Positions 1 through 64,000 of a stretch of DNA of 64,000 bases are shown piece by piece. The stretch comes from Acidimicrobiia bacterium (lineage in GTDB: Bacteria; Actinomycetota; Acidimicrobiia; Acidimicrobiales; CATQHL01), in NCBI GenBank assembly GCA_009835395.1, contig VXXM01000035.1, positions 32,075 through 96,074 of the forward strand. Direction: 5' to 3'. The stretch's first letter is position 1, and every line of letters begins with the position of its first letter. The position numbers were made by a program, and so were the translations under genes. The notes beneath the pieces were generated by a model, which was not told the origin of the DNA, did not search any database, and worked only from the letters and a program-made list of their open reading frames with translations.

Positions 1-9
1 GGAGCCGCC

Positions 10-474
10 ATGAAACTCCAACCAGGCGACCCGGCGCCGGACTTCCGGCTGCTGAACCAGGACGGCGAGGAGGTGTCCCTCGAGGACTTCGCCGGTCGCA
101 GGGTGGCGCTGTTCTTCTACCCGAAGGCCATGACGCCCGGTTGAACCAAACAGGCCTGCGGCATGCGTGACATCGCCGGACAGCTTCCCGAGGAGGTCTC
201 CATCCTGGGCATGAGCGCGGATCCCCCGAACCGCCAGAAGCGCTTCGATGAGAAGCACGACCTGGGGTTCGGACTGCTCTCGGATCCCGACAACTCCACC
301 ACCTCCTCCTACGGGGCGCGCAGCGAGAAGAAGATGTACGGCAACACGTTCATCGGGACCACGCGGTCGGCCTTCCTTATCGACGCCGAGGGTCGCATCG
401 AGCAGGCCTGGTACGGCATCAGCCCGAAGGACACCCCGCTGGAGATCCTGGCGGCGCTCGAGGAGTCGGAGTGA
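10..474 (+). CDS. bcp: Bcp/PrxQ-type peroxiredoxin, probable selenoprotein (in-frame TGA at codon 45 read as Sec)
   Basis: ATG at 10 after GGAG; the frame is open to the TGA at 472-474 except for TGA 142-144. The translation MKLQPGDPAPDFRLL...FYPKAMTPG-U-TKQACGMRDI...SAFLIDAEGRI matches the Bcp motif PKAMTPGCTxQACGxRD, with the UGA at the peroxidatic Cys. Confidence 0.88.
151..184 (+). promoter_or_regulatory. Candidate bacterial SECIS hairpin downstream of the UGA Sec codon
   Basis: C159GGC162/G175CCG178 and AUG163-165/CAU171-173 with bulged C174, loop CGUGA (166-170) with G at loop position 2; outer CUG156-158/CAG181-183. The loop starts about 21 nt after the UGA. Confidence 0.7.
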
Positions 475-905
475 CCGACGGGCCGCTGCCTGCGCCCGCA
501 GCGGTCCTGCCGCACAGACCGCCGTTCCTGTTCCTGGACGAGGTCACCGCCCTGGTGCCTGGCGAGCGGGCCGAGGGCTACTGGCGCACGACCGGCGACG
601 AACCCTTCTTCGATGGTCACTTCCCCGGCCGGCCCACGCTGCCGGGAGTGTTGATGACCGAGGCCCTGGCCCAGTTGGGTGCCTACGCGGTCCTGAGCGA
701 CGAGCGCATGGCCGGCCGGTTGCCGCTGTTCGGCGGGATCGACGGGGCACGCTTCCGCCGCCAAGTGCTGCCCGGCGAGCGGCTGGACCTGCGCGTCGAG
801 GTGCTGCGCCTCTCCGCCCGCGCCGGGCGGGCCGCAGGGGAGGCCTCGGTGGACGGGAAGCTGGCCTGCAGTTGCGAGTTGATGTTCGTGGCCGTGCCCG
901 CCTGA
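471..905 (+). CDS. fabZ: 3-hydroxyacyl-ACP dehydratase FabZ/FabA-like (hotdog fold)
   Basis: LPHRPPFLFLDEV...GHFPGRPTLPGVLMTEALAQ motif; GTGA overlap with the upstream gene. Confidence 0.85.
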   Translation: MTDGPLPAPAAVLPHRPPFLFLDEVTALVPGERAEGYWRTTGDEPFFDGHFPGRPTLPGVLMTEALAQLGAYAVLSDERMAGRLPLFGGIDGARFRRQVLPGERLDLRVEVLRLSARAGRAAGEASVDGKLACSCELMFVAVPA

Positions 906-930
906 ACCGGATTACCCGGTCCTGTCGGGG

Positions 931-2112
931 CTAGGCGGCCGGGGGTGGGCTGATGACGAGGCAGCCGTTGTGCCCGCCGAAGCCGAAGGAGTTGGAGATG
1001 CTGGGACCCGGCTCCCACTCGCAGGGATCCGGCGCCAGGATGCGGATCGGCGCCATGTCCGGGTCGGGGGTCTCGTAGCACGCTGTCGGGGGCAGCACGC
1101 CGCGCTGGATGGACATGACCACGGCGGCCGCCTCGATGGCACCAGCTGCTCCGAGCGCGTGGCCGGTGACGCCCTTCGTGGAGGTGACCAGCGGCCCGGG
1201 GGAGCCGAACACCTTGTGGATCGCCTCGGCCTCGCTGGCGTCGTTGAGAGGCGTCGAGGTGCCGTGGGCATTGATGTGGACGATGTCGGACGGTGCCAGG
1301 CCGGCGTCGTCCAGCGCTCGCTCCATGCAGGCCACCGCGCCCGCCCCGCCGGGGGACGGTGCGGTGATGTGGTAGGCATCGGCGGTGCTGGCGTAGCCGG
1401 CGATCTCGGCGATGGCCTCGGCACCGCGCGCCCGGGCGTGCTCCAACTCCTCCAGCACCAGCACCCCGCACCCCTCGGCGTGCATGAAGCCGTCGCGCTC
1501 GAGATCGAACGGGCGGGAGATGCCGACCCGGGACAGCGCCGTCATGTTGGCGAAGCCCTGCAGACCGGTCGGGGAGCTCGAACACTCCGAGCCCCCGGCC
1601 AGCATCACGTCGCAGCGGCCGTGGCGGATCAGCTCGGCGGCGTTGCCGATGGACTGCGTGGCGGAGGCGCAGGCCGTGGAGGTCGACTCGCAAGGCCCCT
1701 GGTAGCCGTAGCGCATGGAGACGGCGGCGGCCGCGGCGTTGGCCATCATCATGGGGATGAGGAAGGGTGAGACTCGTTTGGGGCCCTTCACGAAGTGCGC
1801 CAGCATGCACGTCTCGATGCTCATCAGTCCGCCCACGCCGGTCCCGATCCACACGCCCACCCGGTCGGGGTCCGGCTCCAGGTCGCCGGCCTGCTCCAGC
1901 GCCTCGGCCGCGCAGGCCAGGGCGAACTGGGTGAACCGGTCGTGACGGCGCATCTCCTTGGCGTTGGCGAAGTGCGGCGCCGGGTCGAAACCCGCCACCG
2001 CGCGCAGGCCCTTGGGCGGTTCGCTCAACAGACCCGCGAAGAAATCCTCCTGCCCGATTCCGCAGGCCGCCAGGACGCCGAGGCCGGTGACGACCACCCG
2101 GCGGCGGCTCAT
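931..2112 (-). CDS. fabF: Beta-ketoacyl-ACP synthase II
   Basis: RRVVVTGLGVLAACGIG..., STACASATQSIG active site, NAHGTSTPLND, NSFGFGGHN. Confidence 0.95.
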   Translation of the reverse strand: MSRRRVVVTGLGVLAACGIGQEDFFAGLLSEPPKGLRAVAGFDPAPHFANAKEMRRHDRFTQFALACAAEALEQAGDLEPDPDRVGVWIGTGVGGLMSIETCMLAHFVKGPKRVSPFLIPMMMANAAAAAVSMRYGYQGPCESTSTACASATQSIGNAAELIRHGRCDVMLAGGSECSSSPTGLQGFANMTALSRVGISRPFDLERDGFMHAEGCGVLVLEELEHARARGAEAIAEIAGYASTADAYHITAPSPGGAGAVACMERALDDAGLAPSDIVHINAHGTSTPLNDASEAEAIHKVFGSPGPLVTSTKGVTGHALGAAGAIEAAAVVMSIQRGVLPPTACYETPDPDMAPIRILAPDPCEWEPGPSISNSFGFGGHNGCLVISPPPAA

Positions 2113-2357
2113 CCCAATTTGGCTTCGATCATCGTGAAGGCGGCGCCCACGGTCTCGATGTCCTCGAGCTCCTCCTCCTCCACGGTCACGTCGAACTCCT
2201 CCTCGAGCGCCATCACCAGCTCCACGAGGTCGAGGCTGTCGGCGTCGAGGTCATCGGCGAAGCTGGCCTCCAGGGTCACCTGTTCCGCGTCGACGGACAG
2301 CACCTCGACCGCACAGCGCTGGAATCGTTCGAAATGGTCGTTGCTCACTGCATTCAC
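2109..2357 (-). CDS. acpP: Acyl carrier protein
   Basis: 82 aa acidic protein with DDLDADSLDLVELVMALEEEF phosphopantetheine site. Confidence 0.95.
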   Translation of the reverse strand: MNAVSNDHFERFQRCAVEVLSVDAEQVTLEASFADDLDADSLDLVELVMALEEEFDVTVEEEELEDIETVGAAFTMIEAKLG

Positions 2358-2372
2358 TCCGTCGTCTCGGGG

Positions 2373-3101
2373 TCAACTCATGCTCAGGCCGCCGTCCACG
2401 GGGATGACGGCCCCGGTGATGTATCCGGCCTCGGGTGAGACAAGAAAGCATACGGTCGCCGCCACCTCGGCCGTCGTACCGAAGCGGCCGAGCGGGACCG
2501 CCGAGCGGATCTCTGCCTGCCGCTTGTGGCTCAGCGCGTCGATCATATCGGTCTCGATAGGACCGGGAGCCACGACATTAACCGTGATGTTGCGTCCGGC
2601 GAACTCCTTGGCGACTGAGCGGGCGAGTCCCACGAGACCGGCTTTGGAGGCCGCGTAGTTGGCCTGGCCCGCCTGGCCTCCGAGGCCCACCACCGAGGAG
2701 ACCAGGATCACGCGGCCCCAGCGGGAGCGCATCATCGAGCGCACGGCGCGCCGCGCCACCCGGTAGCCGCCGGTGAGGTTGGTGTCCAGGACGGCGGCGA
2801 AGTCCTCCTCGCCCATGCGCAGCAGCAGGCCGTCCCGGGTGATCCCGGCGTTTGACACCAGGATCTCCACCGGCCCGAGGGCCTCCTCGACCGTCTCGAA
2901 GGCGGCCTCGACGTCGGCGGTGTCGGTCACGTCGCAGCGCACCGCCAGCAGGCCTGCTTCGGAGGCGACCGCAGGCGGGCTGGATCGGTAGGTCACGGCG
3001 ACGCGGTGGCCGGCGTCCTGCAGTGCCAGGGCGCACGCCAGGCCGATTCCCCGCGCTCCGCCGGTCACCAGCGCCACCCGGCTGTCGCCGGTGGCGTTCA
3101 C
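2373..3101 (-). CDS. fabG: 3-oxoacyl-ACP reductase (SDR)
   Basis: VTGGARGIG, NAG, YAASKAG, PGPIETDM SDR motifs; within the fab cluster. Confidence 0.93.
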   Translation of the reverse strand: MNATGDSRVALVTGGARGIGLACALALQDAGHRVAVTYRSSPPAVASEAGLLAVRCDVTDTADVEAAFETVEEALGPVEILVSNAGITRDGLLLRMGEEDFAAVLDTNLTGGYRVARRAVRSMMRSRWGRVILVSSVVGLGGQAGQANYAASKAGLVGLARSVAKEFAGRNITVNVVAPGPIETDMIDALSHKRQAEIRSAVPLGRFGTTAEVAATVCFLVSPEAGYITGAVIPVDGGLSMS

Positions 3102-4030
3102 AGGTCCCAGCGCAAGAGCGCGCTCGCCGAGGTCATGCCGGCGCCGAAGCCCACCAGCAGCGTCACATCACCGCGACGCAGCCGACCGCTGTCGGCGGCG
3201 TCGGCGAGCGCCAGCGGGATCGATGCGGAGGACGTGTTTCCGGTCCAGCTGAGCACCTGCACGGTCCGATCCTCCGAGATGCCCAGCTTCTCGCAGGCGC
3301 TCTGGATGATGCGCGTATTGGCCTGGTGGGGGATCACGAGGTCGATGTCGCCGATGGTCAGTCCCGCTGCCGCCAGGGCGTTCTCGCAGGTGGAGACCAT
3401 GATCCGCACCGCCTGGCGGAACACCTCCCGGCCGTCCATGTGGATGAAACCGCCGAAGTCGCAGTAGAGCGACTTCTCGAGGGTGCCGTTGCAGTCCAGC
3501 GCCCAACCCAGCAGAGCGTTGTCCTCGGCGGATGCGGCTGAGAGCACCACGGCGCCGGCGCCGTCACCGAACAGCACGGCGGTGCCGCGGTCCTCCCAGT
3601 CCACGAACCTGCTGAGAGTCTCCGAGCCCACCAGCAGGACTCTCTCAGCGCCCGCCAGGATGAGCCCGTGCGCCACGTTCAGCCCGTACACGAACCCCGA
3701 ACAGGCCGCGTTCAGGTCGAACGCGCCGCAGCGGGCGCCTATTGCGAGTTGCAGGGAACTGGCGGTTGCCGGGATCACGCGATCGGGAGTCGTCGTGGCC
3801 AGGATCACGCCGTCGAGGTCGGCGCCGGTCACTCCGGCCATGTCCAGGGCCAGCTGCGCCGCCTCGATGCCCAGGGCGCGGGTGGTGCCGCCGATGCGGC
3901 GCTCCTTGATGCCGGTGCGCTCGGTGATCCAGGCGTCGCTGGTGTCCAGGGTCTGGGCCAGGTCGTGATTGGTGATGACGCGTTCGGGCAGGGCCGTGCC
4001 GTAGCCGGTCACGCGGCTTCCCCGGTTCAT
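3098..4030 (-). CDS. fabH: Beta-ketoacyl-ACP synthase III
   Basis: ERTGIKERRI, DLNAACSGFVYGL, HQAN motifs; start set at MNRGSRVTGYG. Confidence 0.93.
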   Translation of the reverse strand: MNRGSRVTGYGTALPERVITNHDLAQTLDTSDAWITERTGIKERRIGGTTRALGIEAAQLALDMAGVTGADLDGVILATTTPDRVIPATASSLQLAIGARCGAFDLNAACSGFVYGLNVAHGLILAGAERVLLVGSETLSRFVDWEDRGTAVLFGDGAGAVVLSAASAEDNALLGWALDCNGTLEKSLYCDFGGFIHMDGREVFRQAVRIMVSTCENALAAAGLTIGDIDLVIPHQANTRIIQSACEKLGISEDRTVQVLSWTGNTSSASIPLALADAADSGRLRRGDVTLLVGFGAGMTSASALLRWDL

Positions 4031-4085
4031 CGGCGCCCCCGCCCGGAGGTGGGTCGCGTTACGCCGTGGGTCGGTGGGGCCCGCA

Positions 4086-5252
4086 TCACTCGATCCGCAA
4101 CCAGGCGATCGGCTGGTTGGTGACGACCCGCTCGCCATCCACGGCCAGATAGTCCATCACAACGCCGCTGAACGGCGAGCGCACCGGTTCCCCGCTCACC
4201 TCGCCGAGCACCGCGCCCGTGGCGATGCGCTCACCTCTGCAGTCGGGTTCGGCCGGCCTGAACACTCCTGCGGCGGTGGCCACGACGAGCCGCTCACGCG
4301 CATGGAGGGCCTCGCCGTTGGCGAGAGCCGCCTCCCCGGCACCGACGGACTCCAGCAGCGGGTCGATGTCGGTGGGTGTGCGCACGCTCAGCGTGGTGGC
4401 GCCGCGTTCGATGCGCTTGGCCATACCGCTGAGGGCGTTGCCGGGGCCGAGTTCCAGGAACGTCTCGCAACCCGCGTCGGCCAGCCGCCGGATCGTCTGG
4501 TGCCAGCGGACCGGGCTGGTGAGCTGGCGGGCCAGCAGCAGCGGCCACGGTCTGGCGTTGTCGTAGGGGGTGGCATCGACGTTGGCGTAGACGGGGGCAT
4601 CGGGATCGTGGAACTCCGCCTTGGCAAGAGCCTTCGTGAGGCGCTCGTAGGCCGAGGCCATGAAGGGCGTGTGGAACGCGCCGCCCACCTGCAACTGCAT
4701 CACCCGCTTGGCGCCGCGCTCGCGGGCACCGGCGCCGGCGGCGGTCACGTCGGCCGGCGAGCCGGCGATCACCACCTGGCCGGGGGAGTTGTAGTTGGCG
4801 ACCCACACGTTCGGTCCGGCTTCGTCGCAGGCCGCTTCCACCTCGCCGTCGGCGAGTCCCAGGACGGCGGCCATGGTGCCCTCCTGCTCCTCGGAGGCGA
4901 TCTGCATGGCCTCGCCGCGCTCGGCGACCAGGTGGGCCGCTTCGGCGAAGTCCAGAACACCCGAGGCCACCAGGGCGCTGTACTCCCCGAGACTGTGCCC
5001 CGCGTGGGCGTTGGGCAGCAAGCCGACCCTGGCGACGGAGTCGAGCGCGAGCATGCTCATCACGAACGTGGCGAGTTGGGAATTGCGCGTCTGGCGCAAC
5101 TCCTCGGCGTCCGCCTCCAGCAGGAGCAGCGCGACGTCGCGGCCGGTTGCCTCGCTGGCCTCCTCGACGAGTTCCCACGATGGCTCGTCCACCCAGGCGG
5201 CCCCCATGCCCGGCGCCTGCGAGCCCTGACCGGGGTAGGTGAAGGTGATCAC
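4086..5252 (-). CDS. fabD: Malonyl-CoA:ACP transacylase with C-terminal BCCP/lipoyl-like domain
   Basis: FTYPGQGSQAPGMG, GHSLGEYSAL, GAFHTPFM, ELGPGNALSGM; C-terminal VATAAGVFRPAEPDCRGERIATGAVLGEVSGEPVRSPFSGVVMDYLAVDGERVVTNQPIAWLRIE; GTG start 5252. Confidence 0.9.
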   Translation of the reverse strand: MITFTYPGQGSQAPGMGAAWVDEPSWELVEEASEATGRDVALLLLEADAEELRQTRNSQLATFVMSMLALDSVARVGLLPNAHAGHSLGEYSALVASGVLDFAEAAHLVAERGEAMQIASEEQEGTMAAVLGLADGEVEAACDEAGPNVWVANYNSPGQVVIAGSPADVTAAGAGARERGAKRVMQLQVGGAFHTPFMASAYERLTKALAKAEFHDPDAPVYANVDATPYDNARPWPLLLARQLTSPVRWHQTIRRLADAGCETFLELGPGNALSGMAKRIERGATTLSVRTPTDIDPLLESVGAGEAALANGEALHARERLVVATAAGVFRPAEPDCRGERIATGAVLGEVSGEPVRSPFSGVVMDYLAVDGERVVTNQPIAWLRIE

Positions 5253-5497
5253 GGGCTCAGGCTGGGCCGCTGCCGGCGCCGCGATGCACCACTGATACAA
5301 AGGGGGCGCGGTATGGACGACATGGTGGAGCAGACCTCGTCGGCAGAAGCGGTTGGAGCGTGGGTGAACCGTAGGCGCTCGACAGCCGGCTGCAAACCGC
5401 CACCGCCGCAACGGGCACGGCCGACGTTGCGGCGGAGACGAGCGCACACCGGAGTCAGGTGGTCACCCCGGGGCATTCTACACTGATCCCGCGATCG

Positions 5498-5584
5498 GCC
5501 CGGGTGGCGGAATTGGAAGACGCGGAGGACTCAAAATCCTTTGACCTCGCGGTCGTGTGGGTTCGAGTCCCACCCCGGGCACCA
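5498..5584 (+). tRNA. tRNA-Leu (anticodon CAA)
   Basis: GCCCGGG...CCCGGGC acceptor, anticodon loop CTCAAAA, long variable arm, GGTTCGAGTCC T-arm, encoded CCA. Confidence 0.93.
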
Positions 5585-5631
5585 GCCGGTGAGGGAGTGG
5601 CAGGCGGTCGGAGCCGAGCGCCTGTGGTGAG

Positions 5632-6981
5632 TCAGGTGCGCAGCTTCTCGGCGACCCTGAAGGCCAGGTCCAGCGACTGCCGGCCGTTCAGGCGGGGGTC
5701 GCACATGGTCTCGTAGCGCATCGGCAGGTCGTCGTGTCGGAGATCCTCCGATCCGCCGAGGCATTCGGTCACGTCGTCGCCGGTGAGTTCCACGTGGAGT
5801 CCGCCCGGCCAGGTTCCTTCAGCCCGGTGCACGGCGAAGAAGCCGTCGATCTCGGCACAGATGTCCTCGAAGTGGCGCGTCTTGTGCCCGCTACTGGAGG
5901 AGGTGAAGGTGTTCCCGTGCATGGGGTCGCACGCCCACACAACCGGATGGCCGGCGTCGCTCACGGCCCGCACAAGGCCCGGAAGCACGTCTGTGACCTT
6001 CTGCGCGCCCATCCGCGAGATCAGAGTCAGGCGGCCCGGACGGCGCTCCGGATTGAGTGCGTCGCAGAGTTCCAGCACCTCGGCGGCCGTGGCGGTCGGT
6101 CCCAGCTTGCACCCCAGCGGATTGTGCACGCCGCGCAGGAACTCAATGTGGGCGCCGTCGAGTTGCCGGGTGCGCTCGCCGACCCAGAGCATGTGGGCCG
6201 AGCAGTCGTAGGGCTCACCGGTGAGGGAGTCGATGCGCGTCAGCGCCTCCTCATAGGGGAGGATCAGAGCCTCGTGGCTGGTGAAGAAGTCCACCGTGTT
6301 CAGCGCCACGTGGTCGCTACTGCCGATGCCGCAGGCAGCCATGAAGCGCAGGGCGGCGTCGATGCCACCCGCCAGCTCCTCGTAGCGCTGCCCGGCAGGG
6401 GAGGAGGCCACGAACTCCTGATTCCAGGCATGGACCCGGCCCAGGTCGGCAAAGCCCCCCTTCGTGAACGAGCGCAGCAGGTTCAGCGTGGAGGCCGAGG
6501 CGTGGTAGGCGGTGATCAGCCGGTTGGCGTCGGCCACCCGCGCCGAGGCCGAGAACGTGATGTCGTTCACCATGTGCCCGCGGAACGAGGGCAGGGTCTC
6601 GTCCTGCACCACCTCGGTGGGACTCGAGCGAGGCTTGGCGAACTGCCCGGCGATCCGCCCGACCTTGGCAACCGGCACGCCGGCGGAGTAGGTGAGGACG
6701 ACGGCCATCTGCAAGATGACGCGCAGCTTGTCGCGGATATTGTCCGCCGAGAGGGAATCGAAGGATTCGGCGCAGTCGCCGGCCTGCAGCAGGAACGCCC
6801 GGCCGGCGGCGACGTCACTCAGCTTGGCGGTGAGGTTGCGCGCCTCCCCGGCGAAGACCAGGGGCGGGAAGCCCGCCAGGACCTTGAGCACCCGCTCCAA
6901 GTCGCCGGCATCGGGCCAGGAGGGCTGCTGCTGGGCCGGGAAGTGCCGCCAACTCTCCGGCGACCAGGGCTTCGCAGCCAT
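5632..6981 (-). CDS. aroG: Class II 3-deoxy-7-phosphoheptulonate synthase
   Basis: PSWPDAGDLERVLKVLAGFPPLVFAGEARNL...LLQAGDCAESF, CDPMHGNT. Confidence 0.93.
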   Translation of the reverse strand: MAAKPWSPESWRHFPAQQQPSWPDAGDLERVLKVLAGFPPLVFAGEARNLTAKLSDVAAGRAFLLQAGDCAESFDSLSADNIRDKLRVILQMAVVLTYSAGVPVAKVGRIAGQFAKPRSSPTEVVQDETLPSFRGHMVNDITFSASARVADANRLITAYHASASTLNLLRSFTKGGFADLGRVHAWNQEFVASSPAGQRYEELAGGIDAALRFMAACGIGSSDHVALNTVDFFTSHEALILPYEEALTRIDSLTGEPYDCSAHMLWVGERTRQLDGAHIEFLRGVHNPLGCKLGPTATAAEVLELCDALNPERRPGRLTLISRMGAQKVTDVLPGLVRAVSDAGHPVVWACDPMHGNTFTSSSSGHKTRHFEDICAEIDGFFAVHRAEGTWPGGLHVELTGDDVTECLGGSEDLRHDDLPMRYETMCDPRLNGRQSLDLAFRVAEKLRT

Positions 6982-6994
6982 GGTGCGCTTCGGT

Positions 6995-7825
6995 TCAGGC
7001 GGCGTCGGTGCGCTCGACAGCTCGCTCACGCACCACGTTCACGGCGCGCTTGACGAGTCGCCGGGCCGCCTCTGCGGTGACGCCCAACTCCTCACCGACC
7101 TCGCGGTAGCTCCGCTTGCGGCCGTCCTGCAGCCCGAAGCGCTGCTCGACCGCGTAGCGGGCGCGTTCGTCGAGGACCGACAGCAGGTCGGTGACCATCT
7201 CGTTGTCGGCGAACGCCATCACCATCTGCTCCGGTCCGGGGTTGCCGTCGGCAATCAGGTCGATCAGCTCGTTGCTGTCGTCGTCGCCGATGGTCCGGTC
7301 GAGGGAGGTCGGGGTGGTGAGCCGGTGCAGGCGGGCGTGCTCCTCGTCCAACTCGTCGCCGTTGCCCGAGACCTGGCGCAGCGCCGCCCGCAGGCTTGCC
7401 GAACGGTCGCCCGGCAGGCGCACGAGGCTGGCCTTCTGGTCGAGCGCCCGGCCGATGGCCTGGCGGATCCAGAAGGTGGCGTAGGTGGAGAACTTGAACC
7501 CCTTGCGCCAGTCGAACTTGTCCACGGCGTGCTCGAGTCCGAGGTTGCCCTCCTGGATCAGGTCGAGCAGTTCCATCCCCGGGGGGAGGGGATAGCGCCG
7601 CGCCACGCTGACCACGAGGCGGAGGTTGGAGCGGATGAACCGATCCTTGGCGGCGGCCGCAGCCTCGATCTCACGGTCGAGGCGCCGGGCCCGCTCGCCG
7701 CCGGCCTTGCGTTCGGCGGCGACGCGGCCGCGCTCGATGATCTGCGACAGCTCGCGCTCGTCGGCGGCGGTGAGCAGGGGCACCACGCCGATCTCGTTGA
7801 GGTACTGGCCAACTGAATCACTCAT
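6995..7825 (-). CDS. RNA polymerase sigma-70 family factor (RpoD/SigB-like, no region 1.1)
   Basis: DLIQEGNLGLEHAVDKFDWRKGFKFSTYATFWIRQAIGRAL; C-terminal region 4 HTH. Confidence 0.92.
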   Translation of the reverse strand: MSDSVGQYLNEIGVVPLLTAADERELSQIIERGRVAAERKAGGERARRLDREIEAAAAAKDRFIRSNLRLVVSVARRYPLPPGMELLDLIQEGNLGLEHAVDKFDWRKGFKFSTYATFWIRQAIGRALDQKASLVRLPGDRSASLRAALRQVSGNGDELDEEHARLHRLTTPTSLDRTIGDDDSNELIDLIADGNPGPEQMVMAFADNEMVTDLLSVLDERARYAVEQRFGLQDGRKRSYREVGEELGVTAEAARRLVKRAVNVVRERAVERTDAA

Positions 7826-7981
7826 TGTCTTCTTCGTCTCTGCTTCGCTTGGTTTCCCAATTCGCAGCGAGGCCGTCGGTGGCCGCCGGTGCGATCCCCT
7901 TGGGTTCGATCTGGCTCGACTTGTTCCAACAACTCCTGGGGCTGTCTTGTTCCCGCCCCCTGACGCCTGGCGATCCGAGCT

Positions 7982-7997
7982 TGTGACAGATTTCACA
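7982..7997. promoter_or_regulatory. CRP/FNR-family-like palindromic operator TGTGACAGATTTCACA
   Basis: Perfect TGTGA-N6-TCACA, 157 bp upstream of the sigma factor start. Confidence 0.55.
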
Positions 7998-8236
7998 GGT
8001 TCCGGACCGCCCTGCGGGCGACCTTTGGCATCGGCCGCTGCAGGAGGAACTCGACCTGGTTCGCCGGAATCCGGTCGAGACCGAACGAGGGGCTATTTGC
8101 CTGCAGATTTCCTTGCTTTTCCTGCCATATGGCCCCGACGAGGCGCCACATTGCACGCGCGGGAACGCCGCAAGCAGTCGTCACTCTAGCGCATCGAGAC
8201 CGTCAGGTCCAGCCGACCCGGCGGTAAGTTCGCATC

Positions 8237-8845
8237 ATGGAGGGTTCGTCGAGCGCGGCCACAGCGGGGTCGGAGCGGCTCGGTGTCTTCGGAGGAACCT
8301 TCGATCCGCCCCACATCGGCCACCTCGCCGCTGCGGAGGCGGCACGCTGGGCGCTGGGCCTGCACCAGGTGCTCTTCGTGGTCGCCAACACGCCCTGGCA
8401 GAAGATCAACGATCAACCGGTGAGCCCGGCGGCTGATCGTCTGGCGCTCGTGCGCGCCGCGGTCGCCAACCTCGAGGGGTTCGAGGTCTCGACACTGGAG
8501 ATCGACCGGGGCGGGGAGTCCTCGACGGCCGAGACGCTGACCGAGCTCGCCGGCGAGGGACGGGAGTTGTTCCTCGTCGTCGGCAGCGACCTGGCCGGCT
8601 CACTCGACACCTGGCGCCGCCCGGAGGTCATCCGCTCCCTGGCAACGGTGGCGGTGGTGGCGCGCCTGGGTGCCGCCGGACCGGGCGTGCCGCCGCCCGG
8701 TTGGAAATGGGTCGCCGTGGACGGTCCCGGCATCGAGGTCTCCAGCACGCACGTGCGGCGTTGGTTGGCGGAGGGCCAACCGCTCGGCACCGTGCTGTCG
8801 CGGCCGGTGGCCGCCGAGATCGAGCGACGGGGCCTGTATCTCTGA
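8237..8845 (+). CDS. nadD: Nicotinate-nucleotide adenylyltransferase
   Basis: LGVFGGTFDPPHIGHL; ISSTHVR-like VSSTHVRRWL. Confidence 0.93.
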   Translation: MEGSSSAATAGSERLGVFGGTFDPPHIGHLAAAEAARWALGLHQVLFVVANTPWQKINDQPVSPAADRLALVRAAVANLEGFEVSTLEIDRGGESSTAETLTELAGEGRELFLVVGSDLAGSLDTWRRPEVIRSLATVAVVARLGAAGPGVPPPGWKWVAVDGPGIEVSSTHVRRWLAEGQPLGTVLSRPVAAEIERRGLYL

Positions 8846-8903
8846 GCGACCGGCACCGGCGCCAACCCGACCCGGGGTGCCCCGGCGATCTACACTGGCC
8901 TCA

Positions 8904-9293
8904 GTGCGGCACGGCAGGGACCGAAGCGACCTCATCTCCTGGGCGACGGCCGGGGCCAGGGCGGCACACGAGCACTTCGGCCGCGACACACTCCTCATCG
9001 ACGTGGCGGAGGTGCTGTCGGTCTGCGATTTCTTCGTGATCACCAGCGGTGCCAACCCACGGCAGATCAAGGCCATCTGTGAAGAGGTCACCGAGGGCGT
9101 GCACGCCGCGGGCGGGCCGAAACCACTGTCGGTGGAAGGCCTCGAGTCGCGCGCGTGGGTGCTGATGGACTTCGGCGACTTCGTCGTGCACGTCTTCAGC
9201 GAGCAGGACCGCGAGTACTACCAACTCGAGCGCCTCTGGGGTGACTGTCCCCGGCTCTCCTGGGAACTCGGACTCGTGGCCGAGGCGGGCTGA
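8904..9293 (+). CDS. rsfS: Ribosomal silencing factor RsfS (Iojap family)
   Basis: LLIDVAEVLSVCDFFVITSGANPRQIKAI...WVLMDFGDFVVHVF; GTG start. Confidence 0.92.
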   Translation: MRHGRDRSDLISWATAGARAAHEHFGRDTLLIDVAEVLSVCDFFVITSGANPRQIKAICEEVTEGVHAAGGPKPLSVEGLESRAWVLMDFGDFVVHVFSEQDREYYQLERLWGDCPRLSWELGLVAEAG

Positions 9294-9331
9294 GGGTTCC
9301 AACGCCCCGGGGAGGCGAACGCGCCGCCCGG

Positions 9332-10429
9332 CTAGTCCTCCCCGGCGAGCACCACCACGGTCTGCTGGCGTAGCCAGTGATCGGCCAGCACCAGGCAGAC
9401 CATCGCCTCCACCATGGGGACGGCGCGGGGCAGCACGCAGGGGTCGTGCCGGCCGCGGGCCGCGAGGTCGACCGCCTGCCCGGAGCGGTCCACGGTTCGC
9501 TGCTCGGAGGCGATCGTGGCCGTCGGCTTGAAGGCGACGCGCACGACGATGTCCTCGCCGTTGGAGATCCCGCCCTGCACGCCCCCGGAGTGGTTCGACA
9601 GGGTCCGGGGCCGGCCGTCGGGGCCCGGCACGAAGGGGTCGTTGTGCTCGATCCCCGTCATCGTCGTGCCGGCGAAGCCGCTGCCGATCTCGAAGCCCTT
9701 GGCCGCCGGCAGCGACAGCAGCGCCTTGGCGAGGTCGGCCTCGAGCTTGTCGAACACCGGGTCGCCCAGTCCCGGTGGCACGCCGCGCGCCACGCAGGCC
9801 ACGACGCCGCCCAGCGAGTCGCCGCGCCGGCGCGCCTCGGTGATCGCCGTGCTCATCGTCTCGGCCGCTTCGGGGTCGCCACAGCGCACCGGCGACGCCT
9901 CGACGGCTTCCCTCTCGACGGTGCTCGAGTCGGTGGCAGCCCGGATCTCGTGGACCTGCGCCACCCAGGCGACCACCTCGACCCCGCAGGCCTCGGCCAG
10001 GAGGCGGCGCGCCACGGCCCCGCCGGCCACGCGGGCGGCCGTCTCGCGGGCGCTGGCGCGTCCCCCACCCTGCCAGTTGCGGATGCCGTACTTCGCCTCG
10101 GTCACGTAGTCGGCGTGGGAGGGGCGGTACACGTCGCGCAGGTGCTCGTAGGCCTCGGGACGGGCGTCGGTGTTCGGGATGAGCATCCCGATGGGTGTGC
10201 CGAGTGTGCGTCCCTCGAAGGTTCCCGACAGGATCTGCACCCGGTCGGCCTCGTCGCGCTGGGTCGTGAGACGGCTCTGGCCGGGCCGGCGCCGGTCCAG
10301 GTCCACCTGGACGTGCTCGGGACTCAGCGCCAGCCGGGGCGGGCAGCCCTCCACGCTGACGCCGATGGCCCCGCCGTGGGACTCCCCGAAGGTGCTGATC
10401 CGGAAGGTGTGGCCCCAGGTGCTGCCCAT
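9332..10429 (-). CDS. aroC: Chorismate synthase
   Basis: [31 protein letters not shown]..., [32 protein letters not shown]. Confidence 0.95.
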
Positions 10430-10439
10430 CGCCTCTACG

Positions 10440-12005
10440 TTACGTCGATTGCACCTCCGTGAGGGGCGCCTCGGGACCCGCCACCTCGCCGAGCAGGTGG
10501 CGTTGCACCTTGCCGAGGGCGTTGCGGGGGACGGCCTCCAGCGGCACCACGGCACGGGGATGCTTGTAGGGCGCCAGCCGCTCGGCCACGTGGCTGCGCA
10601 GCTCGTCCGCCGAGGGGGCCCGCCGGCCCGGCGCGGGGACCACGTAGGCGGTCACGAGTTCGCCCCACTGCTCGTCCGGCCGGCCGGCCACCACCACTTC
10701 GGCGATCGCGGGGTGGTCGGCGAGCTGCTCCTCCACCTCGCGCGGGTACACGTTGAGCCCGCCGGTGATGATCACCTCGCCGCTCCGTCCCTCCAGGTAC
10801 AGGTAACCGTCGGCGTCACGCCGGCCCACGTCGCCCGTGCAGAACCAGCCGTCGGCACGCGGCCCGGCACCCGGCCGGCGCCAGTAGCCGGCGAACACGT
10901 TCGGACCGCGCACCCAGATCTCGCCCGGCGCACCGGCGGGAACCTCCGGATCCGCCGCCGGCGAGTGGCCGGGCTCCAGCAATCTCAGTTCCACTCCGGG
11001 GAGCGGGAAGCCCACGCTGCCGGGGCGGCGGTCGCCGTCGAGCGGGTTGGACACGAGCATCACCGTCTCGGTCATCCCGTAGCGCTCCAGCACCGCCAGG
11101 CCCGTGTTCTCCTCCAGCCGGCGGTGCAGATCGGCGGGCAGCGGCGCCGAACCGGACACGGCCAGCCGGAGGGCGGCGAGCTCCGGTGCGCGAGGGTTGC
11201 CGGCGATGCGGTTGTACATGGTGGGAACGCCGAAGAACAGCGTGGCCCGGTGCTCGCGCACCGCGTCGATGACGGCATCGGAATCGAATGAGGGCTGCAG
11301 GACCGCAGAGGCGCCGCTGTGCAGCGTGCCGTGCAGCCCCACGCCCAGACCGTGGATATGGAAGAGGGGCAGGGCCAGCACCAGGCGGTCGCTCTCGCTC
11401 CAGCCCCAGGCCCGGCGCAGCGCCTCGGCGCCGGCCAGCAGGTTGGCGTGCGTGAGCACGGCGCCCTTCGGAGCGCCGGTGGTCCCGGAGGTGTAGCCGA
11501 GTATCGCCGGCTCGTCGCCGTCGAGATCATCCAGGCTGGGGGCGTTCCCCGGAGGCAGGTCCACGGCGCTGGTGCAGACCAGCGCGTCGGGTTCGGCCTG
11601 CCGCACCCAGGACTGCATCCCGGGATCGTCGATGACGGCGCCGCGCGGGGAGGCGTCGGCCACGATGTGGGCCACCTCGCGCCGGCGCAGGGCGGCGTTG
11701 ACGGGCACGACCACCAGACCCATGCGCAGGCACGCCGTGTGGGCCGCCACCAGGGCGACGCCCGACGGTGCGGACAGCAGAACCCGGTCGCCGCGGCGCA
11801 GACCGGCGGCGTACAGGCGGCCCGCCACCTCGGCGCCGGCCGCAGCCAACTGGCCGCGGGTCGTCCAACCCGCCACGGGATCGTGGAGGCAGGGACGGTC
11901 GGGGTGACCGACGGCGTGCTCCCGCCAGGTCGCCGGCAGGCTGCCGGCGGCGGTCAACTCCCCGGCGTCCCCGCCGGCTCGCGGGTGCCCGGTCGGGCCG
12001 CTCAC
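10440..12005 (-). CDS. AMP-dependent acyl-CoA synthetase/ligase
   Basis: [42 protein letters not shown] overlap with the upstream gene. Confidence 0.88.
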
Positions 12006-13369
12006 TGCAGCAGTCCCAGCAGGGCCTGCTCGACGACCTCGCTGAGCGCCGGGTGGATGTAGAGCTGCCCGGAGGCGATCTGGGTCACGCTCAGGTCGAA
12101 GGCCATGGCCTGCACGAGTTGCTGCAGCAGCACCGCCGCGTCGGGCCCGCAGATGTGCGCACCCAGCAGGCGGTCCGAGCCCGGGTCCGCCAGCACCTTG
12201 CAGAAGCTGGCGGTATCCTCCATGGCCCACCCGTAGGCGGTGTCGCCGTAGGGTCGCAGCGAACGGCGGAAGGGTCGCCCGGCGGCGACCAGCTCCTGCT
12301 CGGTGAGACCCACCGAGGCCACCTGCGGCGAGGCGAAGACGGCGTGGGGGACCGGCCCGAGGGCCAGTGGCCTCAGGTCCTCCGGATACGCCAGGTTGTG
12401 GGCCACCGCCCGCGCCTCGGCGTTGGCCACGTGCTTCAACTGGTTGGGGTTGCAGATGTCCCCGAGTGCCCAGACCCCCTCCGCGGTCGTGCGGCCGTAG
12501 CGGTCCACCGTCACGTAGCCGGCCTCGTCGAGCGCCACGCCGGCGGCGCCGACCTGCAGTTCGTCGCCGTTGGGGATCCTCCCGGCGGCCACTAGCAGCA
12601 CATCCGCGCCCAGGGTCTCGGTGCCCGAGGCGTGGCGCACGTCCAGCGAGATCGCGCCGCCGGGCGCGCTCGCCGCGGCGACCGGCTGCGCCTCGGTGAT
12701 CACCCTGAAGCGCTCCCGGTAGGCGGCGGTGAAGGCCTCGCTCACGTCGCGGTCCTCGGCCCGCAGCAGGCGGGGCCCGCGGTTCAGGATGGTCACCTCG
12801 CTGCCGGCGGCGTCGAAGACGTGCGCCATCTCCGCGGCGATGTAGCCGCCGCCCCAGATCAGCAGCCGTTGGGGGGGCTCGGGCAGGCGCATGATGTCAT
12901 CGGAGGTGTAGTAGGGCACGGAGCTCAGGTCCGGAAGCGGCGGGACGAAGGGCCGCGCCCCTGCGGCCAGCACCACGGCGTCGCCGGTGACCTCCGCCCC
13001 GGCCACCTCGAGACGGCGCGGGCCACAGAACCGGGCCTGGCCCTTGTACACGGCGACGTTCTCCAGCCCGCGGCGGTAGTCCTCGCCGGCCGCGGCGATC
13101 GGATCGATGCGTCCGAACACCCGCCCGGTGACCTCGGGCCAGTGCACCTGCTCCACGTGCGCGGCGACACCGAGGCGACCGGCGTGGCGCGCCGTCTCGG
13201 CCACGTCGGCCACGTGCACCAGCATCTTGGAGGGAATGCAGCCCCTGTTCAGGCAGGTCCCGCCGAAGTCGGCGCGCTCCACGATGGCCACCCGCCGGTC
13301 CTGGAGTTCGGGGATCAGCAGCGAGTTGCCCGAGCCCGCCCCGACGATGACGAGATCGAAGTGCGCCAC
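12002..13369 (-). CDS. mtr: Mycothione reductase-like pyridine nucleotide-disulfide oxidoreductase
   Basis: HFDLVIVGAGSGNSLLIPELQDRRVAIVERADFGGTCLNRGCIPSKM; C-terminal dimerisation domain with HPALSE. Confidence 0.8.
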   Translation of the reverse strand: MAHFDLVIVGAGSGNSLLIPELQDRRVAIVERADFGGTCLNRGCIPSKMLVHVADVAETARHAGRLGVAAHVEQVHWPEVTGRVFGRIDPIAAAGEDYRRGLENVAVYKGQARFCGPRRLEVAGAEVTGDAVVLAAGARPFVPPLPDLSSVPYYTSDDIMRLPEPPQRLLIWGGGYIAAEMAHVFDAAGSEVTILNRGPRLLRAEDRDVSEAFTAAYRERFRVITEAQPVAAASAPGGAISLDVRHASGTETLGADVLLVAAGRIPNGDELQVGAAGVALDEAGYVTVDRYGRTTAEGVWALGDICNPNQLKHVANAEARAVAHNLAYPEDLRPLALGPVPHAVFASPQVASVGLTEQELVAAGRPFRRSLRPYGDTAYGWAMEDTASFCKVLADPGSDRLLGAHICGPDAAVLLQQLVQAMAFDLSVTQIASGQLYIHPALSEVVEQALLGLLQ

Positions 13370-13557
13370 GGCTGAAACCCTACGCCGACCCTCCCGAACC
13401 CGGTCCGATCCCGCAGCGGCGGCGACGGCGGGGGAGGCTGGGAATCCGAGGCGCTTGGCCCCCGGTGGGGCGCCTCGGTAGTCTCCGCTGCATCGTCCCG
13501 AGCGTCGCCGGACCGCGGCGCTCGCGGCGGGCACGCTGAAGCGAACTGAACGAAGGG

Positions 13558-15582
13558 GTGTCGGTGAAGACCTACCCGACCGAACGCATCCGCAACGTGG
13601 CGCTCGTGGGTGCCAGCGGCGCAGGCAAGACCATGCTGGCCGAGGCCATGCTGTTCCGAGCCGGAGCGCTCGACCGCATGGGCGGCATCGAGTCGCAGAA
13701 CACCGTCTGCGATCACGAGCCGGAGGAGCGGGATGCCGGCAGCTCGCAGGTCATGGCGCTGGCCTCCTTCGAATGGAACGACCACAAGATCAACCTGCTG
13801 GACACGCCGGGATCGTTCGACTTCGCCGGCGAGCAGTGGGCCGCCATGGCGGTGGCCGATCTGCTGGTGATGGTCGTCGACGCCACCGCGGGAGTCGATC
13901 ACGCCGTCGCCGGCGCCTGGCGGCGCGCCGCCGAGGCGGGCATCCCGCGCCTCTTCTTCGTCAACAAGCTGGACCGCGAGTTCGTCAACTTCGACGCCGT
14001 GCTGAGCGCGTTGCAGGAGACCTTCGACAGCGGCGTGGCCCCGCTCGAGCTGCCCATCTCCGAGGGGCCGGGCTTCTGCGGCGTGGCCGACCTGCTGAGC
14101 GACGACGCCTGGCTCTACGAGGGCGGCTCGATCACCGAGACCCCGATCCCCACCGACATGGCAGCGCGTGTCGAGGAGGTGCGGGAGTCGCTCATCGAAG
14201 GGATCGTCGTGGCCGATGACGACCTGTTGGAGCGGTACCTGGAGGGCGACGTTCCCCCCACGGCGGAGTTGGAGAAGACCCTCGGGCAGGGGGTTGCCGA
14301 CGCCTCGGTGTTCCCCGTGATCTGCGGTTCCGCCACGGCGCCGATCGGCGTGGACCGCCTCTGCAACTACATCTGCGGCATCGGGCCCTCACCGCTGGAA
14401 GCCCGGCCCATGCTCGACGCCGCCGGTGAGCCGGTGGCTCCCAGCGGCGACGGCCCGCCGGCGTTGCTGGTGTTCAAGACCACCGTGGATCCGTATCTCG
14501 GCACCGTCTCGGTGTTCAAGGTCGCCACCGGCTCGCTGGTCGCCGACACGAACCTGCAGAACTCCCGCACGGGCAACAGCGAGCGCGTCCGCACCCTCGT
14601 GACCCTGTGCGGGGGGAGCAGCGAACCGGTCACCGAGTTGGCTGCGGGGGACATCGCCGCGGTCGCCAAGCTGGCCGACACCAACACCGGGGACACCCTT
14701 GGGGACGGATCGACGGTACTGGCGCCGCCGCCGTGCCCCGAGCCGATGCTGTCCTTCGCCGTGGTGCCGCGCAGCAAGGCCGACGAGGAGAAGCTCTCCA
14801 ACGCGCTGCGCCGGCTCTGCGGGGAGGACCCGTCGCTGCGCGTGACACGGCCGATCGAGACCCGCCAGACGCTGCTCTCGGGACTCGGCGACATGCATCT
14901 CCGCACGGCCCTGAAGCGCATCGAGCGCAAGTTCAACGTGGGGGTGGACCTCGAGGATCTGCGGATCCCGTTCCGGGAGACGATCACCGTCAAGGCGGCC
15001 GCCGAGGGCAAGCACAAGAAGCAGACCGGGGGTCACGGCCAGTTCGGCATCGCCCACGTGCGCATCGAGCCACTGCCCCGGGGGTCGGGATTCGAGTTCT
15101 CCGACGAGATCACCGGAGGCGTGATACCCCGGCAGTACATCCCGGCGGTCGAGGCCGGGATCCGCGAGGCCATGGAGAACGGTGGCAAGCACGGCTACCC
15201 GGTGGTCGACCTGCGCGCCACCGTCTACGACGGGAAGTACCACTCGGTGGACTCCTCGGAGATGAGCTTCAAGATGGCCGGACGGCTGGCCTTCAACGCG
15301 GCCCTGGGCGAGGCCCGCCCGGTGGTGCTGGAACCCGTCTCCCAGGTGGACGTGCGCGTGCCCGGCGAGTGCCTCGGCGACGTGATCGGCGACCTCTCCT
15401 CACGCCGGGCGATCGTGCAGGGAACCGACACCGGCAACTACGGCGAGCAACACGTCCGCGCCCTGGTGCCGGAGTCCGAGCTGGTGCGCTACGCCATCGA
15501 TCTGCGGTCCATCACCGGGGGCCGCGGCGCGTTCACCGCCAGCCACGACCACTACGCGGTGCTGCCGGGCGTGCCGAGCTGA
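13558..15582 (+). CDS. Elongation factor G-like GTPase
   Basis: VGASGAGKTMLAEAML, DTPGSFDFAG, NKLDRE, EF-G domains IV/V. Confidence 0.88.
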   Translation: MSVKTYPTERIRNVALVGASGAGKTMLAEAMLFRAGALDRMGGIESQNTVCDHEPEERDAGSSQVMALASFEWNDHKINLLDTPGSFDFAGEQWAAMAVADLLVMVVDATAGVDHAVAGAWRRAAEAGIPRLFFVNKLDREFVNFDAVLSALQETFDSGVAPLELPISEGPGFCGVADLLSDDAWLYEGGSITETPIPTDMAARVEEVRESLIEGIVVADDDLLERYLEGDVPPTAELEKTLGQGVADASVFPVICGSATAPIGVDRLCNYICGIGPSPLEARPMLDAAGEPVAPSGDGPPALLVFKTTVDPYLGTVSVFKVATGSLVADTNLQNSRTGNSERVRTLVTLCGGSSEPVTELAAGDIAAVAKLADTNTGDTLGDGSTVLAPPPCPEPMLSFAVVPRSKADEEKLSNALRRLCGEDPSLRVTRPIETRQTLLSGLGDMHLRTALKRIERKFNVGVDLEDLRIPFRETITVKAAAEGKHKKQTGGHGQFGIAHVRIEPLPRGSGFEFSDEITGGVIPRQYIPAVEAGIREAMENGGKHGYPVVDLRATVYDGKYHSVDSSEMSFKMAGRLAFNAALGEARPVVLEPVSQVDVRVPGECLGDVIGDLSSRRAIVQGTDTGNYGEQHVRALVPESELVRYAIDLRSITGGRGAFTASHDHYAVLPGVPS

Positions 15583-16841
15583 TCGCGCGGCGCCCGGTCC
15601 ATCACCTCCACGTTGGAGTCGAGCGCCCGCAGGCCCTCCCAGCGCACGATCACCGAGACCAGGTACAGCGCCAGCACGATGCCGTTGATGCCGAAAACGA
15701 GGCGCAGTCCCAGGTGGTCGCCGAGCCAGCCCCCCACGAGCGCCCCCGTCGGCCAGCCGCCGAAGATGCCCATCACGTAGAGCGACATCGTCCGGCCGCG
15801 CATCGCCTCGGACACCTGGGACTGGACCGCCGAGTTCAGGGAGATGGCGATGCAGACGTGCGCCACCCCGCTGAGGAAGTATCCGGCCAGCCCGACCGGG
15901 TAGCTGGTCGTGGCGACCGCCAGCAGGGCGGCCGAGGCATAGAGGGCCAGGCCCAGACGGGCCAGCACCGAGCGATCGAAGCGGTCCCCGTAGCCGATGA
16001 TCAGCACCGAGCCGATCACCGAGCCCACCCCGGCGGCCGTGATCAGCCCCGCCAGTCCGGTCTCGCCCACGCCGTAGTCCTCGCTGGCCAGTCCGGCTGC
16101 GAGGTGCAGCAGCGCGCCGCCGAAGTAGGCCATCACGAAACCCGTGAGTATCGCCTGCCGCAGCGATGCGCGGCGCCGGACATAGGCGACGCCCGCGGCC
16201 AGGAAGGCGCGGATCCGTTGGCGCGCCGGCGGTTCCACCCGGCGCGGCCGCATCGTGGCGATCACGATCAGCAGGAGCCCGTAGGTGACGGCGTTGGTCA
16301 CGAAGACCGAGCCGGGGCCGACCAGCGCCAGCAATCCCGCTCCTGTCAGCGGCCCGATGGCACGCGAGGCCGTGAACTGCGCGGAGTTGAGGCGGATCGC
16401 CGAGAGGAGGCTCGAGCTGGGCACGAGCAGCGGCACCAGCGCGAGCCAGCTGGACGCCTGGATCCCCAGGGCGACCCCCATGACGAGGTTCAGCCCGATG
16501 ATGCGCCACGGCGTGAGCTGACCCGTCATCTGCAGCGCCGCGAAGCCTGCGCAGGCGACGGTGCTGACCGCCAGCGTGATGACCATCACCTTCTGGCGGG
16601 CGAACCGGTCGGCCACCACGCCGGCGACGGGAGCCAGGAACACGGCGGGGATCAGCATCGTGAACGCCGCCGCCCCGACCCAGGTGTTGGAGCCGGTCAT
16701 GTCGAAGATGAGGAACGGGACGGTGAACTGCTGCATCCAGTTGGCGGCGTTGGAGATGAGGGCCGCCCACCAGAAGAAGGCGAAGTCCCGGTACCTGAGT
16801 GCGCCCAACGCGCCTGAGTCCGATCGCCGCGCGCCGTTCAC
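15552..16841 (-). CDS. MFS transporter (EntS-like)
   Basis: LRYRDFAFFWWAALISNAANWMQQFTVPFLIF...GVVADRFARQKVM. Confidence 0.82.
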   Translation of the reverse strand: MNGARRSDSGALGALRYRDFAFFWWAALISNAANWMQQFTVPFLIFDMTGSNTWVGAAAFTMLIPAVFLAPVAGVVADRFARQKVMVITLAVSTVACAGFAALQMTGQLTPWRIIGLNLVMGVALGIQASSWLALVPLLVPSSSLLSAIRLNSAQFTASRAIGPLTGAGLLALVGPGSVFVTNAVTYGLLLIVIATMRPRRVEPPARQRIRAFLAAGVAYVRRRASLRQAILTGFVMAYFGGALLHLAAGLASEDYGVGETGLAGLITAAGVGSVIGSVLIIGYGDRFDRSVLARLGLALYASAALLAVATTSYPVGLAGYFLSGVAHVCIAISLNSAVQSQVSEAMRGRTMSLYVMGIFGGWPTGALVGGWLGDHLGLRLVFGINGIVLALYLVSVIVRWEGLRALDSNVEVMDRAPRDQLGTPGSTA

Positions 16842-16907
16842 ACCCGGCGAGCCTAGGTGGGACACTCGCGGGGGAGACCGGATCCTGCTCGGCGCGGGCC
16901 GGGGCAT

Positions 16908-19370
16908 ATGCTTTCGCGGGTGAGTGGGTTCTCGCGGCTCTTGAGGTCCGCGCCCCGCCGGCGCACCTCTCGTCGCCTCCTCGGCGGCGCTCTGGTCATC
17001 GTCACCCTGGCGGCCGTGCTGCTGGCCGCCGGTTCGTCGCCCGCGGCCGCGCACACCCGGCTGCTGGAGACGATCCCGGAGAACCGCACGATCGCCGACG
17101 CGCCGCCCGAGCGCCTGACCCTGGTCTTCGCCGAGGCCGTCGACCCCCGCACGGTGCAACTCGACGTGATCGGCGCCGACGGCGGCCTCGTGCCGGGCGC
17201 CGCCCTACTGACCCCCAGCGGTGCCGATCAGGCGGTCATCGAATTCTCCCTGCCCCCGCTCGACGACGGCGTGTACGGGCTCTCCTGGATCACCGTCGGA
17301 CCCGACGGCCACAGGGTGGCGGGGGAGGTCGTCGTCGGTGTGGGCTCCGTCGACGCCGCCGGCGTGCAGGAGGCGCGGTTCAGCGACACGCCGCCTCTCG
17401 AGCGCGTCCTGAGCATCGCCGCCGGGGTGGCCCGCTACCTCTGGTACTTCGGCCTCGCGGCGGTGGCCGGGTCGCTGCTCGTGCTGGCCTGGGGTCTCCG
17501 CCCGGGGGCCGGCTCACCGGCGAAGGAGATCCTCAGCCGCCGGGCCCGGCGCGCCCTGGTGCAGGGCTCGTTGCTGCTGCACGTCGGCATCCTCGTGCGC
17601 GCCGGTGCCACCATCACCCTCGTCACCCGCGGCTACCGCAGCGGATCGCTGAGCGAGGACCTGCTACTCGCCCTCGTGGACGGCATGGGTCTGACCCTGC
17701 TGCTGGCGGCGGTGGCCGCCGGCGCCCTGGTGGTGTGGGCTCCCCGGCTGAGCCGGGCGCGGTCGGGATGGACGTTCCTGCAGGCGGGCCTGGGCGTGAT
17801 GGCGCTGGTGGCGATCGGGTCGGCAACCTCGCACACCGCGGTGCTCTCCGAGGACCCCTTCGGGATCTGGGTGTCCACGCTGCACCTCACCGCCGCAGCC
17901 CTCTGGCTCGGGCCGCTGCTCGTCGTGGGCTGGGCCACCGCCTCGGGCCGCTGGCGTGCCCGGCCGGCGGCCGAGCGGGCGGCGACGCTGCGGGAGGTCT
18001 TCGGCCGCTTCGGCCCGGTGGCCGTGGGCGCCTTCGCGGTGCTCGTGGCGACCGGCGCCCGCTCGACCTGGCTGCTGGCCGGCTCGGAGTTGCTCTCGGG
18101 CTCGGGCTACACCATCGCGCTCATCGTCAAGCTGGCCGTGCTGGCGGCGGTGATCCTGCCCCTCGGCACCTACCACGACCGGCGCCTCGGCTGGCTGGCC
18201 CGGCGCCGGCCGGACGGGGATGCCGGAGCCGCCCCGGTTCGCTCGCTGCGCCTGGAGGCCGGGGCTCTGGCGTCGGTGCTGGTCGTGGCGGCCGTGCTGG
18301 CCGGGCTGAATCCGGCCGTCTTCGGCTCGGGCGGGGAAGGCGACGGCTCGACGGTCGCGGTGGTCGGCGGGGCCGCCCCGGCGGAGGCCACCGATCCGGC
18401 CGTGCTGCTGTCCGACGCCCCGCCGGAGAGCGTCGAGGACTGCCGCGACCGCCCGGTGGGAAGGCCCAACTGCTACCGCGACTACTTCGCGGAGGTCATG
18501 CGCAACCAGGGTGCCGACGTGGCGGTGGCGGAGATCGCCGCCCTGTCCGAGACCGACGACCACGTGGCGCGGGACTGTCACCAGGTGGTGCACGACCTCG
18601 GCAACGACGCCGCCGAGTACTACGGCGACGTGGGCATCGCCCTGACCTACGAGGGATCGGCCTGCTGGTCGGGCTACTACCACGGTGTCGTGGAGTACGC
18701 CATCTCGCAGTTCAACGGCACCGAGCTGTTCGACGAGATGCCCAACATCTGCACCACCGCGGCCGAGCGCGAGTACTCCTTCACCCACTACAACTGCGTG
18801 CACGGGCTGGGCCACGGGGTCATGTTGAACCTCGACGGCGACCTGTTCGGTTCGATCCCGTACTGCGAGACGCTGCCGGACCGCTGGGAGCTCAGCTCCT
18901 GCGTGGGCGGCGCCATCATGGAGAACGTCGTGTCGGCGCAGCAGGGCATCCAGACCGACCTGCGCACCGACGACCTCATCTACCCGTGCAACGTGATCGG
19001 CGACGACTACGTCGACGAGTGCTTCGCCATGCAGACCTCCTGGATGCTCTACAACCTCGGCTACGAGGATGAGAACTTCGCCGAGGCGTTCGCCATCTGC
19101 GACTCCGTCCAGACCGACATGGTCGACAACTGCTACCGCAGCATGGGACGCGACATCAGCGGCTCCTCGCTGCTGGAGGTGAGCCGGATCGTGCGGCTCT
19201 GCTCGCTCGGCGATCCCGCCTACCAGGAGGAGTGCTTCGTGGGCGCCTCGTTGAACGCGGTCTACAACGACCACGGCACGGCGATGGCGACCGCGCTCTG
19301 CGAGGCGATCCCGGCCCGCATGCAGGACGCCTGCTACGCGGCGCGTGACCGGGCGGCGGGCACCTTCTGA
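16908..19370 (+). CDS. CopC-CopD copper resistance fusion with C-terminal Cys/His-rich domain
   Basis: Signal peptide ending AAA-HTRLLETIPEN..., CopC GPDGHRVAGEVVVGV, multi-TM CopD region, then about 310 aa with 16 Cys and a His cluster. Confidence 0.82.
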   Translation: MLSRVSGFSRLLRSAPRRRTSRRLLGGALVIVTLAAVLLAAGSSPAAAHTRLLETIPENRTIADAPPERLTLVFAEAVDPRTVQLDVIGADGGLVPGAALLTPSGADQAVIEFSLPPLDDGVYGLSWITVGPDGHRVAGEVVVGVGSVDAAGVQEARFSDTPPLERVLSIAAGVARYLWYFGLAAVAGSLLVLAWGLRPGAGSPAKEILSRRARRALVQGSLLLHVGILVRAGATITLVTRGYRSGSLSEDLLLALVDGMGLTLLLAAVAAGALVVWAPRLSRARSGWTFLQAGLGVMALVAIGSATSHTAVLSEDPFGIWVSTLHLTAAALWLGPLLVVGWATASGRWRARPAAERAATLREVFGRFGPVAVGAFAVLVATGARSTWLLAGSELLSGSGYTIALIVKLAVLAAVILPLGTYHDRRLGWLARRRPDGDAGAAPVRSLRLEAGALASVLVVAAVLAGLNPAVFGSGGEGDGSTVAVVGGAAPAEATDPAVLLSDAPPESVEDCRDRPVGRPNCYRDYFAEVMRNQGADVAVAEIAALSETDDHVARDCHQVVHDLGNDAAEYYGDVGIALTYEGSACWSGYYHGVVEYAISQFNGTELFDEMPNICTTAAEREYSFTHYNCVHGLGHGVMLNLDGDLFGSIPYCETLPDRWELSSCVGGAIMENVVSAQQGIQTDLRTDDLIYPCNVIGDDYVDECFAMQTSWMLYNLGYEDENFAEAFAICDSVQTDMVDNCYRSMGRDISGSSLLEVSRIVRLCSLGDPAYQEECFVGASLNAVYNDHGTAMATALCEAIPARMQDACYAARDRAAGTF

Positions 19371-19430
19371 GCCCACCGCCCGCCTCTGCGGGGGCCGTGG
19401 GCAACCCGCAGGCCTCTAATATCGGTTGGC

Positions 19431-20174
19431 GTGACCGCCGCCGGACCACGCCCGACCGAGGGGGTCATCGTGCTGGGCGCCGGCCCGGCCTGCCCCGGCA
19501 TCGCGCAGATCATGGCGGTGGCCGGGCACCGCGTGACGCTCTGCACCCCGAGCGAGACGCTGGAGGCGGCACGGGAGGCGGTGGACGGTGGCCGCTTCGG
19601 GCTGCTCGCCGCCGCCGACGCCGGGCGCATCAGCAGCGACGAGCGGCACCGGGCTCTCGAGCGACTGCACTTCAGCGCGGAGCCGGGCGCGGCCCCCGCC
19701 GCGGACCTGGCCGTCGTGAGCGATCCGGGCGGACCGGAGACGCTGGTGCCGCTGCTCGTCGAGGTGGAGGGTCAACTCGCCACGGGCGCAGTGCTGGCGG
19801 TGGATTCCCCCGGCGAGCCGCTGGCCTCCCTCAGCGGCGGGCTGCGCAGGCCCGAGAGGCTCGTGGGATGGCACTGGGGTTGGCCGGCGCAACTGAACAA
19901 GCTCGCCGAGATCGTGGCCGGTGCGGGCACCGCCGAGAGCGCCGTCGAGATCGTCGTGCGGGTCGCCCGGCGCGCCGGCAAGAACCCCGTCGTCATCGCC
20001 GACGCGCCGGAATCCTGGGGCTATGTCACCAACCGTGTCTGGTCCGCCCTGGGAGGCGAGGCCGCTCGCATCGTCGCCGAGGGCGTCGCCGGGCCCGAGG
20101 AGGTGGATCGGCTCCTCATCGACGGCTTCGGTTGGCCCGCCGGCCCGTTCGGCCGGGGCAGCGAAGCTCGCTAG
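19431..20174 (+). CDS. 3-hydroxyacyl-CoA dehydrogenase-like protein
   Basis: VIVLGAGPACPGIAQIMAVAGHRVTLC Rossmann fold, GWHWGWPAQ, VTNRVW; GTG start. Confidence 0.75.
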   Translation: MTAAGPRPTEGVIVLGAGPACPGIAQIMAVAGHRVTLCTPSETLEAAREAVDGGRFGLLAAADAGRISSDERHRALERLHFSAEPGAAPAADLAVVSDPGGPETLVPLLVEVEGQLATGAVLAVDSPGEPLASLSGGLRRPERLVGWHWGWPAQLNKLAEIVAGAGTAESAVEIVVRVARRAGKNPVVIADAPESWGYVTNRVWSALGGEAARIVAEGVAGPEEVDRLLIDGFGWPAGPFGRGSEAR

Positions 20175-20191
20175 CGAGAGCGAACGCTCTC
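20167..20191. terminator. Hairpin-forming palindromes between convergent genes
   Basis: CTCGCTAGCGAG palindrome (20167-20178) overlapping GAGAGCG-AA-CGCTCTC (20176-20191); no T-tract. Confidence 0.35.
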
Positions 20192-20198
20192 AGAGGGC

Positions 20199-20774
20199 TC
20201 AGAGGGCCGCCAGCAAGCGCTTCACGATCGCCTCGATCGGCGGTCCTGGCGCCGCCGTGAGGCTCTCGAGGGTGAACATGATGGCGGTGTCCTCGTCCCG
20301 TCGGTACACCTCCGCGAGGAGTTGGGCGGGCGGCGCGCCGGCGACCTCGACGAGGATCTGCAGGGTCAGGGTCTCGGGGTCGACGCCGCTGAGATTGCCT
20401 ACCGCAGGCGCCGCCGCCCGGAGTCGCCGGAAGACCTCCTCGGGCGATCGCCGTCCCACGACCGCACCGGCGGACCCTGGACCTGACGTGCGATCCGCCG
20501 GAGCGCGTGGCTTCGGCTCGGCGGGCGCGGTGCGGCGCGGCGCCCGCGGCCCGGGGGTCGCCTTCGGCACCGGGAGCGGGCGGCGGCCGCCGTCGGTGGC
20601 CTTCTGCAGCACGGCGTAGGCGGCGGTCAGGCGAGCCGTGCGGTCCGCCGCGCCGGGCTCGGAGGTCAGATCGGGGTGGTGCGCGCGCAACAGCCTGCGG
20701 TAGCGGGCGCGGATCTCGTTCCAGGTGGCGCCTGGCCCCAACTGCAGGGCCGTCAAGGCCTCAGCGACCTCCAC
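20199..20774 (-). CDS. J-domain (DnaJ-like) protein
   Basis: ALQLGPGATWNEIRARYRRLLRAHHPDLT...AYAVLQKA J domain with HPD. Confidence 0.82.
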   Translation of the reverse strand: MEVAEALTALQLGPGATWNEIRARYRRLLRAHHPDLTSEPGAADRTARLTAAYAVLQKATDGGRRPLPVPKATPGPRAPRRTAPAEPKPRAPADRTSGPGSAGAVVGRRSPEEVFRRLRAAAPAVGNLSGVDPETLTLQILVEVAGAPPAQLLAEVYRRDEDTAIMFTLESLTAAPGPPIEAIVKRLLAAL

Positions 20775-20793
20775 CGCCCCCCGCCATTTCGGC

Positions 20794-22887
<2,094 letters not shown>

Positions 22888-23037
22888 TCCTGTGACCTCC
22901 TCGGTTCAAAAAGTCCTCCGCAAGCTAGCAGCGGACCCCGCGGCCCGGTGGCTTCGCAACGCCCGGCGCGCAGCCGGGGAGGCGGCCGCGGCGTGGTTGA
23001 ATCATCCGGACGCCGCCGCCTCGCTAGAGTTCAATCG

Positions 23038-23643
23038 GTGGAGGTATCCACACGACAGGCCCTCGCGCGCCGTCAACGACGCGACCTTCCCGCAGACCTG
23101 CAGGCCGTGGCCTCCGCCGCGACGGCGTCACAGATCTGGGCGATCCCCGAGATGCACCTGGCGCGTGTGGTCGCCACGTTCATCGCCGACGACGGCGAGA
23201 TCAGCCTCTGGCCGGTCGTGGCGCGCCTGTGGGCGGAGGACGTCGCGGTCACGGTGCCCGCGATCGATGCCGCCGACGAGCTGATGTTCGTGCGCTGGCA
23301 TAGGGGTGCCGAACTGATGCCCGGGCGTTTCGGCATACCCGTCCCGGTCTCGACCGAGAGGATCGACGTCTTGAACCATGACGTCATCCTGCTCGCGGGC
23401 GTGCTGTTCGGCCCGCGAGGGGCACGGGCCGGTCGCGGCAGGGGGTACTACGACCGGGCCCTGGCGTTTCGCAACGCCCCGGGCGCGCCGATGCCTCCGG
23501 CAGGTCCATTGCTCGTCGGCGTGGGCCACGTCTTCCAGTGGGACCCCGATCTACGTCGCCGCCCGACCGACGTCGCCATCGACGCCTTCGCCTCGCCGGA
23601 GGGCGTCCGGCGTTTCGACGCCCGGTGCGCGCCATGGAACTGA
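23038..23643 (+). CDS. 5-formyltetrahydrofolate cyclo-ligase
   Basis: FGIPVP...GVLFGPRGARAGRGRGYYDRAL; GTG start. Confidence 0.82.
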   Translation: MEVSTRQALARRQRRDLPADLQAVASAATASQIWAIPEMHLARVVATFIADDGEISLWPVVARLWAEDVAVTVPAIDAADELMFVRWHRGAELMPGRFGIPVPVSTERIDVLNHDVILLAGVLFGPRGARAGRGRGYYDRALAFRNAPGAPMPPAGPLLVGVGHVFQWDPDLRRRPTDVAIDAFASPEGVRRFDARCAPWN

Positions 23644-23731
23644 TGCAGGACCCCGAATCGGCGCCGTCCGGGGGTGAGCCGCCGCATCCGGCCGCGATCG
23701 GGAACCCCTGCCGCAGCGGGAGGCGAGAGCC

Positions 23732-25072
23732 ATGAAGGTCGTCATCGTCGGCGCCGGCGAGGTGGGCTCCTACCTCGCGGCGCGGCTCACCAGGGAGAAC
23801 CACCACGTGGTGGTCGTCGAGCAGGACGCCGAACGCGCCTTGCACGTGGAACAGCACATCGACGCCCACGTGGTCACCGGCAGCGGCAGCCATCCCGACG
23901 TCATGGCCGCCGCGGGCATCCGTGCCGCCGACCTGCTCGTGGCCGTCACCACCGACGACGAGGCCAACCTCGTCGCGTGCATGCTGGCACGCCAAGCGGG
24001 TGTTGAGCGGCGGATCGCCCGCATCGAGGCCGCCGCCCTGCGGGCGCCTGAGGCCGCGGACCTGCTGCGGGCGGCAGGCGCCGACGAGGTCATCGATCCC
24101 GACGCGGAGACCGCTGTCGAGATCCTCCACCTCCTCGACTACCCGGGCGCGACTGAGATCAACATGCTCGCCGACGACCGTGTCGCGGTTGTCGGCACCG
24201 TCCTGGGCCCCGACTCCCCGCTCGTGGGACGGCCCCTCTCGGAGAGCTTCGCCCCGTACGGACCCGACTGGGAGTTCCTCATCGGTGCCGTCTCGCGGGG
24301 CGACCGGACGGTCATCCCGCGCCGGGACATGGTGCTGCAGTCCGGCGACGTCGTGCGGATCGTGGATCTCGGAACGTCCTCCAACGAGCTCCGGCACCTG
24401 CTCGGGCTGACGCACGCCCGTGCCAACCGGGTGATGCTCCTCGGGGGTGGCCGCACCGGTGAGATGGTGGCGGAGCGCCTCGTGGAGATGCACGCCGAGG
24501 TGTGCCTGGTGGAGCGGGACCCTGAACGCGCCCGCGAACTGGCCGAGACCCTCGACGACGTGCTGATCCTCGAGGGCGACATCACCGACGCCGAGTTGCT
24601 CGAGGAGGAGAGGGTCGGTGATCACGACGCCGTGATCGCGGTCACCGGCAACGACGAAGACAACATCCTGGCCTGCCTCTATGCCAAGTCGATGGGCGTG
24701 CCCGAGACGATCGCCCTGCTGCACCGCCTGGAGTTCCTGCCGCTCCTGCGCACGCTCGGCATCGACGGAGCCCTGTCGCCGCGCACCGCCTGCGCCAACG
24801 GCGTCATGCGGATCATCCGCGGCGGCGTCCAAGTCGCCACCTACCTGGACATGGATGTCGAGGTCCTGGAGATGACCGTCGCCGACGGCAGCGGCGTGCA
24901 CGGCCAGCGGATCTGTGACCTGCACCTGCCCAAGGAGGTGCTCATCGCGGCGGTGGTCCGCGACGGAACCTCGATGATCGGCCGGGGTCACACGGTCCTG
25001 CAGGAACAGGACCACCTCGTGGTCTTCGCCCGTCCCAAAGCGGTCGCCGCAGCCCGCAAGCGATTCGAGTGA
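23732..25072 (+). CDS. trkA: Trk K+ transport NAD-binding protein
   Basis: Two RCK modules: MKVVIVGAGEVGSYLAARL... and RVMLLGGGRTGEMVAERL. Confidence 0.93.
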   Translation: MKVVIVGAGEVGSYLAARLTRENHHVVVVEQDAERALHVEQHIDAHVVTGSGSHPDVMAAAGIRAADLLVAVTTDDEANLVACMLARQAGVERRIARIEAAALRAPEAADLLRAAGADEVIDPDAETAVEILHLLDYPGATEINMLADDRVAVVGTVLGPDSPLVGRPLSESFAPYGPDWEFLIGAVSRGDRTVIPRRDMVLQSGDVVRIVDLGTSSNELRHLLGLTHARANRVMLLGGGRTGEMVAERLVEMHAEVCLVERDPERARELAETLDDVLILEGDITDAELLEEERVGDHDAVIAVTGNDEDNILACLYAKSMGVPETIALLHRLEFLPLLRTLGIDGALSPRTACANGVMRIIRGGVQVATYLDMDVEVLEMTVADGSGVHGQRICDLHLPKEVLIAAVVRDGTSMIGRGHTVLQEQDHLVVFARPKAVAAARKRFE

Positions 25073-26589
25073 GCGCCGCGGCGGACCCGCCGGCGAGACG
25101 CGGCTCCACCGGCAAGCGGACCCGCTCCCGAGCCGGCACCGATCTGGCCCTCTGGGCCTCGCTGTGGGCGAGCGTGGTCTGCGGCCTGGGACTGGTGCTG
25201 TCCGGGCTGGTCGGGCTGGCGGATCGGGCCCCCGCAGCGGGCCTGCTGGGGTTGGGAGTCGGCTGCAGCGCCGTCGCCTGGCTCTACGCCCGGCGGGCGC
25301 GCGTCCCCTCGCAACCGCCGCCGGGAGCCATCTTCGTGGCCGCCTGCAGCGCCTGGTGCGTGATGATCCTCATCTCGACGGCCGCATACCTGGTGACCGG
25401 TGCGACCGGATCGCTGCCGGATGCCGTCTTCGAGTCGATCGCCGGGTTCTGCACGACCAACCTCAGTGTGCTGCCCCAACTCGAGTCGCTGCCGGCGGGC
25501 GTGCTCTTCTGGCGGGCGCTCACGCAGTGGCTCGGGGGGTTCGCGGCCCTGGCGCTGCTGGCCGGGGCGCTTCCCCTGTACGTTCCGGCGCTGGTCCTTC
25601 CCGGCGACAACGCCGGTCTGCCGGACCGCGCCTCGGCCCCGCCGTTCGCGACGCAACTCCGCCGGATCGCCGTCGTCTACGGCGCCGTCGGCGGGCTGTG
25701 CGCGGCCGCCTACGCCATTGCCGGCATGGGTGCGCTCGACGCTTTCAGCTACGCCTTCTCGACCGTCTCCACGGGGGGATTCGGCAACCATCCCGGCGGC
25801 CTGGGGTACTTCGATTCGACGGCCGTCGAGTCGGTGGCGACGGTCTTCATGGCGCTCGCCGGCGTGAGCGTGGTGACGCTCTGGTGGGCGGTGCGGGGTC
25901 GCTGGGGGGTGCTGTGGCGCTCCTTCGAGCTCCGCGCCTACCTGGCGCTGCTGGCGGTGGGAATCGCGGCGGTCACGGCGCTGACCTGGAGCGACGGCGG
26001 CCCCGAGGCCCTGCGGCGGGCCGCCGTGGCCGTGACCGCGGTCTCCAGCAGCACCGGCTTCGAGCCGGCCGGCTGGTCCGGTTGGTCCTGGGGCGCGCAG
26101 GCGGTGGTGGTGGCGCTGATCGCCACCGGGGGGATGGCCGGCACCGCCGGCGGCGGCTTCCAGATGCGCCGCGCCATCGCCGCGGCCCGCTACGCCTACC
26201 GGGAACTGGTCACCGAGATCCACCCCCACACGGTGCACGTGGTGAAGATCGGCCGGCGTTCGGTGGCCGAGAGGCCGTTGGCGCTGCTGAACGGCTACCA
26301 GATCCTGTTCGCGGCGGCCGTGCTGGCGGGGGTGTTCGGCCTCAGCCTGGCCGGCATGGATCTCTGGGGCGGCGCGACCGCCTCGATCAGCGCGCTCGCC
26401 ACGATGGGTCCCGCACCCGGTGCCGATCTGGGGGCGCTCGGCGGCGGCGAGCGGACCGTTCTGGCGGTGCTCATGGCGCTGGGGCGGCTGTCCTTCTTCC
26501 CGCTGGTGGTGGTCGCCGGAGGGGCCGTGACGGGGGCGCGCCGCCTGCTGCTGGCTGAGCGATCCAACGGCCCGAGGACGCACTCATGA
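25069..26589 (+). CDS. trkH: TrkH-family cation transporter (paralogue 1)
   Basis: Overlaps trkA; P-loops CTTNLS, STGGF, SSTGF, ATMGP. Confidence 0.88.
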   Translation: MSAAADPPARRGSTGKRTRSRAGTDLALWASLWASVVCGLGLVLSGLVGLADRAPAAGLLGLGVGCSAVAWLYARRARVPSQPPPGAIFVAACSAWCVMILISTAAYLVTGATGSLPDAVFESIAGFCTTNLSVLPQLESLPAGVLFWRALTQWLGGFAALALLAGALPLYVPALVLPGDNAGLPDRASAPPFATQLRRIAVVYGAVGGLCAAAYAIAGMGALDAFSYAFSTVSTGGFGNHPGGLGYFDSTAVESVATVFMALAGVSVVTLWWAVRGRWGVLWRSFELRAYLALLAVGIAAVTALTWSDGGPEALRRAAVAVTAVSSSTGFEPAGWSGWSWGAQAVVVALIATGGMAGTAGGGFQMRRAIAAARYAYRELVTEIHPHTVHVVKIGRRSVAERPLALLNGYQILFAAAVLAGVFGLSLAGMDLWGGATASISALATMGPAPGADLGALGGGERTVLAVLMALGRLSFFPLVVVAGGAVTGARRLLLAERSNGPRTHS

Positions 26590-28127
26590 GACGGACGTTC
26601 CGGGGCGTCTCGGAGTTCACGCTCGTGCCACGGGCCCCGCGCCACGAGAATCTCTCGTTGCACGTGGTCGGTCTGGCCCTCCTCTTCCTCGTGCCGGGCA
26701 TGCTCATCGCCACGCTCGTGGAGTGGGGCTCGGCGACCTCCGACGGCGAGTGGCCGTTGCTCCTCGCCGCACTGATCACGGTCGCCGTCGGGGTAATCCT
26801 CTTCAGGGGGTTCCGGCCTCCCGACGATGTGCGACCCTCCGACGTGTTCCCCGTCGTGGTGTGGACCTGGCTGTCGTGCTCGCTACTGGGTGCCCTGCCG
26901 TACGTGCTGGACGCCGATTTCTTCGGCTGGTCGCAGTGGGACTCGGCGCTGTTCGAGTCGATCTCGGGGTTCACCGCCTCGGGCTCGACGGTGCTGGTCG
27001 ACATCGACACCCACGGCCGCGGCATGCTGCTGTGGCGGCAGCTCACGCAGTGGTACGGCGGGATGGGCATGGTCGTGCTTGCGGTGAGCGTGCTGCCGTT
27101 GCTGGGCGTGGGCGGCCAGGAGTTGATGCGCGCCGAGACGCCCGGCCCCGAGAGCGACCGCCTGGCGCCGCGCATCAGCGGCACCGCCAAGCGTCTCTGG
27201 CTGGTCTACGCCGGACTCACCGTGGTGATCGCCGTGGCGCTCTTCGCCGTTCCGGGCGTGGGTCTCTACGACGCCGTGGCGCACGCCCTCACCGTGGCGG
27301 GTACCGGGGGCTTCTCGCCCTACGGCGGCTCGATCGGCCACTTCGAGTCGCTCGCGGCCGAGCTGGTGATGGCCGGCGGGATGATCGCCGGAGCGATGAG
27401 CTTCAGCCTCCACTACCGGGCGCTGCGGGGGGACTGGCGTGTCTACCGCCGGGCCAGCGACCAGATGCTGTTCCTGAAGATCCTCGCCTCCGCCACGGCG
27501 GTCATCACGTTGCTGCTGTGGCTACGCCAGGGGGCGTCGTTCGGCCTCTCGCTGCGCGACTCCTTCTTCAACGTGGTGACGCTCGCCACGAGCGGCGGAT
27601 TCCACAACATCCGCCCCGGCGGGCTGGGGGACTTCGCCGCCTGGACGCCGCCGGCGCAGGTGGTGCTGGGGGTGCTGATGCTGATCGGCGGGGGAGCGGG
27701 CTCCACCTCGGGGGGCATGAAGGTGTTCCGCGCCCAGATCTCCGCGGCGCACGCCCTGCGCACGGTCCGCCTGGCCCGCAGGCCCCGCTCGGTGGTACCG
27801 ATCAAGCTGGGCGGGGCGGTGATCCCCGAGCCGGCGGTCGGGCGGGTACTGGCCTTCGGGACCCTGTACATCATGTCCTTCGGGGTGGGGACGCTGATCG
27901 TGGCGTCCCTCGGCGCCGACCCGGTCACCGCGGTCTCCGGTGTGATCAGCGCCCTGTCAAACATGGGCCCTGCGCTGGGCGAGGCCGGCCCGTCCTCGAA
28001 CTTCACGGTGTTCGCCCGTCCCGCCCGCCTGGTGCTCGCCGGGCTCATGATCGTCGGCCGCCTCGAGATCACCGCCGTCTTCCTGGGTGCGGCGGTGATC
28101 GTGCGCCACCTGCTACGACACCGCTGA
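26586..28127 (+). CDS. trkH: TrkH-family K+ transporter (paralogue 2)
   Basis: FESISGFTASGSTV, GTGGFSPYGGSIGHF, ATSGGFHNIRPGG, SNMGPALGE P-loops. Confidence 0.92.
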   Translation: MRRTFRGVSEFTLVPRAPRHENLSLHVVGLALLFLVPGMLIATLVEWGSATSDGEWPLLLAALITVAVGVILFRGFRPPDDVRPSDVFPVVVWTWLSCSLLGALPYVLDADFFGWSQWDSALFESISGFTASGSTVLVDIDTHGRGMLLWRQLTQWYGGMGMVVLAVSVLPLLGVGGQELMRAETPGPESDRLAPRISGTAKRLWLVYAGLTVVIAVALFAVPGVGLYDAVAHALTVAGTGGFSPYGGSIGHFESLAAELVMAGGMIAGAMSFSLHYRALRGDWRVYRRASDQMLFLKILASATAVITLLLWLRQGASFGLSLRDSFFNVVTLATSGGFHNIRPGGLGDFAAWTPPAQVVLGVLMLIGGGAGSTSGGMKVFRAQISAAHALRTVRLARRPRSVVPIKLGGAVIPEPAVGRVLAFGTLYIMSFGVGTLIVASLGADPVTAVSGVISALSNMGPALGEAGPSSNFTVFARPARLVLAGLMIVGRLEITAVFLGAAVIVRHLLRHR

Positions 28128-28148
28128 CCGGCCCCGGACGGCCGGCTC

Positions 28149-28206
28149 TTGGTCCCGGCGGGGCCTCTCGGTAGGATGAGGTCCCCTGTGGGGATCGCAC
28201 AGGGGA
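28149..28206 (+). promoter_or_regulatory. Candidate gltB promoter and 5'-end hairpin
   Basis: TTGGTC (28149-28154)-17 bp-TAGGAT (28172-28177), then inverted repeat TCCCCTGTG-gggatcg-CACAGGGGA (28182-28206). Confidence 0.4.
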
Positions 28207-28323
28207 TCGGTCGCCGACGGCGCCGGCCGGCTCGGGCGCGCTGACAGAAGCCTCATTCGGTGCGGGCGCGCCGCCAGGAACGACCCACGCCGAGCGTCAC
28301 GAGACGAAGCCAGACGAGTCCAA

Positions 28324-32931
<4,608 letters not shown>

Positions 32932-32952
32932 GGATGCCGACGGAGGCCGGAC

Positions 32953-34416
<1,464 letters not shown>

Positions 34417-34453
34417 CCGGACCGCGCCAACACACCGCGCCGGCAAGCACGTC

Positions 34454-36055
34454 GTGGAGCTCTACCGGCACCCCGAGGTCCAGCGGCGACGCTGGTGGCT
34501 GCTCGCGGTGGTGAGCCTCGGCCTGGCGCTCGTGATCATGTCGATCGCCGGGGTCAACGTGGCGCTCGCCAGCCTGCAGCGCGATCTCGGCGTGAGCCTG
34601 GCCGTCCTGCAGTGGATCAACAACGCCTACACGATCACCTTCGGCGGGCTGCTGCTGACCGCGGGCGCCCTCGGCGACCGCTACGGGCGCAAGGGTGCCC
34701 TGGAGTTGGGCCTGGTGATCTTCACAGGCGCCGCGTTGCTGGGTGGCATGGCGACCGACGCGGCCGTCCTGCTGGTCTCACGGGGGCTCATGGGGCTCGG
34801 TGCCGCTTTCATCATGCCGGCCACGCTGTCCATCACGACCAACGTCTTCTCGCCGCGGGAGCGGCCCAAGGCGATCGCCATCTGGGCGGGCGTCGCCAGC
34901 GCCGGCGGCGCGCTCGGCCCGCTCCTGACCGGCCTGCTGATGACCGGCTGGTGGTTCATCCCCCCCGGCGGTTGGGAGATGGCGTTCCTCTACAACGTTC
35001 CCATCGGCGCAGCGGTCCTGCTGGCCACCGCGCTCTGGGTGCCCCGGTCGAGCGATCCGGAGGCCGCCCGGCTGGATCCGCTCGGGGCGCTGACCTCGCT
35101 GGTGGCCCTGAGCGCCCTGCTGTTCGGGCTCATCGAGGGACCCGAACGGGGCTGGACCTCCCCGCTGGTGGTCTCCGGGCTGGTCGTGGCGCTCGTCGTA
35201 GGGGCGGCATTCGTCGCCTGGGAACGGCGCAGCGCGCACCCGATGTTGCCGCTGTCGCTGTTCTCCGAGCCACGCTTCACGGTCGGGGCGGGTGTCAACA
35301 CCATGTCGTTCCTGGTGCTCATCGGCTTCTGGTTCCTGCTGATCCTGTATGTGCAGTTCGCCCTGGGCTACAGCCCGCTGCAGGCCGGCCTGACGACCCT
35401 TCCCGAAGCGGCCAGCGGCATGCTCGTGGCCCCGCTCACACCGAGGCTGGTCGGCCGCTTCGGCGCCAGGCGGGTCATGGCCGCCGGCTTCGTTGTGCTC
35501 ACCGTCTGTTTCGGCCTGCTGTCCCTGGTCGGCCCGACCACGACCTACGGCTTCCTGGTGGCGCCGATCACCCTGGCGGGCGTGGGACTGAGCCTCACGA
35601 CGGTTCCGGCGACCAACGACATCATGGCCTCCACGCCGCTCGCCAAGGCGGGGGTGGGGTCGGCCGTCAACGACGCCACCCGGGAGGTCGGCGCGGCACT
35701 CGGTATCGCCACTTTGGGCACGCTCTCGGCGGTGATCTATCGCCGGAGTGTCGACGTGGCCGGTCTGCACGAGTCGGTGGCCGATGCGGCCGCGGACTCG
35801 CCGGGTGCCGCACTGGAGACGGCGAGCGGGTTGGCTGCTGCCGGAGAACTACGGGCGAGCCAGGTGGAGGCGGTCGCCTCCGACGTGGCGGAAGCGTTCA
35901 GCCGGGCGTTCGCCGCCAGCATGCTGGCCGCGGCGGTCCTCTCGGCGCTGTGCGGCCTGTGGGTTCTGCTGGCCCGGCACCACGGTGCCACCGGGCGGGC
36001 CGGGAGCGATCGCGCGCCAGCGGTGGAAGGATCGGGAGTGACACCCGAGGAGTGA
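34454..36055 (+). CDS. MFS drug/solute transporter (DHA2 / EmrB-QacA type)
   Basis: 14-TM-like; LQWINNAYTITFGGLLLTAGALGDRYGRKGALELGL. Confidence 0.88.
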   Translation: MELYRHPEVQRRRWWLLAVVSLGLALVIMSIAGVNVALASLQRDLGVSLAVLQWINNAYTITFGGLLLTAGALGDRYGRKGALELGLVIFTGAALLGGMATDAAVLLVSRGLMGLGAAFIMPATLSITTNVFSPRERPKAIAIWAGVASAGGALGPLLTGLLMTGWWFIPPGGWEMAFLYNVPIGAAVLLATALWVPRSSDPEAARLDPLGALTSLVALSALLFGLIEGPERGWTSPLVVSGLVVALVVGAAFVAWERRSAHPMLPLSLFSEPRFTVGAGVNTMSFLVLIGFWFLLILYVQFALGYSPLQAGLTTLPEAASGMLVAPLTPRLVGRFGARRVMAAGFVVLTVCFGLLSLVGPTTTYGFLVAPITLAGVGLSLTTVPATNDIMASTPLAKAGVGSAVNDATREVGAALGIATLGTLSAVIYRRSVDVAGLHESVADAAADSPGAALETASGLAAAGELRASQVEAVASDVAEAFSRAFAASMLAAAVLSALCGLWVLLARHHGATGRAGSDRAPAVEGSGVTPEE

Positions 36056-36079
36056 GAGCCGCTGCTGCAGCCGGCGTGG

Positions 36080-36766
36080 CTAGGGGAGCGGCTCGCCGAC
36101 CCAACTCAAAGCGGCGTCAAGGAAGTCGTAGCTCTTCGGGGTGGCGAAGTGATCCACCCCTCGCAATGTCCGCGACTCCGCATTCCCTAGAGCGGCCACG
36201 AGTTCGTCGGCCGGCCCCGAGCGGTCGCGGTCGCCCAGAACGACCAGCACCGGGCACGTGATGCGAGCTAGCCGGGAGACTTCGATGTCCGGGTCGAATC
36301 CTTGCAGCAACGCGACCAGAGCCTCCCGGTCCATCTCCGGTCTGTCGGCGAGCGCGCTGAAGTAGGCCATGCCGGGATCCTCCGGACGGCGCACGGCTGC
36401 GACGGCTTCAGCGACCCGCCGGCGGTAGTCCGGATCCCCGTTGATGATGTTCCTCCCGACACCCGCGATGACGAGTCGCCGGAAGCGGGCCTGCTGCTGC
36501 GATGCAACGCCCAGCAGCAGGCGGGCACCGAGCGAGAAGCCGATGGCGTCCAGTGGCCCCTCGGGCAGCCGGTCGGCCAGCCAACCTTCTAGATCCGCGT
36601 AAGCGGCCGGTTCGTGGGGCTTCGGCGCCGCACCGTGGCCGAGGACGTCCGGGGTATGCACCTCGCGTCCTGCCTCGGTGAGCAGGTCGATCCACCCCAG
36701 GGATCCCCAGGTACGGCGGGAGGAGGTTCCGAAGCCGTGGACGAGCACGACCGGGGGAAGCTGCAC
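36080..36766 (-). CDS. Alpha/beta hydrolase
   Basis: VVLVHGFGTSSRRTW, GFSLGARLLLG nucleophile elbow, DRDRSGP...GVDHF. Confidence 0.85.
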   Translation of the reverse strand: MQLPPVVLVHGFGTSSRRTWGSLGWIDLLTEAGREVHTPDVLGHGAAPKPHEPAAYADLEGWLADRLPEGPLDAIGFSLGARLLLGVASQQQARFRRLVIAGVGRNIINGDPDYRRRVAEAVAAVRRPEDPGMAYFSALADRPEMDREALVALLQGFDPDIEVSRLARITCPVLVVLGDRDRSGPADELVAALGNAESRTLRGVDHFATPKSYDFLDAALSWVGEPLP

Positions 36767-36875
36767 GGGGCGACCCTACCGGGTTGATCCGCGCCGGGGA
36801 GGGCCCGATCGGCCGGTCGCGTCCCGGAGCCGGTGCGGTGGCGCAGCCGTCGCGCCGGCCTCCTAGCATCGCGGC

Positions 36876-37493
36876 GTGGCTCGCCCCAGCCTGCGGGAGG
36901 CAAGCGAGGAGATCGCCCGCCGCAGCCCCGAGATGGCGCGCCTGATGGCCCTGCACGGCCCCTGCCGGCTCGGCAGGCGGCCTCGGCGTGACGCACGGTT
37001 CGGCTCGCTCGCCCGGTCGATCGCCTACCAGCAGCTGGCCGGCGCGGCGGCCGGAGCCATCTGGGAGCGCGTGCTCGGGCAACTGGCCGGCGACTGCAGC
37101 GCTCGCGGCATCCTCGAGGCCGGACCGGAGGCGCTGCGGGCCGCCGGTCTCTCGGCGGCCAAGACGGCCTCCCTCATCGATCTCGCCGAACGCGATCTGT
37201 CCGGCGATCTGGCGCTCGAGAGCCTCGGACACCTGGGGGACGACGCCGTCGCGGCACGGCTCACCCAGGTCAGGGGTGTGGGCCCGTGGACGGCCGACAT
37301 GTTCCTGCTGTTCACGCTGCACCGGCTCGACGTCTGGCCCACGGGCGATCTGGGGGTCCGCAAGGGCTACGCCCTGGCGTTCGAGCTGCCCGACGTGCCT
37401 GCGCCGGCGGATCTCGGAGAGTTCGGCGAGCGGTTCCGGCCGTACCGCTCCGTGGCGGCCTGGTACTGCTGGAGGGCTTGCGAAGCCAAGTGA
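36876..37493 (+). CDS. DNA-3-methyladenine glycosylase (AlkA-like, HhH-GPD)
   Basis: RSIAYQQLAGAAAGAI..., GVGPWTADMFLLFTLHRLDVWPTGDLGVRKGY. Confidence 0.88.
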   Translation: MARPSLREASEEIARRSPEMARLMALHGPCRLGRRPRRDARFGSLARSIAYQQLAGAAAGAIWERVLGQLAGDCSARGILEAGPEALRAAGLSAAKTASLIDLAERDLSGDLALESLGHLGDDAVAARLTQVRGVGPWTADMFLLFTLHRLDVWPTGDLGVRKGYALAFELPDVPAPADLGEFGERFRPYRSVAAWYCWRACEAK

Positions 37494-37662
37494 AAGGCGA
37501 GGCCCCCAGCGGCTCTGCGGCTTGCGCCGGTCGGCTTCTCGGGGCCTCCGTTCGAATCGTCTCTCTGGAGGGCCTGCGAAGCGAACTGAAAAGGGCGAGG
37601 CCCCGAGTAGCTTTCCGGCTTGCGCCGGTCGGCTTCTCGGGGCCTCCGTTCGGTTCGTCTCC
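37470..37662. repeat. Tandem ~95-bp direct repeat (2 copies), each unit palindromic
   Basis: TGGAGGGCTTGCGAAGC...GGCTTGCGCCGGTCGGCTTCTCGGGGCCTCCGTTCG (37470-37564) and again at 37566-37662; inner inverted repeat GAGGCCCCGAG/CTCGGGGCCTC in copy 2. Confidence 0.85.
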
Positions 37663-38153
37663 AGCGGCCGGGCCACCCCGCAGAGGTGGTCCGTCTCCTC
37701 CGATCCGCCCCGATCTCTACCGATGGCCGCAGCCTCCGGCGGTTCCGGTTCGGTTCGGAGCAGACCCGCCTGCCTTGCGGCCGGCGGACCCGCTACCGGT
37801 TCCTGTTGCCAGGTTCCGGCGGATCCGATCCTGGCCGAACCCTCCGCCCGCCTCCGCTGGAGCCGCTTCGCACCGGTTGCCCGGTTCTCTGCGTTTCCTG
37901 CGGGCTCCTCTCCTCGCGGCAAGGAGCAAGGCAGGTGATTCGGTTGAGTGTGAGTTTGGCAAGGGGCCCGCAGGCCTGCAATCGCGAAATGCCCGAATCG
38001 AGGGAAATCCCCAGAATTTCGGGAGAAATCCCCAGTTCGACCCACACTGTCAACAGGGTTGCAGACAGTTGTCAACGAACTGCTCAACAGGAGGCCGAGA
38101 AGTGGCGGCAGATCGGCCGTCCCCGCCGGGGCCAGCAGGCTCCCGGGATGACC

Positions 38154-38945
38154 TCACCAGGCGCCGCGTGCCTCCAGGACCCGGCGCAGGACGCTCGGTC
38201 TGTCGGTCATCAGACCGTCCACCCCCAGATCCAGCAGCCGGTGCATGTGGCCGGCATCGTTCACGGTCCACACATGGACCTGCAGCCCGCGGCGATGCGC
38301 CGCCTCCACGAACCTGCGATCCACCAGTGCCCGCCCCTCGATGCGCGCCGGCACCTGCACGCAGCCGGCGGGACCCGCCCGAACCGGAACGGGAACGCCG
38401 CGCGACCGCAGCCACAGCCGCGCCACGCCGAGCGGCCCCAGACTCCGGCAGACCTCCGGACCCAGGATCCCGCCCAGGCGTGCGGTTCGGCGGGCCTTGA
38501 ACGAGCCGAAACACACCCGCTCGACCATTCCCAGGTCGCGCACCAGCCTCGCCAGGGGTTCCACGACCTCGTCGCACTTCGGGTCGATGTTGAAGCGGAC
38601 CGATTCCCAGGCACCCAGAACGTCGGCCAGGCGCGGCACCGGTTCGATGCCGTGGACCCGGGCGGCGGCGACCTCGGTCCAGTCGAGATCGGCGATCCGG
38701 CCGCTGCGGTCGGTCAGCCGGTCGAGTACGGGATCGTGGAAGGCCACGACGACGCCGTCGGCAGTGAGCCGGGCGTCGGTCTCCAGGTAGCGGAACCCCA
38801 GGCTCACCGCCCGTTCGAACGCGGCGAGGGTGTTCTCCGGGGCCTCGTGGCCGCCGCCCCGGTGCGCGAAGGCCAGAGGCCCTTCATGTCGCAGGTAGGG
38901 CGCCGGTTCGGAGATGGCGCGGAGGATAGCGACGCCGGTAGCCTG
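38154..38945 (-). CDS. Glycerophosphodiester phosphodiesterase (start uncertain)
   Basis: LAFAHRGGGHEAPENTLAAFERAVSLGFRYLETDARLTADGVVVAFHDPVLDR. Confidence 0.87.
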   Translation of the reverse strand, partial: QATGVAILRAISEPAPYLRHEGPLAFAHRGGGHEAPENTLAAFERAVSLGFRYLETDARLTADGVVVAFHDPVLDRLTDRSGRIADLDWTEVAAARVHGIEPVPRLADVLGAWESVRFNIDPKCDEVVEPLARLVRDLGMVERVCFGSFKARRTARLGGILGPEVCRSLGPLGVARLWLRSRGVPVPVRAGPAGCVQVPARIEGRALVDRRFVEAAHRRGLQVHVWTVNDAGHMHRLLDLGVDGLMTDRPSVLRRVLEARGAW

Positions 38946-39030
38946 CTGAGGAGATGAGAGGTCGACGTCGCTTGTGCGCGCACGGGTGGGTGCACGACCT
39001 GGACATCCGCCGGGTTGCGGAGGCGCCGCG

Positions 39031-40512
39031 GTGAGCGGCGACCGGCGGCGCACGAAGATCGTCGCCTCCATCGGGCCCGCCTCGGAGAGCCCCAGGGTCC
39101 TGGCGCGGCTCATGGGTGCCGGCATGGACGTGGCCCGCCTCAACCTCTCCCACGGCTCGCTCGACGCCGCGCTCGAGCTCTACGAGCGCATCCGCGGCGT
39201 GGCCCGCTCCGAGGGGCGCGAGCTCGGCATCCTGGCCGATCTGCCCGGCCCGAAGATCCGCGTCGCACCGCTTCCCCGGGGTGGCGCCATGCTCGAGCAG
39301 GACGCCGAGGTGATCCTCCGGCCGGGGAACACAGCCAGTGACGGCCGGGTGCTCGAGGTGGACTACGAGCGCCTGCTGGACGATGTGCAGGTGGGCGACC
39401 TCGTCGGTCTGGCGGACGGCCAGATCCTCATCGCCATCCGATCCGCCGGCGAGGCCGAGTTGCGCGGCCAGGTGCTTCACGGCGGGTTGCTGCGCGGGCG
39501 GCCGGGGTTCTACATCCCGGCCGATCGGCTCAGCCTCGCCACGCCGACCGAGCGGGACCTCCACTACGCCGAGGCATTCGTCGAGGCCGGCGTCGACTTC
39601 CTCGGCGTGTCGTTCGTGCGGGGCCCCGACGACCTGCGCGCTTTGGGAACCGCGCCACCGCCGGCCGGGCCGCTGCTGGTCGCCAAGATCGAGACGCGCC
39701 CCGCCGTGGAGAACATCGACGCCATCATCAACGCCGCCGACGCCATCATGGTGGCTCGGGGCGACCTGGGCATCGAGTTCCCGATCGAGTATCTGCCCCA
39801 TCTGCAGAAGGACATCATCCGGCGCTGCATCGCCGGGGGTCGCCCCGCCATCACCGCCACGCAGATGCTGGAGTCCATGATCGAGTCGCCGGTGCCGACC
39901 CGCGCCGAGGCGTCGGACGTGGCGAATGCCGTCTTCGACGGATCCAGCGCCGTCATGCTCTCCGCGGAGACGGCCATCGGCGTCGACCCGGTGCAGGTCG
40001 TCACCACGATGGCGCGGGTCGCCCAGGAGGCGGACCTCCGCTTCGACCACACCGGCTGGGCCGAGCACATCACGCAGCTGCACATGATCAACCCCGACCA
40101 GAGGTCGCGGTCGGTCACCGACGCCATGACGACGGCGGCCTCCCGGGTCGTGGAGGAGGTCGACCTGGCGGCGCTCATCTGCGTCTCGGGCAGCGGGTTC
40201 ACGGTCCGTTCCATGGCCCGGTTCCGCCCCCGCATCCCGGTGCTCGGCTTCAGCGCCGATCCCCGGACGGTGCGCCAGCTGACGCTGAGCTGGGGCGTGG
40301 AGCCCATCTGCCTGGCCAGCGAGATCGCCTACGAGACGCGGGTGGCCGACGCGGTGCAGGCCGCCGCCGAACTCGGCCACATCCGCGGCGGCGATCTCGT
40401 CGCCGTGCTGGCCGGCATCAACCCGGCGATGCGCAGCACCGACGTGCTGCGGCTGCTGCAGGTGCCCGCAGATCCGGGAGAACTCCGTCACGCCTCCCAG
40501 CCGGCGCGATAA
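39031..40512 (+). CDS. pyk: Pyruvate kinase
   Basis: RRTKIVASIGPASES, MDVARLNLSHG, ARGDLGIE, ATQMLESMI; GTG start. Confidence 0.95.
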   Translation: MSGDRRRTKIVASIGPASESPRVLARLMGAGMDVARLNLSHGSLDAALELYERIRGVARSEGRELGILADLPGPKIRVAPLPRGGAMLEQDAEVILRPGNTASDGRVLEVDYERLLDDVQVGDLVGLADGQILIAIRSAGEAELRGQVLHGGLLRGRPGFYIPADRLSLATPTERDLHYAEAFVEAGVDFLGVSFVRGPDDLRALGTAPPPAGPLLVAKIETRPAVENIDAIINAADAIMVARGDLGIEFPIEYLPHLQKDIIRRCIAGGRPAITATQMLESMIESPVPTRAEASDVANAVFDGSSAVMLSAETAIGVDPVQVVTTMARVAQEADLRFDHTGWAEHITQLHMINPDQRSRSVTDAMTTAASRVVEEVDLAALICVSGSGFTVRSMARFRPRIPVLGFSADPRTVRQLTLSWGVEPICLASEIAYETRVADAVQAAAELGHIRGGDLVAVLAGINPAMRSTDVLRLLQVPADPGELRHASQPAR

Positions 40513-40602
40513 TGCGGTCGGCAGCCGGATGAGCCGGCGGGAGGCCGCGGCGGGCACGTCCCGTTCGGAGGCCTGCCGAGAGCCGGCCGGCAAGGAGGGC
40601 AG

Positions 40603-41049
40603 GTGAGCGACGTCCCTATTTCGCTGAGTTCGTCGGGCCCGCCGGAGACGGTGCTCGACCCCGAACCCACCGAGGCACTCACCGCTCTGGCGCGCGCCCT
40701 GGCTGCGGCCGACTCGGAGAGGCGCGCCCTCATCAGTGACGTCGTGGCCCGGTTCCCCCAGTTCCTCGAGGGCTGGGCACGCCTGGGCCACGAGGCCCGG
40801 GACACCGTGGAGGCCTACGCCTGCTTCCGTGTGGGCTACCACCGGGGCCTCGACAGGCTCCGGCGCAGCGGCTGGCGCGGCTCGGGCTACGTGCGCTGGA
40901 ACCATCCCCACAACCGGGGCTTCCTGCTGGCGCTCGCCGGCCTGGCCCGCACCGCGGCGGAACTGGGGGAGTGGGAGGAGGCGCAGCGCTGCGAGCACTT
41001 CCTGCACCAACTGGATCCCCAATGGCCGCCGGAGGGATTCGATTCCTAG
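40603..41049 (+). CDS. DUF3151-like actinobacterial protein
   Basis: YACFRVGYHRGLDRLRRSGWRGSGYVRWNHPHNRGFLLAL. Confidence 0.72.
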   Translation: MSDVPISLSSSGPPETVLDPEPTEALTALARALAAADSERRALISDVVARFPQFLEGWARLGHEARDTVEAYACFRVGYHRGLDRLRRSGWRGSGYVRWNHPHNRGFLLALAGLARTAAELGEWEEAQRCEHFLHQLDPQWPPEGFDS

Positions 41050-41704
41050 CCCGCCGCCGACGGGTTTCAGCGGCGCCGTACTCGCCGGCGGTAGCAGCAG
41101 GCGGATGGGTCATGACAAGGCCTTCGCCCCCTTCGAGGGCCGTCCCCTCGCGGAGATCGCCCGCTGCGCCCTCGTCGAGGCGGGGGCGGTCGAGGTGCTC
41201 AGCATCGGCGGCGACGAGGCCCGCCTGGCCGCGTTGGGGTTCACCGCGATCCCCGACGATGCCGCCGGGGAAGGTCCTCTGGGAGGGCTGCTCACAGCAC
41301 TCCGGGCGGCCACCGCGGACTGGGTTGCGGTCCTGGCAACCGACCTGCCCCACGCCAGCGCGGCGACCGTGCGCGAACTGCTGGCGCACACCGGCGACGG
41401 CAGCGACGCCGTGGTGCCGCTGCTGGACGGGCGCCCGCAGCCGGCTCATGCCGTCTGGCGGCGCGACTGCAGGCAGTTGCTCGAGCCACTCTTCGCGGCC
41501 GGTGAGCGCCGGCTGCGCCAGGCGCTTGATCACGTGCGCACCCGTTTGGTCACCGTGTGCGACCCGGCGAGCCTGCGTGACGTCGACACGCCGGGAGACC
41601 TGCAGGCGCTGAGCACCCCGCCGTCCCCGGTGCCCGGCGCGGTGGCGGGCCGCCCGACCGATCCTGCCGGTGCCGGATCGGGTGCGTCGCAGCGGAGCGC
41701 CTGA
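41044..41704 (+). CDS. mobA: Molybdenum cofactor guanylyltransferase MobA-like (start uncertain)
   Basis: GAVLAGGSSRRMGHDKAFAPFEGRPL, LATDLPHAS, DVDTPGDL; no ATG/GTG in frame at the expected start. Confidence 0.78.
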
Positions 41705-42879
41705 TGGAGGGCTCCGGAACCCCGAACGGTTACGAACTGGTGGAGGACGAGGCTCGCCTCGTCGAACTCGTCGCCGAGGCGAGCACTGCGCCCCGCTACG
41801 CGCTCGACACCGAGTTCCACCGGGAGCAGACCTACTTCCCCCGCGTCGGCCTCGTGCAGCTGGCCTGGGGGGAGCGGGTGATTCTCCTCGACCCGCTCAC
41901 CACCTCGCTCGAGCCCCTGATCGCACTCCTCGACAGTCCTGCCATAGCGATCATGCACGCCCCTGACCAGGATCTCGAGATCCTGCGGCAGGTTGTCGGG
42001 CGGGTACCGGCACGCCTGATGGACACGCAGACCGCGGCGGGATTCTGCGGTCTGCGCTCGGCCTCGCTGCGCGACCTACTCGCCCGGTTCCTGGATATCG
42101 ACGTGGCCAAGGGCGATCGGCTCACGGATTGGCTGCGCCGGCCCCTGCAACCGGAACAGCTCGCCTACGCAGCCGCCGACGTGCGCCACCTGACACCCCT
42201 CTGGGCGGCCCTGCAGGCCCGCCTGGAGGCCAGTGGGCGTCTGGAGTGGTGCGAGGAGGAGTGCGAGCGGTTGCGCCTTCGCCAATCGGCGGCGCGCCGT
42301 CCCGAGGACGCCTGGCTGCGGGTGCGGGAACTGCGCAGGCTGCCGAGACGCTCCCAGCCGTTGGCGATCGCGGTTGCGGCGTGGCGTGAACGGCGCGCCG
42401 CACAATTGGACATCCCGGTCCGCTACGTGCTCAGCGACCTGGCACTGGCCGCGGTCGTGCAGTCCGCTCCGGACTCGGTGGCCGCTCTCGCCGCGGTGCG
42501 GGGCGTGGACGGCCGGGCGATGTCGGGGTCGGCAGGCAAGGGGCTGCTCGAGGCCATCGCACAAGCGCGCCGCAGCCCCCCACGCGTGCCCCGCAAGCCG
42601 AAGGGTCCCGACCGGTCGCACTTGCAGCCGGTCGTTGCGCTCGTGTCGGCCTGGCTCTCGCAGGTCGCCCGCGACGACGACCTGGATCCCGCCCTCGTGG
42701 CGACCCGGGCCGACCTGACCTCGTTCCTCGACGGCGAGCCGGATGCGCGGCTCGCCGGCGGCTGGCGCTACGAGCGTTACGGCTCACGGGTCGAGGAGTT
42801 GCTGACCGGCAATGCCGCAGTCGCCCTCGAGCCGGACGGGAAGCTGCGTCTTGAGAAGCGCTCCGGGCGGCCGCTCTGA
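41704..42879 (+). CDS. rnd: Ribonuclease D (DEDD exonuclease plus HRDC)
   Basis: YALDTEFHREQTYFPRVGLVQLAW, DTQTAAGFCG, YAAADVRHL. Confidence 0.9.
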   Translation: MEGSGTPNGYELVEDEARLVELVAEASTAPRYALDTEFHREQTYFPRVGLVQLAWGERVILLDPLTTSLEPLIALLDSPAIAIMHAPDQDLEILRQVVGRVPARLMDTQTAAGFCGLRSASLRDLLARFLDIDVAKGDRLTDWLRRPLQPEQLAYAAADVRHLTPLWAALQARLEASGRLEWCEEECERLRLRQSAARRPEDAWLRVRELRRLPRRSQPLAIAVAAWRERRAAQLDIPVRYVLSDLALAAVVQSAPDSVAALAAVRGVDGRAMSGSAGKGLLEAIAQARRSPPRVPRKPKGPDRSHLQPVVALVSAWLSQVARDDDLDPALVATRADLTSFLDGEPDARLAGGWRYERYGSRVEELLTGNAAVALEPDGKLRLEKRSGRPL

Positions 42880-43078
42880 GCCCGCCGGGAGGGCATCGGC
42901 CGAGTCCCTGCAGGCCCCCTGCCACAGGTCCGGTGGCAATGACGGAGATGAACGTGACCAGCGCACTAGAGTTGTTGATCCCGCGGGAACGCGCGGTGGT
43001 CGTGGCGTTCCTCGCCCAACAGACAGAGCCGGACGCCTGTGGTACGGCGCTCGGTACATCGAGTTCGGAGTTCTGGTT

Positions 43079-43243
43079 GTGAAGAAGGGACGCCACCGGC
43101 GCTACGAGGAAGCCCGAGCGCTGAAGCAGACCAGCGACGGGTTCGACGCGCTGTTCGAGGACGACGAGGAGCCCTGCCCCGAGTGTGGGGCGCTCCCGGG
43201 CCACGACTGCCGATCCTGGTGCGCGCACAGCTCGGACGCCTAG
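43079..43243 (+). CDS. Small Cys-rich zinc-ribbon-like protein (54 aa)
   Basis: GTG start, VKKGRHRRYEEARALKQTSDGFDALFEDDEEPCPECGALPGHDCRSWCAHSSDA. Confidence 0.5.
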   Translation: MKKGRHRRYEEARALKQTSDGFDALFEDDEEPCPECGALPGHDCRSWCAHSSDA

Positions 43244-43320
43244 AGCCACAAGACCGGTCACCCTCCCGTCGCGCCAGATCCGACGCCGCCTCGAGGCGCC
43301 GCCCACGACAGCCGAGCCCC

Positions 43321-44991
43321 TCAGCCGCCGGTCTCCTCCAGGATCTCGTCGAGCTTGAGGATGTCGTCTTCGAGCACCAAGCCGACGAACGTGCCGGCGG
43401 CGGTGACCACGGCCAGCATCTCGACGTCGGCCGCGTCCATCGCCGCGACGGCGTCGCGGAGTGTCCAGGAGGGGTTCGCCGCCGGCAGGTCCGCCGCAAC
43501 CATGTCCGCCACGGTCGTGGAGTCCCATTCGCTGCGGGGCAGATCCCCGATCTGGTCCAGACCGCACATTCCCACGTAACGGCTGCCGTCCACCACCGCC
43601 ACCTCGCGCTCGCGACGTCCGAGGACGTGCATCGTCATGAGCTCTGAGATCGTGGCGTCGGGTGGCACGGTGAGGACGTCGGTCCGCAGCACCGACGTGA
43701 TCGGCAGCGTGAAGCGGCGCTCAAGGTGCCCGAGGCGCTCGGCGGCCTGGTGGGAGGAAACACTGGCCCGGCCCGCCACGAGTTGCGCCACGGCTGCGGC
43801 GACCAGCGCGGGAACCACGAACGCCGAACCCTGGCTGGACTCGGCCACGAACATGACCGCCGCGATCGGGGCGCGGTAGCCGGCCCCCAGGAAGGCCGCC
43901 AGGCCGAGCGTCGGGTACAGACCCGTGTCGGTCTGGCCCAGCAACACCCCCACGACGGTGCCCATGAGGACGCCCTGAACGGCCAGAGGGATGAAGAGAC
44001 CTCCGGTGCCGCCCGCCACGACCGTCGCGAGCGTGGCCACGATGCGGATCCCGAACAGCGCCACGATGAGCCAGACTCCCCGGGGCACGTCGAGCACCCA
44101 CTCGGCGGACCGCACACCGGGCCCGAGACTCAGCGGCGATCCGAAGAGCGCGTTCGTGGCGAAGGCCAGCCCGCACAGCAGGCCGCCGGTGGCGACGATG
44201 CGGGGCACCGGCCCGACGCGTCCCGGCAGGGCCTTGGCCCAGCGCACCAGCGCCGAGAACCCCCGGCCGCCCAGGCCGGCGGTGACGCCCACCAGCGCAC
44301 CGCCCAGCAGGTCCACGATCGCCAGGGTCCTCACGTCGCCTGCCAGGCCGGGAAAGACCGGGCTGGTGTCGCCGAGCACGACGGCAAACATCAGGAAGCT
44401 GACGGCGGAGGCCACCAGCGACGGCAGCAGCGCCCGGCGGGTCACGTCGTCCCGGTAGGGCGCCTCGAGAGCGAAGATGACCCCGGTCGCCGGTGCCCGG
44501 AAGATCGCCGCCACCCCGGCGGCGGCACCTGCGGTGAGCAGCATCTGTATCTCCTCGCGGCGCAGGAATCGTCCCAGCACTCGCTGCAGGTTGTGCGCCA
44601 GGGAGGCGCCGGCGAAGATCGAGGGCCCCTCCATGCCCAGCGCGCCGCCGCAGCCGATCGTGGCGGCCCCTGCCAGCAGCTTCGCAGGCAGCTGGCGCAG
44701 CGGCAGCCGCGGCGAACGTTCGTGGAACGCCTTGATGTACTCGTCGGAGGTGGCCGGCGTGGTGCCGCGCCCGCCGACGACGCGCAGCAGGATCGCGGCC
44801 GCGCAGAGCCCGATCAGCGGTGCGAGGGCCTGCTGCCACAGCGGTAGCTCGAAGAGCCGCTCCAGCATGATCTCGACGACGACCTGCTCGAAGAGCGCCA
44901 CCAGCAGGCCGACGCACACACCTACTCCGACCGCCGCGCCGAGCACGCGCGGCAAGCGGCCGGCCGGCCGGAAAGAGCGGAGGAAGCGCAC
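43321..44991 (-). CDS. CLC-family chloride channel/transporter with C-terminal CBS domains
   Basis: GCGGALGMEGPSIFAGASL, GAAAGVAAIFRAPATGVIFALE, CBS-like C-terminus. Confidence 0.9.
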   Translation of the reverse strand: MRFLRSFRPAGRLPRVLGAAVGVGVCVGLLVALFEQVVVEIMLERLFELPLWQQALAPLIGLCAAAILLRVVGGRGTTPATSDEYIKAFHERSPRLPLRQLPAKLLAGAATIGCGGALGMEGPSIFAGASLAHNLQRVLGRFLRREEIQMLLTAGAAAGVAAIFRAPATGVIFALEAPYRDDVTRRALLPSLVASAVSFLMFAVVLGDTSPVFPGLAGDVRTLAIVDLLGGALVGVTAGLGGRGFSALVRWAKALPGRVGPVPRIVATGGLLCGLAFATNALFGSPLSLGPGVRSAEWVLDVPRGVWLIVALFGIRIVATLATVVAGGTGGLFIPLAVQGVLMGTVVGVLLGQTDTGLYPTLGLAAFLGAGYRAPIAAVMFVAESSQGSAFVVPALVAAAVAQLVAGRASVSSHQAAERLGHLERRFTLPITSVLRTDVLTVPPDATISELMTMHVLGRREREVAVVDGSRYVGMCGLDQIGDLPRSEWDSTTVADMVAADLPAANPSWTLRDAVAAMDAADVEMLAVVTAAGTFVGLVLEDDILKLDEILEETGG

Positions 44992-45098
44992 CGGAGGCGA
45001 GGCTACCGGGCCGGTTGGGCGACTCTGAGAATTATCCGCCGGCTGTCCCGCCGCAGCCCCGTGGCCGCGACCCGCCGCCCCGAGGGCAGACTTCGGGG

Positions 45099-45320
45099 GT
45101 GAGCGACATCCCCGATGCCCTCGAGGACTTGGCCGAGCGCCTCGCCGGCATCGCGGCCGACATGGACGACCTGGGTTTCGAGGAGTTGCGCGCCGCCGCA
45201 TCCGGTGGTGATCCCGGCCATCTGGCCACCGAGCGACGGCTTCTCAAGGCAAGGCGCGCCGTCGGGCGGGCGATCGCCGCGCTGCGAACACCCGAAGGGG
45301 ACGATCCGGTCTCGTTCTGA
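45099..45320 (+). CDS. Small conserved hypothetical protein (73 aa)
   Basis: GTG start, VSDIPDALEDLAERLAGIAADMDDLGFEELRAAA... acidic helical ORF not explained by the minus-strand genes. Confidence 0.5.
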   Translation: MSDIPDALEDLAERLAGIAADMDDLGFEELRAAASGGDPGHLATERRLLKARRAVGRAIAALRTPEGDDPVSF

Positions 45321-45333
45321 ATCCTTCGAGCGC

Positions 45334-46428
45334 TCAGGCGGTGAGTTCGGCGGCTCGCCCGGCCAGGGTCTCGAGGAGCTCGTCGAAGGACTTGGCGAAT
45401 GCCGCCACCCCTTCGGCCTCCAGGACCTCCGCCACCTCCGCCAGATCCACTCCAACCGCCGCCAGGCCGTCCACGGCCGCGGCCGCCTCGTCGAGGTCGG
45501 CGTCGATCGTGCGGGTTACGGTGCCGTGGTCCTCGAATGCCTCGAGGGTCGCCTCGGGCAGCGTGTTCACCGTGTCGGGCCCGATCAGGTTGTCGACGTA
45601 CAGCGTGTCGGGGTAGGCGGGGTTCTTGGTGGAGGTAGAGGCCCACAGGGGACGCTGCAGGCGGGCTCCGCGTGCGGCGAGCGCCTCCCAGCGCGGTCCG
45701 GAGAAGCGACGCCGGAAGATCTCGTAGGCCAGCTTGGCCTGCGCCACCGCGATCCGGCCGCGCAGGGCAAGCGCCGCTGCGGTACCGGCGGCTTCCAGGC
45801 GCCGGTCCACCTCGGTGTCCACACGGCTCACGAAGAACGAGGCCACGCCCGAGACGTCGCTCAGATCCCCCGAGCGGCTCTCCAGCCCGCTCAGGTACGC
45901 CTCGATCACCTCCTCGTAGCGCGACAGTGAGAAGATCAGCGTGACGTTGATGCTGTGGCCCTCGGCGGTGAGGGTGCGCACGGCGTCGACACCGGCCGCG
46001 GTCGCCGGCACCTTCACGTAGAGGTTGGGAGCGGCGATCCTCCCATGGAGCTCCCGGGCCGCCTCGGTGGTGGCGGCGGCGGCGTGGGCCAATTCGGGCG
46101 CCACCTCCACCGACACGTATCCGTCGGTGCCGGCGCTGGCGTCATAGGTCGGGCGCAGAACGGCGAGCGCCGCACTGATGTCACTGGTCACGAGCTGCCA
46201 GTAGCTCTCCTCGGTACCGGCCCCTCCGGCGGTCAGCTCCGCCAGGTCGCGGTCGTAGGCATCGCCGGAGGTCATCGCCTTCTGGAAGATCGTGGGGTTG
46301 GAGGTGATGCCGCGGCAGCCCCGCTCCACCCAGCGGGCCAGCTCGCCGCCGGTTATCCAACTCCGCTTCAGGTTGTCCAGCCAGGGGCTCTGCCGCCCCA
46401 CCTCGTGGAGTTCGATCAGCCTGCTCAT
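45334..46428 (-). CDS. tal: Transaldolase
   Basis: MSRLIELHEVGRQSPWLDNLKRSWI...RGITSNPTIFQKAM, NLYVKVPAT, LWASTSTKNPAY. Confidence 0.95.
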   Translation of the reverse strand: MSRLIELHEVGRQSPWLDNLKRSWITGGELARWVERGCRGITSNPTIFQKAMTSGDAYDRDLAELTAGGAGTEESYWQLVTSDISAALAVLRPTYDASAGTDGYVSVEVAPELAHAAAATTEAARELHGRIAAPNLYVKVPATAAGVDAVRTLTAEGHSINVTLIFSLSRYEEVIEAYLSGLESRSGDLSDVSGVASFFVSRVDTEVDRRLEAAGTAAALALRGRIAVAQAKLAYEIFRRRFSGPRWEALAARGARLQRPLWASTSTKNPAYPDTLYVDNLIGPDTVNTLPEATLEAFEDHGTVTRTIDADLDEAAAAVDGLAAVGVDLAEVAEVLEAEGVAAFAKSFDELLETLAGRAAELTA

Positions 46429-48467
46429 GACAGCTCCCTCCTCCCATCCGCTCCCTGTGGTACCGGCCGGGTGTCCAGCAGTTCCCTGGCCGCCGCCACG
46501 ACTCGATCCGGGTTCATGCCCAACTCGGCGAGGACGATGTTGCCCGGCGCGGACGCGCCGAATCGCTCCACCCCCAGGGCGCGGTCCACCCAGCGTTCCC
46601 AACCCTGCGTGACGCCCGCCTCCACCGCCACCGACGGCCGGTCGGGTGGGATCACGGCCTGCCGGTACGCAGCAGGCTGGGCGGCGAACAACTCCCAGCA
46701 GGGCATGGACACCACTGCGGCGGCGATGCCCTCGGCCGCCAGTCGCTCGGCCGCGCCGACGCACAGCGCGACCTCACTGCCCGAGCCGACCAGCGTCAGC
46801 ACCGCCCCGGCCGGTTCGTCGAGGACGTAGGCCCCGAGGGCGACTCCCTCGGGGCTGGTCCCCGCCAGCACCGGCGTGGCTTGGCGCGTGAGGATGAGCG
46901 CGGTCGGGCCTTCCGCTTCGAGGGCGACCCGCCAGGCCCCCAGGGTCTCCGGCGCGTCCGCGGGGCGAAGGACCGTCAGGTCGGGAATGGCGCGCAGCGC
47001 GGCCACGTGCTCCACGGGCTGGTGCGTGGGTCCGTCTTCGCCGACCCCCAGGGAATCGTGCGACCAGCAGAACACGACCCGGGCGCGGGACAGGGCCGCC
47101 AGTCGCACGGCGGGGCGCATGTAGTCGCTGAAGACCAGGAAGGTGCCGCCGACGGGCAGCAGGCCGCCGTGACGGGCGACACCCACCATGGCCGCGCCCA
47201 TGGCGTGCTCGCGCACGCCGTAGAACACCTGGCGCCCGTCGCCGGTCTCGCGGCTGAGTGGGCTGTCGCCGGTCAGCTTCGTCCCCGTGTTCCCGGTCAG
47301 ATCGGCCCCGCCCGCCAGGAGGTGGTCCATGGCGCCGGCGAGCGCGTTCAGGCAGGAACCGCTGGCGGCGCGCGTCGCCACCGAGGCACCGACCTCCCAG
47401 GGACCGACGGCGTGGTCCCAGCCCGCCGGGGGTCGGGCCGCCCACAGGCCCGGCAACTCGGAGCGGTTCTCGCCGGCGGCCGCCCAGCGGGCCTCCCAGG
47501 CCCGGCGCGCCGCGGCCCCGCGGCCAACGACGGCGCGGTAGTACTCCAGCACGTCGTCGGGCACCCGGAAGCGCTCGGTGGGCGGCACACCCATCACGGC
47601 CTTGGCGGCCGCGATCTCCTCGTCACCCAGGGCGTAGCCGTGCGCCGCCGGCGCATCGGTGAGGTCTGGGGAAGGGTGGGCGATGTGACTCCGCAGTACG
47701 AGCAGCGAGGGGGCCTCGGCGACCATGGCGCGGCGCAGCGCGGCCTCGAGCGCATCGAGGTCCTCGGCCACCTCGCCCAGGGTCTCGACGTGCCAGCCGT
47801 AGGCGGCGAAGCGGCCGGCGGCGTCGTCGGAGAGCCACAGGTCTGTGCCACCGTCGATGGAGACGCGGTTGTCGTCATAGACGTAGACGAGGCGGCCCAG
47901 ACCCAGATGACCGGCCATGGAGGCCGCCTCGTGGCTCACGCCTTCGGCGAGATCGCCGTCGCTGCAGATCACGAAGGTGTGGTGGTCGCAGAGTTCGGGG
48001 CCGTAGCGGGTGCGCAGCCAGCGCTCGGTCAGCGCCATCCCCACGGCGTTGGCGAAACCCTGGCCCAAAGGACCGGTGGTGACCTCCACACCGATGGCGG
48101 TCTCGGCCTCGGGGTGGCCGGGAGTGCGGCTGCCCCACTGCCGGAAGGCCTTCAGGTCCTCCAGGGTGAGGTCGTAGCCGCAGAGGTAGGCCATGGAGTA
48201 CAGGAGGATCGAGGCGTGGCCGGCGCTCAGTACGAAGCGGTCCCGGTCGGGCCAGTCGGGAGCAGCGGGGTCGAAGGTCATGACCCGGCTCCACAGCACG
48301 TGCGCCAGCGGGGCCAGGGCCATGGCGGTGCCCTGGTGGCCGGAGCGGGCCGCATGGGGTGCATCCATGGCGAGCCCGCGGATCACCTCGATGGCGCGCT
48401 GGTCGAGAGTGGGATCGCGGGGCACTCCGGCGCCGGGGTGGTCCTGCAGGAGACCGCCGAGGCTCAC
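46425..48467 (-). CDS. tkt: Transketolase
   Basis: RSGHQGTAMALAPLAHVLW, GPLGQGFANAVGMA, EGVSHEAASMAGHL, PTHQPVEHVAALR. Confidence 0.95.
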   Translation of the reverse strand: MSLGGLLQDHPGAGVPRDPTLDQRAIEVIRGLAMDAPHAARSGHQGTAMALAPLAHVLWSRVMTFDPAAPDWPDRDRFVLSAGHASILLYSMAYLCGYDLTLEDLKAFRQWGSRTPGHPEAETAIGVEVTTGPLGQGFANAVGMALTERWLRTRYGPELCDHHTFVICSDGDLAEGVSHEAASMAGHLGLGRLVYVYDDNRVSIDGGTDLWLSDDAAGRFAAYGWHVETLGEVAEDLDALEAALRRAMVAEAPSLLVLRSHIAHPSPDLTDAPAAHGYALGDEEIAAAKAVMGVPPTERFRVPDDVLEYYRAVVGRGAAARRAWEARWAAAGENRSELPGLWAARPPAGWDHAVGPWEVGASVATRAASGSCLNALAGAMDHLLAGGADLTGNTGTKLTGDSPLSRETGDGRQVFYGVREHAMGAAMVGVARHGGLLPVGGTFLVFSDYMRPAVRLAALSRARVVFCWSHDSLGVGEDGPTHQPVEHVAALRAIPDLTVLRPADAPETLGAWRVALEAEGPTALILTRQATPVLAGTSPEGVALGAYVLDEPAGAVLTLVGSGSEVALCVGAAERLAAEGIAAAVVSMPCWELFAAQPAAYRQAVIPPDRPSVAVEAGVTQGWERWVDRALGVERFGASAPGNIVLAELGMNPDRVVAAARELLDTRPVPQGADGRRELS

Positions 48468-49612
48468 GGGGCCGCTCCCTGCCCGAACAACGCGATAGAG
48501 GCCGTGAACCCGTGCAGGTAGCTGCGCGGGCCCACCGGTCCGATCTCGCCGGCGCAGAACATCCCGGCCAGCGGCGCCGGGGCGATGGCGCCGGCCACGA
48601 CCGAGGCGTCCTGATCGGCAACCTCGAAGAGACGCCGGCCCCTGCCGTTGCAGGTGAACAGCAGGGCGCCCCCGGCGCTCCGGCCCGCCATCAGGCCACG
48701 GAGATCCTGGCGCGCGCTTGCGGCGTCACGGACCTGGAATTGCACCGTCGTGCCGGTCTCGACCATGTCGCCCACCGCCAGGGCGCGGGTCTGTCGCTCC
48801 AACCCCAGCACGCCGCGCACCAGGAAGTCGCCCCTGCCGAAGTCCAGCTTGTGCTCGTTCACAACGATGCCGAGATGCAGACCGCGCTGCACGAGGGCGC
48901 GTTCGGAGGGGTCGAGACCCTCCACGATCTCCTGCAGGCGTTCCAGGGCCGGACGGCCACCCAACTCGTGGATCAGGTTGCGCTCACCGTGGGTCACCAC
49001 GTAGGGCTGCCCGATCGGTCGGCAACCCTGGGACACCACGGTCTCGACCTCCGCCTCGGATCCGAGGAGCAGGCCGACGGCCCCGTCGTCGAAGACCTCG
49101 CCGTCGAGCACCAGCCGGTTCCCTCCGGCCGACCCCGATGCCGAGGCCAGCCCGCCGATGGCGCGCACCTGGGGGAATTCGGTCCCGAGCTGCTCCAGCA
49201 GGCGGTCCGCGGGACAGCTGAAAGGATCGGCCAGCAGCAGCAAGGTTCGCGGCTGCTCGTCGAGCAGCGGCAGGTCGTCGGTGGGCGAGTGATCCGCGCT
49301 GAGCGCGGGGTTCAGACGCACCGGCACGGCCGCGTCGAGGGGAGCCGCCCAGGCCGCCACCGCAGGCGTCTCCTCCAACTCCCGGCCCTCGGCGATCACC
49401 GAGACCGCGCCGGCGCCCAGGACGACCTCCGGTGCGAGCCGGTCGGCGAGGGTTGCAGCGAGGAGGTCCATGGCATCGAGGTGCGCCGCGGTGGCGAAGA
49501 ACACCAGCGCGGCGGGCCCCCCGGCATCCAACGCCCCGGCCAGGTCGTCGGCCACGGCGGCAGCCGCATCCGCCGTGGACTCCGCCTCCGAGAGGGCCAC
49601 CGCGAAGCTCAT
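48464..49612 (-). CDS. FIST N/C domain protein
   Basis: LLLADPFSCPADRLLEQL...AIGGLASAS...GAVGLLLGSEAEVETVVSQGCRPIGQPYVVT; C-terminal GPRSYLHGFTASIALF. Confidence 0.82.
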   Translation of the reverse strand: MSFAVALSEAESTADAAAAVADDLAGALDAGGPAALVFFATAAHLDAMDLLAATLADRLAPEVVLGAGAVSVIAEGRELEETPAVAAWAAPLDAAVPVRLNPALSADHSPTDDLPLLDEQPRTLLLLADPFSCPADRLLEQLGTEFPQVRAIGGLASASGSAGGNRLVLDGEVFDDGAVGLLLGSEAEVETVVSQGCRPIGQPYVVTHGERNLIHELGGRPALERLQEIVEGLDPSERALVQRGLHLGIVVNEHKLDFGRGDFLVRGVLGLERQTRALAVGDMVETGTTVQFQVRDAASARQDLRGLMAGRSAGGALLFTCNGRGRRLFEVADQDASVVAGAIAPAPLAGMFCAGEIGPVGPRSYLHGFTASIALFGQGAAP

Positions 49613-49637
49613 CGAAGCGGCGATCGTGGCGCCGGGC

Positions 49638-50033
49638 TCACGTGTCCGCCGCCGGCGGCGGAAGCAGCGTGTAGGGGACCACCGTGCTGGGGCCATCGCC
49701 GAGGCGGCAGTGCGCCTCCACCGTCGCGTAGTCCTCGAACTGCAACTCGGCGCGCACGAGCCGGAAGCTGAACTTCCCGGGCTCCACCTGCAGGTACTGC
49801 ACGTTGCGGGCGATCTGGGAGCCGTCGCGGGTGTAGACCACCTCGAGCACGTCGTTGCCGTCGCCGTCGGTGGGGCACCGCACGATCACCACGAGGTGCG
49901 GCGTCCAGAGCAGCGGCAACTCCGAGGGCGCCGCCACCGAGAAATGCACCCCCGTGAGGTCGAGGCGCGTGGAGGGGCCCGGCACCTGGCGGACATCGAT
50001 TTCCTCGATGAACAGCGCTGCCACGATCTGCAC
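49638..50033 (-). CDS. Conserved hypothetical protein
   Basis: GTG start, VQIVAALFIEEIDVRQVPGPSTRLDLTGVHFSVAAPSELPLLWTPHLVVIVRC... Confidence 0.6.
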   Translation of the reverse strand: MQIVAALFIEEIDVRQVPGPSTRLDLTGVHFSVAAPSELPLLWTPHLVVIVRCPTDGDGNDVLEVVYTRDGSQIARNVQYLQVEPGKFSFRLVRAELQFEDYATVEAHCRLGDGPSTVVPYTLLPPPAADT

Positions 50034-50155
50034 GCCCTGACCGTACCCCCTGCACCGCCGGGAACGTGGCTTCTGGCACGACGGGCCTAGCGCCCACCGC
50101 GATCTGCGCGGCGGCGCGCCCCGCGCGGGCCCCTCGGGCGTACAGTTTGGGCGGT

Positions 50156-51595
50156 ATGTTCCGCGTCTTCGTGCCGCTCGTGCTGCTCGCCCTGGCGGTC
50201 GCGACCCTGCTGGTGTCCAACCAACTGGCAGACGAACCCCCGCCGGCCGAACCGCTCGGTGTGGCCGGGGCGGACATCCCGCTGCTGGCGGCACGGCGGC
50301 TGCCGACGGTGGCCGCGAGCGCCACGCCGGTGCCGACCCCCACCCGCGAGGTGACCCTGGCACGCGACCTGACGGCGCTGGTGATCAACGCCCCGGCGCA
50401 GAGTTGCGTGGTGGTGCGCCAGGACGGCGAGGACCTGTTCGCGAAAGATCCCGATGAGCCGCTCACGCCGGCATCGGTGCAGAAGCTCGCCACCGCCCAT
50501 GCGGCCCTATCGGCTCTGGGACCCGACTACACCTATCGCACGGTGGCGATCGCCGAGTCCCCGCCGGCCGGCGGTGTCCTCCCCAGCGACCTCTACCTCC
50601 TCGGCGGTGGCGATCCGCTGCTGGCGACCGAGTCCTACGCGGCCCTGCTGGCAGCGGAGGGAGCCGAACCCACCCCGCTCGACGACCTCGCAGCCGATCT
50701 GGTCGCCGACGGGCTGACCCGCATCGAGGGGGGCGTCATCGCCGTGCAGACCCGCTACGACGACGCCACCGCGGTGTCCTCGTGGCCCGACGAGTGGATC
50801 CGGGCCGGCGTCTCGGGGACACTCAACCCGATCGCCCTCAACCAGGGGTACCGGACACCGGAGGGAATCGTCGGCACGGCGGGGCTGCTCCCCGAGCCCG
50901 AACCGGCCCTGCGCACCGCCGTCCTGTTCGACGACATGCTCGAGGCCCGCGCGGTGCGCATTCCCGAACGGCCCGGCGTGGCCGCTCCCGAGCGGGACTT
51001 CAGCGGCTACCAGGAACTGGGATCGATCGACTCGGCGCCGCTGAGCAGCTACCTGCGCTTCATGATCGCCGAGAGCGACAACACGACAGCCGAGTTGCTG
51101 CTGAAGGAAGTCGGTCTGCACTGGTCCGGCACCGGCACGACGCTCGACGGCGCTCTGGCCACCCTGGAGTTGCTGGCGGCGGACGCCGGCCGGCCGGTGC
51201 TGGTGTTCCCGCCCGCTGACGGCTCCGGGCTCAGCCCCGAGAACGAACTCACCTGCCGCCAGGTCACCGACATCCTGGAGATCGACGGCCCCGACGGGCT
51301 GCTGGCCTCCTATCTTCCTGTGGCGGGGGAGTCGGGAACCTTGCGCGATCGCTTCGTGGACTCGACCGCCACCGGACGCGTCCGGGCAAAGACCGGCTCG
51401 CTGCCCGGCGTGTTCTCCCTGGCCGGCTTCGCCACCGGCAGCGACGGTCGGCCGGTGACCTTCGCCGCCATCCTCAACGGGGAGGGCCTGGCCGAGGTCG
51501 ATGCCGACGCCTTCCTGCAGCAGCTGCTGGAGATCCTGGTGGCCCACCCCAACTACGCCGAGACCGGCGGCGACACCGTCGAGGGCGGCGGGTAG
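50156..51595 (+). CDS. dacB: D-alanyl-D-alanine carboxypeptidase/endopeptidase (PBP4 type)
   Basis: N-terminal TM, TPASVQKLATAHAAL (SxxK), ESDNTTAELLL (SxN), RAKTGSLPGV (KTG). Confidence 0.9.
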   Translation: MFRVFVPLVLLALAVATLLVSNQLADEPPPAEPLGVAGADIPLLAARRLPTVAASATPVPTPTREVTLARDLTALVINAPAQSCVVVRQDGEDLFAKDPDEPLTPASVQKLATAHAALSALGPDYTYRTVAIAESPPAGGVLPSDLYLLGGGDPLLATESYAALLAAEGAEPTPLDDLAADLVADGLTRIEGGVIAVQTRYDDATAVSSWPDEWIRAGVSGTLNPIALNQGYRTPEGIVGTAGLLPEPEPALRTAVLFDDMLEARAVRIPERPGVAAPERDFSGYQELGSIDSAPLSSYLRFMIAESDNTTAELLLKEVGLHWSGTGTTLDGALATLELLAADAGRPVLVFPPADGSGLSPENELTCRQVTDILEIDGPDGLLASYLPVAGESGTLRDRFVDSTATGRVRAKTGSLPGVFSLAGFATGSDGRPVTFAAILNGEGLAEVDADAFLQQLLEILVAHPNYAETGGDTVEGGG

Positions 51596-51600
51596 CAGCC

Positions 51601-52281
51601 GTGGCCGCACCGCCGCCGGCTGAAACGGCGGCGCGCCGGCTGCCGATGTTCCCGTTGCAGCGGCTGCCCCTGCCGGGTTCCGCGCTGCCGCTGCACGTCT
51701 TCGAACCGCGGTACGTGGAGCTGACGAAGGTCTGTCTCGACGGGGACCGGCTGTTCGGTGTCGTGCTGATCATGCGGGGGTCGGAGGTGGGAGCCGATCC
51801 CGACCAGGTCCGCAGCGATGTCGGGGTCCTGGTGCGGATCCGCCGGGCGCGCCCCACCGAGGGGGAGCGCTGGATTCTCGAGACCGACTGCCTCGAGCGG
51901 TTGCGCGTCCGCCGCTGGCTCGCCGACGACCCCTACCCGCGAGCGCTCATCGAACCCTGGCCGGATCCCCCGACCGCGCCCGGTGCCGCCCACGTGCCTG
52001 CCGAACGCGTAACCGAGACGTACCGGCGCATCGCGGCCCTGCTCGGAGCGGAGCGGACAGGCCCCTCGCCCGAGTTGCGATTCGACGGCCTCAGCAGCGA
52101 TCCCACCCGGGCCGCCTACCAGTTGTGCAGCGCTGCGCCTGTCGGAGAACTCGACCGATTGCGCCTGCTCGAGGAGGCGGGCACCGTCGAGCGGCTCGGG
52201 TTGCTCGCTGAGCTCCTCGGCGACGTCGAGGAGACGCTCCGGCTGCTACGAGGCTCCGGCGAGGATCCCTCAGCGGACTGA
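51601..52281 (+). CDS. Stand-alone Lon N-terminal (LON substrate-binding) domain protein
   Basis: MFPLQRLPLPGSALPLHVFEPRYVELTKVCLDGDRLFGVVLI. Confidence 0.82.
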   Translation: MAAPPPAETAARRLPMFPLQRLPLPGSALPLHVFEPRYVELTKVCLDGDRLFGVVLIMRGSEVGADPDQVRSDVGVLVRIRRARPTEGERWILETDCLERLRVRRWLADDPYPRALIEPWPDPPTAPGAAHVPAERVTETYRRIAALLGAERTGPSPELRFDGLSSDPTRAAYQLCSAAPVGELDRLRLLEEAGTVERLGLLAELLGDVEETLRLLRGSGEDPSAD

Positions 52282-52348
52282 ATCGACCCGCCGGCGGGAG
52301 CCGAATCCCGGCTCAGAGCGCCGGGGGCCCGGCGGTAGACTCGCCGGC

Positions 52349-52762
52349 ATGGTTGTTGCCAGCGGTGACGAGTCGCGGCCCTCCGACGAACCGGCCGCCG
52401 GAACCGCTGCGCCGGAGGCCGAATCGCAACCGGACGGGTCGCCGAGCGATCCGGCCGAGGCCCTCGCCGAATTGCGTGACGTGGTCCTCGCCTATTTCCG
52501 CCAGGAAGCGGTGGACCCTCTCAAGCGTCTGGCAGCCTGGCTCGGATTCGGGCTGGCGGGCGGTGTCTTCGTCTGCACGGGACTCGTCCTGCTGGCCCTC
52601 GGCGGCCTGCGGGCGTTGCAGTCCGAGACCGGCGAGCATCTGACCGGCAGTCTCAGCTGGACGCCGTATGCGATCGTGCTGGCGGCTGTCCTCGTCGTAT
52701 TCCTCCTCGCACGCTCGGCGGCGCGGGCACGGCGTCGGGGCGCTCCGGAGGAAGAGCAGTGA
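52349..52762 (+). CDS. Phage-holin-superfamily-like small membrane protein
   Basis: Two TM helices, YFRQEAVDPLKRLAAWLGFGLAGGVFVCTGLVLLALGGLRAL. Confidence 0.6.
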   Translation: MVVASGDESRPSDEPAAGTAAPEAESQPDGSPSDPAEALAELRDVVLAYFRQEAVDPLKRLAAWLGFGLAGGVFVCTGLVLLALGGLRALQSETGEHLTGSLSWTPYAIVLAAVLVVFLLARSAARARRRGAPEEEQ

Positions 52763-52974
52763 ACGCCGCTCGACCCGGCGACATCACCCGGGAGGATCTC
52801 CTGGCCCGGCTCCAGCAGGTGGCCGACGCCGTCAACTCCTCCAGCGCGCCGGCGCGGCGGAGCGGGTTCCGCCTCGGCGTGATCGCCGGGGTGGCTCTCG
52901 TGATCCTGGCGTTCTTCCTGGGCAGGCGACGCGGCCGCCTCACGCGCACCTTCGTCGAGCTCCGCCGGTACTGA
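52759..52974 (+). CDS. Small single-TM membrane protein
   Basis: ATGA-coupled to the previous gene; FRLGVIAGVALVILAFFLGRRRGR. Confidence 0.6.
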   Translation: MNAARPGDITREDLLARLQQVADAVNSSSAPARRSGFRLGVIAGVALVILAFFLGRRRGRLTRTFVELRRY

Positions 52975-52978
52975 ACCC

Positions 52979-53209
52979 GTGGCCGGCGCACCCACGAGCC
53001 GCCCCCTGGCACTGGCACGACGGCGGGGCATCACCCGTGGGCTGCTCGGGGGCAGCACCTTCTGGCTGCTGGCCGGTGTGCTGGCGTGGGGCCTGCGGGG
53101 CCTGCGCGGGGCGCTCGGTTCCACCCGGCCGGCTGCCCGCACGACATTGCGGCTGAAGCCGGGGGAGCGGCTCGTGGTCTCGCACGGCGCGCCGCCGCGG
53201 CGCCGCTGA
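52979..53209 (+). CDS. Small membrane-associated hypothetical protein
   Basis: GTG start, LLGGSTFWLLAGVLAWGLRGLRGALG...LKPGERLVVSHG. Confidence 0.5.
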   Translation: MAGAPTSRPLALARRRGITRGLLGGSTFWLLAGVLAWGLRGLRGALGSTRPAARTTLRLKPGERLVVSHGAPPRRR

Positions 53210-53222
53210 GTCACCGGACCTC

Positions 53223-54050
53223 GTGAGCCAGCAGAGCGAGAATCCCGCCGGCGGGGAAGCGAGCGCGCCGGGCGCCGACGGCGAGGGCTTCGGCGGCGGG
53301 GAGCTGGTGCTGCTGGTCGACCGGAAGAACCGCAGCTACCTGCGCCGCCTCGAGCCGGGAGGGTTCTTCCACTCCCATTCGGGGCTGGTGGCTTGGGACG
53401 ACCTGCTCGGCCGTCCCGAGGGCAGCGAGGTGCGCTCGATCGGAGGCACCCGGTTTCAGGCCTTCCGCCCCACGCTGTCGGACTTCGTGGTGAAGATGAA
53501 GCGCGGTGCACAGGTGATCTACCCGAAGGATCTCGGCCCCATGCTCCTGCTCGCCGACATCGCTCCGGGTCATCGGGTCCTGGAATCCGGCGTGGGTTCG
53601 GGGGCGCTGTCGCTGGCGCTGCTGCGGGCCGGTGCGGAGGTGTTCGGCTACGAGATCCGCGGCGACTTCGCCCGCCGCGCTCGCAAGAACGTGCAGGAGT
53701 TCCTCGGCACCGACGCGCTGTCCCGCTACCACATCTCCGAGCGCGACTGCTACGACGGCATCGACGTGGAGGACCTCGACCGCGTGGCGCTGGACCTGCC
53801 CGAGCCCTGGCGGGTCGTGCCGCACGCCGCCGGTCGTCTCCGGCCCGGCGGCCTCCTCATCGCCTACACCCCCAGCGTGCTGCAGGCCACGCAACTACGC
53901 GAGTCGCTGGAGCGGGGACCTTGGGCGCTCGCGGCAACCGTGGAGGTGCTGCAGCGGAGCTGGCACATCGCCGGTGAGGCCGTCCGGCCGGACCACCGCA
54001 TGATCGCCCACACCGGGTTTCTGACCCACGCCCGGCGGCTGCCCACCTAG
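53223..54050 (+). CDS. trmI: tRNA (adenine-N1)-methyltransferase (TrmI family, m1A58)
   Basis: VIYPKDLGPMLLLADIAPGHRVLESGVGSGALSLALL; DLPEPWRVV. Confidence 0.92.
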   Translation: MSQQSENPAGGEASAPGADGEGFGGGELVLLVDRKNRSYLRRLEPGGFFHSHSGLVAWDDLLGRPEGSEVRSIGGTRFQAFRPTLSDFVVKMKRGAQVIYPKDLGPMLLLADIAPGHRVLESGVGSGALSLALLRAGAEVFGYEIRGDFARRARKNVQEFLGTDALSRYHISERDCYDGIDVEDLDRVALDLPEPWRVVPHAAGRLRPGGLLIAYTPSVLQATQLRESLERGPWALAATVEVLQRSWHIAGEAVRPDHRMIAHTGFLTHARRLPT

Positions 54051-54056
54051 GGACAC

Positions 54057-54566
54057 GTGAACCTCCTCGACCTGGGTGTGCTGGGTCTCCTGCTGCTGGT
54101 GGCGCTGGTGGGGTTGCGGACCGGCCTGCTCCGGCCCGGTCTGGCCTGGCTGGGTATCGCACCCGGTCTCTGGGGGGCGGTCCGCCTCCTGCCGTGGGCG
54201 CTCTCCGAACTCGCTCCCGCCGCCGAGCGGTGGCACCCGACGGCCTACCCGCTGGGCGTCAGCGCGGGGATCTTGGTGGCCGGCGCGCTGGTGGGCCACA
54301 TCGCCGGATTCGCGCTGGGGCGGCTGCTGCACCTCGCCCTGCCGGAGTCACTGCGCACCGCCGATCGGGTCGCCGGATTCGTGGCCGCGGCCGCTGTGGC
54401 GGGAGCCCTCGTCTGGCTGCTGGCCCCGACCGCGGCCAGCACACCCGGCTGGTTCGCCGAAGCGAGCGAGGACTCGCTGCTGGTGCGGGCGAGCCTGGAG
54501 CATCTGCCGTCACCGCCGGAGGATCTGGACCGAGTCGTGGCGTGGGTTCGTCTCGACTCCGGCTAG
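54057..54566 (+). CDS. CvpA-family membrane protein
   Basis: MNLLDLGVLGLLLLVALVGLRTGLLRPGLAWLGI; four hydrophobic segments; GTG start. Confidence 0.65.
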   Translation: MNLLDLGVLGLLLLVALVGLRTGLLRPGLAWLGIAPGLWGAVRLLPWALSELAPAAERWHPTAYPLGVSAGILVAGALVGHIAGFALGRLLHLALPESLRTADRVAGFVAAAAVAGALVWLLAPTAASTPGWFAEASEDSLLVRASLEHLPSPPEDLDRVVAWVRLDSG

Positions 54567-54638
54567 CGGGCCGGAGATGCCGGGAACCGACTCCTCAGGG
54601 AGAACGCCGAGTCGCCTGCCGCGACGCCCGCAGGCGCC

Positions 54639-54878
54639 TCAGGCGTCGATCTCGATGAAGATGCACTCTCCGGGGCATTCCTCGGCGGACTCGATCGTCG
54701 CCTCTTCCTGACCCTCGGGTACGACGGCCAGCCCGGTGGGGCCGCCCGGATCGCTGAAGATGGTGTCACCCTCACGCACGTACGCCAGGCCATCGTCGAG
54801 CAGCGTGAACACGTCCGGAGCGATCTCCTCGCAGAGACCGTCGCCCGTGCAAAGATCCTGGTCGATCCAGACCTTCAT
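54639..54878 (-). CDS. Ferredoxin ([3Fe-4S] type)
   Basis: MKVWIDQDLCTGDGLCEEIAPDVF...AEECPGECIFIE. Confidence 0.88.
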   Translation of the reverse strand: MKVWIDQDLCTGDGLCEEIAPDVFTLLDDGLAYVREGDTIFSDPGGPTGLAVVPEGQEEATIESAEECPGECIFIEIDA

Positions 54879-55088
54879 CTTGCCGCTCCCCGATTGACTG
54901 GATGGTGCGTGGCTGACCGGTAAATCACCGCCGCGGTGAGTATAGCGCCGGCCCGGGCGCGCCCCGCATGGACCCTGCCCGGAGCCCACGGTCGACTCTG
55001 ATGCGAGCGCACCGCGGCCGGAGCGAGTGTAGTCACCTGAACCTATGGCGCCGCGTGTAGGGTCGCATCCGACGACCGGCGGAGGGAG

Positions 55089-56822
55089 GTGAGAACCATC
55101 GACGAGGTGCCCAAGGATCAGGCCGTGCAGCTGAAACTGCTGCGCCAAGAGATCGAGGCGCTACGCCGGCGCCTGCAGGACACCCCTCAGCGCATCCGCA
55201 CGCTGGAGGAGCGGCTGCTCGAGACCAAGGGGCAGCTGGCCCAGGCCGTCTCGCAGAACGAGAAGCTCACCCACACCCTGCGCGAGGCGCGCGAACACAT
55301 CAGCGCGCTGCGAGAGGAGGTCGAGAAGCTCACCCAGACCCCGAACGCCTACGGCACCGTGCTCCAACTCAACGACGACGGCACCGTCGACGTCTTCTCG
55401 TCCGGGCGGAAGATGCGCGTGGCGATCCATCCCGAGGTGGAGGGCACCCTTGAACGCGGCCAGGAGGTGGCGCTGAACGATTCGCTCAGCGTGGTGCTGG
55501 CCCGCGCCGCCGACGGCACCGGCGAGGTGGTCACCCTGACCGAACTGCTGGAGGGCGGTCGCCGGGCGGTGGTGAGTTGCCGCGCCGACGAGGAGCGTGT
55601 CGTGGATCTGGCCGAGCACCTGGCCGGTGTGCCCCTCCGCGTCGGCGACCCGATGCTCATGGACACCCGCTCCGGCCTCCTCACCGAGCGACTCGTGCGC
55701 TCGGAGGTGGAGGATCTGGTGCTTGAGGAGGTCCCCGAGGTCACCTACGACGACGTCGGGGGACTCGACGCGCAGATCGAGAAGATCACCGACGCCGTGG
55801 AACTCCCCTTCCTGCACGCCGACCTGTTCGCCGAGCATCGCCTGCCGGCCCCGAAGGGCATCCTGCTCTACGGGCCGCCCGGCTGCGGCAAGACCCTCAT
55901 CGCCAAGGCCGTCGCCAACTCTCTCGCCACCAAGGTGGCGGCCGCCACGGGCAACGAGAAGGCGCGGAGCTACTTCCTGAACATCAAGGGACCGGAGCTG
56001 CTCAACAAGTACGTCGGTGAGACGGAGCGCCAGATCCGCAGGGTCTTCCAGCAGGCCCGGGACCGCTCGGCGGAGGGCTGGCCGGTCATCGTGTTCTTCG
56101 ACGAGATGGAGTCGCTGTTCCGCATGCGCGGCAGCGGCATCAGTTCGGACATGGAGTCCACCGTCGTGCCGCAGCTTCTCGCCGAGATCGACGGAGTGGA
56201 GGCGCTGCGGAACGTCATCGTGATCGGCGCCTCCAACCGCGAGGACCTGATCGATCCGGCGATCCTGCGCCCGGGACGCCTCGACGTGAAGATCAAGATC
56301 GAACGGCCCGACGCCGAGGCGGCTGCGGCGATCTTCTCCCGCTATCTCACCGTGGACCTGCCGATCGCCCACAGCGCCGTCGAGACCATCGGCGGCGGCG
56401 AGAGGGACAAGGCGGTGCGCGGCATGATCGAGCAGACGGTCGCCGAGATGTACAGCACCGAGCAGCGCAACGAGTTCCTCGAGGTCACCTACCAGAACGG
56501 CGACAAGGAGACGATGTACTTCCGTGACTTCGCCTCCGGGGCCATGGTCGAGAACATCGTGCGGCGGGCCAAGAAGCTGGCCATCAAGCGCGTCATCGCC
56601 GGCGGTCCCGGCGGCATCACCCTCGACGACCTGCTTCACTCGGTCGGCCAGGAGCACGCCGAGCACGAGGACCTGCCCAACACCACCAATCCCGACGACT
56701 GGGCCAAGATCGCCGGCAAGAAGGGCGAGCGGATCACCTTCGTGCGCACGCTCGTGCACCGAGACGACACCAACGCCGGCGGCCGCTCCATCGAGCGCGT
56801 CGCCACCGGCCAGTACCTGTAA
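55089..56822 (+). CDS. arc: Proteasome-associated AAA ATPase ARC/Mpa
   Basis: N-terminal coiled coil, [22 protein letters not shown]-terminal GQYL docking motif. Confidence 0.96.
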
Positions 56823-56842
56823 CACCGCGGACCTCGCCGAAC

Positions 56843-58348
56843 GTGGTCGTCCCCAAGATCTGCGGGCTCGAGACCGAGTACGGGATCACCCATCGCGGTG
56901 CCGAGGAGTCCAACCCGATCACGGCCTCCTCGCTGCTGATCAACGCCTACCTGTCCGGCCTCCAGCACGCGCCCGGCTCGCCGATCGCACGCGTCGAGTG
57001 GGACTTCGAGGACGAGATGCCCGGCCGCGACGCCCGCGGCGTCGGCGGGGGGGACATCGGTTACGAGCCCGAGACGCATCTCGTCAACGCCGTGCTGACC
57101 AACGGCTCGCGCTACTACGTGGATCACGCCCACCCCGAGATCTCCGGGCCGGAGTGCGCCGATGCCCGCAGCGCCGTGGTCTGGGACCGGGCGGCCGACC
57201 TCATCGCCCAGCGCTCCATGGAGGCGGCGCGGGCGTTGCTGCCGGAGGGTCAGGAACTCGTCGTCTACAAGAACAACTCCGACGGCAAGGGGAACTCCTA
57301 CGGCTGCCACGAGAACTACCTCATGGATCGCGCCACGCCCTTCGGGCGCATCGTGCACGGGGCCACCCCCCACTTCGTCACCCGGCAGATCTTCTGCGGG
57401 GCCGGGAAGGTGGGGACCGAGGCGGCGGGGGTGGAGCGCTTCTCGGTCCCGTTCCAACTCAGCCAGCGGGCCGACTTCTTCGAGGAGGAGGTGGGGCTGG
57501 AGACGACGCTCAAGCGACCGATCGTGAACACCCGCGACGAGCCCCACGCCGATGCCCGGCACTACCGGAGGCTGCACGTCATCGTCGGCGACGCCAACCT
57601 CGCCGAGGTGGCCACCTTCCTGAAGGTCGGCACCACCGCCCTGGTGCTGGCCCTGGTGGAGCACGACCTGTTCCCCGACGACCTGGCTCTGGCCGCGCCG
57701 GTGCAGGCCATCAGGGCGGTCAGCTGCGACCTGAGCCTGCGGCGCCCGTTCCGGCTCGCCGACGGCACCAGCGCGACCGCCCTCGATGTGCAGTGGGAAC
57801 TCCTCGAGCGCTGCGCCAAGTACTGCCATGACGTCGGCACCGAGGCGGTGGGCGGCGCGGTCGCCGACGAGGTGCTGGCGCGCTGGGAGACGGTGCTCAC
57901 CCAGTTGGAGACCGAACCGCTCAGCCCCGCGACGACCGTCGACTGGGTGGCCAAGTACCGCCTGCTGGACGCCTACCGCTCCCGCAACGGCTGCGACTGG
58001 AACGATTCCCGCCTGCAGGCCCTGGACCTGCAGTATCACGACCTGCGCCCGGAGCGCTCGGTGGCGGACCGCCTGTCACTGGAGCGCCTCGTGGACGCCG
58101 AGCAGGTCCGGTGGGCCACCGAGAACCCTCCGCCGGACACCAGGGCCTACTTCCGCGGCCGCTGCCTCCAGCAGTTCTCCTCCCACGTCGTGGCGGCCAA
58201 CTGGGACTCGGTGGTCTTCGACCTCGGCGGCGAGACCCTGCGCCGGGTCCCCATGATGGAACCTGCCCGCGGAACCCGGCAACATGTGGCTAGCTTGTTC
58301 GACGAGTGTCCGACCCCGGCCGACCTCATCGGGAGGCTGCAGCAGTGA
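56843..58348 (+). CDS. dop: Pup deamidase/depupylase Dop
   Basis: VVPKICGLETEYGITHRG..., [21 protein letters not shown]. Confidence 0.93.
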   Translation: MVVPKICGLETEYGITHRGAEESNPITASSLLINAYLSGLQHAPGSPIARVEWDFEDEMPGRDARGVGGGDIGYEPETHLVNAVLTNGSRYYVDHAHPEISGPECADARSAVVWDRAADLIAQRSMEAARALLPEGQELVVYKNNSDGKGNSYGCHENYLMDRATPFGRIVHGATPHFVTRQIFCGAGKVGTEAAGVERFSVPFQLSQRADFFEEEVGLETTLKRPIVNTRDEPHADARHYRRLHVIVGDANLAEVATFLKVGTTALVLALVEHDLFPDDLALAAPVQAIRAVSCDLSLRRPFRLADGTSATALDVQWELLERCAKYCHDVGTEAVGGAVADEVLARWETVLTQLETEPLSPATTVDWVAKYRLLDAYRSRNGCDWNDSRLQALDLQYHDLRPERSVADRLSLERLVDAEQVRWATENPPPDTRAYFRGRCLQQFSSHVVAANWDSVVFDLGGETLRRVPMMEPARGTRQHVASLFDECPTPADLIGRLQQ

Positions 58349-58351
58349 TGG

Positions 58352-58564
58352 GTGAGCGCGAGAACCATGGCTGAACGAGAGCGGATCCAGAAGTCGTCCC
58401 GGCCGAGCAGCGAATCGGTCCCGGAGGAGGAGGCGCCGACCGCCAGCCCCACCGGTGACCGTCTGAAGGCGGAACTCGACGACCTCCTCGACGAGATCGA
58501 CGAGGTGCTCGAGACCAACGCCGAGGAGTTCGTCAACTCCTACATCCAAAAGGGCGGCCAGTAG
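58352..58564 (+). CDS. pup: Prokaryotic ubiquitin-like protein Pup
   Basis: [29 protein letters not shown] with C-terminal GGQ. Confidence 0.97.
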
Positions 58565-58637
58565 CGCCCGCGCCGGGCAGGCCCGCCGGCGCCGCCGGAG
58601 GCCGCGCTCGCCGGATCGGTGGGAGTAGCCTCACGTC

Positions 58638-59495
58638 ATGAGCCTGCCGCTGCTTCGGGGCCTGCCCACCTTCGGCGCCGATGAGGATCCGGGGCCCAGT
58701 TTCACCGGTCTCCTCGCCGCGGCGGGACTTCCCGCCGACGTCGGCCGCCCCGACGTAGCGGCCCCGGGGGACCTGTCCGGGGTGACCCACGGCACCACGG
58801 TGGTGGCGCTGCGTCACCGTGACGGGGTGGTCATGGCGGGGGACCGGCGGGCGACCGCGGGGAATCTGATCAGCCACCGCAGCATCGAGAAGGTGTATCC
58901 CGCGGGCCGCCACGCCGGCGTGGCCATCGCCGGCGCGGCGGGGCCGTCGATGGAGATGGTGCGCCTGTTCCAGCTGCAGCTGGAGCACTACGAGAAGGTC
59001 GAGGGGCAGCCGCTCAGCCTGGACGGCCAGGCAAACCAGCTCAGCCAGATGGTCAGAGCGAACCTCACCTCAGCGCTGCGGGGACTGCTGGTCGTTCCGC
59101 TGTTCGCGGGCTGGGACGAGCGCCGCCGGTGCGGCCGCCTCTTCCAGTACGACGTGACCGGAGGTCGCTACGAGGAGCAGGACTACGCCGCCGGCGGCTC
59201 GGGCAGCCTGCACGCCGGCACGGTCGTGAAGCTGGGTTTCCGGCCTGGGTTGGAGCCCTCGGCGGCCGTCGACCTGGCCATCTCCGCGCTCTTCCAGGCC
59301 GCGGATGAGGACTCCGCCACCGGCGGACCCGACCTCGTCCGGGGGATCTTCCCCGTGGTGGTCGACATCGACGCCGACGGTTACCGGCGACTCGACGATC
59401 CCCAGGTGGAGGAGCGCTTCCGGGCCCTGCTCGCCGCGCTCGACGCCGACGGCGGCGAGGCGCACATCGAACGGAGTTCCGGTGACGCCGGCTGA
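58638..59495 (+). CDS. prcB: 20S proteasome beta subunit
   Basis: Propeptide ending ...GVTHG, then TTVVALRHRDGVVMAGDRRATAGN. Confidence 0.95.
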   Translation: MSLPLLRGLPTFGADEDPGPSFTGLLAAAGLPADVGRPDVAAPGDLSGVTHGTTVVALRHRDGVVMAGDRRATAGNLISHRSIEKVYPAGRHAGVAIAGAAGPSMEMVRLFQLQLEHYEKVEGQPLSLDGQANQLSQMVRANLTSALRGLLVVPLFAGWDERRRCGRLFQYDVTGGRYEEQDYAAGGSGSLHAGTVVKLGFRPGLEPSAAVDLAISALFQAADEDSATGGPDLVRGIFPVVVDIDADGYRRLDDPQVEERFRALLAALDADGGEAHIERSSGDAG

Positions 59496-59546
59496 GCCGG
59501 AGATGCCGCCGGAGCGCCGGCGCGCTGCACGAGACGGGTGCCGCCC

Positions 59547-60269
59547 ATGAACATGCCCTTCTACGTGGCGCCCGAGCAGATCATGAAGGACCGGGCGGAC
59601 TACGCCCGCAAGGGAATCGCCCGGGGGAAGAGTCTTGTGGCGGTGACCTACCGCGATGGCATCCTGCTGTGCGCCGAGAACGTCTCGAACACGCTGCGGA
59701 AGATCAGCGAGATCTACGACCGCATCGCCTTCGCCGGGGTGGGCAAGTACAACGAGTTCGATCAGCTCCGCATCGCCGGCGTGCGCCACGCCGACCTGAA
59801 GGGCTACGCCTACAGCCGCCAGGACGTGGAGGCCCGCAGCCTCGCCAACCAGTACGCGCAGATACTGGGACAGATCTTCACGCACGAGATGAAACCCATG
59901 GAGGTGGAGATCCTCGTTGCGGAGATCACCGACGAGGTGGGAACCGAGCAGCTCTTCCACATCCTCTACGACGGCACGGTCAACGACGAGAGCCGCTGGT
60001 CGGTGCTCGGCGGCGAGGCCGAGGCCATCTCCGAGCGCCTCGGCGACCTGCACGACGCCGATCTCGACGCGGCGGCTGCGCTGCGCGCCGCGGTCGATGC
60101 CCTGGCCGGGCCGGAGCGAACGCTCGTCGCCGACGACCTCGAGGTGGCCACCCTCGACCGCACCCTCGGCCGGCGCTGCTTCCGCCGGCTGGGAATCGCC
60201 GAGGTGGACGCGCTGCTGGGGCAACCGCGGGCCGCATCCGGCGAGACGTCCGACGGAGCGGCGGACTAG
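59547..60269 (+). CDS. prcA: 20S proteasome alpha subunit
   Basis: [45 protein letters not shown]. Confidence 0.95.
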
Positions 60270-60279
60270 GGGCGACGCC

Positions 60280-61662
60280 TTGCAGCGACGCATCTACGGG
60301 ATCGAGAACGAGTACGGCGTCACGTTCGCTCTCGGCAGCCAGCGCCGCCTGAGCCCCGACGAGGTGGCGCGCTACCTGTTCCGCCGGGTGGTGTCGTGGG
60401 GGCGCAGCAGCAACGTGTTCCTCGCCAACGGAGCGAGGCTCTATCTCGACGTCGGGTCGCATCCCGAGTACGCCACCCCCGAGTGCGACTCCCTGTACGA
60501 CCTCGTGGCTCACGACCGCGCTGGAGAGTTGGTCCTGGATCAGCAGGTGGCCTACGCCCAGGAGCGGCTCAACGCCGATGGCATGCGCGGCGAGATCTAC
60601 CTCTTCAAGAACAACACCGACTCGGCGGGGAACTCCTACGGCTGCCACGAGAACTACCTCACCACGCGTCGCGAGGAACTCGCCGAGTACAGCGAGGTGC
60701 TCATCCCGTTCCTGGTGACCCGCCAGATCTACGCCGGCGCCGGCAAGATCCTGCTGACGCCGCGGGGGGCCAAGTACTGCATCAGCCAGCGTGCCGAGCA
60801 CATCTGGGAAGGGGTGTCCAGCGCCACCACCCGTTCGCGCCCCATCATCAACACGCGTGACGAGCCCCACGCCAACGCCGAGTTGTTCCGCCGCCTGCAC
60901 GTCATCGTGGGCGACTCCAACATGAGCGAGTACGCCACCTTCCTGAAGGTCGGAGCGTGCAGCATCCTGCTGCAGATGCTGGAGGAGCCGTCGATCGTGC
61001 TGCGGGACATGACCCTCGAGAACCCCATCCGGGCGATCCGGGAGATCAGCCACGACGACTTCGAGAAGATCAGCGACGGCTCGCGGCCCTGGCGGCGCGT
61101 GCGTCTGGCCAACGGCCGGCAGCTGAGCGCCCTGGACATCCAGCGCGAGTACTACGAGCGGGCCCAGGAGTTCTCCACCCGGTTCGACCTCGGCGTGGAG
61201 CAGAAGCGCGCCCTGCAGATGTGGGGCCACTGCCTGGAGCGCCTCGAGGCGGATCCCCTGAGCCTCGACCGGGAATGCGACTGGGTGATCAAGTACCGGC
61301 TGATCAACCACTACCGGGAGCGAAACGGCCTCACGTGGGACGACCCGCGGCTGGCGCTGCTCGACCTGAAGTACCACGACGTGAGCCGCGATCGGGGGCT
61401 GTTCTACAAGCTGCAGCAACGAGACCTGGTCGAGTCGATCTGCCTGGAGGACGATGTGCTGGAGGCCATGCACCGTCCGCCCCAGACCACCAGGGCCCGC
61501 CTGCGCGGCGAGTTCGTGCGGCGCGCCAAGGAGCGCAAGCGGGACTACACCGTGGACTGGGTGCATCTCAAGCTGAACGACCAGGCACAGCGCACGGTGC
61601 TGTGCAAGGACCCGTTCAAGTCCCACGACGAACGGGTCGAGAAGCTGATCGCATCGCTGTGA
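60280..61662 (+). CDS. pafA: Pup-protein ligase PafA
   Basis: [40 protein letters not shown] start. Confidence 0.95.
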
Positions 61663-61684
61663 ACGGCTAGCGGGAGCCGCTGCG

Positions 61685-63640
61685 ATGAGCACTCCGGCCA
61701 GCGCCAAGCTGGAACGCCTCCTGAACCTGACCGCCGCCCTGCTCGCCACCGAACGGCTCCTGCCCGCCAGCGAGATCGCCTCCAAGGTGGCGGGATACGC
61801 CGACGGCAAGGCAGCCTTCCGGCGCACGTTCGAACGCGACAAGAGCGAACTGCGCGAGATGGGCATCCCGCTGGAGACCGGCGCCGTGCCGGGCAGCGAT
61901 CCGCCCGTCGAGGGCTACCGGATCCGCCCCCGCGACTACTACCTCGACGATCCCGACCTGGCGGCCGACGAGCGTGCCGCGCTGCACCTCGCCGCCCGGA
62001 CGGTGCGTTTGGAGGGCACTGCACTCGAGACCGCGTTCTGGGCACTCGGCGGGCGGCCGCCGGAGGGAGATCCGGCGCAGGAACTGGCCGTCATCCCGTT
62101 CAACGAGCACCTGGCCACCCTCTACCGGGCGATCTCGGGCCGCAGCGTGGTGTCGTTCCGCCATCGCGGCGAGCCGCGCACCGTCGAGCCGGTGCGGCTG
62201 CACTTCGCCCGCGGGCACTGGTACCTGGGCGGTCACGACCGCGACCGCGCCGCCTGGCGCCACTTCCGCCTCGACCGCATCGCCGAACCGACCCTCGGCG
62301 ACGCCGGAGGGTTCGTGCCGAAGCCGGCGCCTTCCGGGGGTCTCGAGCGGCCTCCCTGGGCGATGGGCGCCGAATCCTGGACTGCGCAGATCCACGTGGA
62401 TGCCGACGTCGCCGACTGGGCCCTGGGGCAGGTGGGGCAGGACACGCACCACGAGCGGCGCCCCGACGGGTCGCTGCTGCTGCACCTGCCGGTCGCCAAT
62501 GCGGACGCGCTGGTCGATTTCGTGCTCGGGCTGCTCGACCGAGCCGAGCTCATCGGCCCACCGGAGCTGCGGGAGAAGCTCCTCGAGAGGGTGCAGGCCT
62601 GCGCCGCCGGGTCCGCGCAGCCCCCGGCGCGGGCGCCCGGCCGGGCCACTGCCGCCGGGCCCGAGCAGCCTGCGCAGGCCCCGGCGGCGGCTGCCCCTTC
62701 ACGGCCGCGGCGGCTGACCTCCTCCGAACGGATGCACCGCCTCCTGCAACTCATTCCGTGGGTGGCCGACCGCGGCGGGGCGACCCTCACCGAGATCACC
62801 GAGCGCTTCGACTATCCCGCCGACGGGTTGCTCGACGACCTGCAGCAGGTGGTCTTCATGGTCGGTGTGCCTCCCTACACCCCCGACGCCCTGATCGAAG
62901 TGGAGGTGGCGGACGGTTTCGTCCAGATCAACTTCGCCGACTATTTCCGCAAACCGCTCCGGCTCACGCCGCCGCAGGCCGTGGCCCTCCTGGCCGCGGC
63001 AACCGGCCTGCTGGGCCTCACCGGCGACAGCGCGCTGGAGCGAGGACTCGCCAAGCTCGCCGGGACCCTCGGCGTGAACCCCGCCGAGGCGCTTGAGGTC
63101 CGCCTCGGCGAGGCGACCTCCGAGGCGCTGGAGACCCTGCGGGACGGCTGCCGCGAGCATCGGCCGGCCGCCATCCGGTACTACAGCTACGACCGCGACG
63201 CCGTCACCGAGCGGGTCATCGAGCCCTACCGGACCTTCGCTCACGAGGGGGCCTGGTACGTCCGGGCCTTCTGCCGGCGCAGTGGCCAGGAGCGCACCTT
63301 CCGGCTCGATCGTGTGACCGCCGCGGACTTGCTGGACGAATCGTTCGACCCGCCGCCGGGACCGGTCCCCGCCACGGTCTGGGACCCGCCGGCGGAGGGG
63401 CCGTGGGTCGAGTTGACACTCGAGGGTCCCGCCCAGTGGGTTCTGGACCACTACCCGGCGAGCCAACTGGCCTGGGAGGGGCACATCTGCCGGGCGCGCC
63501 TTCCCGTCGGCGGGGTGGCCTGGCTCGAGAGGCTCTTGCTCCGACTCGGGCCGGCGGCTCGGGTCGCAGCGAGCCAGGGACTCCCGCCCGAACCCGGCGC
63601 CGCCGCGGCTCGCCGAATCCTCGCGCGCTACGCCGGATAA
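61685..63640 (+). CDS. pafBC: Fused PafB-PafC WYL-domain transcriptional regulator
   Basis: Two HTH/WYL halves: KLERLLNLTAALLATERLLPASEIA... and SSERMHRLLQLIPWVADRGGATLTEITERF... Confidence 0.9.
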   Translation: MSTPASAKLERLLNLTAALLATERLLPASEIASKVAGYADGKAAFRRTFERDKSELREMGIPLETGAVPGSDPPVEGYRIRPRDYYLDDPDLAADERAALHLAARTVRLEGTALETAFWALGGRPPEGDPAQELAVIPFNEHLATLYRAISGRSVVSFRHRGEPRTVEPVRLHFARGHWYLGGHDRDRAAWRHFRLDRIAEPTLGDAGGFVPKPAPSGGLERPPWAMGAESWTAQIHVDADVADWALGQVGQDTHHERRPDGSLLLHLPVANADALVDFVLGLLDRAELIGPPELREKLLERVQACAAGSAQPPARAPGRATAAGPEQPAQAPAAAAPSRPRRLTSSERMHRLLQLIPWVADRGGATLTEITERFDYPADGLLDDLQQVVFMVGVPPYTPDALIEVEVADGFVQINFADYFRKPLRLTPPQAVALLAAATGLLGLTGDSALERGLAKLAGTLGVNPAEALEVRLGEATSEALETLRDGCREHRPAAIRYYSYDRDAVTERVIEPYRTFAHEGAWYVRAFCRRSGQERTFRLDRVTAADLLDESFDPPPGPVPATVWDPPAEGPWVELTLEGPAQWVLDHYPASQLAWEGHICRARLPVGGVAWLERLLLRLGPAARVAASQGLPPEPGAAAARRILARYAG

Positions 63641-63680
63641 CCGCTGGACAGAAGGTCCGGTCGGTTACGGTGAACCCTCG

Positions 63681-63920
63681 ATGACCCGAGAACCTCCCCG
63701 GAAGTCCCCGCGCCAGCCGGACCCCTCCGACCCGGCGTGGGTGGATCACATCCTGGACCAGCTCACCAGCCGGCCGATGCCCGCGGCGCCCGAAGTGGCA
63801 GGCGCCGACGCCGACGAGCCCGAGCCCTCCGACGCCGGCCCGGAGCCCGCTCCGGAGGAGGATGTCGAACTCGAATCGCTCCCCCCCGAGACCCCCCCGC
63901 CGCGGGGCGGGTATTCACAG
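63681..63920 (+). CDS. Hypothetical protein, 3' part unreliable
   Basis: MTREPPRKSPRQPDPSDPAWVDHILDQLTSRPMPAAPE...; runs into homopolymer sequence. Confidence 0.4.
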
Positions 63921-64000
63921 CGGCGGGGCCCCGAGCCTAGGGGTGGGGGGGGTGGCGGGGGGCGGGGGGGGAAATAAAGGGGGGGGGGGGGGGGGGGGGG
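63895..64000. other. Low-complexity G-homopolymer contig end (probable sequencing/assembly artefact)
   Basis: gggtgggggggtggcggggggcggggggggaaataaagggg... terminating in an uninterrupted G run. Confidence 0.85.

Follow-up and report, generated by a model that had tools for sequence, protein, structure and literature searches.

Selenium peroxiredoxins of COG1225 with a TxxU motif are an established selenoprotein family that has been known for about 20 years; 43 genes are given in one report (PMC1088965) and 91 genes from 78 organisms had been counted by 2016 (PMC5029168), and the family is catalogued as COG1225 Bcp (PMC9312934). A Sec-peroxiredoxin from Eubacterium acidaminophilum, PrxU, is also on record (Sohling 2001, as cited in PMC13188914). 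The PrxQ of Corynebacterium glutamicum carries Cys49 as its peroxidatic and Cys54 as its resolving residue and is recycled by thioredoxin, not by mycothiol (PMC5811025). The name Acidimicrobiia was absent from the selenoproteome papers searched for it (including PMC5029168), and a full-text literature search for Acidimicrobiia together with selenocysteine returned no paper on selenoproteins as such.

The locus described here lies at the beginning of a 64,000-nucleotide stretch of bacterial DNA (the window) and almost certainly codes for a Bcp/PrxQ-family (COG1225) peroxiredoxin that is a selenoprotein, one in which Sec would be inserted by the SelB/SECIS route, resolved by Cys50 and recycled by a thioredoxin-type reductant. 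With the known TxxU enzymes (PMC1088965, PMC1794560, PMC9312934, PMC5029168) it has in common the COG and Pfam family, the motif (T-P-G-U here), the predicted peroxidatic role of Sec and a SECIS-like element just 3' of the UGA, and it differs from them in its host, an uncultured bacterium of an Acidimicrobiia-type lineage. The features of a selenoprotein peroxiredoxin of this kind were found at the level of sequence, namely an in-frame UGA, the putative Sec codon, that occupies the redox Cys column in several organisms, alongside homologues with Cys. The likeness to PrxU lies in Sec as the peroxidatic residue; PrxU (NF040737) is, however, a different subfamily, against which the protein here scored 27.8 bits (cut-off 270). 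C. glutamicum PrxQ resembles it in family and in the resolving Cys at +5 (PMC5811025), and Trx/TrxR recycling is expected here as well, whereas the C. glutamicum protein has Cys49 and the one here Sec45. The novelty lies in the host lineage, by which the known selenoproteome is extended, in the several separate Sec clades in the order and in the overlap of SECIS loop and Arg codon, the latter two treated in graded terms below. The features of the locus are as follows.

1 to 4, + strand: Shine-Dalgarno-like GGAG, read directly, with the ATG 5 bases further on
10 to 474, + strand: gene for the predicted Sec-containing Bcp/PrxQ peroxiredoxin, 154 codons and stop (from frame, profiles and relatives)
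142 to 144, + strand: in-frame UGA, predicted Sec45 at the peroxidatic position (from frame, homologue column and alignment to 5enu)
157 to 159, + strand: TGC encoding Cys50, the presumed resolving residue (from frame; +5 spacing after PMC5811025)
159 to 178, + strand: SECIS-like hairpin in which 159-165 pair to 171-173 and 175-178, C 174 is bulged out and the loop is CGUGA at 166-170
471 to 905, + strand: fabZ, whose start overlaps the peroxiredoxin stop (GTGA) and whose end is an ordinary TGA

From ATG 10 to TGA 472-474 the gene forms one frame, with TGA 142-144 as the sole internal stop. The read-through protein matched the Bcp equivalog NF006960 over residues 2-151 (148.8 bits, cut-off 140) and PF00578 (113.9 bits, cut-off 26, E 6e-33), and it thus belongs to Bcp/PrxQ (COG1225) by a full-length profile match over the curated cut-off. 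Codon 45 aligned to the catalytic Cys of 5enu, a solved PrxQ/Bcp-type protein, and the active-site motif PKAMTPG-U-TKQAC fits PxxxTPG-C/U-T with a resolving Cys at +5. The GTGA overlap is real, since fabZ begins at GTG 471. A mechanical ORF list holds only 163-474 (103 aa); throughout the genomes of the group standard gene callers shorten the enzyme and drop the active site, and peroxide defence and selenium dependence are thereby invisible in annotations. A preliminary description of this DNA had been made from the letters, and its full-length 154-aa Bcp frame broken only by TGA 142-144 (NF006960, PF00578), its placing of that TGA at the catalytic Cys (5enu, homologue column), its overlap into fabZ and its remark that ORF callers begin at ATG 163 and lose the active site all hold, as does its statement that Sec-containing peroxiredoxins occur in some bacteria (PMC1088965, PMC9312934). 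Further in-frame TGA codons in the window, taken from a composition-based list, are mostly ordinary gene ends. An Rfam scan of window positions 1-1200 gave no match, a promoter scan upstream gave no consensus match, and matches in a plasmid collection were all below 60% identity, those listed being ordinary bcp.

The hairpin just 3' of the UGA has 7 bp, one bulge, a 5-nt loop and 21 nt from UGA to loop, and as a candidate SECIS it conforms to the published bacterial model, in which the loop has 3-9 nt, the spacing is 16-37 nt and one of the two leading loop nucleotides is a G, with G or U often coming next (PMC13188914). Across 12 relatives 96% of cells were paired, against 18-69% for slid versions, with the stem register picked on Sec sequences, and two stem pairs were changed on both sides (compensatory). 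When folding was done with the register left free, a GU exposed in the hairpin loop was found in 23/35 Sec and 18/84 Cys sequences (p 3e-6). Of the sequences with CGN as loop Arg codon, CGU was used by 29 of 33 with Sec and by 13 of 65 with Cys (p 1e-10). These p values overstate independence because the sequences are related. Inside the order the corresponding counts for CGU were 19/22 and 3/22, and the bias occurs in mostly G+C-rich genes. Hairpin stability was not in excess of shuffled sequences (z +0.5 to +0.9), folding energy alone being not significant, and not all close relatives have the hairpin as their best fold.

The host encodes tRNA-Sec, SelA, SelB and SelD. The tRNA-Sec has anticodon UCA (66.5 bits), selA (396 bits) adjoins selB (294 bits, SelB winged-helix domain present), and selD scored 360 bits. 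SelD itself contains a UGA, in MTYRLTQYSHGAG-U-AGKLG (HGAG-U-AGK; C77:5943-6881, locus 1492-2550 in L196), as does the formate dehydrogenase alpha subunit FdhA, in GSNNIDSCNRT-U-HAPS (C28:73457-75364, minus strand), both at classical Sec sites. Selenoproteins in the genome thus number at least three (Prx, SelD, FdhA). FdhA profile positions 1-49 matched elsewhere on the same contig (C28:59936), and either a short N-terminus of the gene or a rearrangement of the region may lie behind this. Bacteria commonly read through UGA at a low level, and a near-cognate tRNA (e.g. for Trp or Cys) or a reassigned code, in place of Sec insertion, could in principle account for the reading of this UGA; yet UGA is not reassigned, as the preliminary description had noted, because the adjoining fabZ terminates in TGA at 905. 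In Prx, SelD and FdhA the UGA is confined to columns of redox Cys, tRNA-Sec (UCA), SelA, SelB and SelD are all there, and the sequence after the UGA shows SECIS-like constraint, which leaves such readthrough highly improbable.

Sec insertion is further favoured by the co-occurrence of tRNA-Sec with the TGA gene in the order: tRNA-Sec was present in 60/99 genomes, namely in 23/25 with a TGA-Prx against 37/74 of the others (Fisher p 1e-4). The two TGA-Prx genomes without tRNA-Sec above cut-off (G005 and G078) both have selB above cut-off. A looser tRNA-Sec search in both gave nothing convincing, the best match in G078 reaching 46.3 bits (cut-off 47), and the two absences are probably assembly gaps, a divergent tRNA-Sec being another possible reading for G078. 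Another genome, G098, carries two tRNA-Sec genes (C125:2208-2303 and C66:13136-13227), both with anticodon UCA, which could reflect duplication or contamination. In the host genome the machinery sits on other contigs than the peroxiredoxin gene; a binning error is conceivable but made unlikely by the recurrence across the genus.

Among the 99 genomes of the order searched, all eight of the genus (8/8) and the sister genus encode the protein with exactly one stop, a TGA, which throughout the genus (8/8) is in the same codon. In more than 100 mapped homologues the codon at column 45 was TGA, TGC or TGT and no other; six additional TGA-bearing homologues likewise have it at column 45, and internal in-frame stops in the family, among those checked, were all TGA and all at the peroxidatic column. 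Records of TGA homologues come from Acidimicrobiia/Actinomycetota, Desulfobacterales, Myxococcota, Planctomycetota and Chloroflexi. dN/dS was 0.113 downstream of the TGA and 0.105 upstream, and the downstream part is therefore translated and needed. Conservation in 8/8 of the genus, the low downstream dN/dS and the confinement of family stops to one column mean that the TGA is not there by chance. A pseudogene or sequencing error would need one base change from TGC or TGT, and the assembly is fragmented (95 contigs, 94% complete); against this stand the identical TGA in eight independent genus members and several phyla, purifying selection after it, complete Sec machinery, the loop codon bias and the lack of unrelated stops or frameshifts in genus members. 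An error in a single assembly is already refuted, and this explanation as a whole is less probable still than readthrough by another tRNA. Equally improbable are two products, a 44-aa leader and a 103-aa protein from the in-frame start ATG 163, given that the shorter form would have neither the active site nor the initial segment of the thioredoxin fold, that selection before the TGA is equally strong and that the part upstream belongs to the same domain. Of the checks that the preliminary description had proposed, those on selA, selB, selC and selD, on other selenoproteins such as formate dehydrogenase, on the Bcp homologue column and on signs of a pseudogene in relatives have all come out in favour of a Sec codon. 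UAG-coded Sec, prompted by five homologues flagged for TAG (G017, G024, G037, G073 and G078), was ruled out: these carry TGC at the column, the TAG being their terminal stop, and the anticodon was UCA in 50/50 tRNA-Sec loci examined.

The closest relatives include Acidimicrobiia records and, judging from isolate codes, appear to be sponge symbionts. SelA and SelB have been reported as frequent among the genomes of sponge symbionts from several phyla (PMC5649159), an observation with which the predicted Sec-peroxiredoxin is consistent and for which it would provide one concrete selenoenzyme.

A Sec step at UGA 142-144 is strongly supported by the comparisons above, and we infer actual Sec insertion, catalysis and the use of thioredoxin as reductant. 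In the proposed cycle SelB with Sec-tRNA(UCA), bound at the hairpin, would place Sec at residue 45; the Sec45 selenolate would attack a peroxide, either H2O2 or an organic one, Cys50 would resolve the selenenic acid to a selenenylsulfide, and this would be opened by a thioredoxin-type reductant. By analogy, the protein is probably an atypical 2-Cys-type peroxidase with U45 peroxidatic, C50 resolving and thioredoxin recycling. The preliminary description had instead coupled Sec insertion with mycothiol-type redox chemistry; the Sec part stands on machinery, column and conservation, but the mycothiol part is weak, the best MshC match in the genome reaching 417 bits (cut-off 485) and C. glutamicum PrxQ using thioredoxin (PMC5811025).

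A quick tree built from 118 homologues shows at least seven changes between Sec and Cys, three of them forced by well-supported branches, far below the count with shuffled labels; the clade of the window (genus and sister genus) is entirely Sec. Tentatively, and with somewhat less than even confidence, we propose that the order holds at least three separate Sec clades, including one with the motif WWYPKAxTPG-U-T, and that in most of these clades the SECIS apical loop lies within a conserved Arg codon (CGU) at Sec+8. If true, Sec peroxiredoxins would be more than an occasional exception in the order, and the shared loop and codon would be a fixed dual-coding solution that may ease Cys/Sec exchange in PrxQ.

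The WWYPKAxTPG-U-T sequences (L137, L138, L140, L142, L143, L145, L146) form a second Sec peroxiredoxin clade in the order; a SECIS-like stem with loop CGUGAYC is present, and the resolving Cys at +5 is missing in 6/7. The +5 Cys is also replaced in the Sec-PrxQ homologues L023, L029, L032, L043 and L134, which suggests a different resolving partner in these proteins.
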